DNA of 64,000 nucleotides from Eubacteriaceae bacterium. GTDB lineage: Bacteria > Bacillota > Clostridia > Eubacteriales > Eubacteriaceae. Made by a program: the position numbers and the translations under genes. This document shows, in pieces, positions 1-64,000 of this stretch; the first letter of the stretch is position 1; every line of letters begins with the position of its first letter. The notes under the pieces are model-generated. The model searched no databases. It was given only the letters and a program-made list of their open reading frames with translations, and was not told the DNA's origin. The stretch is taken from assembly GCA_016650045.1 (NCBI GenBank), contig JAENWK010000004.1:1-64000 (forward strand), read 5' to 3'.

Positions 1-811
1 AAAAATCAATGGCAAAATAAACACCATCCAAAGATCTGCCTTCAACGGACAGATCTCTTGGTTTTGTGGCGCCGCCGCATAAAACGATGGCATCATATTC
101 GGATTGAATGGTTTTGATGGGAACATCTTTTCCAACTTCAATATCAGTGATAAAATTAATGCCTTCGGCCTTCATAAAATCAATCCGGCGCTTTACCACG
201 TCTATTTTATCTAATTTCATATTCGGTATACCATACATTAAAAGTCCGCCAATACGGTCTTCCCGTTCGTAGATGGTAATAGAATGACCCGCTTTATTGA
301 GCTCATCAGCACAGGAAAGACCGGCTGGACCGGAACCGACAATGGCAACTTTTTTACCGGTACGATTTTTAGGTGGATTTGGTTTAATCCATCCTTCCTT
401 AAACCCGCGATCAATAATAGTGGCTTCATTTGTTTTAATGGTAACTTGAGGTTCGTTTAGCCCGACGGTACAAGAACCTTCACAGGGAGCAGGGCAGACC
501 CTGCCGGTGAATTCTGGAAAATTATTTGTTTTAAGCAGTCTTGCTAAAGCTTCTTTCCATAAACCTTTATAAATTAGGTCATTCCATTCTGGAATTAAAT
601 TATGGATGGGACAGCCAGAAGCTGCCCCGGCAATCATAATGCCGGATTGACAATAGGGGATACCGCAATCCATGCACCGAGCCCCTTGAATTTGCTGTGT
701 CGCCTCGGGAAGTTCTAAATGGAATTCCTGCCAATCTTTTATCCGTTCGAGAGGTGCACGATCTTGCGGCACTTCGCGTTTATATTCTAAAAATCCTGTT
801 GATTTTCCCAT
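1..811 (-). CDS. gltD: Glutamate synthase small (beta) subunit, 3' end cut by the window edge
   Basis: Minus-strand reading from CAT at 809-811 gives [55 protein letters not shown]...[22 protein letters not shown]; typical GltD FeS and FAD-binding motifs; adjacent to gltB. Missing from the ORF track because it runs off the edge. Confidence 0.93.
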
Positions 812-828
812 ATTCTTTTACTTCCTCA

Positions 829-3800
829 CTAATTTCCGCTAATGCGGGATAAATCATTATTATTTGCTTGAAAAGCCGCCATTAAAGCTTCTTCGCCGGT
901 TAGGCCCTGGGCTTCAACACGTTCAATAGCATCTAACATACGTTTATAATCCCTTGGTAAAACTTTTACAAATTTCTTTGATAGTTCATCAAAATTATCT
1001 AAAATGCTTTGTCCCAGGGTACTGTTAGTATAATATGTATGTTTAGTTATTAAATCTTTAAGTTCTGCTAATTCGGCCTGATCTGTAATGTCAACCAGAT
1101 CAACCATGTCGGCATTACAGGTGTCGCCAAAGCAGTCTTCCGGATCAAAAATATAAGCGATACCACCGGACATACCAGCGGCAAAATTTCGACCGGTTTT
1201 GCCAAGAACAACGACTTTACCGCCAGTCATATACTCACAGCCATGATCTCCAATGGCTTCCACCACAGCGGTAACCCCACTGTTACGAACGCAAAAACGT
1301 TCGCCTGCTGCCCCTCTGATATAGGCTTCACCCTGAGTGGCACCATAAAGAGCTACATTTCCAATGATGATGTTTTTTTCCGGAACAAAAGTTGATTCTT
1401 TAGGAGGATAAACAATGAGTTTTCCTCCGGATAAACCCTTTCCAAAATAATCATTGGAGTCGCCTTCCAATTTAATGGTGATGCCTTTTGGAATAAAGGC
1501 TCCAAGACTCTGTCCCGCAGAACCAGTAAAATTTAATTCGATGGTATCTTCCGGCAATCCATTTTCGCCATAGCGTTTACTTACTTCATTTCCGATAATG
1601 GTTCCAACCACACGATTGGTATTTTTTATTTTTCCGTAAACAGTGACTTTTTCTCCGCGTTCCAAAGCAGGTTTACACTGAACAAGTAATTCGGACAAAT
1701 CCAGGGATTTTTCTAATTGATGATTTTGTTTTATTTGACAATATAAGCCACCATCTTCGGGCACACTGGGTTGATAAAGAATCTTTGAAAAATCAAGACC
1801 TTTGGCTTTCCAATGACCAATGGATTTTTGCATTTCAAGTTTATCCGATCGACCAATCATTTCGTTAAGGGTTCTGAATCCCAGCTCAGCCATAATTTCT
1901 CTGAGTTCCTGGGCAATGAATTTCATGAAATTTACCACATGTCCAGGATCTCCGGTAAAACGTTTCCTGAGTTCCGGATTTTGAGTGGCAATCCCAACAG
2001 GGCAGGTATCTAAATGACACACCCGCATCATGAGGCAGCCCAGAATAACAAGCGGCGCAGTGGCAAATCCATATTCTTCGGCACCTAAAAGCGCGGCAAC
2101 CGCCAAATCTTTACCGGTTAATAATTTACCGTCTGTTTCAAGGACCACCCGGGTTCTTAAATTATTCAGCACCAGGGTTTGATGGGTTTCGGCTAAGCCA
2201 AGTTCCCAGGGCAGACCGGCATGTCGAATACTGGTTCGGGGAGAAGCACCGGTTCCGCCGTCATAGCCGCTGATTAAAATAACATCGGCTTTTCCTTTGG
2301 CGACTCCGGCGGCAATGGTTCCGACACCAACTTCTGAAACCAGTTTGACATTAATTCGAGCATCACGATTGGCATTTTTTAAGTCGTGGATCAGTTCGGC
2401 TAAATCTTCAATGGAATAAATATCATGATGTGGCGGTGGAGAAATCAGCCCAACTCCCGGTGTGGAAAACCGAGTTTTCGCAATCCAGGGGTATACCTTA
2501 CGACCAGGAAGTTGACCGCCTTCACCAGGTTTTGCGCCCTGAGCCATTTTAATCTGAATTTCCTGGGCCGTGGATAAATAATGACTGGTGACACCAAAAC
2601 GACCGGAAGCCACTTGCTTAATGGCGCTGCAACGGGAATCCCCGTTTTCAAGTGGGAAATTTCTTTCAGGATCTTCGCCGCCTTCTCCGGTATTGCTTTT
2701 TCCTCCAATACGATTCATTGCAATGGCCATACTTTCATGGGCTTCACTGCCGAGGGAACCATAGGACATGGCCCCGGTTTTAAACCGGGTGCAAATATTT
2801 TCAACGGATTCCACTTCTTCAATGGGAATGGGTTCACGGTCTTTAAAGGTCATCAGTCCTCTTAATGTACACATTTTTTGACTTTGTTCATCGATGAGGC
2901 TTGTATATTCCTGGTACAGCTTATAATCATTGGTTCGACAAGCCATTTGCAGTTTATAAACAGTGTCCGGATTATAGATATGGAATTCCCCTTCTGATCG
3001 CCATTGGAAATTTCCACCGGAATCCAGAGTTTTGTTGTCGGAAAAAGGATCATTATAGGCTTCATCATGGCGCATTTGGGATTCTTTGGCTATTTCCGAA
3101 AGTCCGATGCCCTCGATTCTTGATGGTGTTCTTGTAAAGAAGCGATCAATCACTTCTGAATTAATGCCGACGGCTTCAAAAATTTGGGCACCGTGATAAC
3201 TGAGAATCGTTGAAATCCCCATTTTTGATAGGACCTTGACAACCCCTTTGGTAACGGTTTTAATATATGTTTTAAGGGCTGTTTCATAATCAATCGTTAA
3301 CAAACCTTTTGCAATAAGATCTTCAATGGTTTCAAAAGCCAGGTAAGGATTGATGGCAGTAGCACCATAACCGATTAATACTGCAAAATGGTGAACTTCT
3401 TTGGGTTCCCCTGATTCGACAATAAGACTGACTCTGGTTCGGGTAAGATTGCGAATTAAATGTTGATGGAGTCCTGAAATTGCCAAAGATGATGGAATTG
3501 GCAGTTTGTTCTCATCAACACCTCGATCTGAAAGAATAAGAATTTTCGTGCCATTCTCAATGGCTTTATCAGCTGAGGCAAAAAGCGTTTCCATGGCAAG
3601 ATTTAATCCATCACCGCCGGAATTATTCTCAAATAAAGTTGATAATGTAACGGTCTTTATTTTTGGATCCTTTAACTCGCGGATTTTATTTAATTCGTCA
3701 TTGTTTAAAATGGGCATAGCCAAGCTAATCTGATGACAACTTTCTGGTTTAGGGTCGATTAGATTACCTTCGCCACCTAAATAGACTTCGGTTCCGGTAA

Positions 3801-5451
3801 TGAGCTCTTCACGAAGGGCATCAATGGGTGGATTGGTTACCTGGGCAAACATTTCCTTAAAGTAATTAAAAAGCAGTTGCGGTTTATCTGACAAAACAGC
3901 CAAAGGGCTATCATTACCCATGGCGCCAATGGGATCGACCCCATCCTTTGCCATCGGGATAATCAATGCTTTCAAATCTTCATAGGTATAACCAAAGGTT
4001 TTTTGACGCTGAACTAAGGTCTCTTTATCAGAGACACTTTTCGTTTTTGGTTCAGGAAGCATCTCCAAAGTCACATTGTTTTCTTTGAGCCATTGTTCAT
4101 AGGGTTCCTGGGAAGCAACCGAAACCTTGAGGTCTTCATCATTGATGATTTCTCCTTTTTCGGTATCGATCATGAGCATTCTTCCGGGTTTTAAACGTTC
4201 TTTAATTAGAATATTATCAGGGGCAATATCTAAAACTCCAACTTCAGAGGCTAATATAACCAGATCATCCTTTGTGACATAATAACGGGAAGGTCGCAAA
4301 CCGTTTCGGTCCAGCACAGCGCCTAATCGAATACCATCAGTAAAAGCAATGGCAGCAGGGCCATCCCAGGGTTCAAGCATTCTTGAATGATAGTTGTAAA
4401 AAGCCTTTTTTTCTGGGCTCATGGACTGATTTTTGGACCAGGGTTCCGGTATCATCATCATAGCGCTATGGGCCATGGATCTGCCGGTTAAATTTAAAAA
4501 TTCAAAACAATTATCAAAAATTGCAGAATCACTGCCATCGGTATCAATAACTGGAAATGTTTTTTCTAATTCATTGCCAAAAAGTTCGCTTTGCAGCAGG
4601 GATTGTCTGGCGTACATCCAATTGACATTGCCTTGCAGGGTATTAATTTCACCATTATGGATGGAATATCGGTTGGGATGGGCGCGTTCCCAGCTTGGAA
4701 AGGTGTTCGTGCTGAAGCGGGAATGAACCATGGCAATGGCGGTGGTCATATCCGGATCCTGCAGGTCAGTATAGAATTCGCCGACTTGGTCTTCGGTTAA
4801 CATTCCTTTATAAACAACGGTTCTCGAAGAGAAACTGGCAGCATAAAATGACAAGCCCTTTTCTTTAGTGATCTTTTCCGTAAGTTTTCGGATGGTGTAA
4901 AGCTTTCGTTCAAAGGCCATGGGTTCTTTTATTTCAGGATCTTTTTTTATGAAAACCTGTTTGAGAAAAGGCATGCTTTTAAGGGCCATTTTTCCCAGAT
5001 CGCAGAGATCAACTGGGACGTCCCGCCATCCGATGAGGGTTTGGCCTGCTTCATTAATCATATCTGCCAGTATTTTTTCACATTGAGCTCTTTCAGCCGC
5101 ATCGGTAGGAAGAAATAACATGCCCAAACCATAGTCACCTGGCTGGGGCAGAGTAAAGCCTTCTTTAATAGAAGCTTTTTCAAAAAATTGGTGGGGAATT
5201 TGGATAAGAATCCCTGCGCCGTCACCGGTGTTTGATTCAAAACCTCTGCCGCCACGGTGTTGTAAGTTTACAAGAATTGTAAGAGCCTGTTGCAAAATAT
5301 CATGGGATTTTTTTCCTTTAATATGGACAACCGCTCCGATGCCACAGGCATCATGTTCAAAATCTGGATCATAAAGTCCCTGCTTAAGTGGTAAATAGCT
5401 TTGTTTCATACTCATCTTAACCTTCCTCAGAAAAATCTTTCCGGTAATCAC
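829..5451 (-). CDS. gltB: Glutamate synthase large (alpha) subunit; real start probably Met near 5409 ([11 protein letters not shown])
   Basis: 1540-aa ORF; N-terminal DACGIGAVV class II amidotransferase, central FMN-binding and C-terminal GXGXG-like domain. Confidence 0.96.
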
Positions 5452-5650
5452 AAAAATAATTGTGTTATAAAAAAATAACAGGCTTTATTCAGGTTGATCA
5501 CCATTTTTTTTTATTAACTGTAACACACAACCTATAAAATATTCAAACAATATTCATTGAAAAATAAAATAATATTTTTTTTGAAATTCATTTAATTATA
5601 ACCTATTTTAATCGGTATTAATAGTGGGGAATAAGTTGTAATAAAAAAAA

Positions 5651-5755
5651 TCAGCTAATGCCAAGCAAAATTAATGAACCGATCAATAAAACAACCATGA
5701 TATTTTGAACTTTTGCAAAGATATTGACGCTCATATAATTAATGTTTTTTAAAAT
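5651..5755 (-). pseudogene. Possible remnant of an APC-family amino acid permease (one TM segment)
   Basis: Translated ILKNINYMSVNIFAKVQNIMVVLLIGSLILLGIS resembles the internal 'N..GVK..AKVQNIMVVLL' helix of APC permeases; no flanking permease sequence. Confidence 0.35.
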
Positions 5756-5972
5756 AAAATAGGACAAAGCGGCCCGGTTCATAAAATGAACCCAGACGAC
5801 TGTGTCCTTGTTAAATACTATATTACACTCATCCAAATAAGTAAGATTGTAAAAATCGGTACAGTCCTAAAAATTTAAATGATTAAGAATTTGCTTTTTT
5901 TATTTTCAATAGGTGTTTTAAATAATTCGCTAAGGGTATGAAAAAGATATGGAAAGGGAAGTGATATTTAAT

Positions 5973-6308
5973 ATGAAAAAGGTAATTCTAATTCTAATCC
6001 TGTCAATATTTACCAGCTTTGTTTTAGCCGGTGTTTCCCTTGCAGACGAAATGCAATTAAAAAGTGTGAATACCATATTGGCAGAAATTAGGGTGGAACA
6101 AGGAATCGGCGGTTCAGATAAGATTGATGTAAACAAGGTCAGCCAGGCTCAGCTTGAAGCATTAGGCGATTCTGTGATGGAAGAAATGATTGGTAATACA
6201 GCCATGCACGACCAAATGGATTTAAGACTGGATGGGGATGGTTCAGAATCCCTTAAAGCCTTTCATATTAATATTGCCTGTCTGCAAAATCACATTACCT
6301 GGCATTGA
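5973..6308 (+). CDS. Small secreted protein with signal peptide, unknown function
   Basis: MKKVILILILSIFTSFVLAGVSLADE signal peptide; IDVNKVSQAQLEALGDSVMEEMIGN...GDGSESL conserved-looking body; RBS aaaggga upstream. Confidence 0.6.
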   Translation: MKKVILILILSIFTSFVLAGVSLADEMQLKSVNTILAEIRVEQGIGGSDKIDVNKVSQAQLEALGDSVMEEMIGNTAMHDQMDLRLDGDGSESLKAFHINIACLQNHITWH

Positions 6309-6621
6309 CTTTATTTTACACGCGAAAACATAACTTGGACACTTCATGGATAAACATTTTTTTAGATTTCCCTTGGTTTTTTGTACGATTTTCATAAGAT
6401 TACCTCTTTGTTAAAATTAGAAAAGAATTGTAAATTGACTGTTTTATTTATAGTGCACCCAAGTTGCGAAATAATTAACCAATAAATACAATGGTTAACT
6501 CCTTAGAAGTGCATTATAATTTAAAAAAGGAGTGTGAATTCCACTTCGTTTATGTTAAAATTTACGTTGTAAATAAGAAAATAAAGACTGGAGTCAATAG
6601 AATAAGTTAGAGGAGGGTCTT

Positions 6622-7269
6622 TTGAAAATAATATTATTAGGAGCTCCAGGGGTTGGGAAAGGTACCCAGGCTGAATTAATTTGTGATCATTTTAATATCC
6701 CTCATATTTCAACCGGGAAGTTGTTTCGTTTGAATGTAGCTGAGGGGTCAGATTTGGGATTGCAGGTAAACGAGTACATTAAAAAGGGAAAATTAGTCCC
6801 GGATTATCTTACCATATCACTCGTTGAAGACCGGTTAAATAAAGATGACTGTAAAAATGGATTTTTATTGGATGGATTTCCAAGAGATGAAAATCAGGCC
6901 AAAGAGCTTGAGTTATTCCTAAATAAAAAAGGTGAACATATTGATAAGGTTTTGTTAATTGAGGTTTCAGAGAAAGTCATCCTCGATCGGATAGCCGGCA
7001 GACGTGTTTGTCCAAAATGCGGGGAGAGCTATAATGTTAAATATAATCCATCCAAAGTAGGCGATAAATGTCAGGTCTGTGGAAGCGAGCTAATTCAAAG
7101 ATCCGATGATAAGGAAGAGGTAGTCCTTGAAAGGCTGGCCATTTACAATAAAGTCACCAAACCAATCATCGATTATTATAATGCTTTAGGAGTGTTATAC
7201 CGGATCCAGGGTGAGGATGATATTAATGATATTTTCAAAAGTATCCTTGCCATTTTAGAAACAGACTGA
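6622..7269 (+). CDS. adk: Adenylate kinase, zinc-lid type, TTG start
   Basis: GAPGVGKGTQAE P-loop, DGFPRDENQA, lid CPKC...CQVC; RBS gaggaggg. Confidence 0.95.
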   Translation: MKIILLGAPGVGKGTQAELICDHFNIPHISTGKLFRLNVAEGSDLGLQVNEYIKKGKLVPDYLTISLVEDRLNKDDCKNGFLLDGFPRDENQAKELELFLNKKGEHIDKVLLIEVSEKVILDRIAGRRVCPKCGESYNVKYNPSKVGDKCQVCGSELIQRSDDKEEVVLERLAIYNKVTKPIIDYYNALGVLYRIQGEDDINDIFKSILAILETD

Positions 7270-7370
7270 TCATATAAACCCTGGTTAAAAATTTCTTAAC
7301 AGCGCTTCAAGGAAATAATCATCACTTTAAAAGCAAATCAGAGAGATGATCACTGATTTTGAGTAATCTG

Positions 7371-7409
7371 CTTTATTAGTCATGGAATTTAATTTCATGA
7401 CTAATAAAG
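7371..7409. repeat. 39-bp near-perfect AT-rich palindrome
   Basis: CTTTATTAGTCATG-gaatttaattt-CATGACTAATAAAG; 14-bp perfect arms. Confidence 0.8.
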
Positions 7410-7477
7410 TAATTGGTTGTTTTTGTTTTTGACTGATAAAAACAGTCCAATCATTTTATAAAGATCTGACCTGATTT

Positions 7478-7849
7478 TTATTCTTGGGGATTCTCTATTT
7501 GTGCTAAAAATGAATCGCGATCAATGGGAGTCGTTGCAATAATTTGATCGATATATAATAAAAATATGGGTCCGCTAAAATTGGTTACCTGAGTATCCCT
7601 GACAATAATAACTTCACTCAAAATAATATGACTATAGATAGATGGGTCTGCTTCTTCCTCTTCGCTTTTAAAAGGCTTTCCAATGATATAACCATAACTT
7701 GTGAGAAATAACATATCTGAATAATTGTTCATTTCAAGATTCCCAAGAATATTAAATTCTTTCAGAGAACATTTTTCTTTTGATAAGGTGCTATATTCCA
7801 TTTTGCTGTCTCCTGACATATTAATTTCAACCGAATTGAGCTGATACAA
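7478..7849 (-). CDS. Conserved hypothetical protein
   Basis: 123-aa ORF; start may be the internal Met of MEYSTLSKEK. Confidence 0.55.
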   Translation of the reverse strand: MYQLNSVEINMSGDSKMEYSTLSKEKCSLKEFNILGNLEMNNYSDMLFLTSYGYIIGKPFKSEEEEADPSIYSHIILSEVIIVRDTQVTNFSGPIFLLYIDQIIATTPIDRDSFLAQIENPQE

Positions 7850-7979
7850 CCATTATAGGAGTAGGAGCAAAAAGAAACAAGATAAAAAAAGAAATTCAAC
7901 CATAAAAGATTTTTCAGCCCCAATAGTATAAAAATGAATGGGTGCCTGGTAGAAATAAAGAAAAGTGAAGGTTTCTATT

Positions 7980-9188
7980 ATGTTACAAGGAATTGAATTG
8001 TCTCAGGCAATCAACATACTACTTGAAAATATACAACCGATTCGGACAACTGAAATAAAAAGTATTTTAGAAGCGCTTTCAAGAATTGCCGCAGAGGATG
8101 TTTTTGCTCCCATAGACAATCCACCATTTGACCGATCGCCCTTGGATGGCTATGCCCTTATTGCCGAGGATTCTATTGGTGCAAGTCGAGAAAAACCAGT
8201 GGAACTCAAAGTCGTGGGCAAGATTTTCGCAGGGGATTATTGCGACATTATTTTAAAACAACATCAGGCCATAAGGATTATGACCGGGGCTATGATTCCC
8301 ACCGGGGCTAATTGTGTGATCAAGCAAGAATCAACAAATTACGGTAAAGATCTTGTGAAAATATACGAGCCGTTAAAGCCATATCAGAACTACAGTTATA
8401 TGGGTCAGGATTTTAAAAAGGGAACTAAACTAATCTCTCAAGGGGAAAAATTAAATTTTGTAAACCTTGGACTTTTAGCTAGTATGGGGTACTCAACAGT
8501 CATGGTATACAATCAGCCGAAAGTAGCTCTCATAGTTACCGGAGATGAATTGGTACCTCCTGGAGGCACTTTACCAAAAGGTAAGATCTATAATAGCAAT
8601 CTGTTTTTAATAGCGGCTAGGCTCAAAGAACTTTCAATTAACCCAATATACTTGGAACAATGCACAGATGATGTCAATACCGTTATACAAAAGCTTCAGG
8701 AAGCTGTGGCCGTGGCTGATTTGGTCATCACAACCGGCGGAGTATCCCTTGGAGAAAAAGATATTTTTCATGAGGTGCTGCCAAAGCTGGGGGCAGATCA
8801 GAAGTTTTGGAAGGTTAATATAAAACCGGGAACTCCGGTAATGTTTTCAACCTATCACAACAAACCGATACTGAATTTATCAGGAAGTCCATTTGGAGCA
8901 TTGACTGCTTTTGAGCTTTTAGTCAGGCCAGTGCTTGGTAAAATGGCCAGTGACGTTTCAATACCTATGATAATGGATAAAGCAAAATTGGACAATGACT
9001 GCTTCAAAGAATTTAAAGGAAAAAGATTTGTCAGAGCAGTTTATCAAAATGGTAAGATAAGATTGCCGGAAGGGGGATACGCATCTGGTATGATTTCCTC
9101 CATGAAAGACTGCAACTGTTTATTAGAAATCGAATCGGGAATAAATGGCTATGAAAAAGGTGATACAGTTATGATTATGGTTTTATAA
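7980..9188 (+). CDS. moeA: Molybdopterin molybdenumtransferase MoeA
   Basis: FDRSPLDGYAL, IMTGAMIPTGANCVIKQE, TTGGVSLGEKD, INLSGSP-like motif (ILNLSGSPFG). Confidence 0.95.
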   Translation: MLQGIELSQAINILLENIQPIRTTEIKSILEALSRIAAEDVFAPIDNPPFDRSPLDGYALIAEDSIGASREKPVELKVVGKIFAGDYCDIILKQHQAIRIMTGAMIPTGANCVIKQESTNYGKDLVKIYEPLKPYQNYSYMGQDFKKGTKLISQGEKLNFVNLGLLASMGYSTVMVYNQPKVALIVTGDELVPPGGTLPKGKIYNSNLFLIAARLKELSINPIYLEQCTDDVNTVIQKLQEAVAVADLVITTGGVSLGEKDIFHEVLPKLGADQKFWKVNIKPGTPVMFSTYHNKPILNLSGSPFGALTAFELLVRPVLGKMASDVSIPMIMDKAKLDNDCFKEFKGKRFVRAVYQNGKIRLPEGGYASGMISSMKDCNCLLEIESGINGYEKGDTVMIMVL

Positions 9189-9192
9189 ATCG

Positions 9193-9687
9193 ATGAAAAA
9201 TCCTAAAATGCTCGCTATTAGCGGGGTTAAAAATTCAGGCAAAACCACACTGATTACGAAATTAATTCCAGAGCTCACAAAGCTTGATTTAAAAATTGCA
9301 ACCATCAAGCACGATGGTCACGGTTTTAAAGCGGATATTGAGAATTCAGACACCTATCGGCACAAAGCGGCAGGTGCCTATGGAACCGCCGTGTTTTCCG
9401 GCGACAAATATATGCTTGTTAAGGAGTTACCTCAGTGTAACGAAATCATCATAGCAGAGTCTTTTCCTGAAGCGGATCTCATTTTATTAGAGGGGTTTAA
9501 GCAATCCCTTTATCCTAAAATTGAAATAATACGTTCGAAAAATTCACAAATCAGCGTCTGCCCAGAAAATACTTTGATCGCTGTGGTCAGTGATTTACCA
9601 CTGTCATTCACAGAAATACCAGTCTTTGGTTTAAATGACATCCCGTTAATTGCACAGTTCATATATGAATGGACGTTAAAGTCTTAA
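9193..9687 (+). CDS. mobB: Molybdopterin-guanine dinucleotide biosynthesis adaptor MobB
   Basis: ISGVKNSGKTTLITKLIPEL P-loop, TIKHDGHGF, LLEGFKQS. Confidence 0.93.
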   Translation: MKNPKMLAISGVKNSGKTTLITKLIPELTKLDLKIATIKHDGHGFKADIENSDTYRHKAAGAYGTAVFSGDKYMLVKELPQCNEIIIAESFPEADLILLEGFKQSLYPKIEIIRSKNSQISVCPENTLIAVVSDLPLSFTEIPVFGLNDIPLIAQFIYEWTLKS

Positions 9688-9888
9688 AAATGTATACTGG
9701 GTAAAACAATGGAAAATTAGGCTTTAAGCTTTTCTGCAATGAATTGATGTGACGGCAAACGTACTATTTTCTGAATGATTAATGCATATAGAACTAATGA
9801 CTATAATTTAAGCGTTTTGTCTTTAATGTATGTAATAATAAAACAATATGAAATAAAATAAATAAATATGGAATTGGAGAAAATTTAA

Positions 9889-10074
9889 GTGACAAAAGAG
9901 TCTATGTTAGAAATTATTGAAGAATATTGTATTATGAAAAACGGTAAGAAAAGTTTAGGGTGTGCGGATGCTTCCAAAATAGCAGAGAAGTTAAAAATAA
10001 GTATTCCCGAAGTCGGAAAACTTTGCAATGAAAATGATATCAAGATCAGTAGTTGTCAGCTTGGTTGTTTTTAA
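9889..10074 (+). CDS. Small winged-helix/HTH-like protein ending in CQLGCF
   Basis: 61 aa, MTKESMLEIIEEYCIMKNGKKSLGCADASKIAEKLKISIPEVGKLCNENDIKISSCQLGCF; RBS and GTG start. Confidence 0.75.
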   Translation: MTKESMLEIIEEYCIMKNGKKSLGCADASKIAEKLKISIPEVGKLCNENDIKISSCQLGCF

Positions 10075-10093
10075 AACAATAATTGATAGTGAG

Positions 10094-10678
10094 GTGAGAA
10101 AAATAGTAAAAAGAATTCATAATGTCCCGAATATGATTCTAATTGGATCAACAGCTAGAAATAGTGGAAAAACGACGCTTGCACTTTCAATAATAAATAA
10201 ATACAAATTAAATGGGGCTGTGGTGGCAATAAAAGTAACCACTATTGCTGAAAAAAATGGGAAATGCATTCGCGGCGGAGAAGGTTGTGGGGTCTGTTCA
10301 AATTTAAAAGGCAATTTTGAAATAATCGAGGAAATAAATGCAGCCAATAATAAAGATACTTCTTTATTATTGGCTGCCGGTGCTAAAAAAGTTTACTGGC
10401 TCAAAACTTTAAAAAGTCATATATATGAGGGATTCGAAGAATTGATTGCTGGTATACCTGAGGATACCCTCATTGTATGTGAATCAAACAGTTTGAAAAA
10501 AGTTGTGAATCCAGGTATTTTTATTATGGTGAAAAATGCTGAAAGCAGTCAAATCAAACAATCCGCAATGGAAGTAATCGATCAGGCGGATATCGTCTTT
10601 GAAAATAATTTTAATAATGACTTTGATGAAATTATGAATGAAATTGATAAACAACTAAATCTGTCAAAAAAAAGTTGA
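10094..10678 (+). CDS. MobB-like P-loop NTPase with Cys cluster; start uncertain (GTG at 10094 proposed)
   Basis: LIGSTARNSGKTTLALSII Walker A; CIRGGEGCGVC cysteine cluster; lies in the moco cluster. Confidence 0.7.
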   Translation: MRKIVKRIHNVPNMILIGSTARNSGKTTLALSIINKYKLNGAVVAIKVTTIAEKNGKCIRGGEGCGVCSNLKGNFEIIEEINAANNKDTSLLLAAGAKKVYWLKTLKSHIYEGFEELIAGIPEDTLIVCESNSLKKVVNPGIFIMVKNAESSQIKQSAMEVIDQADIVFENNFNNDFDEIMNEIDKQLNLSKKS

Positions 10679-10727
10679 GTTAACATTTGACCTTTTACAT
10701 GTTTTCAGACTAGAAAAAGTGAATAAT

Positions 10728-11306
10728 TTATTCTTGGAATTTTTTATATATATTTTGATAATCTTCAGGGGTGTTAATGTTTGCCATGACGTTTCCATTA
10801 TCATTAACACGAAAAACAGAATAGTCATATTCATCAATAAGACGAAATACTGCAGCTGACCCATTTTCAATTATCGGATATATTTTTTTATAACTACTGG
10901 TAGGATAAATGCCAATCAAAGGTTCGATTTTACCATTTTGGCAGAGCAGGGTGATATCTTTCTTTTCGTGTTCCTGAAAGTTGATTAATGAGAGGATGGT
11001 GCTTTCCACAATTTGAGGAACATCGACACAGATAACGAAACAGAATTTGTTTTTAGCAACTTTAAAGCTGGAATACATTCCGCCCAAAGGTCCGCGATCT
11101 TTAAATTCGTCCATAATTGGTGTAATGGATAAGACTTCAAAAGGATAGCCAGATACGATTATATCGGTAAAGCCCATGGTTCGTGCTTTGGTAATCTGGG
11201 TTTCAAGAAATGTACGACCAAAGAAATCAAGCTCCGCTTTATTGACTCCCATACGCCTGCTCTTGCCCCCAGCAAGGATAATATAGGAAAGCTCATCTGG
11301 TTTCAT
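10728..11306 (-). CDS. mobA: Molybdenum cofactor guanylyltransferase MobA
   Basis: YIILAGGKSRRMGVNKAEL, FKDRGPLGGMYSS, VICVDVPQI. Confidence 0.92.
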   Translation of the reverse strand: MKPDELSYIILAGGKSRRMGVNKAELDFFGRTFLETQITKARTMGFTDIIVSGYPFEVLSITPIMDEFKDRGPLGGMYSSFKVAKNKFCFVICVDVPQIVESTILSLINFQEHEKKDITLLCQNGKIEPLIGIYPTSSYKKIYPIIENGSAAVFRLIDEYDYSVFRVNDNGNVMANINTPEDYQNIYKKFQE

Positions 11307-11378
11307 AAACGGCCTCTTTCTACAAAAAATAATTTTAAAAATTTCACGTTAAAAAAATCTCTTTATCACATTAAATGA

Positions 11379-12446
11379 CTAAGCAATATTGGTAATGGTT
11401 ATATTTAAAGATGTGTTATCCGATAAAATTATTTCGTAAGGAGTCACTTCAATATCACCATTTTTGAAGATCCGAATTTTTGGTCTCATGCAATAGCTTT
11501 CATAATTCTCAGTAACGATGCCGGTTAAACCATTACTGAGTTTAACACAAGTCCCAATGGGATAGGGAGCAATTTTCCGGATGAATATAGCCACAAGATC
11601 CGGATCAAAATGCACAAGGGAAGATCCCATAATATATTCGATGACTTCGGATGGGTTAACGGCCTTTCGGTAAGGGCGATCGGATGTCATGGCATCATAT
11701 ACATCGGCAATGGCGATGATTCTTCCAAATAAAGAGATATCATCACCTTCAAGGTTATTTGGATATCCGCCGCCGCCGTATTTTTCATGATGGTCACGGA
11801 TCCCGCATTTCGAAGATGCATTGATACCGAATCCTTTTTGCATATAATTATAACCCCCAAAAGAATGCTTCATTAATTCATGGAACTCATCATCGGACAG
11901 AGCGCCATTCTTATTTAAAATTTCTTTACTAACAAATACTTTTCCAATATCATGCAATATAGCACCAACACCCAGGTCACATAAATCTGCTTTTCCCAAG
12001 CCAAGAGCAGTTCCGAGAACAATTGATAAAACAGCAACATTAACGGAGTGAAAATAAGTATAATCGTCAAAGATTTTCAAATCAACCATGTTTACCATTA
12101 TGTCTTTATTTTCAAGAATCTCATCCACAATTAATGGGATTTGATTCTGCATATTCATAAATTTCTGTTTTGAATCTAAGCTCTTTTTATCAGAACAGAT
12201 GAAAACATCTTTAATACTTCTCACAGTCTCAGTTCTCACCCGTTCATTGAGGACATTGACAATTTTGAGATCTTTTGAGATATCATCCTCTATATAAATT
12301 CCATTAAAATTTAATTTTTCGATTCTTTGAATATAATCACGTGTCAAAACAGTGTTTTGAACAAGTACAAGCTCGCCATTTTTCCCGAAAAGGTTATTCC
12401 CAAGCTGCATTCCTTCTCGTAGGCAATAGGTCGGCACAAATCTCAT
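11379..12446 (-). CDS. HD-GYP domain protein (putative c-di-GMP phosphodiesterase)
   Basis: HDIGK, DHHEKYGGGGYP, IIAIADVYDAMTSDRPYR. Confidence 0.93.
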   Translation of the reverse strand: MRFVPTYCLREGMQLGNNLFGKNGELVLVQNTVLTRDYIQRIEKLNFNGIYIEDDISKDLKIVNVLNERVRTETVRSIKDVFICSDKKSLDSKQKFMNMQNQIPLIVDEILENKDIMVNMVDLKIFDDYTYFHSVNVAVLSIVLGTALGLGKADLCDLGVGAILHDIGKVFVSKEILNKNGALSDDEFHELMKHSFGGYNYMQKGFGINASSKCGIRDHHEKYGGGGYPNNLEGDDISLFGRIIAIADVYDAMTSDRPYRKAVNPSEVIEYIMGSSLVHFDPDLVAIFIRKIAPYPIGTCVKLSNGLTGIVTENYESYCMRPKIRIFKNGDIEVTPYEIILSDNTSLNITITNIA

Positions 12447-12497
12447 GAAGCGTTTATCCTTTCTCTTTAAAAATTACAGGGTTATTAACAAATTAAA

Positions 12498-12638
12498 TTA
12501 TTTTTCAAGGTTGCCTTCTGAGCGGATCATTAGCTCCCTGGAAAAATCAATGAGTTCGCTTTTTCTGTTAGCAGGGGCTATAATAACAATGTTTTTTCGC
12601 TTACCCATTTTTATAATTTCATATTCATATTTTTTCAA
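12498..12638 (-). CDS. 46-aa small protein of unknown function, TTG start
   Basis: Reading TTG AAA AAA TAT GAA... gives (M)KKYEYEIIKMGKRKNIVIIAPANRKSELIDFSRELMIRSEGNLEK*; AGGGAG SD about 7 nt upstream; co-oriented upstream of the HD-GYP gene; below the ORF-track length cutoff. Confidence 0.55.
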   Translation of the reverse strand: MKKYEYEIIKMGKRKNIVIIAPANRKSELIDFSRELMIRSEGNLEK

Positions 12639-13045
12639 TTGAATTCTCCCTAATTAAGACTTGGTTCGATTAAAATCATCAAGTTAAGTTTTCTTTAATT
12701 ATAGCATGATTCAATGTAATAATAAATAGGGCTGGTAGATAAAATTTGCACAAATTTATTGGAGTCAAATAGCAATAGTCAGAGGCAAATCACAATTTAA
12801 ACCAGTTAATCATCAGCGTTTTAAAAGAGTTTATTCCAGAAATATAATCATTGATGTCAAAAAAATAATCAACTGGAATCAATGAATATATAATCCAATC
12901 ATAACAGTGAAATATTTATTGTCCATTTTAAAAAAAAGCGGGATTTTTCAACATTAATTTAAAAATAAGTTTCCTTCTTTTTGTTTTGGGTATATAATGT
13001 ACATGTTAGATAGAACAAATATTTTAGAAAAGAAGGAGAATATTT

Positions 13046-13612
13046 ATGAAGACGAAAGTAATTTTGGTATCGTTAATTGTACTTGTAACCTTATTGGCAG
13101 GTTGTTCTCAGGCTCCGGCAACAACTGAAAAAGAAACGAGCACTGAAACGAAAACAGACGTGGTAACCACAGCCTCATTAGTTGATAATCAAACTGCATT
13201 TCAAAATGCTATTAGCGCAGAAGGCACGTGGATTATTGCTACAACAAAAGATTTAACATTTGATCAGGGTCTCGTACTTGATGGCACATTTTTAAATGGC
13301 AAACAAGATGCCAATGGTGCAGATGTTACCCAACGAAAAATTGCAGCTTACACCCAGGATGATAACAGAAATGTAACGGCCAGATTTGTTATTACAGCAC
13401 CAACATTAACGATCAATAGTCCTAAAGCAAGTTTTGAACATGGAACATTTGTCGGTGATATCTATGTTAATGTGATTGATTTCCAATTGAAAGATGCTAA
13501 AGTAGAAGGAAATATTTACTTTAATAGTGCAGAAACACAAGCTTCATTCAAAATGGATGCTACAAGCTCAGTTAGTGGAGTCCAGGAATTAAATCCTAAT
13601 CCAACAGTTTAA
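13046..13612 (+). CDS. Putative lipoprotein, unknown function
   Basis: Lipobox LLAGC after a signal peptide; Ser/Thr-rich linker; repetitive beta-type C-terminus; RBS aaggaga. Confidence 0.75.
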   Translation: MKTKVILVSLIVLVTLLAGCSQAPATTEKETSTETKTDVVTTASLVDNQTAFQNAISAEGTWIIATTKDLTFDQGLVLDGTFLNGKQDANGADVTQRKIAAYTQDDNRNVTARFVITAPTLTINSPKASFEHGTFVGDIYVNVIDFQLKDAKVEGNIYFNSAETQASFKMDATSSVSGVQELNPNPTV

Positions 13613-13633
13613 AATTTCATAGTTAAAATTTTA

Positions 13634-13686
13634 AAAACCTCTAAATTGAAACTTCGCAACATCATCAATTTAGAGGTTTTCATTTT
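13634..13686 (+). terminator. Rho-independent terminator after the lipoprotein
   Basis: AAACCTCTAAATTGA...TCAATTTAGAGGTTTT. Confidence 0.75.
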
Positions 13687-13821
13687 AAATGAAAGAACCG
13701 AAGCAATGACATGTTTGGTTTTTTTTTACGAAGAATGGTCAGTGCAAAGTACTGCCAAATGATTGCTATCTATTTAGTGCTTTTATAAAAATATAAATGA
13801 GTCATACTCCGGAGGTTAATA

Positions 13822-15747
13822 ATGGAAAAGAACATTGTCGTTTTAGGGGCCGGATATTCGGGCATTCTAATTGCAAAAAAACTTGCAAAGCGCTTAAAAA
13901 AGCAAACAGATGTGAAGATAACTTTAATTGATAAAAAAAGCTATCATACTATGCTTACCGAGTTACACGAGGTTGCAGCGAATCGCGTGGAAGAAGACAG
14001 TATCAGAATCAGTATAAAACGTATTTTTGAAGGCCGAAAAGTTGATGTAAAAATTGATACCATTACAAATATAGATTATGATAATAAAACTTTAACTGGG
14101 AAAAACACCAGCTATCACTATGACTATCTTGTCCTCGCTTCAGGTTCACGCCCAACATTTTTTGGTGTGCCCGGTGCCGAGGAATTTTCATATCAACTTT
14201 GGTCCTACGAAGATGCAGTGAAGATTAAAGGGCATATTTTTGATATGTTCACCAAAGCTTTACAGGAAACAGATCCAAAGGAAAAACAGAAAATTCTTAG
14301 CTTTCATGTTTTAGGTGCTGGATTTACCGGTGTTGAAATGGTCGGGGAACTTGCTGAATGGATTCCAATTCTCTGTGAAGAATTTGAAATTGATCGTGAA
14401 ATGGTGGAAATTACCATTGTTGATATATTGGACAGAGTTGTTCCAAATTTATCTGAAGAGCTCTCGGAAAAAGCAAAGAGACGATTAGAAAAGATGGGCG
14501 TAACCGTTATGCTAAAAACTGCGGTTGAGGCCATTGGTGAAAATTATATAGGCCTTAAACAAGGTGAAAAGCATATCGAGCTTGAAACAAAAACTGTTAT
14601 ATGGACATGCGGCATCGAAAGTTCGGAAATTGCCAAGAAATCGGTTCAATTGGAGCAGGTTGGAAGAGCTCGGATTAAAACTGATGAATTTTTACAGGCT
14701 GAAGGTCGAAATGATGTATTTATTGCAGGGGATAATATGTTTTTTATTCCCGAAGGACAGAAACTGCCAGTGCCTCAAATGGTTGAAAACTGTGAACAAT
14801 CGTCTGACATCGTAGCCCATAATTTATCCAGTGCCATCACTGGCGATGGGGAAATGAAAAAATACGAACCCAAGTTTCATGGCGTTATGGTCAGTATTGG
14901 TGGGCGCTATGGCATTTCTTATGTTGGTACCCAAAATAAGAAATTTGCATTGCCTTCATTTCTCTCTCAATTTGTAAAGCATTTTATAAATATCATTTAT
15001 TTTATTCAAATTCTAGGATGGAATAAAGTCTTTAGTTATATGAGACATGAGTTTTTCACCATCAGGAATCGTCGCAGCTTTGTCGGCGGGCATTTTTCAA
15101 ATCGAACCCCAAGCTTTTTATTAGTACCGCTTCGGATCTTTTTAGGTGCTTTCTGGATTTTTGAAGGTGTAAAAAAAGTTAACGATGGCTGGCTTCAATC
15201 TCCGAAGCTGACAGTGTTCTTTAAAGGGGCAAATGATTTATTTAACCAAATTGTATACGCCGCTCCTGGAGGTGATGCTGTTTCCAGTGCCACTGCAACA
15301 GCTGGTGCGCCTGCAGCAGCAGGCACCTTACTTATTAATTGGAATATCTTAGGTCTCTTTAAAGTCATTGTTATCCAAACCACGGACATTGCAATTAAAC
15401 TTCAAGTCGGTTTAATGGATTGGTTTAATAACACATTTATTTTAAGCAGCGGCGGTTCAGAGGTGTTTTTTCAGTCAGTAATCGTCTATTCCGAAATAAT
15501 TGTTGGAATACTTTTATTGTTAGGGTTATTTACAACTGTTTCAGCCCTTTATTCGATTGTCCTTGAAGGTTTATTTGTTTCAACAACAGGACTTTACCTG
15601 AGCACATGGTGGATGGCTTTTGCAGCGATCGCTCTTATTATTGGAGGAGGAAGAGTTTTCGGCCTTGATTATTATGTGATGCCATGGTTGAAAAAGCATT
15701 ATAAGAATCTAAAAATTGTCCGGAAACTATATATATACAATGATTAA
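13822..15747 (+). CDS. ndh2: Type II NADH dehydrogenase (NDH-2) fused to a C-terminal DoxX-like membrane domain
   Basis: VVLGAGYSGILIAKKL, FHVLGAGFTGVEMVGEL, AGDNMFF dinucleotide motifs; about 220-aa C-terminal multi-TM region. Confidence 0.88.
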   Translation: MEKNIVVLGAGYSGILIAKKLAKRLKKQTDVKITLIDKKSYHTMLTELHEVAANRVEEDSIRISIKRIFEGRKVDVKIDTITNIDYDNKTLTGKNTSYHYDYLVLASGSRPTFFGVPGAEEFSYQLWSYEDAVKIKGHIFDMFTKALQETDPKEKQKILSFHVLGAGFTGVEMVGELAEWIPILCEEFEIDREMVEITIVDILDRVVPNLSEELSEKAKRRLEKMGVTVMLKTAVEAIGENYIGLKQGEKHIELETKTVIWTCGIESSEIAKKSVQLEQVGRARIKTDEFLQAEGRNDVFIAGDNMFFIPEGQKLPVPQMVENCEQSSDIVAHNLSSAITGDGEMKKYEPKFHGVMVSIGGRYGISYVGTQNKKFALPSFLSQFVKHFINIIYFIQILGWNKVFSYMRHEFFTIRNRRSFVGGHFSNRTPSFLLVPLRIFLGAFWIFEGVKKVNDGWLQSPKLTVFFKGANDLFNQIVYAAPGGDAVSSATATAGAPAAAGTLLINWNILGLFKVIVIQTTDIAIKLQVGLMDWFNNTFILSSGGSEVFFQSVIVYSEIIVGILLLLGLFTTVSALYSIVLEGLFVSTTGLYLSTWWMAFAAIALIIGGGRVFGLDYYVMPWLKKHYKNLKIVRKLYIYND

Positions 15748-16714
15748 TCATAATTTATCCGAGAAAATTGAATATAAACGTTCACTGGAAGCAGTGAACC
15801 TTTTAATTAAACAGAGTTTATTGCAAACAGATGAAATATTTTCAGAAATTATGCAACATTTAACACAGGAAAGCGGCAAGAATTTAAGAGCAATGTTGTT
15901 GCTCGTAACTTCAACTGACGAGGACGGTTTTGTATCTCAAAATGCTGTGGTTGCAGCAGCAGCTTTGGAGATATTGCACCTTGCAACTTTAGTTCATGAT
16001 GATATTATTGATGAAGCCCAGACACGGCGGGGTCAATTAAGTGTTCAAAGCCGATTCGGGAAAAAGCAGGCGGTCATATGTGGCGATTACCTATTTTGTA
16101 AGTGCTTTTCAATGGTATCGGAAATGTCAGCGGAATATCCAGATAAGCTAAAAGAATTTTCCAGTGCAATGACAAAAATCTGTTTAGGAGAGTTACGGCA
16201 ATTTAAGCACAATGCAGATACTGATCTCAGTGTTCGTAACTACCTTAAAATAATTGCGGGAAAAACTTCCGCTCTATTTTCACTGGCAATGTACTCTGGA
16301 GCAGTCCTAAGCGGTGACTCCGAAAAAGACGCGCGTTTTATGGGACGAATAGGGTTCAAAATGGGAATGATCTTTCAAATTTTAGATGATTGTGCTGATT
16401 ATGAAGGGAATTTTGAAGTTTCCAAAAAATCAGTCAAACATGATCTTGCCGAAGATGTGATAACACTTCCTCTCATTTATGCGTTTTTTAAAAATCCTGC
16501 ACTTAAAGCCCGGGTGCAAGATCAACAATTATCTATACCAGAGATAAACGACATCATAACCGAAGTTAAAAACCTTGGTGGAGTCTCTATGGCCTTGGAT
16601 TTGGCGGAAAAATATTATATAAAAACGAAAAAAATGATTGAGTCTCTGCCCGATCAAAAGAAACGATTGGAAATAAGTAAGATACTCGAAAAAATATGGA
16701 AAGGTGCTCATTAA
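15740..16714 (+). CDS. Polyprenyl diphosphate synthase
   Basis: LVHDDIIDEA and ILDDCADYEG Asp-rich motifs; ATG overlaps the ndh2 stop. Confidence 0.93.
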   Translation: MINHNLSEKIEYKRSLEAVNLLIKQSLLQTDEIFSEIMQHLTQESGKNLRAMLLLVTSTDEDGFVSQNAVVAAAALEILHLATLVHDDIIDEAQTRRGQLSVQSRFGKKQAVICGDYLFCKCFSMVSEMSAEYPDKLKEFSSAMTKICLGELRQFKHNADTDLSVRNYLKIIAGKTSALFSLAMYSGAVLSGDSEKDARFMGRIGFKMGMIFQILDDCADYEGNFEVSKKSVKHDLAEDVITLPLIYAFFKNPALKARVQDQQLSIPEINDIITEVKNLGGVSMALDLAEKYYIKTKKMIESLPDQKKRLEISKILEKIWKGAH

Positions 16715-16720
16715 GAGGTG

Positions 16721-17638
16721 ATGCTTATTCTAAAGAGATTTTTAAAATACGTAGAGATACAAACGAAAATTGCAAGTTTGTTACCTTTCTTACTTGGCTT
16801 AGGCTATGTTCTTTATGTCTATGGACAGTTTAGTATCATCAATACCGTGCTATTTTTCGCTTCCATGCTGTTTTTTGATATGGCAACCACAGCTCTGAAT
16901 AATTATATTGATATAAAAACAAATGGTAAGGAGCTGCAGTTTTCGAAAATAATTGCAAAACGGATATTTTTCATATTACTGATCCTGGCCATACTGGCAG
17001 GGATATGTCTCGTTTTAAATACCAGCCTTATCGTCTTGTTTTGTGGAGGTCTTTGTTTCGCAGTCGGGATATTCTATACCTTTGGGCCTGCTCCTATTTC
17101 ACGTATGCCCTTAGGTGAGATTTTCTCAGGAATTTTTATGGGCTTTTTTATTCCATTTTTAGTTGTCTTTATCAATGCACCAGGGGACAGTCTGGTTTAT
17201 TTCTCCTTAAACAACTGGATATTACAGCTTTGGTTTAATTTGGCAGGTTTATTACAGCTTGGAATTATTACCATACCGGCCATTTGTGGCATTGCAAATA
17301 TAATGCTTGCAAATAATATTTGTGATGTTGAGGAAGACATTAAAGTTAACCGCTTTACTTTACCTTACTACATTGGAAATCAAAACGCACTGAGCCTCTT
17401 CGCAGGTTTGTATTATCTGGGATTTGCAGCGATCATAGCCATCGCACTTCTGAAAATATTGCCGATTTATGTGCTTTTTGTTTTGCTTGCTTTGATCATC
17501 GTTCAAAAAAATATAGTGGTTTTTAGAAAGCAGCAGTCCAAAGAAAAAACTTTTGCTTTGAGTGTTCAAAACTTAGTGCTTACTTTACTGCCGCTAATCA
17601 TCGTTATGGTTACTGCTGGAATATTTGTAATTAATTGA
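16721..17638 (+). CDS. UbiA-family prenyltransferase (MenA/DmkA-like)
   Basis: NNYIDIKTNG (N-x-x-x-D type motif), multi-TM, FGPAPISRMPLGEI; follows the polyprenyl synthase. Confidence 0.85.
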   Translation: MLILKRFLKYVEIQTKIASLLPFLLGLGYVLYVYGQFSIINTVLFFASMLFFDMATTALNNYIDIKTNGKELQFSKIIAKRIFFILLILAILAGICLVLNTSLIVLFCGGLCFAVGIFYTFGPAPISRMPLGEIFSGIFMGFFIPFLVVFINAPGDSLVYFSLNNWILQLWFNLAGLLQLGIITIPAICGIANIMLANNICDVEEDIKVNRFTLPYYIGNQNALSLFAGLYYLGFAAIIAIALLKILPIYVLFVLLALIIVQKNIVVFRKQQSKEKTFALSVQNLVLTLLPLIIVMVTAGIFVIN

Positions 17639-17663
17639 CGGTATAGTTCAAATATGGTAATAT
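17635..17663 (+). promoter_or_regulatory. SigA-type promoter for the thiamine operon
   Basis: TTGACG-17 nt-TAATAT, overlapping the preceding stop codon. Confidence 0.55.
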
Positions 17664-17679
17664 AAATAGTAAGTAAATA

Positions 17680-17766
17680 CATGGGGAGCTTGTAAACAGG
17701 CTGAGAGGAAGTCATCGACCTTCGACCCTTATTACCTGATTTGGATAATACCAACGGAGGGACGAA
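17680..17766 (+). promoter_or_regulatory. TPP (thi-box) riboswitch
   Basis: ATGGGGAGC..GGCTGAGAGGAAG...CGACCCTTATTACCTGATTTGGATAATACCAACGGAGGGA matches the TPP aptamer core. Confidence 0.95.
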
Positions 17767-17788
17767 ACATTAAAATTGTGATGATTAT

Positions 17789-17828
17789 TAGTGGGAAGTG
17801 CCAGTTGGTATTTCCCACTATTTTTTTT
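17789..17828 (+). terminator. Terminator of the TPP riboswitch expression platform
   Basis: TAGTGGGAA...TTCCCACTATTTTTTTT. Confidence 0.85.
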
Positions 17829-17843
17829 GAGGAGAGGAACATC

Positions 17844-19040
17844 ATGAAAGACAAAAAAGTTTCGTTGCTCGGCAGCGGTTTGATTTGGTTCGGAGCTGCT
17901 GTATCCATTGCAGAGATTTTAGCCGGAACCCTCATTGCACCGTTAGGTTTCGAAAAGGGTGTCACTGCCATTATACTTGGTCATATCATTGGATGCGTTT
18001 TGCTGTTTCTGGCAGCGTTTATTGGAGCAAAAACTGAAAAAAGCGCCATGGAAACGGTGAAAGGTTCATTTGGTCAAAAAGGATCCATACTGTTTTCCGT
18101 GCTGAATATCACCCAGCTTGTGGGATGGATCGCCGTCATGATTATTGCTGGTGCAAAAGCAGCCAGTGTTATCTTTGATGCACCATTCAATATCCCGGGC
18201 ACTATATTTTGGAGCCTTATCATCGGTGCTTTTATTTTGCTGTGGCTGTTGGTTGGAATTAAAAATTCCAGTACCCTGAATATGGTTGCAATGAGCGCGT
18301 TGTTTCTGTCAACAATAGTTCTCAGCGCAGTCGTGTTTAAAGGCAGTGCCATTGGTGCAACTGGGGGGTTGAGTTTTGGATCAGCGGTGGAATTATCAGT
18401 GGCAATGCCCCTTTCCTGGCTTCCACTAATTTCCGATTATGTAAAAATTGCCAAAGAACCCAAAAAGTCAGCGGTACTAAGCACCGCAGTTTATTTTTTA
18501 ACAAGTTCCTGGATGTATATTATTGGTTTGGGAGCTGCACTTTTTACGGGACAATCCGATATTGCTCAGATTATGTTACAGGCTGGTTTGGGATTAATCG
18601 GCGTGATTATTATCATTTTTTCTACAGTAACTACTACCTATTTGGATGCTTATTCCGCCGGAGTGAGTTTCACCAGTATTTCAAAAAAAGTTCAGGATAA
18701 ATGGATTGCCATCATTGTCTGCGTCGTTGGTGTATTTTTGGCAATTGTTACTCCCATTGAGCAATATCAGAATTTTTTATATTTGATTGGTTCGGTATTT
18801 GCACCAATGACCGCCATTTTAATCACTGATTTCTTTATCTTGAAAAAGGATTATTCAAACCAAATGGTTAACATTACCAACCTTATACTATGGGCAATCG
18901 GCTTCATCATCTATCGAATGTTCATGGTTATGGATACCCCGGTAGGAAGTACTTTACCGGTGATGATCGTTATCGGCATTTTATGTATTTTAGTAAATGG
19001 AGGAAAAATTTATGCTCAAAAATACGTTTCTAAAAGTTAA
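17844..19040 (+). CDS. cytX: Putative hydroxymethylpyrimidine transporter CytX
   Basis: GSGLIWFGAAVSIAEILAGTLIAPLGF; NCS1-family topology; TPP riboswitch upstream. Confidence 0.88.
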   Translation: MKDKKVSLLGSGLIWFGAAVSIAEILAGTLIAPLGFEKGVTAIILGHIIGCVLLFLAAFIGAKTEKSAMETVKGSFGQKGSILFSVLNITQLVGWIAVMIIAGAKAASVIFDAPFNIPGTIFWSLIIGAFILLWLLVGIKNSSTLNMVAMSALFLSTIVLSAVVFKGSAIGATGGLSFGSAVELSVAMPLSWLPLISDYVKIAKEPKKSAVLSTAVYFLTSSWMYIIGLGAALFTGQSDIAQIMLQAGLGLIGVIIIIFSTVTTTYLDAYSAGVSFTSISKKVQDKWIAIIVCVVGVFLAIVTPIEQYQNFLYLIGSVFAPMTAILITDFFILKKDYSNQMVNITNLILWAIGFIIYRMFMVMDTPVGSTLPVMIVIGILCILVNGGKIYAQKYVSKS

Positions 19041-19836
19041 AGAAAAAACGCCACTGGTCCACTGTATTACAAACTATGTAACCGTCAATGATTGTGCCAA
19101 CAGTTTACTGGCCTGTGGAGGCTCTCCGATTATGGCTGATGATATTGGTGAAGTGGAAGAAATCACATCGATTTGCAATAGTTTATGCATAAACATTGGA
19201 ACCCTCAATGAAAGGACGATCCGGTCCATGTTGGCGGCAGGCAAAAAAGCCAATGCCCTCACTCATCCTGTGGTTCTTGACCCGGTCGGTGCCGGTGCTT
19301 CTTCATTGCGTACGTCCACCACCTTTAATCTCATTAAACAAATTGATTTTTCAGTCATTCGAGGTAATATTTCCGAGATTAAAACGGTTGCCCAGGGTGC
19401 GGGAACAACCAAAGGTGTTGATGCCGATGCCAGTGATGCTGTAACTGGAGAAAACCTTGAGGATACCATTGCCTTTGCAAAAAAACTAAGTGAAAAAACA
19501 AAATCGGTTATTGCCATTACAGGGGCCATCGATATTGTGGCCGATAGTCAAAAAGCCTATGTGATTAGCAATGGCAATGCCCTGATGTCAAAGGTTTCTG
19601 GCACAGGATGTATGCTTTCTGTCATTATTGCCGCTTTTTGTGGGGCAAATCCCACAGAGATTCTTGACGCAACAGCTACCGCAGTCTGTTTCATGGGTCT
19701 ATGCGGCGAACTGGCCTATGATCAGTTAATAAAAACCGGTGGTGGGACTTCATCTTATCGAACCACTCTCATCGATTTCATGAGTCAGGTGACTCCTGAG
19801 ATTTTAGAAGGAGGAGCGAAAATTGAAAGTCGATAA
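19012..19836 (+). CDS. thiM: Hydroxyethylthiazole kinase
   Basis: PLVHCITNYVTVNDCANSLLACGGSPIMADD; GTGCMLS. Confidence 0.96.
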   Translation: MLKNTFLKVKEKTPLVHCITNYVTVNDCANSLLACGGSPIMADDIGEVEEITSICNSLCINIGTLNERTIRSMLAAGKKANALTHPVVLDPVGAGASSLRTSTTFNLIKQIDFSVIRGNISEIKTVAQGAGTTKGVDADASDAVTGENLEDTIAFAKKLSEKTKSVIAITGAIDIVADSQKAYVISNGNALMSKVSGTGCMLSVIIAAFCGANPTEILDATATAVCFMGLCGELAYDQLIKTGGGTSSYRTTLIDFMSQVTPEILEGGAKIESR

Positions 19837-20464
19837 AAAATCACTGCTCTTATACGCCGTGACTGATCGCATGTGGCTAGGAAGCAATTCACTTTCGGTT
19901 CAGGTTGAAGCTGCCATTAAATCCGGAGTTACGTTTCTGCAGCTTAGAGAAAAGAACCTTAATTTCGAAGATTTTTTAAAACAGGCCAAAGAAATAAAAG
20001 CTCTTACCGATGAATACCGAATTCCATTTGTCATCAATGACAACGTCGATGTTGCTCTGGCCTGCGGTGCCGATGGGGTTCATGTGGGACAAAGTGATAT
20101 GAAAGCCAGAGATGTGCGAAAGCTTATCGGCGAGGATAAAATTCTGGGTGTTTCGGTTCGCACTGTTGACCAGGCGATTTTAGCTCAAAAAAACGGAGCC
20201 GATTATCTGGGTGTTGGGGCCATGTTTTCCACAGCTACAAAGTCAGATGCAGATACTGTGACCTTTGATACCATCAAGGAAATATGCGCTGCGGTCACCA
20301 TTCCCGTGGTTGCCATTGGCGGCATCGATGAAAAAAACGTTTTATTGCTTTCAGGCAGTGGGATTGAAGGAATCGCCGTTGTTTCGGCGATTTTTGCCAA
20401 GTCGGATATCGCTGATGCAACGGCTAAATTACGACAGCTTACGGAAATAATGGTGCAACAATGA
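19823..20464 (+). CDS. thiE: Thiamine phosphate synthase
   Basis: LYAVTDR, FLQLREKN, VHVGQSDM, IPVVAIGGI. Confidence 0.96.
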   Translation: MKVDKKSLLLYAVTDRMWLGSNSLSVQVEAAIKSGVTFLQLREKNLNFEDFLKQAKEIKALTDEYRIPFVINDNVDVALACGADGVHVGQSDMKARDVRKLIGEDKILGVSVRTVDQAILAQKNGADYLGVGAMFSTATKSDADTVTFDTIKEICAAVTIPVVAIGGIDEKNVLLLSGSGIEGIAVVSAIFAKSDIADATAKLRQLTEIMVQQ

Positions 20465-21111
20465 AAATAAAAGGGGCGATTTTCGACTTTGACGGAACAT
20501 TGCTTGACTCCATGGGAATTTGGCTTGACCTCGGAGAAAGATATCTCAAATGGAAAGGGCTTACCCCGGCTTCCAATTTATATGAGCACCTCAAGTCACT
20601 GAGTCTTTTGGAAGCGGCCCAATATTTCCAAAAAGAATATGGTCTTCTAATCAGTGAGAAAACCATTATTGGGGAGATTAATACTCTGATGGAAAACGAC
20701 TATCGGAATACGCTTTTACTCAAGGATTCTGCTGAAGGGTTTTTGCGAAAACTGAAAAATGCCAAGGTTAAGATGGTGATTGCCACAGCCATCGAAAGAC
20801 CTCTGGTCGAGGCAGCGCTGAACCGACTAAAGATTGCCGATTATTTTTGCGGAATCATTACCTGCAGTGAAGCCGGTTTTGGAAAAGACAGTCCGAAAAT
20901 TTTTTCAAAGGCTTTGGAACTCCTGGATACTTCGAAAAATGAAACCGTGGTATTTGAGGATGCGCTTCACGCCATTCAAACAGCGAAATCTGTGGGCTTT
21001 TTAGTAGCAGCGGTTTATGACAAAAGTGCCGAAATAGATGAAGAGGAAATTAAGTCAGCCGCTGATTGGTATCTTAATTCCTTCGATGAATGGGAGATGA
21101 ATGAAGGATGA
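20461..21111 (+). CDS. HAD-family hydrolase (beta-PGM-like) inside the thiamine operon
   Basis: [32 protein letters not shown]. Confidence 0.88.
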
Positions 21112-21890
21112 AAAAAATATTAACGATTGCAGGTTCAGATTGCAGCGGTGGCGCAGGAATCCAGGCAGATCTTAAAACCATGACCGCACATAAAATGTAT
21201 GGGATGAGTGTGATCACTGCTGTGACAGCACAAAACACCACCGGGGTTTACGGTGTCCAGGAGGTAACCCCTGAATTTGTCGCTCTTCAAATGGATTGCG
21301 TTTTCAATGATATCCGACCGGATGCAGTGAAAATCGGCATGGTATCCAATGTGGATATCATAAAAACCATTGCCGATAAATTGCTGGAATATAAGGCGGA
21401 AAATATTGTCCTTGACCCGGTCATGATTTCTACCAGCGGAAGTAAATTACTCAGTGACAATGCAGTTGATGCCTTGGTAAAAAGACTGTTGCCCATTGCT
21501 GATATTATTACCCCTAATATTCCTGAAGCCGAAAACCTTTGGGGATACCCGGTGGAATCAAAAAACGATATGCTGGGAGCCGCCATTTATCTTTCGAAAA
21601 TGACGGGTAAGGGTGTTTTAATAAAAGGCGGTCACCTTATTGACTGCGCGGATGATTTGTTTTATATGAACGGTAAGGCACATTGGTTTACGGCTCATAA
21701 AATCGATAATCCAAACACCCACGGAACGGGGTGCACCCTTTCGTCGGCCATTGCCTGTAACCTGGCATTGGGATGTACCATGGAAGAAAGTATTAAAAAC
21801 GCCAAAGATTATATTACCGGGGCCCTAATGGATGGACTTAATTTGGGCAAAGACAGCGGCCCACTTAACCATTCTTACAATATAAAATGA
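21108..21890 (+). CDS. thiD: Bifunctional hydroxymethylpyrimidine kinase/phosphomethylpyrimidine kinase
   Basis: [41 protein letters not shown]. Confidence 0.96.
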
Positions 21891-21958
21891 TTTAATCAAT
21901 CCGTTAGAAGCGATTTATCACTTGTTATTGACTCTCCGAAAAACAATGTATAATGCAA

Positions 21959-21998
21959 TTAAGGGCCAAATGTCGGTAAACCGACCTTTGGCCCTTAA
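21959..21998. repeat. 18-bp-stem inverted repeat between convergent thiD and fdhA
   Basis: TTAAGGGCCAAATGTCGG-TAAA-CCGACCTTTGGCCCTTAA, single mismatch; no clear T-tract on either side. Confidence 0.85.
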
Positions 21999-22040
21999 GA
22001 TTCATTCACACGCTATCATTATAAATAAATAGATTGGAAA

Positions 22041-24716
22041 CTATTTACTAATATTAACTTTTACAACTTTAAATGGTGGGATTTTTGCAATTGGATCAAG
22101 CTCACCACCAGTAAGGTAATTTGCACCATTCTCTCCATAATGGAAAGGCATGAAAAGATTTGTTTCCATTATCCCTTCATTAAAGCGAGTCTTAGCAGAA
22201 ACACTTCCCCGTGGAGAAGTGACATTAATTATTTCACCTTCTTCGATTCCATATTCCAAAGCCTTTGCCGGATTGATCTCAACAAAAGGATCGCCCGCAA
22301 TCTCCTGGATGCCCGGTGTGCGTTTAGTCATCGTTCTTGTATGATAATGCTGGAGAATTCGACCGGTCATTAAAATCATTGGGAATTCTTCATCCGCCTG
22401 ATCTTCTGGCGGTATATAATCAGCTACCATAAATGCACCCAGGCCTCTTGTGAATTTCCCTTTATGAAGGAATTTTGCTCCTTCAGAGTCTTTACTTAAA
22501 CAAGGCCATTGGATGCGATCGCCATTACGAAGTCGCTCATGAGATATTCCGGCATAACTTGGTGTTACCGAAGCAATTTCTTCCATGATTTCCTCATCAC
22601 TGGTAAAATCAAAACCCTTATAGCCCATTTTTTTAGCTATTAGACCAATGATTTCCCAATCAGTTTTAGCAATCCCAGGAGCTTCAACGGCTTTTCTTAA
22701 AAGCTGAATACGTCGCTCGGTATTGGTGAAAGTTCCATCTTTTTCTGCGAAAACAAAAGCTGGTAAGACAACATCCGCAAATTCAGTGGTTTCTGTCAGG
22801 AAAATATCCTGAACCACAATGAAGTTACCTTTTCCCAGGGCTTCTTTTACATGGTTCGTATTAGGATCTGAAACTACTGGGTTCTCGCCCATGACATATA
22901 AAAATTTAATAGTGCCTTCACCGACGCCATCAATTATTTCAGTTAATGTTTTTCCAACATTTTCCGGAAGTTTTGCATCCCAGGCTTTTTCGAATTTTGC
23001 CCTAACTTCGGGATTAGCTATTTTTTGATAACCTGGCAGATCTCCCGGTAACGCGCCCATATCACAGGCACCTTGTACATTATTTTGACCTCGAAGCGGA
23101 TTAACGCCACAGCCTTCTCTACCAATTTTACCGGTAAGCATTGCTAAATTTGCGGTAGACATAACCCCGTCAGTTCCAGTTTTATGCTGAGTCACTCCCA
23201 TGGAATAGAATAATCCGCCTTTATCTTTTGTTGCATAAAGAACCCCTGCTTTTCGCAATTCATCAGGATCTACCCCACAAATTTCCGCACATCCTTCCAC
23301 AGTTATGGTGTTCATGAATTCTAAAAATGCTTCATAACCTTCAGTTCGTTCATTGACAAAGGTTTTATCTTCTAAACCCGCATCTAAAATAGCACGCATC
23401 ATTCCATTAAGCACGGCAACATTTGTGCCCGGCTTAATTTGCAGGAAAATATCTGCGTAGTTTGCAAGTTCAATCCTTCGAGGTTCTGCAACAATCAGAG
23501 CTGCTCCCTGTTGTTGACGTTGTTTAATTTTTGCGCCAATGATTGGGTGCGTTTCGGTGGTATTCGAGCCAATCACGAAGATGACATCCATAATATCCAC
23601 TTCATCGATACTATTGGTCATGGCACCGCTGCCAAATGATTTTGCTAAACCAGCTACTGTGGAAGCATGGCAAAGACGGGCACAATGATCGATATTATTG
23701 GTTTCTCCAACCGTACGAATAAATTTCTGGAAAACGTAATTGTCTTCATTTGTACAGCGTGCGGAAGACAAACCGGCAACAGCTTGAGGACCTTCAGCCT
23801 TGGCTTCTTTAAGCTTTTGAGCTACTAATGAAATTGCCTCTTCCCAGGTTGCTTCTTCTAATACTCCATTTTTCCGAATCAAAGGTGTTGTTAATCGATC
23901 CGGGCTGTTCACAAAATCATAGGCAAAACGGCCTTTTATGCAAAGTAAATTATTGTTCACATTTCCATCGCTGCTAAATACGTCGGTAATTTGATTATCC
24001 ATTACTTTCAAATTCAACGTACAACCTACTCCGCAATATGGACAAACAGTTTGAACATGTTTCGTATAGCTAAAAGGTTTAAAATGCTTAGGTGCCAGAG
24101 CGCCTGTGGGACAAACCGCAATACAATTTCCACAACTGACACAATCAGATTTTCCTCTTGGCAAATCATCAACCGTATCAATCATGCTATCTTTTTCGCG
24201 ATCGAATTGTTCTAAAACATGATTGCATTGTAAATGATCACAGACTTTTATACAACGGCCGCATAAAACACACTTACTCGGATCATAGGTATAAAAAGGA
24301 TTTGAATCATCAATGGGTCTATCGGTAAACCCCTCTGTTCCAACTGCTTTGTACGGAGCATAGTCAATGCAATTCGCATTGTTTTCTACAAAAAAACAGG
24401 ACTCATACTTATAGCAAGTAAGGCAGTCAAATTTATGATCTACCATCAGTGCTTTCAGTGCAGTACGACGCTCGTTTCTAACTTTAAACGTATCAGTTTT
24501 AACTACCATACCTTCAGCAACTGAAGTGGAACATGATTTTTCTAATTCTTTCGAACCAACCACTTCTACCACACACATACGACAAAATCCATCTGGAGTG
24601 AAATCCTTAAAATTACACAGAGTCGGAATGTCAATTCCAATGGAACCAGCTGCTTTTAAAATTGTTGTTCCTGATTTCACACTGATTTTTTGTCCATCAA
24701 TTGTAATATTTACCAT
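22041..24716 (-). CDS. fdhA: Formate dehydrogenase alpha subunit (Cys-type), with N-terminal 2Fe-2S/4Fe-4S domains
   Basis: N-terminal CNFKDFTPDGFCRMCVVEV, two 4Fe-4S clusters, CPYCGVGC, active-site CARLCHASTVAGLAKSFGSGAMTNS. Confidence 0.92.
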   Translation of the reverse strand: MVNITIDGQKISVKSGTTILKAAGSIGIDIPTLCNFKDFTPDGFCRMCVVEVVGSKELEKSCSTSVAEGMVVKTDTFKVRNERRTALKALMVDHKFDCLTCYKYESCFFVENNANCIDYAPYKAVGTEGFTDRPIDDSNPFYTYDPSKCVLCGRCIKVCDHLQCNHVLEQFDREKDSMIDTVDDLPRGKSDCVSCGNCIAVCPTGALAPKHFKPFSYTKHVQTVCPYCGVGCTLNLKVMDNQITDVFSSDGNVNNNLLCIKGRFAYDFVNSPDRLTTPLIRKNGVLEEATWEEAISLVAQKLKEAKAEGPQAVAGLSSARCTNEDNYVFQKFIRTVGETNNIDHCARLCHASTVAGLAKSFGSGAMTNSIDEVDIMDVIFVIGSNTTETHPIIGAKIKQRQQQGAALIVAEPRRIELANYADIFLQIKPGTNVAVLNGMMRAILDAGLEDKTFVNERTEGYEAFLEFMNTITVEGCAEICGVDPDELRKAGVLYATKDKGGLFYSMGVTQHKTGTDGVMSTANLAMLTGKIGREGCGVNPLRGQNNVQGACDMGALPGDLPGYQKIANPEVRAKFEKAWDAKLPENVGKTLTEIIDGVGEGTIKFLYVMGENPVVSDPNTNHVKEALGKGNFIVVQDIFLTETTEFADVVLPAFVFAEKDGTFTNTERRIQLLRKAVEAPGIAKTDWEIIGLIAKKMGYKGFDFTSDEEIMEEIASVTPSYAGISHERLRNGDRIQWPCLSKDSEGAKFLHKGKFTRGLGAFMVADYIPPEDQADEEFPMILMTGRILQHYHTRTMTKRTPGIQEIAGDPFVEINPAKALEYGIEEGEIINVTSPRGSVSAKTRFNEGIMETNLFMPFHYGENGANYLTGGELDPIAKIPPFKVVKVNISK

Positions 24717-24971
24717 AAAATTATTACCCCCTTTGTTTAAGTCTATATTATATTCTAAATCATCTTATTTGTCATTGATGTTTTTTTGTCGTTTTTTCTA
24801 AAACGCTGAATGATCACAGCTTTAATGAATATTTATAGAGAGTAAGAATTAGCTTTCAATAAATTCGTATTTGTTTGACAAAGTATAGGGCAATATGAAA
24901 TAATTTAAATAAATAAGCTTTCTGAATATTTTTCAAATAATGAATGCGAAATGATTAATAAAGGAGGATTA

Positions 24972-25715
24972 ATGCACTTGGATACCTTTTTAAAGCAGGT
25001 TGTTGTTAAAGTTCAAGGTGAACAAGCTTATATTGTGGATGAGACAGTTATTACAGAGTATCCCCTTACACTTTATGTGAATGACAAGGAGATTAATACA
25101 TTTTACTGTACACCCCAAAATCTGGAAGAATTAGTGGTAGGGTATCTAATAAGTTGTGATATGTTGGGTGATAAAAAAGACATTTTAAATTTAGAAATAG
25201 TTAACAATAGAAATATTGCAAAAATAGTACTTGCTGAAAATACGAATTGTAAAAAAAAGATGAAATTTAAGAAAACGATGGTGGTTAAAATTCAGACCAT
25301 CTATCAAATAATGCGTACAAATCTTAAGCCTACAAATCTTTTTATGGAAACCGGCGGGTTTCATAGTGTTGCGATTTTTGATGAGGAAAAAGAAGTGATT
25401 ACAATAATGGACGTAGCCCGGCATAATGCGGTTGATAAGGTCATCGGGCACTGTATGTTAAATAATATTGATTGCAGTGATAAAATCCTTGTGGTGAGTG
25501 GAAGAATTTCTTCAAACATGCTTGTAAAAGCTGTGAAAGGAAATATTCCAATTGTATTATCAAAATCAGCCCCGACGAGTTTAAGTATTGCCATAGCAGA
25601 TAAAGCAGGAATTACCTTAGTTGGCTTTGTCAGGGGAGAGCGGATGAATGTTTACACCCATCCTGATCGAATTGATTTAGATGAAGAAATATTGAGAACC
25701 ATTTCAAAGAAATAA
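24972..25715 (+). CDS. fdhD: FdhD-like sulfurtransferase for formate dehydrogenase
   Basis: ETGGFHSVAIF, VARHNAVDKVIGH, SGRISSNMLVKA, SKSAPTSLSI; RBS aaggagg; divergent from fdhA. Confidence 0.9.
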   Translation: MHLDTFLKQVVVKVQGEQAYIVDETVITEYPLTLYVNDKEINTFYCTPQNLEELVVGYLISCDMLGDKKDILNLEIVNNRNIAKIVLAENTNCKKKMKFKKTMVVKIQTIYQIMRTNLKPTNLFMETGGFHSVAIFDEEKEVITIMDVARHNAVDKVIGHCMLNNIDCSDKILVVSGRISSNMLVKAVKGNIPIVLSKSAPTSLSIAIADKAGITLVGFVRGERMNVYTHPDRIDLDEEILRTISKK

Positions 25716-25735
25716 TAGGAACTTAAATAGTCGAG

Positions 25736-25817
25736 GTTTATATTATAGGAGCCCTAATGGATGGACTTAATTTAGGCAAAGGCAGCACAGTCCACCTAAC
25801 TACTCTTACAATATAAA
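25736..25817 (+). pseudogene. Decayed duplicate of the thiD 3' end
   Basis: ttatattataggagccctaatggatggacttaatttaggcaaaggcagcacagtccacctaactactcttacaatataaaa aligns to 21808-21887 of thiD, with 23-nt and 12-nt identical blocks and an indel that breaks the frame. Confidence 0.85.
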
Positions 25818-25820
25818 AAT

Positions 25821-25898
25821 CAACTAAACCTTTGTGAGAACACGAACAGTAACAAATATTAACTAAACCTTTGTGAGAACACGAACAGTAACAAATAT
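25821..25898. repeat. Two perfect tandem copies of a 39-bp unit
   Basis: (AACTAAACCTTTGTGAGAACACGAACAGTAACAAATATT)x2. Confidence 0.95.
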
Positions 25899-26076
25899 TA
25901 ACCGTCCCATCATGGCTCAATAGAACAATAAATTTAGCAATAGAAAACTTTACATTAATGTTATTTTGAAGTAAAATAAGTGAATTAAGGTAAAGTTTTT
26001 TATAATTTTATCAGTGACCCGGGATTTTGAACTTAATTTTTAAAAGACATAAAATAGATTTATAGGAGTGTAAGCT

Positions 26077-26946
26077 ATGAGTTATGAAATTGTGACGGAT
26101 TCATCTGCAAATCTTACTGACGAAATAATTAATAAATATGGCGTTAATATAATCTCACTTATTTTTAGAGTGGGAGAAAAAGAATTTTACAGTTATTCCA
26201 AAGAAGAAGCAACAGACAATAAAAAATTCTATGAAATGATGAGAAACGGTGAAACAATCAGTACGGCCAGCATCGATTTACAATTATGCAGAAAAATTTT
26301 CGAAGAAATATTAAAACAGGGGAAAGATGTTCTGTATATTGGTTTTTCTTCAGCCCTGAGCGGGTCATACAATGCTGGTGCTCTGGTGGCCAGAGCACTC
26401 CAGGAGGAATATCCTGAACGAAAAATTGTGGCTGTTGATTCCCTTGCAGCTTCAATGGGACAGGGGCTACTTGTGTATTACGCTGCAGAACAAAAGCTTC
26501 AGGGAAAATCATTGGATGAAGTGAAGGATTGGCTTTTAGAAAATCGCTTAAATCTCTGCCACTGGTTTACGGTAGATGATTTAGTTTATCTCAAAAGAGG
26601 TGGCAGAATATCCTCAACAACTGCATTTGTAGGGACGGCTTTGGGAATAAAGCCAATCATGCATGTTGATAACGAAGGCCGACTCGTTCCGGTAGGTAAG
26701 GTAAGAGGTCGGCGAAAATCCCTTGAAGCATTGGCAAAGGAAATGGAAGAAACCGGTATTAATCCATCAGAACAAATTATATTTATATCCCATGGCGATT
26801 GCATAGAAGATGCCCAGTATTTAGAAAAACTTGTGAGAGAAAAACTAAATGTTAAAGATGTGATCATCAATTATGTGGATCCGGTAATAGGTGCCCATTC
26901 AGGCCCGGGAACCATTGCTTTGTTTTTTCTGGGAACCAAACGATAA
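26077..26946 (+). CDS. DegV family (fatty-acid-binding) protein
   Basis: IVTDSSANLTDE, SALSGSYNAG, VDSLAASMGQG, GAHSGPGTIALFF. Confidence 0.95.
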   Translation: MSYEIVTDSSANLTDEIINKYGVNIISLIFRVGEKEFYSYSKEEATDNKKFYEMMRNGETISTASIDLQLCRKIFEEILKQGKDVLYIGFSSALSGSYNAGALVARALQEEYPERKIVAVDSLAASMGQGLLVYYAAEQKLQGKSLDEVKDWLLENRLNLCHWFTVDDLVYLKRGGRISSTTAFVGTALGIKPIMHVDNEGRLVPVGKVRGRRKSLEALAKEMEETGINPSEQIIFISHGDCIEDAQYLEKLVREKLNVKDVIINYVDPVIGAHSGPGTIALFFLGTKR

Positions 26947-27035
26947 CAGCTCTTATTAGGAATATATTTAAATACATCAAAAATTTCTTGCTTAATGTTA
27001 TGTAACTATGTTAAAATTCTTTTATAAATTAATAA

Positions 27036-27074
27036 AGACAGTTCGTAACCATCCTGTCTATAAACAAAACTAGG
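27036..27074 (+). promoter_or_regulatory. preQ1-I riboswitch
   Basis: AGACAGTTCGTAACCATCCTGTCTATAAACAAAACTAGGA: P1 AGACAG/CTGTCT, GTTC loop and A-rich tail with CTAGG as in the preQ1-I aptamer; queT-queF downstream. Confidence 0.88.
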
Positions 27075-27098
27075 ACCCGCTATTTTTTTAGCTTATTT

Positions 27099-27123
27099 AA
27101 AGGTGCCTAAGTACCTTTTTTTG
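27099..27123 (+). terminator. Attenuator terminator downstream of the preQ1 riboswitch
   Basis: AAAGGTgcctaagtACCTTTTTTT. Confidence 0.7.
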
Positions 27124-27151
27124 TTGTTGAAAAGTTTGTTTTGTTTTTTTT

Positions 27152-27700
27152 GTGAGGATGGCTATGCTCAAGTTTTTTAAAAAAAGGAGCACATTTTTGG
27201 AAAATAAAAATACCGTAATTTTAAACAAAAAAGCATCGTCAAAGGTTAGAAAATTAACCATTTCAGCAGTTGTTATTGCACTTTATGTGGTCATCATGTT
27301 CTTTACCCAGAGTTTCGCTTTTGGGCAATTCCAAATAAGAATTGCTACCAGTATTTATTCATTGGCAGCCATTTATCCATTTTTAATTATCCCGATGGGA
27401 ATTGCCAATCTTTTCAGTAATACCCTTATGGGCGGTTTGGGGCCATTTGATATTGTTGGCGGGTTTATTGTGGGGATAATAACGGCTGGGTGCTGTTATT
27501 ATTTAAAAAAAATCAATGTCGTACTCGTGGCAATTCCCATACTTGTCATTCCTTCACTGTTAGTTCCAATATGGCTTTCATATTTAATTCAGGTTCCTTA
27601 CAGCATACTCGTTGTAAGTATTGGAATTGGCCAGATATTACCCAGTATTCTTGGGATTTTTATCGTTAAATATTTAGAAGTGCCATTATCAAAAATATAA
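27152..27700 (+). CDS. queT: QueT-like queuosine precursor transporter (ECF S component)
   Basis: Multi-TM QueT-like protein; preQ1 riboswitch upstream and queF downstream; start may be the Met at 27164. Confidence 0.8.
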   Translation: MRMAMLKFFKKRSTFLENKNTVILNKKASSKVRKLTISAVVIALYVVIMFFTQSFAFGQFQIRIATSIYSLAAIYPFLIIPMGIANLFSNTLMGGLGPFDIVGGFIVGIITAGCCYYLKKINVVLVAIPILVIPSLLVPIWLSYLIQVPYSILVVSIGIGQILPSILGIFIVKYLEVPLSKI

Positions 27701-27709
27701 GGAGTCACG

Positions 27710-28204
27710 ATGAGCGATCAAGAGAAAAAAATTAAGGGGATTTCACTGCTTGGAAACCAGAAAGTGCGTTATCAATATGATTATAATCCAAAGGTTCTTG
27801 AAACTTTTGAGAATAAAAATCAGGAGAATGACTACTTTGTTAAATTTAACTGCCCTGAGTTTACAAGTTTGTGCCCAATAACCGGTCAGCCGGATTTTGC
27901 CACCATCTATATTTCATATGTTCCAAAGGTCTTTATGGTAGAAAGTAAATCCTTGAAACTATATTTATTCAGTTTTAGAAATCATGGAGCCTTTCATGAA
28001 GACTGTATGAATATCATTATGAAAGATTTAATTAAATTAATGGATCCTAAGTATATCGAGGTTTGGGGAAAATTCACTCCCAGAGGAGGCATTTCCATTG
28101 ATCCGTTTTGCAATTACGGAAAAGAAGGCACAGACTGGCTTGAAACGGCAAAACAAAGACTTCACAGCCATGATTTATATCCGGAAAAAATAGATAATCG
28201 ATAG
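27710..28204 (+). CDS. queF: NADPH-dependent preQ0 reductase
   Basis: [62 protein letters not shown]. Confidence 0.96.
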
Positions 28205-28226
28205 GCTGAATTAAATAAATTTATGT

Positions 28227-28255
28227 AAAAACGGCTTTATGAAGCCGTTTTTTTT
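28227..28255 (+). terminator. Terminator after queF
   Basis: AAAACGGCTTtatGAAGCCGTTTTTTTT. Confidence 0.85.
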
Positions 28256-28658
28256 ATGGAAACTTATTTCTGATCGTTAGTAGGTGCCCCAAAAGGGTAA
28301 ATAAATAAGAAGGAAAGTTTTGTGATGTAAGATGAGACAATACTTTTAAAATAGAATTTTTGATTTATATTATTAGTTTAAATGGCACCTGGAAACAGGT
28401 GCTTTAAATACTTAGAGCCAAAATAGTTGCTTACATGCATTTCTGAAAAACAAATGACTTCTTATTTGCCTATGTTTCTGATATAATCAAAGTCATGGGG
28501 TTTAAATCAAGTCGTTTTTTATAAACTCATGCAGCTGTCGAATAAAGCATTCGGATTAAACGCTGTCAAGTGTCAATGCCTGTGAAGAGATTGATATTAA
28601 GTATGTAAACGTTTCAATATAAGGATATCAGAAAATCGTGGAAAAGGAGAATGAGAAT

Positions 28659-29453
28659 ATGGGAAGTAATGACAGTTTAACAACAAAGGTAACGCCTTTA
28701 GTCAATGGCATCAAAGAAGATAGTAATCGACTCACATACCTTTTAAATATGATGAGAGAGGGTTATGCAAATAATCGATGGAAAAATAAAGATATTGGAA
28801 CCATTCAGGCTATTTTTCATGAAGAATCTGAATTAAAAGCGAAAAGCCTCCCACCAACCACAGAACGCCTCATATGGCTGGTTGAGAACCTCAAACAAGC
28901 CATTGGAAATAAAGAACTTGATCCGGAAAGTAAGACTACAAAATTACGGAATGAACTTATTTCCGGGGAAAAAAGAACCATCCTGGAGGCGAAAAATAAC
29001 ATATTAACCTATGACGAAAGCAAAAATTTTCCTCATAAATGGTGGGTATTGGAAAGCAATTCCAAACCGGATTTGTTTATCCTTACAGACAAATACATTT
29101 TTGTGGGTGATACCAAACAAACGGAGGAGTCTTTAACCAAATCAACAAATTTAGATGAGAATCGGGTTCAGCTGGTTCGAGAAATTGAAGGCGCGATGAA
29201 ATATGAAAAATACAACTATATTGGTGGAAATCAAAGACAAGTGATTAGCTTTTATATTGTCAGTGAAAATTTTCTGGGTAGAAAAGGCAATCAGGAAGAT
29301 TTAACAAAAACCATGAATGGTGATGCGGTTATGTGGGACAACTCCCTCAAACATTTATCACATCAGAGTATTGAAGAAATTAAGGAAACCTATATTGGAT
29401 ACACGACCTGGGAAGATATTACTGAAACACTGGGTTTCATTTTTAGTAACTAA
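28659..29453 (+). CDS. Putative PD-(D/E)XK-fold protein (ORF track start 28638)
   Basis: SNSKPDLFILTDKYIFVGDTKQTEESLTKSTNLDENRVQLVREIEGAM gives the PD-x(n)-DxK pattern followed by an R-x-Q-helix. Confidence 0.55.
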   Translation: MGSNDSLTTKVTPLVNGIKEDSNRLTYLLNMMREGYANNRWKNKDIGTIQAIFHEESELKAKSLPPTTERLIWLVENLKQAIGNKELDPESKTTKLRNELISGEKRTILEAKNNILTYDESKNFPHKWWVLESNSKPDLFILTDKYIFVGDTKQTEESLTKSTNLDENRVQLVREIEGAMKYEKYNYIGGNQRQVISFYIVSENFLGRKGNQEDLTKTMNGDAVMWDNSLKHLSHQSIEEIKETYIGYTTWEDITETLGFIFSN

Positions 29454-29456
29454 AGG

Positions 29457-30626
29457 ATGGCTATGATGGAGAGCGCTTTGTCGAATACAAACAATCAAAT
29501 TAAATCATATGAGTTTTTTAACGGCGAAAATATCACTGAATTTAAAATTCCCGAGGGAGTTGAAGGGATTGGAAACGGAGCATTTAAAAACTGCACAAAA
29601 TTAACCAAAGTGACCATTCCCAAAAGTGTGAAATTTATTGGGGATGAGGCTTTTTATGGTTGTACAAACCTCTTGAAAGTAGTCATTCCCGAAGGCGTTG
29701 AAACGATTGGAGAAGGGACCTTTTCTCATTGCAAACGCCTGATGGATGTTAAAATGTCCCGGAATGTCAAGGGAATTGGTGATTATGCATTTTCAAAATG
29801 TACCAACCTAACCTATGTCACCCTTCCAAAAGGCCTTGAAACCATTGGAGATTATGCGTTTCACGATTGCTTGAGTTTAAATGACCTGGCTTTTCCAGAA
29901 AAAATGAAAGCCATTGGAAAGTCAGCGTTTTGGGGATGCACCAATCTTATGATGCTGACCATTCCCAAGGGGTTGGCAATCATTCAAAACTACGCGTTTT
30001 ATGGTTGTAAAAATATAAGACAGCTAGTCATTCCGGATGGTGTAAAAAAAATTGAAGATTATGCGTTTTGCGGATGTAAAAATATTAAGTCAATCAGCTT
30101 TCCACAAAGTATGGAACATATTGGCCGTGCTGCTTTTTTTGGCTGTGAAAATATAAAGGCTGTCAAGATTCCCGGAGGCGTAAAAAAAATTGGAAATTTA
30201 GCTTTTGCAGATTGCACTCACTTATCAAAGGTGAATATTCCGGACAGTGTGATGGAAATCGGAGATCAAATTTTCAAAGGATGTTTAAATCTGGTAAAGC
30301 CCTGGTCAAGGGAAGAAAATAACAGGGATTTTCAAAAAGAATTAGCCGTGCAATTGAATCCACAAGATGAAATCCCCAGGAAAAAATATCACATTCCACT
30401 CATGGAATATTTCTATTGGGACTTTGTCGTCGAAGCCAGGAATCAAGAAGAAGCCCTTGAAATTTTCAATGCGTTTGAGCAAAAATCAACCTATGAAGAA
30501 AAAGTATACGAAATTTCCAAAAAAAACACACAGATAGAATTAAAAAAGAATGCATACAATTGGGAAAGCATTTTGAATATTAAGGCCGCTGATTATAAAA
30601 ATACCGTGGTTTGTGAAGAAGAGTAA
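29457..30626 (+). CDS. BspA-like leucine-rich repeat protein without signal peptide, plus about 100-aa C-terminal domain
   Basis: 11 repeats of about 23 aa of the type V..IG..AF..C..L..V.IP.GV; 3-nt gap after the previous gene. Confidence 0.88.
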   Translation: MAMMESALSNTNNQIKSYEFFNGENITEFKIPEGVEGIGNGAFKNCTKLTKVTIPKSVKFIGDEAFYGCTNLLKVVIPEGVETIGEGTFSHCKRLMDVKMSRNVKGIGDYAFSKCTNLTYVTLPKGLETIGDYAFHDCLSLNDLAFPEKMKAIGKSAFWGCTNLMMLTIPKGLAIIQNYAFYGCKNIRQLVIPDGVKKIEDYAFCGCKNIKSISFPQSMEHIGRAAFFGCENIKAVKIPGGVKKIGNLAFADCTHLSKVNIPDSVMEIGDQIFKGCLNLVKPWSREENNRDFQKELAVQLNPQDEIPRKKYHIPLMEYFYWDFVVEARNQEEALEIFNAFEQKSTYEEKVYEISKKNTQIELKKNAYNWESILNIKAADYKNTVVCEEE

Positions 30627-30647
30627 AAAGAAGTTAAATCCTTTAAA

Positions 30648-30702
30648 TTATAGCACTTATCTTTACAGCAGACTTGTCAGGTGTAAAGATAAGTGCTATA
30701 AT
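30648..30702 (+). promoter_or_regulatory. Promoter/operator of the nad operon inside a 20-bp perfect inverted repeat
   Basis: TTATAGCACTTATCTTTACA...TGTAAAGATAAGTGCTATAA; TTGTCA (30674-30679)-17-TATAAT (30697-30702). Confidence 0.75.
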
Positions 30703-30744
30703 TCTATCTAACATTCCTTTATAAAAAGATGGAGGTAGAACGAA

Positions 30745-31653
30745 ATGGAAGAGTTATCAAATAAAATCAAAAAACTTAAAAAGCAAAAAGATGCGGTTAT
30801 TTTAGCCCACTATTATGTTAATGATGAGGTTCAGGCAATTGCTGATTATGTTGGTGATTCCTATTACCTCAGTAAAATCGCAGTATCTGTTCCCGAAAAG
30901 GTTATTATATTTTGCGGTGTTACCTTTATGGGAGAAAGTGCGAAAATTCTCAGTCCTCAAAAAACCGTTATTATGCCGGATTTGTTAGCGGACTGTCCCA
31001 TGGCTCATATGGCTTCAGCTGAAAAAATTGAAGCGGTCAGAGGAAAATATGAAGATTTGGCAGTGGTATGCTATATTAATTCAACGGCTGAAATCAAAAC
31101 GCATGTGGATGTTTGCGTGACTTCATCGAATGCAATAAAGATTATAAAGGCATTGCCTCAAAAAAACATTTATTTTGTACCTGATGAAAATTTGGGAAAA
31201 TATATTGCCAGGCAAGTGCCCGAAAAGAATTTCATTTTTAATGATGGGTTTTGTCACGTCCATGATGAAATCATGACGGATGAGGTAGAGGACGCCTTAG
31301 CTGCTCATCCAAATGCAAAAATCCTGGTGCATCCAGAATGTACATTGGAGGTCATTGATTTAGCAGACTACGTCGGAAGTACTTCTGGAATCATTGAGTA
31401 TGCGACAACCAGTGATGCAGAAGAATTTATTATTGGTACAGAAGTTGGCATTCTGTATCAGCTGAAACAAAAAAATCCCAATAAGAAATTTTACACCGTA
31501 AATTCGAATCAAGTCTGCCCTAATATGAAGAGAATAACACTTCCAAAAGTTGGGTTTGCACTTGAAAATATGATCAATCAAATAGAAATTGATGAATCAA
31601 CTCGAGTTAAAGCGGTAAAATCACTTGAAAAAATGCTTGAGCTTTCGAAGTAA
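30745..31653 (+). CDS. nadA: Quinolinate synthase
   Basis: AVILAHYYVNDEVQAIADYVGDS; VHPECTLEV. Confidence 0.96.
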   Translation: MEELSNKIKKLKKQKDAVILAHYYVNDEVQAIADYVGDSYYLSKIAVSVPEKVIIFCGVTFMGESAKILSPQKTVIMPDLLADCPMAHMASAEKIEAVRGKYEDLAVVCYINSTAEIKTHVDVCVTSSNAIKIIKALPQKNIYFVPDENLGKYIARQVPEKNFIFNDGFCHVHDEIMTDEVEDALAAHPNAKILVHPECTLEVIDLADYVGSTSGIIEYATTSDAEEFIIGTEVGILYQLKQKNPNKKFYTVNSNQVCPNMKRITLPKVGFALENMINQIEIDESTRVKAVKSLEKMLELSK

Positions 31654-31667
31654 ATGGGGATGATGAA

Positions 31668-32951
31668 ATGAACAGCAAAACAGACATTATTGTAGTTGGG
31701 ACCGGAGTGGCAGGTCTGTTTAATGTTTTGAATTTACCAAGGAATAAAAGAATACTCATGATTACAAAAGCTGGGGTGGATGCCAGTGATTCTTTTCTGG
31801 CCCAGGGTGGTATTTGTGTTCTGAGGGATGAAAATGATTATGATAGTTTTTTTGAAGATACCATGAAAGCCGGACATTATGAAAATGATAAGGCCTCGGT
31901 TGATGTGATGATACGCACATCACCTGAGATTATCCAGAATCTGATTTCATTTGGCGTTGACTTTGAAAAGAAAAATGGCCAATTCGTCTATACCAGGGAA
32001 GGCGCTCATTCCAAAGCCAGAATACTATACCACCAGGATTTAACCGGCAAAGAAATTACAAGCAAACTCCTTGCAGAAGTGAAAAAGAGAAATAACATAC
32101 GAATTCTTGAGTATACTACCATGGTGGATCTGATTTGTGAAAATAATATTTGCTCAGGAGTTGTGATTTCAAATGAAGACAACGAAATAAGTCTGCTGAA
32201 ATCGGATTATGTGGTTTTAGCCACCGGTGGCCTAGGCGGATTATTTGATAACTCTACGAATTTACAGCATTTAACAGGTGATGCTATTGCCATTGCGATG
32301 AAGCACCATATTGAATTAGAGAATATCAGTTATATTCAAATTCACCCCACAACATTGTATTCAAAGAAAAAAGGGCGAAGATTTCTCATTTCTGAATCGG
32401 TACGGGGTGAAGGAGCAGTTCTTTACAATCAAAATATGGAACGCTTTGTGGATGAGCTTCTGCCAAGAGATGTTCTTACTAAGGCAATAAATGAGCAGAT
32501 GGAAAAGGATGGAAGCAAGTATGTCTGGCTTTGCATGAAGGAAATGGGTGCCGAGGTTATCAGAAAAAGATTCCCAAATATCTATCATCGCTGTCTGGAT
32601 GAAGGTTATGATGTGACCAGGGAGTGCATACCGGTAACACCTGCCCAGCATTATTTTATGGGTGGGATTAAGGTAAATCTGGATAGTAAAACGACAATGG
32701 AGCATTTATACGCCATTGGCGAGATTAGCTGCAATCGGGTTCATGGTGCTAATCGGCTGGCAAGTAATTCGCTTCTGGAAAGTCTTGTATTTGCAAAGCG
32801 TGCGGCAACCCATATCGTCAAAAATTATGAATCCTTGGGATTTAGAAAGTCCCTGGTGGATCTCAATGATTTCAGAGATTTAGAACAATTGCGCTTGGAT
32901 TATAAAAAAATAATTTTAGATGAAATAGAAAGGAGTAGTGCTATTGAATGA
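31668..32951 (+). CDS. nadB: L-aspartate oxidase
   Basis: VVGTGVAGLFNVLNL; LATGGLGGLF; TPAQHYFMGGI; GANRLASNSLLES. Confidence 0.95.
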   Translation: MNSKTDIIVVGTGVAGLFNVLNLPRNKRILMITKAGVDASDSFLAQGGICVLRDENDYDSFFEDTMKAGHYENDKASVDVMIRTSPEIIQNLISFGVDFEKKNGQFVYTREGAHSKARILYHQDLTGKEITSKLLAEVKKRNNIRILEYTTMVDLICENNICSGVVISNEDNEISLLKSDYVVLATGGLGGLFDNSTNLQHLTGDAIAIAMKHHIELENISYIQIHPTTLYSKKKGRRFLISESVRGEGAVLYNQNMERFVDELLPRDVLTKAINEQMEKDGSKYVWLCMKEMGAEVIRKRFPNIYHRCLDEGYDVTRECIPVTPAQHYFMGGIKVNLDSKTTMEHLYAIGEISCNRVHGANRLASNSLLESLVFAKRAATHIVKNYESLGFRKSLVDLNDFRDLEQLRLDYKKIILDEIERSSAIE

Positions 32952-33798
32952 TTTTACAACGATGAAACTAAATATGGATCAATTAATACTGCAGGCGTTA
33001 AGGGAGGACATTACCAGCGAAGATATCACAACCAATTCTGTGATCCGCGAGGCTACCAAAGGGCAAGTCCAGCTGTTGTGTAAGGAAGACGGAGTCATTG
33101 CGGGATTAGAGGTGTTTAGACGGGTATTTGAATTATTAGACCCTGAATGCGACATGAAGACGACCTTTAAAGATGGCGATATGGTTAAGAAAAACGATGT
33201 CCTGGCTGTTATCACAGGGGATGTGCGAGCCCTTCTTTCCGGTGAAAGAACGGCATTAAACTACTTACAGAGAATGAGTGGTATCGCCACCTATACCCAA
33301 AAGCTTGCTGAATTTCTCATAGGAACGAAAACAAAATTGTTGGATACCCGAAAAACCACGCCAAACATGCGGATTTTTGAAAAGTATGCCGTTAAAGTCG
33401 GTGGCGGAACTAATCACCGATTCAATCTATCTGATGGAATTTTAATCAAAGACAACCATATCAGTGCTGCTGGGGGTGTGGCCCAGGCAATCAACGGAGC
33501 AAGGGAATATGCCCCATTTGTAAGAAAGATCGAGGTGGAGGTTGAAAATCTGGATATGTTAAAAGAAGCCTTAGATGCTGGGGCCGATATTATCATGCTT
33601 GATAATATGGATATTGACACCATGAGACAAGCTGTTGAGATTATTGATGGTAGGGCTCAAAGCGAATGCTCAGGAAATATAACTGAAAAAAGACTGGCTG
33701 ATATTGCGAAAATTGGTGTGGATTTTGTGTCCTGTGGTGCTTTGACCCATTCATCGCCAATTCTGGATTTATCCATGAAAAATCTTCAAATACTATGA
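32938..33798 (+). CDS. nadC: Nicotinate-nucleotide pyrophosphorylase
   Basis: ALREDITSEDITT; GERTALNYLQRMSGIAT; DTRKTTPNMR; GGGTNHRFNLSD. Confidence 0.96.
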   Translation: MLLNDFTTMKLNMDQLILQALREDITSEDITTNSVIREATKGQVQLLCKEDGVIAGLEVFRRVFELLDPECDMKTTFKDGDMVKKNDVLAVITGDVRALLSGERTALNYLQRMSGIATYTQKLAEFLIGTKTKLLDTRKTTPNMRIFEKYAVKVGGGTNHRFNLSDGILIKDNHISAAGGVAQAINGAREYAPFVRKIEVEVENLDMLKEALDAGADIIMLDNMDIDTMRQAVEIIDGRAQSECSGNITEKRLADIAKIGVDFVSCGALTHSSPILDLSMKNLQIL

Positions 33799-33827
33799 AA
33801 AGGTTGATTTATTAGGTGGTGTAAGAA

Positions 33828-34331
33828 ATGAATAGAGAAAAAAGATTAGACGATATCATCAATAAACTGAGAGTTTCCAAAGATCCTATTTCCGGTAGTG
33901 CCCTGGCCAGTGCTTGTAAAGTGAGTCGCCAGATTATTGTTCAGGATATTGCTTTACTCAAAGCCTCTAACTTCAATATAATATCGACGAACAAAGGTTA
34001 TCTTTTAATGGACCCTCCGGGGAAACAAAAGATATTTAAAGTTTTTCACACTGCCGATCAGATAGCAGACGAATTGCACACGATTGTTGAGGCAGGTGGT
34101 CGGGTCAATGATGTTTTCGTCATTCATGAAGTTTATGGGGAAATAAAAGTTCTGCTTTCTCTGGGTTCGAGAAGAGATGTGGATGAGTTTGTTATTAGTT
34201 TGACTGAGGGTAAAATCAGCCCTTTGATGAAGTTAACGGACGAATATCATTTTCACACCGTGGAAGCTTCATCGGAACACATTTTGAGTGTTATCGAACA
34301 AAATTTACGAGAAAAAAAATATTTGGTCTAG
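33828..34331 (+). CDS. niaR: Niacin-responsive transcriptional repressor (HTH + 3H domain)
   Basis: SGSALASACKVSRQIIVQDIALLKASN HTH; three conserved His-type regions; downstream of nadABC. Confidence 0.9.
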   Translation: MNREKRLDDIINKLRVSKDPISGSALASACKVSRQIIVQDIALLKASNFNIISTNKGYLLMDPPGKQKIFKVFHTADQIADELHTIVEAGGRVNDVFVIHEVYGEIKVLLSLGSRRDVDEFVISLTEGKISPLMKLTDEYHFHTVEASSEHILSVIEQNLREKKYLV

Positions 34332-34382
34332 TCCGAAATTAAATAAAACATAGTTTGAATATCTTTTGCTAAAGCAATACAA

Positions 34383-34443
34383 AAAGCCGGTTTATTTAGA
34401 GTAACTTTTCGAGTTGCAAATAATAGACCGGCTTAAATTTTTG
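34383..34443 (+). terminator. Terminator of the nad operon
   Basis: AAGCCGGTTTATT...AATAGACCGGCTTAAATTTTT. Confidence 0.65.
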
Positions 34444-34524
34444 GAAAAGAGTTGAAGAGCATGCACAATCATAGTAAAAAAGCAATTTGGAGTTTAGAAT
34501 TTAAGATTAAGGGTACGTAAATAA

Positions 34525-34560
34525 GGTATGGAAAAATGGTATGGAAAAATGGTATGAAAA
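34525..34560. repeat. 13-bp tandem repeat (two full copies plus a partial)
   Basis: GGTATGGAAAAAT x2 then GGTATGAAAA. Confidence 0.85.
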
Positions 34561-34611
34561 AGAAGTTGGTTCCCAAAAAAATCACCTTGATTTACCGATA
34601 CCTGAACTGAC

Positions 34612-37600
34612 TTGAAATTATATGATGAAAGGATGATCAGACTAATGGACCCTTATCTAAGACTATTAATTGGAGGAGTGGTGTTAATTACATACATTCT
34701 TGTGGTTTTACGGATTATTTTACTAAAATTTGACAGTTCCGATAAATTGGGTCGAGGGGGAGTCTCGGTATCAAGTGAAGAACTTGAAAGAGATGAAAAA
34801 AAGACGCTCATCAGCGGTTTTCTCAATAATAAAAGAAAATTTTCGCATTGGCCTGTTTCCAGAATGGATGAAAACTATAAATATATTCTTAAGGTTTATA
34901 AGGAGCTCAATCTAGATATTCAAAAAAAATATGCTGTTCCGCCTGCTTCAGAGTGGTTGTTGGATAACTTTTATATTATAAATGAAGAGGTCCAAGTCAT
35001 TAATCGGGATTTAGATAAAAGAAGTTACCTTAAATTACCAATTTTAAAATCGGGCGATTCAAAGGGGCATACCCGAATATATGCTCTGGCACTAGACCTT
35101 GTGGATCAAACCAATGGTCAAATTGATGAAATTAAATTTTTGGAATATCTGAAGACCTATCAATCACATGATGTGCTTGTTGAACGGGAAATAATAGCCA
35201 TTCCGATGATGCTGAAACTTGCCCTGATTGAAACAATTAAGCATCATTGCGAAGATATCCAAAGCATGCAAATAGAGTGGCATAAAGCAGACAAAATTTT
35301 TGATGAGTGGCTTGGAATTGAAGATCTGGATATAAAAGGCATTACTAAGTTACTACGAGATAACTTGAAAGCTATTGATGAAGTTAATCCGTATTTTATC
35401 GATCATTTTTTCTATCATTTAAGAAGATCTGGACGCAGCTATGCCGGGGTTTTACGAGCAATGGATGAAAATCTTGATAAAATAGGATTGACCACTGAGA
35501 AAATCACCCAAAATGAACATAATTCCCAGTCAATAAAGACGGTGGCCATGAGTAATTGCATTACCAGTTTGCATTTTTTTTCAACATTGAATTGGTCAGA
35601 TATTTTTGACTCCATCAGTTTTGTAGAACAAATTTTAAAAAAAGACCCAGATAAAACCTATACGGGGATGGATTCTCCGACACGGAGTTATTATAAAAAC
35701 AGCGTTGAAAAATTGGCTTTAAAATATGGAGTATCTGAGCTTAAAATTGCCAATATCGCCATTGAACTTGCCTCCGATGCCTATAAAAGCTGTGATGAAA
35801 AATACACTTCTCAGGTAAAGATTCAAAGAACCTGGCATGTTGGATATTATTTAGTAGAAAAGGGAATTAAATTTATTGAAATAAAATTAGGAAAGATTGA
35901 AAAGTTTCCACTGAAAGAAAAAAGCGGAAGCATTACAAAATATGGGATTCTTTATATTGGTTCTGTTAGTCTGTTGACCATGGTTCTTATCGGAATAGCA
36001 ATACAGTACTCAATTCTATCCATAACATCTAATGTATTTCTTTTTTCCTTATTAATAGTCATTGGTGTGCTTATCCCTTCCTCAGAAATTGCTGTAAAAA
36101 TTGTGAATTTTATTATATGTCGTACTTTAAAGCCAACTTTTTTTCCAAAACTTGAGTTGACAGAGGGCATACCCGAAAGATTAAGTACCATTGTTGCCAT
36201 ACCAACATTGATATCAGATGAAAATCGCATTAACGAACTTTTAGAGAAACTTGAAAATCATTATTTGTCCAACAGGGAAGAAAATCTATATTTTGCTTTA
36301 ATCGGAGCATTCAGAGATTCGGATAAAAGTGAAATGGAAGATGATGATCAGATTATTGAAAAAACATTGTCAGGAATAAAAGAATTGAATGAAAAATATG
36401 CAAAAGGGTCCAAGGATAAATTTTATTTTTTTCATCGGTGCAGACAGTTTAACAAAAAAAATAATAAATGGATTGGTTGGGAAAGAAAGAGAGGGGCAAT
36501 CATTGAATTTAATGACTTGGTTCTGGGCGCCTCGGATACTAGTTTTGCCTATTCATCCTGTGAAGAACCACCTTTTTCCAATGTAAAATACATTATCACA
36601 TTGGATAGTGATACCATTCTTCCAATAGGCATGGCAAAAAAAATGATTGGTACCATGGCTCACCCTTTAAACAGACCTGTCATTGATGCCGTAAAGGGCA
36701 TTGTCATTGAGGGGTATGGTTTGATGCAGCCTAAAATCGAAGTGGATAATGAAAGTTCCAATAAGACTCACTTTTCACGGATTTTTACAGGGCAAGAGGG
36801 AATAGATCCCTATGTCTTTGCAATCTCCAATGTTTATCAGGATCTTTTCGGTGAAGGCATTTATACCGGCAAGGGCATCTATGACCTAAGAATATTTCAA
36901 AATGCAATGAAAGATGTTTTTCCGGATGATACGGTTTTAAGTCATGACCTGCTGGAAGGCTCCTATGTCAGAACAGGTCTGGTCACAGATATTAAATTAA
37001 TCGACTCATATCCGTTAAGGTATCATTCATTGGCATCAAGAATGCAGCGCTGGGTTAGAGGTGATTGGCAGTTAATTAAACTTTTGTATGGAAAAATTTA
37101 CAATCGCGGTGGGGTTAAAATAAAAAATCCGCTTTCGTTCCTATCGCGATGGAAGATTTTCGATAACCTGAGAAGAAGCCTAATGGCTCCGGCTCTCCTG
37201 GTTTTGGCATTCCTAAGTTTTAGTATTTTGCCTGGAAGCCTTTACTTTTGGCTGGGATTCTTTCTTGTTAGCCTGGCATTCCCACTGATTATGGGTGTGA
37301 TTGGACAGTTGAACTTCTATCAATTTGGATATAACAGAATTAAAAATTATACGCCAACCATGCAGGGTTTAAAAGCCTTATTGATGCAGTTTTTGCTGAC
37401 CTTGATTTTTTTGCCATTTCAGGCTTGGCTGATGACAAAAGCAATCACGGTTACATTGGTTCGGGTTTTTATAACGAAGAAAAATCTATTAGAATGGGTT
37501 ACTTCGGATGATGTTGAAAAATCCCAGAAAAATGATCTGAGAAGTTATTTAAAAAGTATGAAAGCTTCTTTATTGCTATCGCCAATCATTTTTTTATTGG

Positions 37601-40600
37601 CGCTGGTATTCAAACCAGAAGGTGTCCTCCTCAGTCTTCTCTTTTTCCTCGGTTGGGAAAGTGGACCTTTTATTGCCTATTGGATCAGCAAAGATTATAA
37701 AGGTGCGACACCGAAAATTTCAGAAAAAAATCGACACGAACTGGGAAGAATCGCCCGAAAAACCTGGAGTTATTTTGAGGAACTGACAGATGCGAAAACC
37801 CATTATCTGACACCTGATAATTATCAGGTGGATCCACCAAGATGCGTTGCCCATCGAACATCACCAACAAACATTGGATTAGGTTTGTTGGCAATTTTAT
37901 CGGCCAGAGATTTTGGATTTATTGGAACCTGTGAAATGATGATTCTCATTGAAAAAACAATAACCACCATGGAAGGATTGAATAAATGGAATGGACATTT
38001 ATATAACTGGTATGATACCAAGACGTTAAAACCACTGCAACCAGTGTACATATCAACAGTGGATAGCGGAAATTTGTTATGTTATCTTACAACATTGAGA
38101 GAAGGATTAAAAAGCTATCTCAATAGTCCGATTGTTGATGTCCAGTTTTCAAATGGAATCCGAGATACCCTGTATTGTACGGGAAAAGAAGGCTATGCTG
38201 TTTATAATAAAATTAATGGTGAATATCAGTTTCCATCCAAGGGTGCCATCGATTTAAATCGTTGGAACCAGACATTAAACAAACTCATATCAGGCCACGA
38301 ATTAGAACAAATAACCGAGGGAAGCTGGAAAACAAAGGTTGAGAAAATGCTCAGGATGTTCAAACATGATATGGAAGAATTTATGCCAGTGATTGACACT
38401 ATGAAAAAAATTCCAGAGGAATTACTCAAGAAAAATATAAATGATGAGTTCAGTATCAATATGAAGAAACTGCTTGGAATACTCAAGCAAAACAGTACCT
38501 TAAATAATTTGCCGGCAGTTTATGAGGCTGATATAAAATGCGCGAAAATATTGATTGAAATTCTTCAAAAAACTGGAAAAGAAAACTTTAACGAAGGTTT
38601 GGATTGGCTTTGTGAAATGGAAGACACTCTCGATAAAGCCATAGAAACAACCCATGAATTTGTAAGAAGATACACAGCACTCATTAAAAGAATCGATGTC
38701 TTGTCGGATGAAATGGATTTTCTGCCTTTATTTGATAAAAAGAGAGGATTATTCAGTATTGGCTATGACATAAAAGAAAGCAAGTTAAATAATTCATACT
38801 ATGATCTGCTGGCATCGGAGTCACGTCAGATCAGTTATATTTATACGGCAAAAGGAAAAATACCGCCATCACATTGGTATAAATTAGGGCGATCTTTAAC
38901 AACCATGGATCAATATAAAGGCCTGATCTCCTGGACTGGCACAATGTTTGAATATTTAATGCCGTTACTTATTATGAAAAGCTATAAGAATACATTATTG
39001 GATGAAACCTATTATTTTGTCATTAAAAGTCAGAAAAAATATGGGCGTCAAAAGAAAATGCCCTGGGGAACTTCTGAATCGGGCTTTAATTCCCTTGATA
39101 AGGAAAGTGACTATCAATACAAAGCCTTTGGAGTTCCATGGCTGGGGCTTAAGCGAGGTCTTATTGAAGATGCCGTATGTGCGCCATATGCTACATTTTT
39201 AGCACTGTTGGTTGACCCCGAAGGTGCAATAGAGAATATTAAGCATTTGAAATCTGAAGGCATGGAAGGACCTTATGGATTTTATGAAGCAGCGGATTAT
39301 ACAAAAGAAAGGTTGCCCTTTGATAAAAAGCGTGCGCTCATAAAAAGCTTCATGGCACATCATCAGGGAATGAGTTTGGTAGCCATTAATAATTGTCTTC
39401 ATGACAATATTATGCAAACACGCTTTCATATGGATCCGGAAATTCGAGCCGCCCAGCAGTTGTTACAGGAAAAGGTTGCGTCAAATACAACATTCACCAA
39501 TTCGATTAAGAGAAAATTAGTGCTTTCAAAAGAGCCGATAAACAAAGAAAGAAATACATATAGGAGGTTCGTAGCACCTGATCCGGTATTGCCAAAGACA
39601 CATATGTTGTCAAATGGTAATTATTCTATCGTGATTACAGATAGAGGAACAGGATACAGTAAAAATAAATTATCGACTCTGACACGTTGGAGGGAAGATA
39701 GTACACTAGATCCCTATGGAATGTTTTTTTATCTGCGTAATGTAGAGACTCATGTCTTGTGGTCTGCTACCTATGCTCCGTTAAATATTATGCCAGAAAA
39801 ATATGAGGTAATTTTTACAAATGATAAAGCTATGTTCACACGTCTTGATGGAGAAATCGAAACAAAAACGGAAATAATTGTTGCCTCAAGTGACAATGTT
39901 GAAATTCGAAGAGTTACACTTAAAAATCTTGGAGAAAGTTCCTGCACTCTAGAACTAACAAGTTATTTTGAAGTGGTGATGGCCCCCCAGGCTGCGGATA
40001 TAGCACATCCTATTTTTAGTAACCTCTTTGTGGAAACCAGTTTTCAAACCCAGCGACGATGCATTGTCGCCCACAGACGGCCACGATCAACTCATGAAAA
40101 TAAAATGTGGATGGCGAATGCAGTCGTCATTGAGGATGATACCCTTGAAGATATTCAATATGAAACAGACCGAATGCATATGATTGGCAGGGGAAATAGT
40201 GTAAAGAACCCGGTCACAATGGAGCATGAAAAACCTCTTTCCAATACCAGTGGACCAGTATTGGATCCAGTAATGAGTATCCGGGTAAAAGTGAAAATTG
40301 AATCAGGCAAAAAAATTCAAATCTCATATCTTAATACAGTCAGTGAAAACAAAGAATCGCTGCTTAATACAATAGACAAGTACGCAAGTCCTGATGCCGT
40401 TGAAGATGCTTTTAAACTGGCATTAGCGAGGAGCAAGATGGAATCAGAATATTTAAACATGGATGCAGTTGAAATGGAACTTTATCAGGAAATGATTTCT
40501 GATATCGTTTTTATCAGTCCAACAAAAAGAATCTACCAGGAAATGATTAGGAAAAATGAGAAAGGGCAGTCTTCACTTTGGCGCTATGGAATTTCTGGAG

Positions 40601-43413
40601 ATCTGCCAGTGGTATTAGTGAAACTAAACAATACAAATCAGATGGAAATACTCTATGAGGTTTTAAAAGCTCATGATTATTTTCGACTTAGGGAATTACG
40701 AGTCGATTTGGTTATTTTGAGTGAGGAGGAACACAATTATGCGCTTCCCTTATATCATCTCATCTCAGATTTTATATTAGCAAGTGAGAAACATGATATT
40801 ATAAATAAGAATGGAGATATTTTTATCCTTGATAAAAATACCGTGCAGAAAGAAGATATCAATTTACTCTATGCAATTGCCAGAATCGTATTAATTGGAG
40901 AAGGGGGAACCTTAAGCGAGCAGTTAAAAAGACCAAAGAACCAACTGCTTCCTGGAAAGAAAGCGTTTTTAATAGCGCCTCCAGAGTATGTGTTACCCGA
41001 AGTCAATGAGCCAGAACTTTTATTCAATGATGGACTTGGAGGGTTTATACTGGATGGCAATGGCTTTGTCATTCAACTGGAAAAGGGAGAAAACACACCG
41101 CTTCCATGGACAAATGTCATTGCGAATCCTGAATTTGGTTTTATTGTCTCAGAAGCAGGTTCAGGTTATACATGGTATAAAAACAGCCGCGAAAACAAAT
41201 TGACACCTTGGTCCAATGATGAAGTTTCAGATAGCCCGGGAGAGGTTATCTACATTGGCGATGAAGACACAGGAGAATTGTGGACAGTAACTTCAGCACC
41301 CATCAGAGAAGATGAATCTTACACCATAAAACATAGTTTTGGTTATTCGTTATTTGAGCATAACAGTCATGGCATCAAGCAACGAATGAATCAATTTGTA
41401 CCCATTAATGAGTCTGTGAAAATAAGTATGCTCAACTTAAAAAATGAATCGAGCCAAAAGAGAAATCTAACATTGACCTATTATATAAGGCCGGTCATGG
41501 GAGTAAGTGATCAGGTGACTGCCATGCATATAAAAACGCGGCTTAATGAATCCGGCGTTTTCATAATAGAGAACCCCTACAATGAGGAATTTCCCGGTAA
41601 AATTTGTTTCATGGATATTTCCATAAAAGAACGCTCAGTTACTGGAGATCGTAGGGAGTTTTTTGGTAATGGTGATATAAGAAAGCCTGAGTGTCTTTCC
41701 AGAGAAATGCTTTCAGGATCAGTGGGCATAGGTCTGGATCCTTGTGGTGCTATTCAAGTGAAGCTTGCACTTAACCCCAATGAACGAAAGGATATTATTT
41801 TCCTTTTAGGGTTTGCATCTCAGCCTCAGGAAGTCAATTTGATGTCTGAAAAATTCAGGGTTTCAAAAAATGCAGAAGACTCTTTAAACCAAGTCAAAGC
41901 ATTTTGGAATGATAAGCTGGGAATCGTACAAGTGGATACCCCAACTCTTCCCATGAATCTCATGCTTAATGGATGGCTTCAGTATCAGGTGATTTCATGT
42001 CGACTATGGGCACGGTCTGGATTTTATCAGGCGGGAGGTGCCTTCGGTTTCAGAGATCAGCTACAGGACTGTTTATCCGTTGCCCATTTATGGCCCGAAA
42101 TATCCCGTTCCCAAATTTTACTTCATGCGAAACATCAATACACCCAGGGCGATGTCCAACATTGGTGGCACGAGCCACTGGGAAAAGGGACTCGGACCAA
42201 ATTTTCAGATGATCGTTTGTGGTTACCCTATGTAACTGCGGAATATATGAGAATATCTGGGGATCGTCAGATACTAAAAGAAGAACTGTCGTTTTTAGAA
42301 GATTCAGAATTAAAGGAATTTGAAGATGAACGGTATGGAATCCCAAGGGTTTCAAACACAAAGGCATCACTTTATGAGCATTGTGTCAGAGCCATTGATG
42401 TTTCTCTGAATTTTGGTAAAAATGGTCTTCCACTTATGGGGGCCGGGGATTGGAATGATGGAATGAATACCGTCGGTAATAAAGGAATAGGTGAAAGTGT
42501 ATGGTTAGGATGGTTTTTAATTTCTACTCTTGAAATGTTTATTCCTCTATGCGAGGAAATGGGGGATAGTGAAAAAGTGGAAAGATATGACAAGATAAGA
42601 GAAAGCCTAATAGAAGCCATTGAAAAGAATGCCTGGGATGGAAACTGGTATAGACGAGCCTATTTTGACAATGGACAACCATTGGGCTCGGTGGAAAACA
42701 GTGAGTGCAAAATCGATTCAATTGCACAGAGCTGGTCCGTTATTTCAGGTGCTGGAAATCCAGAAAGAGCCTTGCAAGCCATGAATTCGCTGGATGAATA
42801 TTTGATCAATAGAGAAGATGGGTTGATAAAGCTCTTAGCACCTCCTTTTGATAAATCAGATTTGGAACCAGGATATATTAAGGGATACCTGCCAGGGGTT
42901 AGAGAAAATGGTGGACAATATACCCATGCGGCAGCCTGGGTGATTATTGCCTATGCTAAACTGGGAGACGGAGACAAAGCCTGGGAACTTTTTGAACTGA
43001 TTAACCCCATTAATCATACTGAGAGCCTCAGAGATTATTGTCGATATAAAACCGAACCCTATGTGATCTCTGCAGATGTTTACTCTGAATATCCGCATAC
43101 CGGAAGAGGTGGGTGGACATGGTATACCGGAGCTGCCGGGTGGATGTACCGCGCTGGCCTCGAGTATATCCTGGGCTTCCAGAAAAATGGAGACACCATC
43201 ATTATGAACCCCTGTATTCCGCATAGTTGGAAAGAATATCACATCACATACAATTATCTTGGATCAACCTATGATATTAAGGTGAAAAATCCGGAAGGAA
43301 TTAATAAAGGTGTTAAGCGAATTTCACTTGACGGAAAAATGTCAATGAATAACGTGATTAATCTTTCCAGTGATGGGAAATCCCATGAGGTAGAAGTTTT
43401 CATGGGTCTATAG
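34612..43413 (+). CDS. Giant cyclic beta-1,2-glucan synthase-like protein (GT84-like + GH94-like domains), 2933 aa
   Basis: LDSDTILPIGMAKKMIGTMAHPLN; SHDLLEGSYVRTGL; MQRWVRGDWQLI; SFMAHHQGMSLVAI; C-terminal phosphorylase-like FGFRDQLQDCL, GAGDWNDGMN. Confidence 0.88.
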   Translation: MKLYDERMIRLMDPYLRLLIGGVVLITYILVVLRIILLKFDSSDKLGRGGVSVSSEELERDEKKTLISGFLNNKRKFSHWPVSRMDENYKYILKVYKELNLDIQKKYAVPPASEWLLDNFYIINEEVQVINRDLDKRSYLKLPILKSGDSKGHTRIYALALDLVDQTNGQIDEIKFLEYLKTYQSHDVLVEREIIAIPMMLKLALIETIKHHCEDIQSMQIEWHKADKIFDEWLGIEDLDIKGITKLLRDNLKAIDEVNPYFIDHFFYHLRRSGRSYAGVLRAMDENLDKIGLTTEKITQNEHNSQSIKTVAMSNCITSLHFFSTLNWSDIFDSISFVEQILKKDPDKTYTGMDSPTRSYYKNSVEKLALKYGVSELKIANIAIELASDAYKSCDEKYTSQVKIQRTWHVGYYLVEKGIKFIEIKLGKIEKFPLKEKSGSITKYGILYIGSVSLLTMVLIGIAIQYSILSITSNVFLFSLLIVIGVLIPSSEIAVKIVNFIICRTLKPTFFPKLELTEGIPERLSTIVAIPTLISDENRINELLEKLENHYLSNREENLYFALIGAFRDSDKSEMEDDDQIIEKTLSGIKELNEKYAKGSKDKFYFFHRCRQFNKKNNKWIGWERKRGAIIEFNDLVLGASDTSFAYSSCEEPPFSNVKYIITLDSDTILPIGMAKKMIGTMAHPLNRPVIDAVKGIVIEGYGLMQPKIEVDNESSNKTHFSRIFTGQEGIDPYVFAISNVYQDLFGEGIYTGKGIYDLRIFQNAMKDVFPDDTVLSHDLLEGSYVRTGLVTDIKLIDSYPLRYHSLASRMQRWVRGDWQLIKLLYGKIYNRGGVKIKNPLSFLSRWKIFDNLRRSLMAPALLVLAFLSFSILPGSLYFWLGFFLVSLAFPLIMGVIGQLNFYQFGYNRIKNYTPTMQGLKALLMQFLLTLIFLPFQAWLMTKAITVTLVRVFITKKNLLEWVTSDDVEKSQKNDLRSYLKSMKASLLLSPIIFLLALVFKPEGVLLSLLFFLGWESGPFIAYWISKDYKGATPKISEKNRHELGRIARKTWSYFEELTDAKTHYLTPDNYQVDPPRCVAHRTSPTNIGLGLLAILSARDFGFIGTCEMMILIEKTITTMEGLNKWNGHLYNWYDTKTLKPLQPVYISTVDSGNLLCYLTTLREGLKSYLNSPIVDVQFSNGIRDTLYCTGKEGYAVYNKINGEYQFPSKGAIDLNRWNQTLNKLISGHELEQITEGSWKTKVEKMLRMFKHDMEEFMPVIDTMKKIPEELLKKNINDEFSINMKKLLGILKQNSTLNNLPAVYEADIKCAKILIEILQKTGKENFNEGLDWLCEMEDTLDKAIETTHEFVRRYTALIKRIDVLSDEMDFLPLFDKKRGLFSIGYDIKESKLNNSYYDLLASESRQISYIYTAKGKIPPSHWYKLGRSLTTMDQYKGLISWTGTMFEYLMPLLIMKSYKNTLLDETYYFVIKSQKKYGRQKKMPWGTSESGFNSLDKESDYQYKAFGVPWLGLKRGLIEDAVCAPYATFLALLVDPEGAIENIKHLKSEGMEGPYGFYEAADYTKERLPFDKKRALIKSFMAHHQGMSLVAINNCLHDNIMQTRFHMDPEIRAAQQLLQEKVASNTTFTNSIKRKLVLSKEPINKERNTYRRFVAPDPVLPKTHMLSNGNYSIVITDRGTGYSKNKLSTLTRWREDSTLDPYGMFFYLRNVETHVLWSATYAPLNIMPEKYEVIFTNDKAMFTRLDGEIETKTEIIVASSDNVEIRRVTLKNLGESSCTLELTSYFEVVMAPQAADIAHPIFSNLFVETSFQTQRRCIVAHRRPRSTHENKMWMANAVVIEDDTLEDIQYETDRMHMIGRGNSVKNPVTMEHEKPLSNTSGPVLDPVMSIRVKVKIESGKKIQISYLNTVSENKESLLNTIDKYASPDAVEDAFKLALARSKMESEYLNMDAVEMELYQEMISDIVFISPTKRIYQEMIRKNEKGQSSLWRYGISGDLPVVLVKLNNTNQMEILYEVLKAHDYFRLRELRVDLVILSEEEHNYALPLYHLISDFILASEKHDIINKNGDIFILDKNTVQKEDINLLYAIARIVLIGEGGTLSEQLKRPKNQLLPGKKAFLIAPPEYVLPEVNEPELLFNDGLGGFILDGNGFVIQLEKGENTPLPWTNVIANPEFGFIVSEAGSGYTWYKNSRENKLTPWSNDEVSDSPGEVIYIGDEDTGELWTVTSAPIREDESYTIKHSFGYSLFEHNSHGIKQRMNQFVPINESVKISMLNLKNESSQKRNLTLTYYIRPVMGVSDQVTAMHIKTRLNESGVFIIENPYNEEFPGKICFMDISIKERSVTGDRREFFGNGDIRKPECLSREMLSGSVGIGLDPCGAIQVKLALNPNERKDIIFLLGFASQPQEVNLMSEKFRVSKNAEDSLNQVKAFWNDKLGIVQVDTPTLPMNLMLNGWLQYQVISCRLWARSGFYQAGGAFGFRDQLQDCLSVAHLWPEISRSQILLHAKHQYTQGDVQHWWHEPLGKGTRTKFSDDRLWLPYVTAEYMRISGDRQILKEELSFLEDSELKEFEDERYGIPRVSNTKASLYEHCVRAIDVSLNFGKNGLPLMGAGDWNDGMNTVGNKGIGESVWLGWFLISTLEMFIPLCEEMGDSEKVERYDKIRESLIEAIEKNAWDGNWYRRAYFDNGQPLGSVENSECKIDSIAQSWSVISGAGNPERALQAMNSLDEYLINREDGLIKLLAPPFDKSDLEPGYIKGYLPGVRENGGQYTHAAAWVIIAYAKLGDGDKAWELFELINPINHTESLRDYCRYKTEPYVISADVYSEYPHTGRGGWTWYTGAAGWMYRAGLEYILGFQKNGDTIIMNPCIPHSWKEYHITYNYLGSTYDIKVKNPEGINKGVKRISLDGKMSMNNVINLSSDGKSHEVEVFMGL

Positions 43414-43592
43414 AATAAAAAATAAGCTTCTGAGTTTTTTCAAATACACCGACATTCTATGAAATACTGAATTAAAAAAATTGAAGAGATATTAAATATA
43501 TCCTTGGATTATATAGAAATAAAGTTTTCATTCTACTTAACCTTTAAAATAATAATCGACATGGATGAAAATATTCTTAAAATGATTTAATC

Positions 43593-43635
43593 AAAAAAAA
43601 GAACAAGTAGCTCTTTAGAACCACTTGTTCTTTTT
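43593..43635 (-). terminator. Terminator overlapping the 3' end of the corA-like gene
   Basis: Minus-strand AAAGAACAAGTGG...CTACTTGTTCTTTTTTTT. Confidence 0.75.
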
Positions 43636-44544
43636 AAAATAATACAGAGAGAGGGATGTGACAATGAGACATAACCCGATGACAAAAGGATAGGTATAAA
43701 CCCATTTGAATTCGGGCATGATAAGATTCATGCCATACCAGCCAACAATGAGTGTCAGTGGTAAAAAAATTGAAGTGATGACTGTAAAAATTTTCATGAC
43801 GTAATTAAGACTGATATCCAGCTGCTCCTGATAGGCTTCTCTTACCTGTGAACCATAGTCTCTCAGGTTGACTACACCATTAAATAATCGGTTCACACGG
43901 TTGGTCTGAATCTTAAAATAACGCAGTTCTTTTTTGTCAATTAAATGATTCTCATTTTCTTCAATGGCTTCGGAAATATCTAATAACTCCTCATAGTACC
44001 GTTTAAGACTGAGGAGTCTTTTTCGAAAAGCGATGAGATAATTGACTAAGTTATTTTTTTTGGACAAAATTAAAGCTTCTTCAAGATTCGAAATGTCCTG
44101 CTCAATTTTTTCAAGTTCATGGCGGTCATCGCAGGTCAATTTATCGAAAAATAATCGTATTATCTTTCCGGGGCTAAGCTTATTGATTGTTTCTCCAGCA
44201 ATATCAATGATGAGTTTGCTCATAAAAGTACCATTGTTCGATGCAAAAATGAGGAATTTGTTGGTGAAATAAATACAAACTCGTTGAGGTTTATTTCCCT
44301 GGTTAATCGCATCAGGAATATTCAAGGTAATGAAGTCAAATCCATCATGGCTTTCAAATTTTGAGTTAATGCCGGTTAAACATTCAGCAACAATTTTGGG
44401 GCTGATCCCAAGTTCATCGCTTATTGATGGTAGTTCTTCTAGAGAAAGGATACATAAATGTGATTTGCCTTCAATGGTATTAATATTTTCCAGGGGTTCA
44501 ATTTTTAAAGTGCCATTATCAATGAGATAGTTCATCCTGATCAC
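43615..44544 (-). CDS. CorA-family divalent cation transporter
   Basis: VGWYGMNLIMPEF (GMN motif) before the last TM. Confidence 0.92.
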   Translation of the reverse strand: MIRMNYLIDNGTLKIEPLENINTIEGKSHLCILSLEELPSISDELGISPKIVAECLTGINSKFESHDGFDFITLNIPDAINQGNKPQRVCIYFTNKFLIFASNNGTFMSKLIIDIAGETINKLSPGKIIRLFFDKLTCDDRHELEKIEQDISNLEEALILSKKNNLVNYLIAFRKRLLSLKRYYEELLDISEAIEENENHLIDKKELRYFKIQTNRVNRLFNGVVNLRDYGSQVREAYQEQLDISLNYVMKIFTVITSIFLPLTLIVGWYGMNLIMPEFKWVYTYPFVIGLCLIVTSLSLYYFKKNKWF

Positions 44545-44583
44545 ATCCTGATCTTTAATACTATATTTTATGAAGTTTGGTTT

Positions 44584-45336
44584 TTATTTTTTTGGTTTAT
44601 TTTTGATAAAATAACTCGTCACATGGGACTTGCTGCTTTTTCGTGACTGGATTTCAAATTGTTTTAAGGATGATAAAAGAGGCGTAAGTTTTGAATGACC
44701 ATAATTTCTCGTATCAAAATCAGGGTAACGATTGTTGAGTCGTGAACCAACTTCTCCTAAATTTGCCCAGCCATCTTCGTCTGAGCTTTCAGTGATGATA
44801 GTTTTTATGGACTCGATCAGATCTTTTGTATTTGCCATACTTTCCTTTGGGGCTTCCGGCATTTCAGCCATTCCATTGGTTGCGTAAGAATCTGCAGGAA
44901 TTGCAGCCAAAACCTCAAGATATTTAAACTTTTCACAGGCTGATATGAAAGGCGTTGGGGTTTTCTTTTCCCCCATGCCAATCACATACATGCCGGCTTC
45001 TCTTAAACGCGAGGCCAGTCGTGTAAAATCACTATCACTTGAAACAATGCAAAAGCCATCCACATTATTTGAATAGAGTATGTCCATTGCATCAATGATT
45101 AATGCCGCATCTGTGGCATTTTTACCTGTTGTATAGCTATATTGCTGAATTGGAGTAATCGAGTAATTAAGGAGTACAGTTTTCCATGACCCCAGTTGCG
45201 GTTTTGTCCAATCTCCATAAATTCTTTTATAAGTAGGTATTCCATGATTGGAAATTTCATCAAATATATATTTAATATATTTATCAGAAACATTATCAGC
45301 ATCAATTAAAACTGCAATTTTCAAATCGTTTTGCAT
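44584..45336 (-). CDS. NYN (PIN-like) domain protein with C-terminal OST-HTH/LOTUS-like domain
   Basis: AVLIDADNVSDKYI; VSSDSDFTRLASRLREAG; C-terminal DGWANLGEVGSRLNNRYPDFDTRNYGHSKLTPLLSSL. Confidence 0.88.
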   Translation of the reverse strand: MQNDLKIAVLIDADNVSDKYIKYIFDEISNHGIPTYKRIYGDWTKPQLGSWKTVLLNYSITPIQQYSYTTGKNATDAALIIDAMDILYSNNVDGFCIVSSDSDFTRLASRLREAGMYVIGMGEKKTPTPFISACEKFKYLEVLAAIPADSYATNGMAEMPEAPKESMANTKDLIESIKTIITESSDEDGWANLGEVGSRLNNRYPDFDTRNYGHSKLTPLLSSLKQFEIQSRKSSKSHVTSYFIKNKPKK

Positions 45337-45480
45337 AGTGGTTCCCCTTAATAGCAATGTAATGCTATATTATTTAGCACAATGAATAGTTTGTTTAAGA
45401 AGAATAAATCCTTCGAATTTTTACTTATATAAATTCATTCTTCTTAATTATAATAGAAATTTTACTATTTTACAACTTAT

Positions 45481-46821
45481 TTAGGGTAGGTCATAAAGAT
45501 GTTCCTCTTCACGGTCATTGGTAAGTTTGAGTTTATCAAGAATGTAAAAGACAAGACTTAAACCCATACCGACCACGGCAGATAGAACCATTCCTTTTAG
45601 TTGAATACTTCCAAATTTTACGGCAACACCTGAGAGACCAACCACAAAAACAATTGAGGTTAAGGCAAGATTTCGCGATTTGCCATAGTCTACCTGGGCT
45701 TCGACGATAATACGGATGCCGGCGGCGCCAATCATTCCATAAAGCAGGAAGGATATTCCGCCAATAACCGGTCCGGGAATGGTACTGATAAGCGCCGAAA
45801 ACTTACCGACAAAGGAACAGACTATCGAAAAAATTGCTGCACCTGCGATCACACGAACACTATAGACTTTAGTAACGGCCATAACGCCAATATTTTCACC
45901 GTAGGTGGTGGTTGGAACAGAACCAATTAAACCTGAAACCATGCTTGAAAAGTTATCAGCAAATAGAGAACGATGAAGACCGGGATCCTTAAGTAAATCC
46001 CTGCCGATGACTTTACTGGTCACAATTTGGTGCCCAATATGTTCAGATGCAATAACCAAAAGCACGGGGAGAATAATAATAATTGCTTCTAATTTAAATT
46101 GTGGAAATTGGAAATTCGGTAAAGACAGCCAGGGAGTATTCGCCACTGTTTGGAAATTTGCCATACCAATAACCCCAGTCAATAAAGCTGTCGTATAACC
46201 TGCAATAATCGCTATCAGAATAGGGATTACCGATAGAAATTTTCTAAACAGAACAGAACCAAAAACGGCAAATCCCAGGGTGACTAGAAATACGATGACA
46301 TTTTCCGGGGCCACAACGGTGACAATCTGGTTATAAAGACCAGTAGCCTTATCAAGGACATAGGTTGTTTGTGGCAGAATACCTGCCGTCTGGGCAGCTG
46401 TACTGGCTAATTCAAGACCAATAAGAGCAACAACCGGGCCCATGGCAGCCGGTGGCAGGACAATATTAATCCAGTCAATCCCAAATTTATAAATGATTCC
46501 GGCGAGAATACAACCGCACATGCCAACAACAACGAATCCTCCTAAAGCATAAGAATAGCCCCATGTGGCTATAACGATACCAGCAGGCGCTAAAAAGGCA
46601 AAACTTGAACCTAGATAAGCCGGTGATTTTCCTTTGGTAATAAGGATGAAAAGCAATGTGCCAACACCATTCATTAAAAGGACAATGGCGGGATTAATGC
46701 CAAAAAGGAAAGGCACCAGTACGGATGCACCAAACATAGCGAACATATGCTGTAGGCTCAGGGGCACAAGTAAGTTAAACGGAACCTTATCCTCCACTTG
46801 AATTATTTTTTGGTTCTTCAT
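45481..46821 (-). CDS. uraA: Uracil permease (NCS2 family)
   Basis: LLVPLSLQHMFAMFGASVLVPFL; ASEHIGHQIV; VPTTTYGENIGVMAVTKVYS. Confidence 0.93.
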   Translation of the reverse strand: MKNQKIIQVEDKVPFNLLVPLSLQHMFAMFGASVLVPFLFGINPAIVLLMNGVGTLLFILITKGKSPAYLGSSFAFLAPAGIVIATWGYSYALGGFVVVGMCGCILAGIIYKFGIDWINIVLPPAAMGPVVALIGLELASTAAQTAGILPQTTYVLDKATGLYNQIVTVVAPENVIVFLVTLGFAVFGSVLFRKFLSVIPILIAIIAGYTTALLTGVIGMANFQTVANTPWLSLPNFQFPQFKLEAIIIILPVLLVIASEHIGHQIVTSKVIGRDLLKDPGLHRSLFADNFSSMVSGLIGSVPTTTYGENIGVMAVTKVYSVRVIAGAAIFSIVCSFVGKFSALISTIPGPVIGGISFLLYGMIGAAGIRIIVEAQVDYGKSRNLALTSIVFVVGLSGVAVKFGSIQLKGMVLSAVVGMGLSLVFYILDKLKLTNDREEEHLYDLP

Positions 46822-47043
46822 TTTTATCTGTCTCCATTCTTTTGTTTTTCTATGAAATTATACCACACTGCAAGGATCACGCAAAGAATATTTATAGACA
46901 ATAGTGCATAATAATGAGGATTATTGGCTGCTGCTTATAAAAATCCCAGACATCAAATAAATTGGCCATTGCTGGATGTTTACGAAGAGAAACCCATATG
47001 ATACAATGCCAATTAAAAACAACTGAAATTCAGGAGATTATTA

Positions 47044-47904
47044 ATGAAGATAACAGTCAATACTAAATTATATGCCGTCATTGGAGATCCCATTGGCCAG
47101 AGCCTTTCGCCACAATTACATAATGGACTTTTTAAAGCCAATCATCTGGATGCTCTTTACCTACCAATAGGAGTCAAATCCGAGGATTTAGAAAAACTTG
47201 TGGATGGTTTTCGCATAATGAACTTTGGCGGCTTTAACATAACCAAACCTCATAAAATGGATATTATGAAATATTTGGATGGCATCGATCCTTTGGCAGA
47301 GAAAATTGGAGCTGTCAATACCGTGGTTTACCGTGATGGGAAAATGATTGGTTATAATACTGATGGTTTTGGATTTATAAAATCCATTGAAAAAAAGCTT
47401 GGAAACATTCAAAAAAAAGATTTGAGTATATTAATTTTAGGGTGTGGCGGTGCTGTGAAATCCGTTGCCATGGCCTTAGCCGACTGGGGTGTTAAGAAAG
47501 TGATTATCACTAATCGCACCTTAGAAAAGGCTGCCAATTTATCAGCTCAAATTAATGAAACGTGGCCAGGGAAAGCCCAGGCTATTCCCATGGAAGAAAC
47601 TCACCTGAAGGAAGTGATCCAGGAGGTTAGGGTTATTGTGAATGGTACCAGTCTTGGAATGCTGGATCATCCAGAAAGGTCGCCTCTTTTAAAGAGTTTG
47701 ATTCCAAAGGATATTCTGGTTTATGACATGATTTACAGTCCTCCGAAGACCCAGCTCCTTAAGGATGCCCAGGCTTGTGGCGCGCAAATAGAAAATGGGT
47801 TGGAAATGCTTTTGTATCAAGGACTTTTAGCCTTTGAATTATGGACTGGCATTTTTCCGGCCCCCGTTTTAGGGAAAAAATTATTGATGAAAGGATTAGA
47901 ATAG
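47044..47904 (+). CDS. aroE: Shikimate dehydrogenase
   Basis: [42 protein letters not shown]. Confidence 0.96.
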
Positions 47905-47905
47905 T

Positions 47906-48427
47906 ATGGGAAAAAAGAAAGTAACTCCCATTGCTCTCATCGGTTTCATGGGTACAGGAAAATCAACCATTGGTCCTTTATTAGCAGAAAAATTAGGATA
48001 TCAGTTTATTGATACCGATACGATGGTTGAAGAAGGGTTGGGAATGAAAATTTCTGAAATCTTCAAGAATCAGGGAGAGCGTTGTTTTCGAGATGTTGAG
48101 CATCGCGCTTTAAAAAAAGCTTTAGCCATGGAAAAAGTAGTTATTTCAACGGGAGGCGGGGCTATTTTGTTAAAGGAAAATCGAAAACTTTTAGAAGAAA
48201 ATGCCTTTGTGGTTAGCTTGAACTGTCAACCTGAAACAATTTTTCAACGGCTTCAAGGGGATCAGTCACGACCACTGCTTAAAAGTATTGATCCACTGAC
48301 AGAAATAAAAAAAATAATGGCAAACCGTCATGAATATTATGAAGAATGTGATTTTCAAATTTCAACTGAAGAATGGACAACAAAGGAATGCTGTCAGAAG
48401 ATTATTAAGGTTTATGAAAATGCATAA
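47906..48427 (+). CDS. aroK: Shikimate kinase
   Basis: [38 protein letters not shown]. Confidence 0.96.
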
Positions 48428-48462
48428 AAAAACAGTCCAGTTAAATCAACTGGATTGTTTTT
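48426..48462. terminator. Bidirectional-type terminator after aroK
   Basis: AAAAAACAGTCCAGTT...AACTGGATTGTTTTT. Confidence 0.8.
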
Positions 48463-48468
48463 AGCAAC

Positions 48469-48726
48469 TTAAAATTTGCTTTTCGTAGCTTTTAGATCGC
48501 AAATATAACAATCAGTCAGCCTTTGAACAGCTAAAGGATTTTTTACAGGCCATGAAGTCTCTAATGCTTCACAATAGGCAGTGGCGGTATCTTCAGAATA
48601 TATATAATCAATGCAGCCATTGCATTTTTTATCTTCTGTTTTATGAATCAGTTCAAGAACTGACTCGTTGACAAAAGCTCGATATTCTTTGTAGGCTAAA
48701 GTTCTATTATTTTCAAATAAACTCAT
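48469..48726 (-). CDS. Small Cys-containing protein, unknown
   Basis: 85 aa with KKCNGCIDY and DCYICDL CxxC motifs; convergent with aroK. Confidence 0.65.
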   Translation of the reverse strand: MSLFENNRTLAYKEYRAFVNESVLELIHKTEDKKCNGCIDYIYSEDTATAYCEALETSWPVKNPLAVQRLTDCYICDLKATKSKF

Positions 48727-48894
48727 TATTTTCCCCTTATCGTCTTATTACTAATATTTTATTTACATGATATAAGTTGAACTTACACTTACAACTCTTA
48801 TATTACATAGTACCGTATATTTCCAAAAAAACAAGACAATATTTTGTGCAATATTCTTTTTATAAGATAATCAAAAATTTACTTCAAAGATTAA

Positions 48895-48923
48895 TTGACA
48901 TTTATTTCAAAATATGGTATTAT
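48895..48923 (+). promoter_or_regulatory. Promoter for tRNA genes
   Basis: TTGACA-17 nt-TATTAT. Confidence 0.75.
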
Positions 48924-48960
48924 TTCTAACAGTGTCGTATGAAATAATACCATTTATTTC

Positions 48961-49047
48961 GCCGAAGTGATGGAATTGGCAGACGTGACGGACTCAAAAT
49001 CCGTTGTGAGAAATCACGTGCGGGTTCAAGTCCCGCCTTCGGCACCA
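48961..49047 (+). tRNA. tRNA-Leu (CAA), CCA encoded
   Basis: GCCGAAG...acgga-ctCAAaa-tccgt...variable arm...GGTTCAAGTCC...CTTCGGC ACCA. Confidence 0.96.
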
Positions 49048-49051
49048 CTAT

Positions 49052-49128
49052 GCTCCTTTAGCTCAGTTGGCTAGAGCACCTGACTCTTAATCAGGGTGTC
49101 CAGGGTTCGAATCCCTGAAGGGGCACCA
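49052..49128 (+). tRNA. tRNA-Lys (CTT), CCA encoded
   Basis: GCTCCTT...CCTGA-ctCTTaa-TCAGG...GGTTCGAATCC...AAGGGGC ACCA. Confidence 0.96.
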
Positions 49129-49142
49129 AACAAAACCGCATA

Positions 49143-49170
49143 AGAGAGCCGTTTATCGGCTCTCTTTTTT
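49143..49170 (+). terminator. Terminator after tRNA-Lys
   Basis: AGAGAGCCGtttatCGGCTCTCTTTTTT. Confidence 0.85.
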
Positions 49171-49240
49171 AATTATCAAGATTTATACTTTACGGAATTT
49201 AATGGTGTTTAACGGTATTGAGTGGCGATCATGTGGCGAT

Positions 49241-50338
49241 TTAAGTGGCTACTTTTTCAGCGTCTTTTTTATCTGCGGGATCAATCTGCCACCGGATGTT
49301 TTTAATCAAATCATCCACATCGTCATGGACATAAATCTTTGTAGTTGTCTCGATGGAAGCATGGCCTAATAGTTTTTGGAGGGTAAATACATCGGTTCCT
49401 GATTTATAAAGAACTGTTCCATAAGTGTGACGGAGTTCGTGTGGTGCCAGAACCGGAATTTCCGGATGTGCAATTTTTAAATCTTCTTTAAATTTTTTAT
49501 AGTGATAATTTGCCCACACACGGGGTCCCATGATTTTATCACGCCTTGTTTTGAATAAATAATCATCCCTGTACATTCTGATATCGTCTTTCAAGAAATC
49601 ACAAAATACATCATCCAAAGGAATTGCTCTCATTGCTTTTTCACTCTTACCGGTTGTTTTCATCTTTGGGGTACCGGTGTCATCCGTGATCACTCGATGT
49701 AGGGTTAACAGCTTCTTGTGAAAATCAATATCCTTGGCAGGATTAAGACCGACTAACTCACCCTTCCTGATTCCAGTTTTGAGGATAATGAAGGCTCCTA
49801 ATCCCTCGGGGTGTGTTTTTGCATACTCCACAACTATATCGTACTCAGCAACGGTGTATGGGCGTTTTGGAGCTGTTGGCTTGCCTTTTGGCTGCTTAAT
49901 ATTAGCCATGGGGTTCTTAATGATAAAATCATTTTCAATGGCGGTTTCAAAAATGGCGTTAAGTGTGATCCGCAGCTTATCCACCATGGATTGTGATAAA
50001 TCAGCCTTTAATTTAAAAAACTGCTGGACGTCAATTGCCCGGATCATGCGGATATTGTAATCCCCAAAATAATCATTCAGGTGATCAATACAAAGTTTAT
50101 ATCCATAATAGGTGGGGCTGCTGACAACTTTTTCTTTGTAAATATTTAACCACTGATCCGCCCAGGATTTAAAAATTGTTTCGTCCCATTCTTGCTTTTG
50201 TCCAGTTGCAAGCTCCAGCTTATAAGCATCAATCTTTTCATTGCATTCTTTTATAGACTTACCGTAAAAGTTTTTCATGATCGGCTTCCCATCAGAGGTT
50301 TTACCAACGGTTATTCTAATCCTTTTTTTACTTGCCAT
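49241..50338 (-). CDS. int: Tyrosine recombinase/phage integrase
   Basis: LKTGIRKGELVGL; LAPHELRHTYGTVLYKSGTDVFTLQKLLGHASIETTTKIYVH. Confidence 0.95.
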   Translation of the reverse strand: MASKKRIRITVGKTSDGKPIMKNFYGKSIKECNEKIDAYKLELATGQKQEWDETIFKSWADQWLNIYKEKVVSSPTYYGYKLCIDHLNDYFGDYNIRMIRAIDVQQFFKLKADLSQSMVDKLRITLNAIFETAIENDFIIKNPMANIKQPKGKPTAPKRPYTVAEYDIVVEYAKTHPEGLGAFIILKTGIRKGELVGLNPAKDIDFHKKLLTLHRVITDDTGTPKMKTTGKSEKAMRAIPLDDVFCDFLKDDIRMYRDDYLFKTRRDKIMGPRVWANYHYKKFKEDLKIAHPEIPVLAPHELRHTYGTVLYKSGTDVFTLQKLLGHASIETTTKIYVHDDVDDLIKNIRWQIDPADKKDAEKVAT

Positions 50339-50413
50339 GTTTTTACTCCTTTCTGATTTTTTGTACAAAAATACCCGGTTGTAATTTCCGGGGTTGTTTG
50401 GTACAATATTGGG

Positions 50414-50484
50414 GTAGATTTGGTGTACCTTCCCGGTATATCATAAGCCGCTTTTTCTGTTAGTGCAGAAGAGGCGGTTTTTTT
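50414..50484 (+). ncRNA. Predicted small RNA between int and the next prophage gene
   Basis: TTGTAA (50379-50384)-17-TACAAT (50402-50407) and hairpin CCGCTTTTTCTG/CAGAAGAGGCGG (50448-50477) with T7 tail; stem uses G-U pairs only on the + RNA. Confidence 0.4.
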
Positions 50485-50502
50485 ATTTTCAAAGTTATTT
50501 AT

Positions 50503-51051
50503 TTACGAAGCAACTTTCCCACCACAAATCATGCAAAGCTCTGGGTAGATTGATTTGTCAATTAATATTGATTTATCAGAACCATTCTCTTTAAAATTAA
50601 GTACAACTTGGCGGTTATCCGTTTTTACTGTTTTGCTTGTTGATTTAACTTTTTTTCTACCTCCAATAATTGCGCCAACCGGTCCAAGCAGAACGCCGCC
50701 GACAGCCGCACCACCCAAAGACACGCCACCACCTTTTACGGAAACACTAGTATTAGATGTCATGTCGCCGATCATCATAAAATTAATTATTTGCTCTTTT
50801 GGTATTTTAATATGAGTAGGAACCCCGACTGGTTTAGCATCAAGAAAATTCAGCACCCCGTTTGATTCCCAATAATAAACAACGCTGCTGATAGTTTTAT
50901 CATATCCTCGGAAGTACTGCATTATCTTGTGCGAAACAGGGATGTTGAGGCTTTTCAACTTTTCCTTTTTCTTTTTAGCCATCGTGTCCCTTGCCTTAAC
51001 CAAAAATATAAATATGAGTATTACAAAAACCAAAAATAAAAAAACTCCCAT
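50503..51051 (-). CDS. Prophage membrane-anchored hypothetical protein
   Basis: N-terminal TM (FLFLVFVILIFIFLV), Gly-rich GGAAVGGVLLGPVGAIIGG segment, C-terminal CMICGG. Confidence 0.65.
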   Translation of the reverse strand: MGVFLFLVFVILIFIFLVKARDTMAKKKKEKLKSLNIPVSHKIMQYFRGYDKTISSVVYYWESNGVLNFLDAKPVGVPTHIKIPKEQIINFMMIGDMTSNTSVSVKGGGVSLGGAAVGGVLLGPVGAIIGGRKKVKSTSKTVKTDNRQVVLNFKENGSDKSILIDKSIYPELCMICGGKVAS

Positions 51052-51119
51052 TATCTCTCCTCCTTCAAAATATTTATATAAAAGGGGATTACTCCCCTTA
51101 ATTTGTTTTGTAAGATCGT

Positions 51120-52064
51120 TTAATTCACCCCAAGAACTTTCCCGATTGTTTTTAAGTTATCAGATTCTCTTATCTTGATCGGTTTATATTTTTGATTGAG
51201 GCTAACAAGATAACATCCGTCCATGTCCCCAATCATCTTTTTTATGAAAGCTTCTCCATTAAGAATAAAAACTCCAATATTCCCCGACTCAATTTCTTTG
51301 GATCTTTGAATAAAAACAGTGTCACCTTCATGGAGCTGTGGTTCCATTGAATCTCCGGAAACACGAACTCCGAAATTACTTCCTTTAGGGATAAAATCAG
51401 AGGGGTATGGAATCATTTCAAAATCTTCACCGTCTAAAAACTGACCGGTCCCAGCTGATACCGGGAGAAGGTAAATAGGGTGTTCGGTGTAAGAAATTTC
51501 ATAAGATTGGGAATCGTCATTTATTTGTTTAGATTCATAATACAATAAGTTATTAATTGTTTTACTAACAAAGGTTTTTCCATCGCCTGAAAGTTTTTCG
51601 TAACTTTCAATTACTTTATTACTACTATCTTTCTCACTTAGAAGCGACATTATAATTGTCTCAGGTTTTTTTAGTTTTATATAATCAGAAACCAAATCAG
51701 TAAAATTAAATGTCTGATTAAAATTATTTTTACAAATAATGATTTGATCAAATTTTTCAATTTCTTCATAAGAATATCCAGTGTCTTCAAGTAAATCCAA
51801 CATTTCTGCTGAAAAATCGTGATATTCATCAATCATGTGATCGCTATATTCGTGTTCGCCCCACCCTAAGAGTAGAGCGGGGGTAGTATTTAATGCTTTG
51901 GCCAAAGGTTCCAATACTGAAGTAGGTAAGTTTTCGATATCATTGCTTTCATATCTGTAAATTGTGGATCTATCTTTTCCTAATATTTTTGCGATTTCAT
52001 CAACTGTAAGGTTTAATTCCTTACGTCTTTCTTTTATTTTGGCTCCAACATTCATTTTTGCCAC
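51120..52064 (-). CDS. CI-like repressor: XRE HTH + S24/LexA-like peptidase
   Basis: LTVDEIAKILGKDRSTIYRYE; PVSAGTGQFLDGEDFE; RVSGDSMEPQLHEGDTVFIQ. Confidence 0.93.
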   Translation of the reverse strand: MAKMNVGAKIKERRKELNLTVDEIAKILGKDRSTIYRYESNDIENLPTSVLEPLAKALNTTPALLLGWGEHEYSDHMIDEYHDFSAEMLDLLEDTGYSYEEIEKFDQIIICKNNFNQTFNFTDLVSDYIKLKKPETIIMSLLSEKDSSNKVIESYEKLSGDGKTFVSKTINNLLYYESKQINDDSQSYEISYTEHPIYLLPVSAGTGQFLDGEDFEMIPYPSDFIPKGSNFGVRVSGDSMEPQLHEGDTVFIQRSKEIESGNIGVFILNGEAFIKKMIGDMDGCYLVSLNQKYKPIKIRESDNLKTIGKVLGVN

Positions 52065-52191
52065 CTCCGTATCAATATTTTAACATGCTTTTCGCAAATA
52101 TGCAACAAAAGAAAATATAAATAAACAAAACTTCTCGTTTTGTGCGATAAATAACTTGACAGCATGGATTAATGGGGTTAGTATATAGATG

Positions 52192-52206
52192 TCGCACGAA
52201 ATGCGA
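52192..52206. promoter_or_regulatory. Putative CI/Cro operator near the +1 of the early promoter
   Basis: TCGCACGAAATGCGA just after TTGACA (52156-52161)-17-TAGTAT (52179-52184). Confidence 0.65.
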
Positions 52207-52232
52207 ATATAAATTTACAGGAAGGAGAACGG

Positions 52233-52451
52233 ATGACGAACGTTAATAAGTTAAAAGGGAAAATTGTTGAAAACAATCTAACAATCGAGGAGCTTTCATC
52301 ACGTATGGGTGTTAATAAAAGCACTCTTTACCGAAAACTTGGAGATTGTGGAGATAATTTTACAATAAAAGAAGCTAATTCTATCGGCCGTATTCTAAAT
52401 TTAAAAATGGATGACATTACGTCTATTTTTTTCAGCCAATTTGTCGCATGA
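52233..52451 (+). CDS. Cro-like small HTH protein
   Basis: LTIEELSSRMGVNKSTLYRKLGD HTH; divergent from the repressor; RBS aggaggag-like. Confidence 0.8.
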   Translation: MTNVNKLKGKIVENNLTIEELSSRMGVNKSTLYRKLGDCGDNFTIKEANSIGRILNLKMDDITSIFFSQFVA

Positions 52452-52458
52452 TATGCGA
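52444..52458. promoter_or_regulatory. Second operator-like palindrome overlapping the cro-like stop codon
   Basis: TCGCATgatATGCGA, same arms as the 52192 site. Confidence 0.6.
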
Positions 52459-52490
52459 ATTTAAATTTAAAAACTGAAAGGAGAAAATAA

Positions 52491-53306
52491 TTGAAAGAAT
52501 TAATGATTTTTGAAGGTAAACAGGTAGAGGTATTCGATTTTAGTGGACAGGTTTTATTCAACCCATATAACGTGGCGGAGTGCCTGGATATCAAAAATGT
52601 ACGAGACAACATGGCAAGGATGAATGAAAAACAGGTTGTGAAGCTGACAAATTCAGATGTCAGTAAAGCCGACATCCGAAAATTAAACAATGCCGGAGAA
52701 AACTTCCTGACCGAAAGCGGTGTATATAAATTAATATTCAAGTCACATAAGGCGGAAGCGAAAAAATTTCAAGACTGGGTGACCGATGAAGTCATCCCAA
52801 CGATCCGTAAGACTGGATCTTATACGGCGCCTATAAAAGAAACAAAACAACCATCTCTGGGGTCAGTCAATATGGCAGTAAAAAACATAATGTTGGTTTA
52901 CAAAGCCGCTGGAGTTGATCCGAGGTTCACGGCTCTGGCTATATCTGAAATATACCGGGAAAAGGCGAATATATCACTTACGCCACCAATCAAGGAAGAT
53001 CCTTCTGAAATGATGTATGACAAAACAGCAATAGCTAAACTTTTAGGTGTCATGTCATTATCGAATATGCCTCATGCACAGGCAATTGGGGCAATCATCG
53101 AAACGCTTGGCATTCCAGAGACTGAAAAAATAAAAGTCCCTTACAATCGCCATGGCCATTCAGGATTTGATTATCAATTCAAACCATGTGTTGTAGAAAA
53201 AATTCTTGATTGGCTTGAAGAAAGCAACTACCCGAAAAAAATACAAGGGAATGGAAAAACCTACAAGGTTGATTACTCATTAATCGGAAAGCAATGGGCG
53301 TCATAG
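52491..53306 (+). CDS. Phage antirepressor, BRO-N domain
   Basis: VLFNPYNVAECLDIKNVRDNMARM; FLTESGVYKLIFKSHKAEAKKFQDWVTDEVIPTIRKTGSY. Confidence 0.9.
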   Translation: MKELMIFEGKQVEVFDFSGQVLFNPYNVAECLDIKNVRDNMARMNEKQVVKLTNSDVSKADIRKLNNAGENFLTESGVYKLIFKSHKAEAKKFQDWVTDEVIPTIRKTGSYTAPIKETKQPSLGSVNMAVKNIMLVYKAAGVDPRFTALAISEIYREKANISLTPPIKEDPSEMMYDKTAIAKLLGVMSLSNMPHAQAIGAIIETLGIPETEKIKVPYNRHGHSGFDYQFKPCVVEKILDWLEESNYPKKIQGNGKTYKVDYSLIGKQWAS

Positions 53307-53328
53307 ATCGAAGAAAGGAGGAATAAAA

Positions 53329-53610
53329 ATGGCAGATCTAAAAGCATTGACCATGCAGCCACCGTCTATAGTAATGGAGCAACAAAAAAGATTAAAAGAA
53401 GCATTGGATAAAGATAGTAAGGGAACTATATCCCCAACGGACCTAGCAGAAGCATTAGGGGAAGGATTTTCCGCAAATTCCATTAGAAACGCAGCATTTG
53501 AAGGATTATTACCTTTTGGGTTCGGTCACAGGGAACATTTAAAAGCCCAACGGTATGTGGCCATACCAAAGATTACGGTTTGGAACTGGTTTACCAGAGG
53601 AAGTAACTAG
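53329..53610 (+). CDS. Phage DNA-binding-like hypothetical
   Basis: 93 aa in early operon; LAEALGEGFSANSIRNAAFEGLLPFG. Confidence 0.6.
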   Translation: MADLKALTMQPPSIVMEQQKRLKEALDKDSKGTISPTDLAEALGEGFSANSIRNAAFEGLLPFGFGHREHLKAQRYVAIPKITVWNWFTRGSN

Positions 53611-53634
53611 GAGGAAGTAACTAGGAGGAAGTAA

Positions 53635-53940
53635 ATGAAAATTGATTGTAGATTTACAGAGAATTATTTGAAGGAAGCGCAAAGGCAATCTTTAGCCCTG
53701 GGGTATACGGGGCACAGTAAGAAATATTTAGAAACGGCCATAAGTGAAGTCCAACAGTGGAGCGATGATCACCCACAGAAAACATACCTTGAAGATTTAC
53801 TGGAAAAATATCCTAACTATATGCTAAACGAAAAAAATATCCCAGTAGGTTGCTTTAAAAGCTTTGGTTATGAAACAAAAAAATGCCCTAAAGATTGTTC
53901 AATATGCTGGAACCAAATAATGGAGGAAAGAAATGAGTAA
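53635..53940 (+). CDS. Phage hypothetical protein
   Basis: 101 aa, RBS aggagg, early operon. Confidence 0.65.
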   Translation: MKIDCRFTENYLKEAQRQSLALGYTGHSKKYLETAISEVQQWSDDHPQKTYLEDLLEKYPNYMLNEKNIPVGCFKSFGYETKKCPKDCSICWNQIMEERNE

Positions 53941-54307
53941 AAAGCTATACATCGAATTTTTGGAAGAACGAGTGGGCGATTTAGGTGTGGCCATAGAGGT
54001 TTTACAGGTTGTAGCAAAAAATAAAAGGGAATCATTTCAAGAAAAAATCCTAAAAGCGAACGACGACTTCTTTAACCTGGGCGATTCATGCCGAGAGCAG
54101 ATAAATAAATTGGCACATGACCAACTGGCAAGCTTAAAATCAGCCCAAATTTTTAATGAGAAGATAGAAGACCTTGAATGTTCATTTGATCACGAAATTG
54201 AAGAACTTGAAAAAACCATCTCGAATCTGGAAGTTTTGAACCATGAACTCATAGCAGAGAATAAGAAATTATTATACAAGGCGGCTAAAAAAAATGAGCA
54301 AAGATGA
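53933..54307 (+). CDS. Phage coiled-coil hypothetical protein
   Basis: 124 aa, overlapping start with the upstream stop. Confidence 0.6.
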   Translation: MSKKLYIEFLEERVGDLGVAIEVLQVVAKNKRESFQEKILKANDDFFNLGDSCREQINKLAHDQLASLKSAQIFNEKIEDLECSFDHEIEELEKTISNLEVLNHELIAENKKLLYKAAKKNEQR

Positions 54308-54461
54308 AGTTGAATTACGGCTTGCGTATCTGCATGGCAAGAAAGAAATCTTAGAAGTATTGACTAGAGGGAAACTATTCAAAACCCCATGGCACGGCGA
54401 GTTAAAGGCGACACAAAGCGAAATGCAATGCTTGGAAAAAGCATGGGACGTGTTCCAGTGA
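54294..54461 (+). CDS. 55-aa phage small protein
   Basis: MSKDEVELRLAYLHGKKEILEVLTRGKLFKTPWHGELKATQSEMQCLEKAWDVFQ*; overlaps the previous CDS end; below the ORF-track cutoff. Confidence 0.5.
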   Translation: MSKDEVELRLAYLHGKKEILEVLTRGKLFKTPWHGELKATQSEMQCLEKAWDVFQ

Positions 54462-54619
54462 CAGTAAGCGAATTAATTGAAAAGTTGGAGGCCTGTGATC
54501 CAGAGCAGGAAATTATGATTTTTGATGGGGCCCTTGGAGAAGAATTTGAGTTAGGGCAAGTTTATATCGATATGGATCCAGACGCGGTGTTGTTGGCATT
54601 CTTTAATTTTAAGGAGTGA
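54443..54619 (+). CDS. Phage hypothetical protein
   Basis: MGRVPVTVSELIEKLEACDPEQEIMIFDGALGEEFELGQVYIDMD; ORF track start 54389. Confidence 0.6.
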   Translation: MGRVPVTVSELIEKLEACDPEQEIMIFDGALGEEFELGQVYIDMDPDAVLLAFFNFKE

Positions 54620-54623
54620 AAAA

Positions 54624-54851
54624 ATGACTAAATTAGAACATAACCCAATACTATATCAGTTATGGGACGGTGTAAATCTAAATGATTTTAGAGACGAAAT
54701 AAAGAAGTTGTCGAGTGCCCCAACCAAAGATATGCAGATCAGCTTAATGGAGAAATTAATAGATGGTTTTCCACCCAAGCATGAAGACTATCAGGGGTTA
54801 AAAGCACAGGTCGAAAAGGCCGTGGCGGATTCGCAGAAAGGAAGGAGTTAA
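54624..54851 (+). CDS. Phage hypothetical protein
   Basis: 75 aa, RBS aaggag, early operon. Confidence 0.6.
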   Translation: MTKLEHNPILYQLWDGVNLNDFRDEIKKLSSAPTKDMQISLMEKLIDGFPPKHEDYQGLKAQVEKAVADSQKGRS

Positions 54852-55003
54852 TGGCTGAATACGAAAACAAAGATCGAAAATGTGAATGCTGGAAGTGCGA
54901 ACTTTCCGGGAAATGTGCGTACAAGGATAAATTCCAACGGTTGCCGGATGAGTTGGGAAAATGCGCAAAGCTTCCAAAGAACAGCGGGAAGCTTAAATAT
55001 TAA
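54851..55003 (+). CDS. 50-aa Cys-rich phage protein
   Basis: MAEYENKDRKCECWKCELSGKCAYKDKFQRLPDELGKCAKLPKNSGKLKY*; ATGA-type overlap with the upstream stop; below the ORF-track cutoff. Confidence 0.55.
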   Translation: MAEYENKDRKCECWKCELSGKCAYKDKFQRLPDELGKCAKLPKNSGKLKY

Positions 55004-55088
55004 AAAATCCCCAGTCGTTAGAGCGACAAGGGGAAAACATAAAATACTTAACCAAATTATACCACAATTTGAAAGGATAAACAAATAT

Positions 55089-55346
55089 ATGGAACTAAGA
55101 ACAGAAAACACCAAACAACCTGTCCTAATCACATACTCGACCGAAAAGGTCAAAGAGATGTTGGAATCCCGGTGTTTTGTCCGGAAGGAAAGTAAGATCG
55201 GGAGCAAGTGCATTACTTATCAACGTCCCGGGTGCCATGATATAAAAATCGTGGAGCGGTGGGGTGAAGGTCATATGTTTAAGGTAAATGGCTGGATGTT
55301 TCATAAAATAAAAGATGCACTCAAAAGATCGGTGGATCAAGCATGA
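55089..55346 (+). CDS. Phage hypothetical protein (start corrected from 54882)
   Basis: MELRTENTKQPVLITYSTEKVKEMLESRCFVRKESK...; RBS gaaagga; the longer ORF would overlap the 54851-55003 small CDS. Confidence 0.55.
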   Translation: MELRTENTKQPVLITYSTEKVKEMLESRCFVRKESKIGSKCITYQRPGCHDIKIVERWGEGHMFKVNGWMFHKIKDALKRSVDQA

Positions 55347-56659
55347 TTAAGATAAATAAACTCGAATTAGAAAATGTCAAGAGAATCAAAGCAGTAGTCA
55401 TGGAACCGACCGCCAATGGATTAACGATTGTTGGTGGCCGAAATAATCAGGGTAAAACATCAGTCCTGGACTCCATAGCCTGGGCTTTAGGCGGAGAGAA
55501 ATACAGTCCGTCAGAGCCACATCGAGATGGATCCGTGTTGCCACCATCATTAAAATTAACAATGTCAAATGGTCTGATCGTGGAACGCAAGGGTAAGAAC
55601 AGCGCACTTAAAGTCACGGATCCAGGCGGTCAAAAAGGTGGGCAACAGCTGCTGAATGAGTTTGTGGAACAATTGGCCATCGACCTTCCAAAGTTCATCC
55701 AGAGCACATCTAAGGAAAAGGCAACCACATTACTCCAAATCATCGGAGTGGGGAAAGAGCTTCAGGTACTTGAATTAAAGGAAAATGAACTTTTTCAAGA
55801 CCGGTTGATGATAGGTAGAATTGCAGATCAGAAAAAGAAGTATGCTGCTGAATTGGAGTTTCATACAGATGCACCGAAAGAGTTGGTATCAATATCAGAT
55901 TTAATTAAAGAGCAGCAAGAAATTCTTGCAGTAAATGGTGAAAATCAAAGAAAACGTGAAAAATTAACACAAATTGAATCCAACATAAGCCAAGTACAGA
56001 CGAGCATTGAATGGGTTCAAAAGGAGATAGAGGGCTTAAAGTCTAAACTTAAAAAATATAACGATGAATATGGTGTGCTTTTAGCTGATCTTGAAATTGC
56101 AAACAAGGATGCCTTAGATCTCCAAGATGAATCAACTGAACAGTTGGAAACAAGCATCGAAAACATTGAAGCGATTAACATCAAAGTTCGATCTAACCTA
56201 GATAAGGATAAGGCTGATGAAGATGCAAAAGAACATTTAACCCAGTACAACAATAAGACCGTCGCCATTGATGCGGTACGGCTGGAAAAGATCAATCTGC
56301 TTAAAGGTGTAACACTTCCTTTACCAGGACTATCGGTTGCTGATGGCGAACTGACCTATAACGGTAAAAAATGGGACAACATGAGTGGATCCGATCAGCT
56401 AAAAGTATCCACGGCTATTGTCCGGAAGCTTAACCCAGAATGCGGTTTTGTTCTCTTGGATAAACTGGAACAAATGGATTTAGACACCCTGACAGAATTT
56501 GGAACATGGTTGGAAGCAGAAGGCCTACAGGCCATAGCCACTCGAGTAAGCACCGGCGAGGAATGCAGTATCATAATCGAGGATGGTTATGTTGCAGGAG
56601 CCGATGCAGTAGCAGTAGAAGAACCTAAAAAAGAAACATGGAAAGCAGGTAGTTTTTAA
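55343..56659 (+). CDS. AAA ATPase, RecF/SbcC-like
   Basis: NGLTIVGGRNNQGKTSVLDSIAWAL Walker A; central coiled coil; FVLLDKLEQMD. Confidence 0.85.
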   Translation: MIKINKLELENVKRIKAVVMEPTANGLTIVGGRNNQGKTSVLDSIAWALGGEKYSPSEPHRDGSVLPPSLKLTMSNGLIVERKGKNSALKVTDPGGQKGGQQLLNEFVEQLAIDLPKFIQSTSKEKATTLLQIIGVGKELQVLELKENELFQDRLMIGRIADQKKKYAAELEFHTDAPKELVSISDLIKEQQEILAVNGENQRKREKLTQIESNISQVQTSIEWVQKEIEGLKSKLKKYNDEYGVLLADLEIANKDALDLQDESTEQLETSIENIEAINIKVRSNLDKDKADEDAKEHLTQYNNKTVAIDAVRLEKINLLKGVTLPLPGLSVADGELTYNGKKWDNMSGSDQLKVSTAIVRKLNPECGFVLLDKLEQMDLDTLTEFGTWLEAEGLQAIATRVSTGEECSIIIEDGYVAGADAVAVEEPKKETWKAGSF

Positions 56660-56660
56660 T

Positions 56661-57899
56661 ATGAAAATAACAACAGGAAAAATAGAAGGCGCTCAGAAAA
56701 TCGTGATTTATGGTCCAGAGGGAATTGGTAAAAGCTCATTCGCTGCTAAGTTCCCGAATCCGTTATTTATCGATACAGAGGGCAGCACGAAGCATATGGA
56801 CGTAGCGAGAACTCCAAAGCCGAGTTCATGGACGATGTTAATGGAGCAGGTCAAATATGTTAAAGACAATAGCAACATATGTGGGTCGTTAATAATCGAT
56901 ACTAGTGATTGGGCAGAACAGATGTGCATCGCTGATATTTGTGCAAAGTATTCAAAAAAAGGCATTGAAGATTTTGGCTTTGGAAAAGGTTATGTCTACC
57001 TTATGGAAGAATTCGGAAAGCTTTTAAACCGTCTGGAAGAGGTAATTGATGTTGGAATTAACGTAGGCATTACAGCGCATGCTCAAATGCGTAAATTTGA
57101 CCAACCCGCTGAAATGGGGTCCTACGATAGATGGGAATTGAAACTCCAGAAGAAGACAGCACCACTATTAAAGGAATGGGCGGATATGGTCCTCTTTGCC
57201 AATTACAAGACCTATGTGGTCAATGTAGATGGTCAAGGTACAAATAAAGGTAAGAATAAGCCACAAGGCGGTAAACGAGTAATGTACACCACTCACCACC
57301 TTTGTTGGGATGCAAAGAACCGCCATGACCTTCCAGAAGAACTGCCATTTGAATACAAACAAATTGCGCACTGCTTATTAAATAGTGCTGCAAAGGTAGA
57401 GCCAGCCAAAGAAGTTAAGAAAGAACCTGAAAAGAAAGCTCCTGAAGTAAAAGAAAAAACGACTTATTGGCACCATCAAGAATCTAATTCTGTTTTCGAA
57501 CTTAAACCAGGACAAGATATGAGCCGTGATCCTGATTTCAATATGAGCTGTGAATTGACAAAACCTGAATACGACCAACTTAAAGCTGAGTATGAAACAG
57601 CTGCCAACGTGAAGGCTGTTGAAGCAGAAGGTTTCGAACAGATAAAAACCACCGATGATGATTTAGCCCAGGAACAAGTAAAGGTCAAAATTTCTCCGGA
57701 CATCCCGAAAGCCCTGGCTGATCTTATGGCCACTAAAGAGGTAACGGAACTTGAGATTCAGGAAGTGGTTGCCAAAAAAGGATACTACCCGATTGATACA
57801 CCGATTAAAAGCTATGATCCTGATTTTGTCAATGGGGTTTTAGTAGGAGCATGGACACAGGTTTTCACAGAAATTGATACAGCACGGGTACCATTCTAA
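56661..57899 (+). CDS. Sak4-like phage nucleotide-binding (RecA-like) protein
   Basis: IVIYGPEGIGKSSFAAKFPNPLFIDTEGSTKHMDV. Confidence 0.82.
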   Translation: MKITTGKIEGAQKIVIYGPEGIGKSSFAAKFPNPLFIDTEGSTKHMDVARTPKPSSWTMLMEQVKYVKDNSNICGSLIIDTSDWAEQMCIADICAKYSKKGIEDFGFGKGYVYLMEEFGKLLNRLEEVIDVGINVGITAHAQMRKFDQPAEMGSYDRWELKLQKKTAPLLKEWADMVLFANYKTYVVNVDGQGTNKGKNKPQGGKRVMYTTHHLCWDAKNRHDLPEELPFEYKQIAHCLLNSAAKVEPAKEVKKEPEKKAPEVKEKTTYWHHQESNSVFELKPGQDMSRDPDFNMSCELTKPEYDQLKAEYETAANVKAVEAEGFEQIKTTDDDLAQEQVKVKISPDIPKALADLMATKEVTELEIQEVVAKKGYYPIDTPIKSYDPDFVNGVLVGAWTQVFTEIDTARVPF

Positions 57900-57925
57900 C
57901 AATAAAATTATAAGGAGAAATACAT

Positions 57926-58387
57926 ATGAGCACAAATGAAGGAAGAGCATTCGATTGGGAAGATGAAGTTGAACAGGACGGACCGGAGTTTATTACAGTA
58001 CCGGAAGGCGATTATGATTTTGAAGTAGTGAAGTTTGAACGTGCACGCTATGCCGGAGGTAATAAACTTCCAGCATGTAACCAAGCAATCATTTACATAA
58101 AGGTTGAAACACCTGAAGGTCAAACTACCATTAAGCATAACTTATATTTACATACGATCACAGAGGGAATGATTTGCAGCTTTTTAACAGGTATTGGCCA
58201 ACGAAAGCATGGCGAAAAGGTAGTTCCGAGATGGGGAGAAGTTATGGGATCAACCGGCCGTTGTAGAGTTGGAATCCATTCATATGAAAAAGATGGTGAA
58301 ACACGAACCAATAATGAGATCAAGAAGTTTTATGAACCTGGTGAAAATACACCAAAGAACACAGGATTTACAGCCGGGAGTTTCTAA
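57926..58387 (+). CDS. DUF669-like phage protein
   Basis: FDWEDEVEQDGPEFITVPEGDYDFEVVKFERAR; follows the Sak4-like gene. Confidence 0.75.
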   Translation: MSTNEGRAFDWEDEVEQDGPEFITVPEGDYDFEVVKFERARYAGGNKLPACNQAIIYIKVETPEGQTTIKHNLYLHTITEGMICSFLTGIGQRKHGEKVVPRWGEVMGSTGRCRVGIHSYEKDGETRTNNEIKKFYEPGENTPKNTGFTAGSF

Positions 58388-59971
58388 ATGTTTGAGTTAA
58401 GGCCATATCAGCAAGAGGCAAAAGAAGCAATATTTTCTGAATGGGAGAAAGGCATCAACAAAACATTGTTGGTGCTCCCAACAGGAACTGGAAAGACCAT
58501 TGTGTTCTCAAAAATAATTGAAGACTGTGTAAGGGAAGGTGAGCGGGTTTTAGTCCTGGCTCACCGCTGGGAACTATTGGAACAGGCAGCGGATAAGCTG
58601 GAAAAGACCACAGGATTAGGGTGCGTCACCGAAAAAGCAGAAGAAACCTGTATAGGTAGCTTTTTCAGGGTGGTCGTAGGTTCAGTCCAGACATTAGCAA
58701 GATTGAAACGATTAAAACAATTTTCCCCGGACTATTTCGACACCATTATCGTCGATGAAGCCCATCATTGCATCTCAGATAGTTACCAAAGGGTTCTCAA
58801 ATATTTTGAGAACTCCAAGGTTTTAGGTGTTACAGCAACCCCCGATCGAGGTGATATGAAAAACCTCGGTCAATATTTCGAATCACTTTCCTATGAATAT
58901 ACACTCCCAAAGGCCATAAAAGATGGCTATCTCGTACCCATAAAAGCACAGACAATCCCTTTGAAATTAGACTTAACAGGAGTTGGACAACAAGCAGGCG
59001 ACTTCAAGCTTAGCGACATCGGAACAGCCCTGGATCCATACCTATACCAGATCGCAGAAGAAATGGTGAAATGTTGCATGGACCGGAAAACAGTCGTATT
59101 TTTACCACTCATTAAGACCAGTCAAAAGTTCAGAGATATTCTTGAAAGTAAAGGGTTTTCAGCAGCAGAAGTCAACGGTGAAAGTAAGGATCGTGCCCAG
59201 GTACTTAAAGATTTTGATGAAGGTAAATACAATGTTTTATGTAATTCCATGTTGCTGACCGAGGGTTGGGATTGCCCATCCGTGGACTGCATAGTGGTCC
59301 TCAGACCGACGAAAGTACGGAGCCTATATTCACAGATGGTAGGGCGTGGAACTCGGCTCTGTGACGGTAAAGACTACTTATTATTACTGGATTTTCTATG
59401 GCACACCGAACGACATGAACTTTGTCACCCCGCTCATTTAATCAGTGGCAGTGAAGAAGTTGCTAAGAAAATGACTGAAAACATTGAAGTAGCTGGATGC
59501 GCCATGGACCTTGAGGATGCCGAAGTTAAAGCAACCTCGGATGTTGTAGCAGAACGTGAAGAAGCCCTGGCTAAGCAATTAAAAGAAATGAAGCATCGAA
59601 AGAGAAAACTCGTGGATCCACTGCAATTTGAAATGAGCATACAGTCCGAGGACCTGGCATCTTATGTTCCGGCGTTCGGTTGGGAAATGGGACCACCTTC
59701 AGAGAAGCAGATTTCAACCCTTGAAAAGTTGGGGATCATGCCGGATGCCATCGATAATGCTGGGAAAGCGACAAAGCTTCTCGATCGACTGGATAAGCGA
59801 CGCACCGACGGTTTAACGACACCGAAGCAGATCAGGTTTCTGGAACAAAAAGGATTCAATCATGTGGGCGTATGGCAGTTTGAGAATGCAAAGCACTTAA
59901 TTGACAGGATCGCAGGGAATGGCTGGCGGGTTCCGCATGATATAAATGTTGCAAGTTACAAAGGAGAGTAA
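58388..59971 (+). CDS. DEAD/DEAH-box (SF2) helicase
   Basis: LVLPTGTGKTIVFSKII; VDEAHH; GVTATPDRGD; QMVGRGTRL. Confidence 0.93.
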   Translation: MFELRPYQQEAKEAIFSEWEKGINKTLLVLPTGTGKTIVFSKIIEDCVREGERVLVLAHRWELLEQAADKLEKTTGLGCVTEKAEETCIGSFFRVVVGSVQTLARLKRLKQFSPDYFDTIIVDEAHHCISDSYQRVLKYFENSKVLGVTATPDRGDMKNLGQYFESLSYEYTLPKAIKDGYLVPIKAQTIPLKLDLTGVGQQAGDFKLSDIGTALDPYLYQIAEEMVKCCMDRKTVVFLPLIKTSQKFRDILESKGFSAAEVNGESKDRAQVLKDFDEGKYNVLCNSMLLTEGWDCPSVDCIVVLRPTKVRSLYSQMVGRGTRLCDGKDYLLLLDFLWHTERHELCHPAHLISGSEEVAKKMTENIEVAGCAMDLEDAEVKATSDVVAEREEALAKQLKEMKHRKRKLVDPLQFEMSIQSEDLASYVPAFGWEMGPPSEKQISTLEKLGIMPDAIDNAGKATKLLDRLDKRRTDGLTTPKQIRFLEQKGFNHVGVWQFENAKHLIDRIAGNGWRVPHDINVASYKGE

Positions 59972-59975
59972 GAAA

Positions 59976-60206
59976 TTGTTAGAAAGTCAAAAAATGCCCT
60001 TTATGGGTGGTTATGTAGAATTATTTATTACTGAAACGCCAAAGTTCAATGGAGTAGATGGATGGAAAATAAGAATATTAGCAAGAATAAGATCGAGTGG
60101 ATATAACGAAAAGTCCGAAGGTAAGAAAATCCTTATAGAAAAAGGGTTTACGACCAACGGACAAAAAGACAATGAGTTTTATAAATATATTGAGATTAAG
60201 ATTTAG
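59976..60206 (+). CDS. Small phage protein
   Basis: TTG start option, MLESQKMPFMGGYVELFITETP...; ORF track start 59946. Confidence 0.5.
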   Translation: MLESQKMPFMGGYVELFITETPKFNGVDGWKIRILARIRSSGYNEKSEGKKILIEKGFTTNGQKDNEFYKYIEIKI

Positions 60207-60933
60207 CTTTGTCTTCTTCAATATAAGTTGTGGCAAAATCAGCGTCCATATCTGCCGCAATAAATAGTGCGGCAGAACGAATAAAACGTTTCATATCATC
60301 AATATCTATTTGGGTATGCTTTTTAACAAAATGTGTTTCATCATTGCCAATCCAAGAAGCTAATTTAGCGAGGTTTTGAATTTTAGGAAAATCACTATAA
60401 CGATTTTGAATTGTATTATTTAAAGTTTCCTTTTCAATTTTCTCCTTACATTCTGGATCTTTAAGTATGGCGTAGGCTTTGATTATAAATTCAAGTGATT
60501 TTCTAAACCCAATGCCTGAAATTTGATCTAATCCTATGCATTCTGCTTCTAAAGATTGGTCGTAAATAATTTTAAACTCCGGAAACTTTTCATTCACTTC
60601 TTCAGGTAGGTCGTTTTTAAGTAGAGGCTTAAATGAATAAGGAATTTTTTTACCGACATTTGAGATTTCTAAATAACTTGGATTTGCCTTTTCAAATGGA
60701 AAGGCTTGAACAGAAAACTTACCGCAATCTTCTCTTGGGCATTGAATGAAAATACCTACAATATTATATGTATTTTCAAATAACATTGCTGTTTGAGTGT
60801 GAATGACAATCGGTTGGCCTGGATGACCACAATGAGGGCAATATTCATCTAAATTAATATTTGACCAACTAAAGTAATCATTTGTGTCTGGGTAACGAAA
60901 TTGAATTTTAGTTTGCAAAGATTTTTGCTCCAA
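60196..60933 (-). CDS. DUF4145-like protein with N-terminal zinc-ribbon-like CxxC pairs
   Basis: EYCPHCGHPG...IQCPREDCGKFSV; SLEFIIKAYAI, LAKLASWIGNDETHF; opposite strand to the phage operon. Confidence 0.65.
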   Translation of the reverse strand: MEQKSLQTKIQFRYPDTNDYFSWSNINLDEYCPHCGHPGQPIVIHTQTAMLFENTYNIVGIFIQCPREDCGKFSVQAFPFEKANPSYLEISNVGKKIPYSFKPLLKNDLPEEVNEKFPEFKIIYDQSLEAECIGLDQISGIGFRKSLEFIIKAYAILKDPECKEKIEKETLNNTIQNRYSDFPKIQNLAKLASWIGNDETHFVKKHTQIDIDDMKRFIRSAALFIAADMDADFATTYIEEDKAKS

Positions 60934-60988
60934 TCTATTTAATTTTAAGCATATTTTATCACAAATAAAGCCGAAGGGAGATTAATAT

Positions 60989-63208
60989 ATGGATAATCAA
61001 AATTTATTAGAGATATTAGAGCACATCGACCCAGGGACATTGGATTACACTGAATGGATGACCGTGGGAATGGCGCTTAAAGAGGAAGGATTCACCGCTT
61101 CAGACTGGAATGATTGGTCTGGGAAAGACGGCGGTCGGTTTAAAGCCGGGGAATGTTTCCGGAAGTGGGAAAGTTTTAAAGGAGCAGGTAAACCGGTCAC
61201 CGCTGGGACAATTGTGCAAATGGCAAAGGACCATGGCTGGACACCCTCAAAGTCATATCACGAACTGGATTGGGACGACATTATAGGGGCCAAAGATGAA
61301 CTGATCGTACTCGATAAGAATTGGGTCGAAGGCAAGGAAGTCAAAGAGCCAAATGAAACCGACTGGAAGCCAGTCGAGCAGCTGGTAAAGTATTTAGAAA
61401 CACTCTTCGAAGCATCTGAGAATGTCGGGTATGTATGCGACAGTTGGGAAAAAGACGGTCGATTCATGCCAACGAAAGGCGCCTGTGACCGCAGCGCCGG
61501 GGAGCTCATTCAAGAATTAAATAAGTGCAAGGGAGACATTGGGGCAGTCCTGGGAGACTATAAAGAAGAAGTCGGGGCGTGGATCCGCTTCAACCCCCTG
61601 GATGGTAAGGGCGTAAAAAATGAAAATGTGACGGATTTCAAGTATGCATTGGTCGAATCTGATGTCATGGCCATAGATCAACAGAATGCCATCATCAGAG
61701 AATTGGAATTACCGGTGGCGTGCCTGGTGCATTCCGGAAAGAAAAGTCTTCATGCCATCGTTAAAATAGATGCTGCCAGTTATGATGAGTACCGAAAACG
61801 AGTTGATTATCTTTATACGGTATGCCAGAAAAACGGCCTCAAGGTAGACAGCCAGAACCGTAATCCTTCACGGCTGAGTCGAATGCCAGGGGTTATGCGT
61901 AATGGCCAGAAACAGTTTTTAATTGATACCAATATAGGAAAAGACTCCTGGAAGGAATGGCAGGAGTGGATTGAGTCCATAAATGATGATCTGCCGGAGC
62001 CTGAATCATTGGACGGGATCTGGGACAATCTTCCCGACCTGGCACCACCACTGATCCATAATGTTCTCAGGCAAGGGCATAAGATGATGATCGCCGGACC
62101 TTCTAAGGCCGGTAAGTCATTTGCCCTTATCGAGTTATGTTGTGCCATTGCTGAAGGTAAGAAGTGGCTTGATTGGGATTGTGCCCAGGGAAAGATCATG
62201 TACGTCAATTTAGAACTGGATCGGGCATCATGCCTGCATCGTTTCAAGGATGTTTACACCGCCATGGACTGGGAGCCAAAGAGCCTGGCTAATATTGATA
62301 TTTGGAATTTAAGAGGGAAATCAGTACCAATGGATAAGCTGGCACCAAAACTCATCAGACGGGCAATTAAGAAGAATTACATTGCCATTGTCATAGATCC
62401 CATTTATAAGGTAATCACCGGTGATGAGAATTCAGCGGATCAAATGGCTAATTTCTGTAATCAATTTGACCGGGTATGTACCGAGCTGGGAGCAGCCGTC
62501 ATTTACTGCCATCATCACAGTAAGGGTGGCCAGGGAGGTAAAAAGTCCATGGATAGGGCATCAGGTTCAGGGGTATTTGCCAGGGATCCGGACGTACTTA
62601 TGGATCTCATTGAACTGGAATTAACTGATAAATTAATCCTTAATGAAGAGAATAAAGCAGCTTGTCTTGCGTGTGAAACTATCCTCAAAAATCATATTCC
62701 TGACTACAAAGATGAAGTGTCTCAAGATGATTTATGCAGCGAAAAAGCAATGCTTGAGATCTGTAATTCACTGTTAAATATGCCTCAAAACAAAGAACTT
62801 ATGACTGCTATTGAAGCGGCTAAAAAGAATATTCAAGGCAGATCGGCATGGAGAATTGAGGGTACATTACGAGAGTTTCCGAAGTTCCCGCCAGTCAATT
62901 TGTGGTTCGATTATCCACGGCATGTTGTTGATAATGGGGCCCTGAAAGACGTCGGATTTGATGGTGATAAAGCACCATGGCAGAAGAATTTCCCTAACAA
63001 AAAGACCAATGAAGAACGCAAGGATGACCGAATGGATTCACTGGATACCGCCATTAAATGTTGTTCCTTTGACGGAAATGTGACAGTTACCATGCTTGCT
63101 GAGTACCTGGGAACGGTTGAAAAAACAGTCAGACGACGAATAAAAGAGCATCCAGGGTACGAAATAGTTCAAGGCGAAATTAGGGACAAAGTCGAAGAAA
63201 GTCCCTGA
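60989..63208 (+). CDS. Phage primase/helicase-like protein (PriCT-2-like + RepA-like AAA)
   Basis: LDYTEWMTVGMALKEEGFTASDWNDWS; MIAGPSKAGKSFALIELCCAIAEGKKWLDW; IVIDPIYKV; YCHHHSKGGQGGKKSMDRASGSGVFARDPD. Confidence 0.88.
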   Translation: MDNQNLLEILEHIDPGTLDYTEWMTVGMALKEEGFTASDWNDWSGKDGGRFKAGECFRKWESFKGAGKPVTAGTIVQMAKDHGWTPSKSYHELDWDDIIGAKDELIVLDKNWVEGKEVKEPNETDWKPVEQLVKYLETLFEASENVGYVCDSWEKDGRFMPTKGACDRSAGELIQELNKCKGDIGAVLGDYKEEVGAWIRFNPLDGKGVKNENVTDFKYALVESDVMAIDQQNAIIRELELPVACLVHSGKKSLHAIVKIDAASYDEYRKRVDYLYTVCQKNGLKVDSQNRNPSRLSRMPGVMRNGQKQFLIDTNIGKDSWKEWQEWIESINDDLPEPESLDGIWDNLPDLAPPLIHNVLRQGHKMMIAGPSKAGKSFALIELCCAIAEGKKWLDWDCAQGKIMYVNLELDRASCLHRFKDVYTAMDWEPKSLANIDIWNLRGKSVPMDKLAPKLIRRAIKKNYIAIVIDPIYKVITGDENSADQMANFCNQFDRVCTELGAAVIYCHHHSKGGQGGKKSMDRASGSGVFARDPDVLMDLIELELTDKLILNEENKAACLACETILKNHIPDYKDEVSQDDLCSEKAMLEICNSLLNMPQNKELMTAIEAAKKNIQGRSAWRIEGTLREFPKFPPVNLWFDYPRHVVDNGALKDVGFDGDKAPWQKNFPNKKTNEERKDDRMDSLDTAIKCCSFDGNVTVTMLAEYLGTVEKTVRRRIKEHPGYEIVQGEIRDKVEESP

Positions 63209-63430
63209 TGTCTTTTAGGGACAGTTGGGACAATCACCGACTTTGTCCCTAAAAGTAAGAAAAGGGACAATCACGGGACAATTACCGACTTTGTCCCTTA
63301 GGGACAGGGACAGGGACAATGTATACTAAAGTATAGTAAATGTCCCTGTCCCAAACTTCATAGGGGGAACAGAGGAACAGGGTGCTTATGCTGCGCCCCT
63401 GTAACCCTCGGTCCCCTATCCCATGAAGAC
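63183..63430. repeat. GGGACA/TGTCCC repeat cluster with nested inverted repeats; candidate replication origin
   Basis: 8 GGGACA and 4 TGTCCC hexamers within 63183-63352; perfect 12-bp inverted repeats 63212-63223/63244-63255 and 63307-63318/63341-63352; imperfect large hairpin 63356-63428. Confidence 0.8.
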
Positions 63431-63484
63431 GCGAATTAAAAAATTAAAAAAATAAAAAAAAGAACTTTAACGAGGTAAAGCGAA

Positions 63485-63646
63485 ATGAAATTAGTAAAAA
63501 AATATAGATGCACAAGAAAATGTCCGGAACTTGATTTTGATAATCATAATCATTGTTATACATGGTTCCCAGATCAGTGGTGTAATGCATTCGATTGTTG
63601 CCCCACTGGAAATACTCCACAATGGGAGCTTGTCAATGAAGACTGA
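63485..63646 (+). CDS. 53-aa Cys-rich phage protein
   Basis: MKLVKKYRCTRKCPELDFDNHNHCYTWFPDQWCNAFDCCPTGNTPQWELVNED*; below the ORF-track cutoff. Confidence 0.55.
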   Translation: MKLVKKYRCTRKCPELDFDNHNHCYTWFPDQWCNAFDCCPTGNTPQWELVNED

Positions 63647-64000
63647 ATTCTTCATGCCAATGAAGCCGCCGACTATGACCCATCAGCAGAAAAGGGTGAG
63701 CGTGAAAAACAGTAAGCCAAACTTTTATGAGGATGATAAACTCAAGGCCGTCAGAGCAAATCTGGAAGCGCACCTGGCAAGGCATGTTCCGGAGGTAAAA
63801 TATACCGGTGCTGTCAGACTGAAAACGAAATGGTGTTTTCCCATAACAGGTAAACATAAAGACGGGGAATGGAAAAAGACGAAACCCGACACGGATAACA
63901 TGATCAAGATGTTTAAAGACGTCTGCACCGGGTTAGGGTACTGGACCGATGATGCACTGGTTACTTCAGACATTATCGAAAAGTTCTGGGCGGAGATCCC
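63636..64000 (+). CDS. rusA: RusA-family Holliday junction resolvase, 3' end outside the window
   Basis: MKTEFFMPMKPPTMTHQQKRV...KTKPDTDNMIKMFKDVCTGLGYWTDDALVTSDIIEKFWAEI; the DxDN-type motif is typical of RusA. Confidence 0.88.
   Translation, partial: MKTEFFMPMKPPTMTHQQKRVSVKNSKPNFYEDDKLKAVRANLEAHLARHVPEVKYTGAVRLKTKWCFPITGKHKDGEWKKTKPDTDNMIKMFKDVCTGLGYWTDDALVTSDIIEKFWAEI

What the first reader, a model, noticed from the sequence alone, without database searches (positions are those of the whole stretch)
63183..63430. Dense GGGACA/TGTCCC iteron-like region with nested cruciforms after the primase gene
12 copies of the hexamer (8 forward, 4 reverse) in about 170 bp. Perfect 12-bp inverted repeats: CTTTTAGGGACA/TGTCCCTAAAAG and GGGACAGGGACA/TGTCCCTGTCCC. 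The second encloses another palindrome TATACT-AA-AGTATA. A longer unit GGGACAAT(C/T)ACCGACTTTGTCCCT recurs, and its reverse complement AGGGACAAAGTCG lies in the last codons of the primase gene. A second large imperfect hairpin (CTTCAT...ATGAAG) and an A/T tract follow. Position right after a RepA/primase-like gene plus this architecture fits a phage replication origin.
Basis: partly seen in the sequence, partly recalled or inferred. Interest (0 to 1): 0.7.

Follow-up and report, generated by a model that had tools for sequence, protein, structure and literature searches.

The report
Phage replication origin with matching initiator
The repeat-rich stretch just after this prophage's primase gene is almost certainly the phage's DNA replication origin, and comparison of about 200 relatives shows that the repeats change in step with a few amino acids of the primase, so the code by which the protein recognises its origin can be read from sequence.

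Summary
In detail: 12 GGGACA/TGTCCC in 170 bp (0.3 expected) plus nested inverted repeats. In 115 of 131 related loci the locus-wide peak of repeat density lies at the same place, the 3' end of the same primase-helicase gene, but the repeat sequence differs between lineages. It follows the recognition helix of the protein's C-terminal winged helix: Lys3+Arg7 (window residues 712, 716) goes with GGGACA, Lys3+Asn/Ser/Thr7 with GGGAAA. A prediction noted beforehand held in new loci (17/17 against 0/19). The Arg7 class changed at least 14 times on a tree built without that domain, and the repeats changed with it in 10/10 independent pairs. Next come an AT-rich palindrome and a covarying bulged hairpin, absent from Rfam, found in about 120 of 201 loci and, among 398 genomes, nearly only beside this primase. 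The protein's domains resemble RSF1010 RepB' (primase) and RepA (helicase). Best model: a one-protein, RSF1010-like initiator: the winged helix binds iterons, the palindrome melts, the helicase loads, the primase starts at the hairpin. Origin function and iteron recognition are strongly supported; melting and priming are inferred. New variant of a known kind.

The parts
60989..63208 (+). primase-helicase-initiator gene (739 aa): PriCT_2 - AEP-type primase - AAA_25/RepA-like RecA-fold helicase - C-terminal wHTH
   Evidence: Pfam PriCT_2 8-79, AAA_25 353-515; phrog_2597 full length; AEP domain model matches S-2L PrimPol and RSF1010 RepB' 3H20/3H25; helicase matches RSF1010 RepA by sequence and fold
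63116..63151 (+). recognition helix of the C-terminal wHTH, VEKTVRRRIKEH (residues 710-721); specificity residues K712 and R716
   Evidence: AF2 helix 711-720 followed by wing strands 724-727/730-733; strongest helix-iteron associations at helix positions 3 and 7
63182..63194 (+). first iteron, AGGGACAAAGTCG, embedded in the last codons (encodes RDKV of ...IRDKVEESP*)
   Evidence: sequence; in-gene copies also in other loci, 9 of 26 of the GGGACA class
63183..63352 (.). iteron array: 8 GGGACA + 4 TGTCCC, with 24-bp units GGGACAAT(C/T)ACCGACTTTGTCCCT at 63227-63250 and 63275-63298
   Evidence: same position in relatives with lineage-specific sequence
63307..63352 (.). inverted double iterons flanking the AT-rich palindrome
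   Evidence: I5; the same layout in L060 with GGGAAA in place of GGGACA
63319..63340 (.). AT-rich palindrome ATGTATACTAAAGTATAGTAAA, putative duplex-unwinding element
   Evidence: mean A+T 72-75% in the 30 nt at this position in 122 loci; TATATA or ATATAT in 70/122 against 4% of coding windows
63356..63428 (+). bulged hairpin CTTCATAGGGGG...CCCCTATCCCATGAAG, subtype B, putative ssi-like priming site
   Evidence: found with model R2 built only from streptococcal phages: 31.5 bits, E 7e-5, at 63354-63432 +; fold z -2.7; family covariation
63645..64000 (+). RusA-like resolvase, downstream of the origin; marks the end of the intergenic origin stretch
   Evidence: Pfam RusA 5e-23, phrog_140

Best explanation
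63182-63428 is the replication origin of this prophage, used by the protein encoded immediately upstream. Steps: (1) the C-terminal winged helix binds the GGGACA iterons, with Lys712 and Arg716 reading the variable bases [specificity shown by coevolution, binding inferred]; (2) crowded, inverted iterons around the AT-rich palindrome nucleate melting [layout shown, melting inferred]; (3) the RepA-like helicase domain of the same polypeptide loads on the bubble [fold shown, loading inferred]; (4) unwinding exposes the downstream bulged hairpin as single-stranded DNA, which the AEP primase domain recognises as its first priming site, as RSF1010 RepB' does at ssi sites [hairpin conservation and covariation shown, role inferred]. 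It works like an RSF1010 replicon whose RepA, RepB' and RepC functions sit in one protein. Confidence: origin plus wHTH-iteron recognition about 0.9; hairpin as priming site about 0.5.
For: Repeat density peaks at the 3' end of this gene in 115/131 loci. Class-specific iteron cores: 16-21 copies/kb downstream, 0.4-0.8/kb elsewhere. Iteron similarity follows the recognition helix, not the catalytic part (partial r 0.62, 0/2000 permutations; catalytic part given helix -0.05). Prediction recorded, then tested on 81 new loci: KTxRR gives GGACA 17/17, KTx[RK][NST] 0/19; strictly downstream of the stop 17:0 versus 0:16, p 9e-10. Class changed at least 14 times on a tree without the wHTH, iterons with it in 10/10 independent pairs, p 0.002. 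Natural near-swap: window versus L060, helix differs only R/N at position 7, iterons 12 GGGACA against 11 GGGAAA, same layout. Hairpin: 19/22 pairs with changes on both sides (shuffles 7.6), + strand scores far above - strand, 69-488 bp after the stop; in 398 genomes 4 of 5 genomes with hits have it beside this primase. AT-rich element. Matches to RSF1010 RepA and RepB'. No terminator- or promoter-like site in 62800-63800.
Against: No binding, replication or induction data. The AEP fold match is moderate (TM about 0.5) and pTM of the whole model is 0.48. The window's hairpin scores only 10.9 bits with the main model R1, below two iteron palindromes; it is clear only with the subtype model. Roughly 75 of 201 loci have no R1 hit, although several carry other hairpins by eye. 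A few loci show no clear iterons (e.g. L087, L111, L129). RSF1010 has two ssi sites; only one hairpin is seen here. Coevolution would also fit an array that only represses or sequesters the protein.
Confidence: 0.85

Rival explanations
1. Origin as above, but the hairpin is not a priming site: it is an assembly or handcuffing site for the initiator, or an RNA/transcription element of the downstream genes.
For: Hairpin stems of GGGACA-class origins contain iteron-like GGAACA/TGTAACC, and those of many GGGAAA-class origins contain GGGGAAAG/CTTCCCC, so the protein may bind the duplex form. It lies between two genes read in the same direction.
Against: No terminator-like site; no Rfam match; essentially confined to this primase; conserved 3'-side bulges and strong + strand preference suggest a specific single-strand structure.
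Confidence: 0.4
2. The iterons are an autoregulatory or incompatibility array (operator/sequestration site) for the primase, and the true origin is elsewhere.
For: A helix-iteron code would arise for any binding site; one iteron lies in the gene's own 3' end.
Against: The array is at the 3' end rather than at the promoter; it is joined to an AT-rich element and a conserved hairpin; SaPI and SCCmec initiators bind iterons directly downstream of their genes (PMC7581432).
Confidence: 0.08
3. Rolling-circle origin nicked at the hairpin.
For: Conserved stem-loop next to the initiator gene, as once argued for pRN1 (PMC4234260).
Against: No nickase domain in the protein; primase and hexameric-helicase domains instead; iterons and AT-rich element.
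Confidence: 0.02
4. Chance or low-complexity repeats without function.
For: None beyond the general frequency of repeats in phages.
Against: Shuffle test, positional conservation, coevolution.
Confidence: 0.01

Closest known systems
RSF1010 (IncQ) oriV with RepC/RepA/RepB' and ssiA/ssiB (PMC4234260, PMC4538821)
   Same: Iterons, hairpins used as single-strand priming sites, RepA-type hexameric helicase, RepB'-type AEP primase; the only PDB sequence hit is RepA and RepB' is a top fold hit.
   Different: Here one polypeptide with a C-terminal wHTH instead of three proteins; one hairpin instead of two; temperate phages mainly of Bacillota, not a plasmid.
pRN1 ORF904 and its downstream stem-loop origin; phage BIP-1 (PMC4234260)
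   Same: AEP primase - helicase - C-terminal wHTH in one protein; origin stem-loop directly downstream of the gene; structure kept while sequence changes.
   Different: SF3 helicase instead of RepA/RecA fold; no iterons identified there; here iterons with a readable code.
SaPI Rep / SCCmec Cch2 with ori directly downstream (PMC7581432); P4 alpha (PMC4234260)
   Same: A C-terminal domain of an initiator helicase binds short iterons just downstream of its own gene (SaPI, SCCmec); P4 alpha is a one-protein primase-helicase with a winged helix that binds origin repeats.
   Different: Different helicase families (DUF927, D5/Primase_Cterm; TOPRIM primase in P4); no conserved bulged hairpin of this kind in the text read.
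Lactococcal phage ori/replisome organizers TP901-1 ORF13 and Tuc2009 Rep2009 (PMC8965321)
   Same: Gram-positive phage origin of repeats bound by the phage's own initiator; clones give phage-encoded resistance.
   Different: Origin lies inside the initiator gene; a different kind of initiator, without the primase-helicase fusion.

Membership tests
Iteron-type phage/plasmid replication origin | multiple short repeats, more than chance, beside the initiator gene | tested here: met
Iteron-type phage/plasmid replication origin | AT-rich duplex-unwinding element next to the iterons | tested here: met
Iteron-type phage/plasmid replication origin | cognate initiator recognises the iterons | tested here: inconclusive
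   strong coevolution and held-out prediction, no binding assay possible
Iteron-type phage/plasmid replication origin | supports autonomous replication | not testable with these tools
   needs a plasmid test
RSF1010-type (IncQ) replicon | RepA-type hexameric helicase | tested here: met
   (fold and sequence; hexamer not tested)
RSF1010-type (IncQ) replicon | RepB'-type AEP primase | tested here: met
   fold match; E223/D225 and S253-x-H255 invariant in 70 sequences; activity not tested
RSF1010-type (IncQ) replicon | three separate Rep proteins including RepC | tested here: not met
   the functions lie in one 739-aa protein
RSF1010-type (IncQ) replicon | two ssi hairpins | tested here: not met
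   one conserved hairpin per locus, + strand
pRN1 ORF904-type replicon | SF3 helicase domain | tested here: not met
   RecA-fold AAA_25 instead
pRN1 ORF904-type replicon | C-terminal wHTH and stem-loop downstream of the gene | tested here: met
SaPI Rep/ori | C-terminal domain sets origin specificity, ori directly downstream | tested here: inconclusive
   position met; specificity supported by coevolution only
SaPI Rep/ori | DUF927 or D5/Primase_Cterm helicase | tested here: not met
Rolling-circle origin | nickase domain in the initiator | tested here: not met

The most novel reading that the evidence does not exclude
A widespread family of one-protein, RSF1010-like phage replicons in Bacillota in which a winged helix and its iterons switch specificity together again and again, by point change (R716/N) or by domain exchange, with a cognate bulged hairpin as the primase's start site. 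The recognition-helix code would let origin specificity, compatibility between prophages and origin-decoy effects be predicted from sequence.
Probability: 0.5. Interest if true: 0.7.

Novelty: new variant of a known kind. Interest (0 to 1): 0.56.

Why it matters
It places the origin of a very common phage replication module and links it to its initiator by a code that can be tested with one amino-acid change. It also ties phage primase-helicase fusions to the well-studied RSF1010 system. Because iteron and helix switch repeatedly, the system is a natural series for studying how initiators and origins diverge into separate cognate pairs.

Tried and rejected
Rfam gave no credible match for the window stretch and none for six relatives. 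No terminator- or promoter-like site was found in the 1 kb around the origin. The plain MAFFT alignment of 50 hairpins (A2) misaligned the stems and gave a poor consensus fold, so a uniform subset with a named structure was used. Model R1 finds the window's hairpin only weakly, which led to the subtype model R2. The G270 hit of R1 (E 9e-4) was judged borderline: its locus begins in what looks by eye like an HPr-kinase-type gene, not followed further. The rule for Arg3/Asp7 helices (CGGG(G/A)AAG) held only partly in new loci (L248 fits, L190, L206 and L242 show GGGAAA), so no claim is made for it; the Asp3 rule had no new test case. Primary papers on SaPI ori (Ubeda 2007, 2012) and RepB' (Geibel 2009) were not held. 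The hairpin count (122) is 121 R1 hits plus the window added by hand; a few near-duplicate loci were not searched or not listed (e.g. L092 and L206 do have hits), so it is a lower bound.

Full report
1. The observation. Every element described is in the sequence at the stated place: eight GGGACA and four TGTCCC between 63183 and 63352, two perfect 12-bp inverted repeats, a 24-bp unit present twice, a copy in the last codons of the upstream gene, an AT palindrome between inverted double iterons, and a hairpin at 63356-63428. In 2000 dinucleotide-preserving shuffles of the 256-bp stretch GGGACA averages 0.30 and never exceeds 3; the commonest hexamer of any kind never exceeds 5. A close triple of GGGACA occurs in the 2.23-Mb assembly only here.

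2. The neighbourhood. The window holds the left part of a prophage: integrase (49241-50368, -), S24/HTH repressor (51120-52064, -), then a rightward replication block with a SbcC-like ATPase, a Sak4-like annealing protein, a ResIII-type helicase, the 739-aa primase and a RusA resolvase. The contig ends at 65219.

3. The protein. Pfam finds PriCT_2 (8-79) and AAA_25 (353-515); phrog_2597 'DNA primase' matches full length. With a family alignment the only PDB sequence hit is RSF1010 RepA, 1g8y, E 6e-7. The AlphaFold model (mean pLDDT 81, pTM 0.48, so the domains rather than their arrangement are reliable) has RSF1010 RepA as its best PDB fold matches. The separate model of residues 107-344 (pLDDT 90) matches the cyanophage S-2L PrimPol AEP domain and RSF1010 RepB', 3H20 and 3H25, the latter a complex with initiator DNA (E 6e-7 to 2e-5, TM about 0.5). 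The C-terminus is a winged helix: helices 700-707 and 711-720 and a two-stranded wing.

4. Relatives: same place, different repeats. From 47 viral contigs, 80 genome contigs, phylum genomes and nine phage records, 131 loci (some duplicates) had at least 450 bp after the gene. In 115 of them the highest 8-mer repeat density of the whole locus lies at the primase 3' end. The repeats differ: GGGACA, AGGGAAA, ACGCAAA, GTGTCAAA, CGGGGAAG, ACTTCC, GGTAATTACC and others. Members include Bacillus phage BCJA1c, Paenibacillus, Streptococcus and gut clostridial phages.

5. A recognition code. For 97 loci, motif similarity correlates with identity of the 12-residue recognition helix (r 0.62; partial r given catalytic identity 0.62, 0/2000 permutations as high) and not with catalytic identity once the helix is accounted for (-0.05). 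With motifs aligned blind to the proteins, helix positions 3 and 7 (window K712 and R716) carry the strongest associations (z about 10-12). I wrote the rule down before fetching more data: K3+R7 gives GGGACA; K3+N/S/T7 gives GGGAAA; D3+R7 gives CGCAAA; N3 gives GTCAAA. In 81 new loci that were not near-duplicates of the first set, K3/R6/R7 gave GGACA in 17/17, and K3/[RK]6/[NST]7 gave GGAAA in 16, undecided in 3, GGACA in none (Fisher 1e-10; thinned set 3e-6; strictly downstream of the stop codon 17:0 versus 0:16). GTCAAA counts were 17, 12, 7, 3 and 1 in the five new N3 loci, with a median of 0 in others, so this rule holds in most but not all. The D3 rule had no new test case. The Arg3/Asp7 rule held only partly.

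6. Independence. On a tree of the catalytic part only (residues 1-540, 109 rows) the position-7 class changes 19 times (at least 14 forced by supported branches), and the iterons change with it in 10 of 10 independent pairs (sign test 0.002). Pairs show both routes: L143 and L146 are 92% identical in the catalytic part but 41% in the wHTH, as expected of domain exchange. The window and L060 share nearly the same helix (VEKTVRRRIKEH/VEKTVRNRIKEH) and the same origin layout, with GGGACA x12 in one and GGGAAA x11 in the other.

7. Anatomy of the origin. Iteron cores run at 16-21 per kb after the gene and 0.4-0.8 per kb elsewhere. One copy is often embedded in the final codons and then dictates the protein's C-terminal tail (e.g. 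GKKT* from GGGAAAAAAACATAA). The 30 nt before the hairpin average 72-75% A+T and hold TATATA or ATATAT (within 70 nt) in 70/122 loci against 4% of coding windows.

8. The hairpin. A basal stem GTCAnn/nnTGAC, a 4-5-nt bulge on the 3' side, GGGG/CCCC, further small bulges and a long inner stem recur downstream of the AT element. A covariance model (R1) finds it on the + strand in at least 121 of 201 loci (training members included; the 122 include the window, added by hand), 69-488 bp after the stop, at scores well above the - strand. In 60 matches, 19 of 22 pairs change on both sides (shuffles 7.6) and sliding the partner abolishes pairing (that alignment was fitted to the structure, but the unfitted subset A3 agrees). 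In 398 genomes of the phylum R1 has hits in five; in four the hit lies just after this primase. The window's own hairpin is a divergent subtype: R1 gives 10.9 bits, but a model built only from streptococcal phages (R2) finds it at 63354-63432 with 31.5 bits, E 7e-5. By regex this subtype was seen in 15 loci, all with K3/R6/R7 helices and GGGACA iterons, in two distant phage groups. Its stems carry iteron-like GGAACA/TGTAACC.

9. Mechanism. Shown: position, code, layout, hairpin structure, domain folds. Inferred: wHTH binding, melting at the AT palindrome, self-loading of the helicase, priming at the hairpin. The RSF1010 scheme (RepC on iterons, RepA unwinding, RepB' priming at exposed ssi stem-loops; PMC4234260, PMC4538821) supplies each step. 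Here the functions are in one protein, as in pRN1 ORF904 and P4 alpha (PMC4234260), and the origin lies directly downstream, as in SaPIs and SCCmec (PMC7581432).

10. Novelty and limits. Repeat origins beside or within phage initiator genes are known, including lactococcal phages (PMC8965321). I found no account of this family's origin, hairpin or code in the held library; subscription papers were mostly not searchable, so priority is uncertain. No experiment was possible.

Noticed in passing
window 63182-63208 and L014, L034, L069 3' ends: The first iteron is embedded in the final codons, so the iteron sequence dictates the protein's C-terminal tail (RDKVEESP* here, GKKT* in GGGAAAAAAACATAA origins).
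   Followed up: partly
L143 (Streptococcus phage Javan17) versus L146 (Javan161): 92% identical catalytic parts but 41% identical wHTH domains, different iterons and different hairpins: a natural exchange of the specificity module.
   Followed up: partly
window 63356-63428; L143, L145, L156-L183: Hairpin subtype with GGAACA/TGTAACC half-sites was seen only in GGGACA-class origins (15/15 by regex), so the initiator may also contact the hairpin stem.
   Followed up: partly
L190, L206, L242: Helix SERTARDRIKEH goes with GGGAAA although the related SERTVRDRIKEH goes with CGGGGAAG; position 5 or another residue may matter.
   Followed up: no
L087, L111, L129: Loci with the primase but weak or no clear iterons downstream; the origin may have moved or decayed.
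   Followed up: no
window 60196-60933 (-): A leftward gene (phrog_1305, 'DNA binding protein') lies between the rightward helicase and primase genes, against the direction of the replication block.
   Followed up: no
window 57926-58387: A phrog_2698 protein of unknown function lies in the replication block between the Sak4-like protein and the helicase.
   Followed up: no
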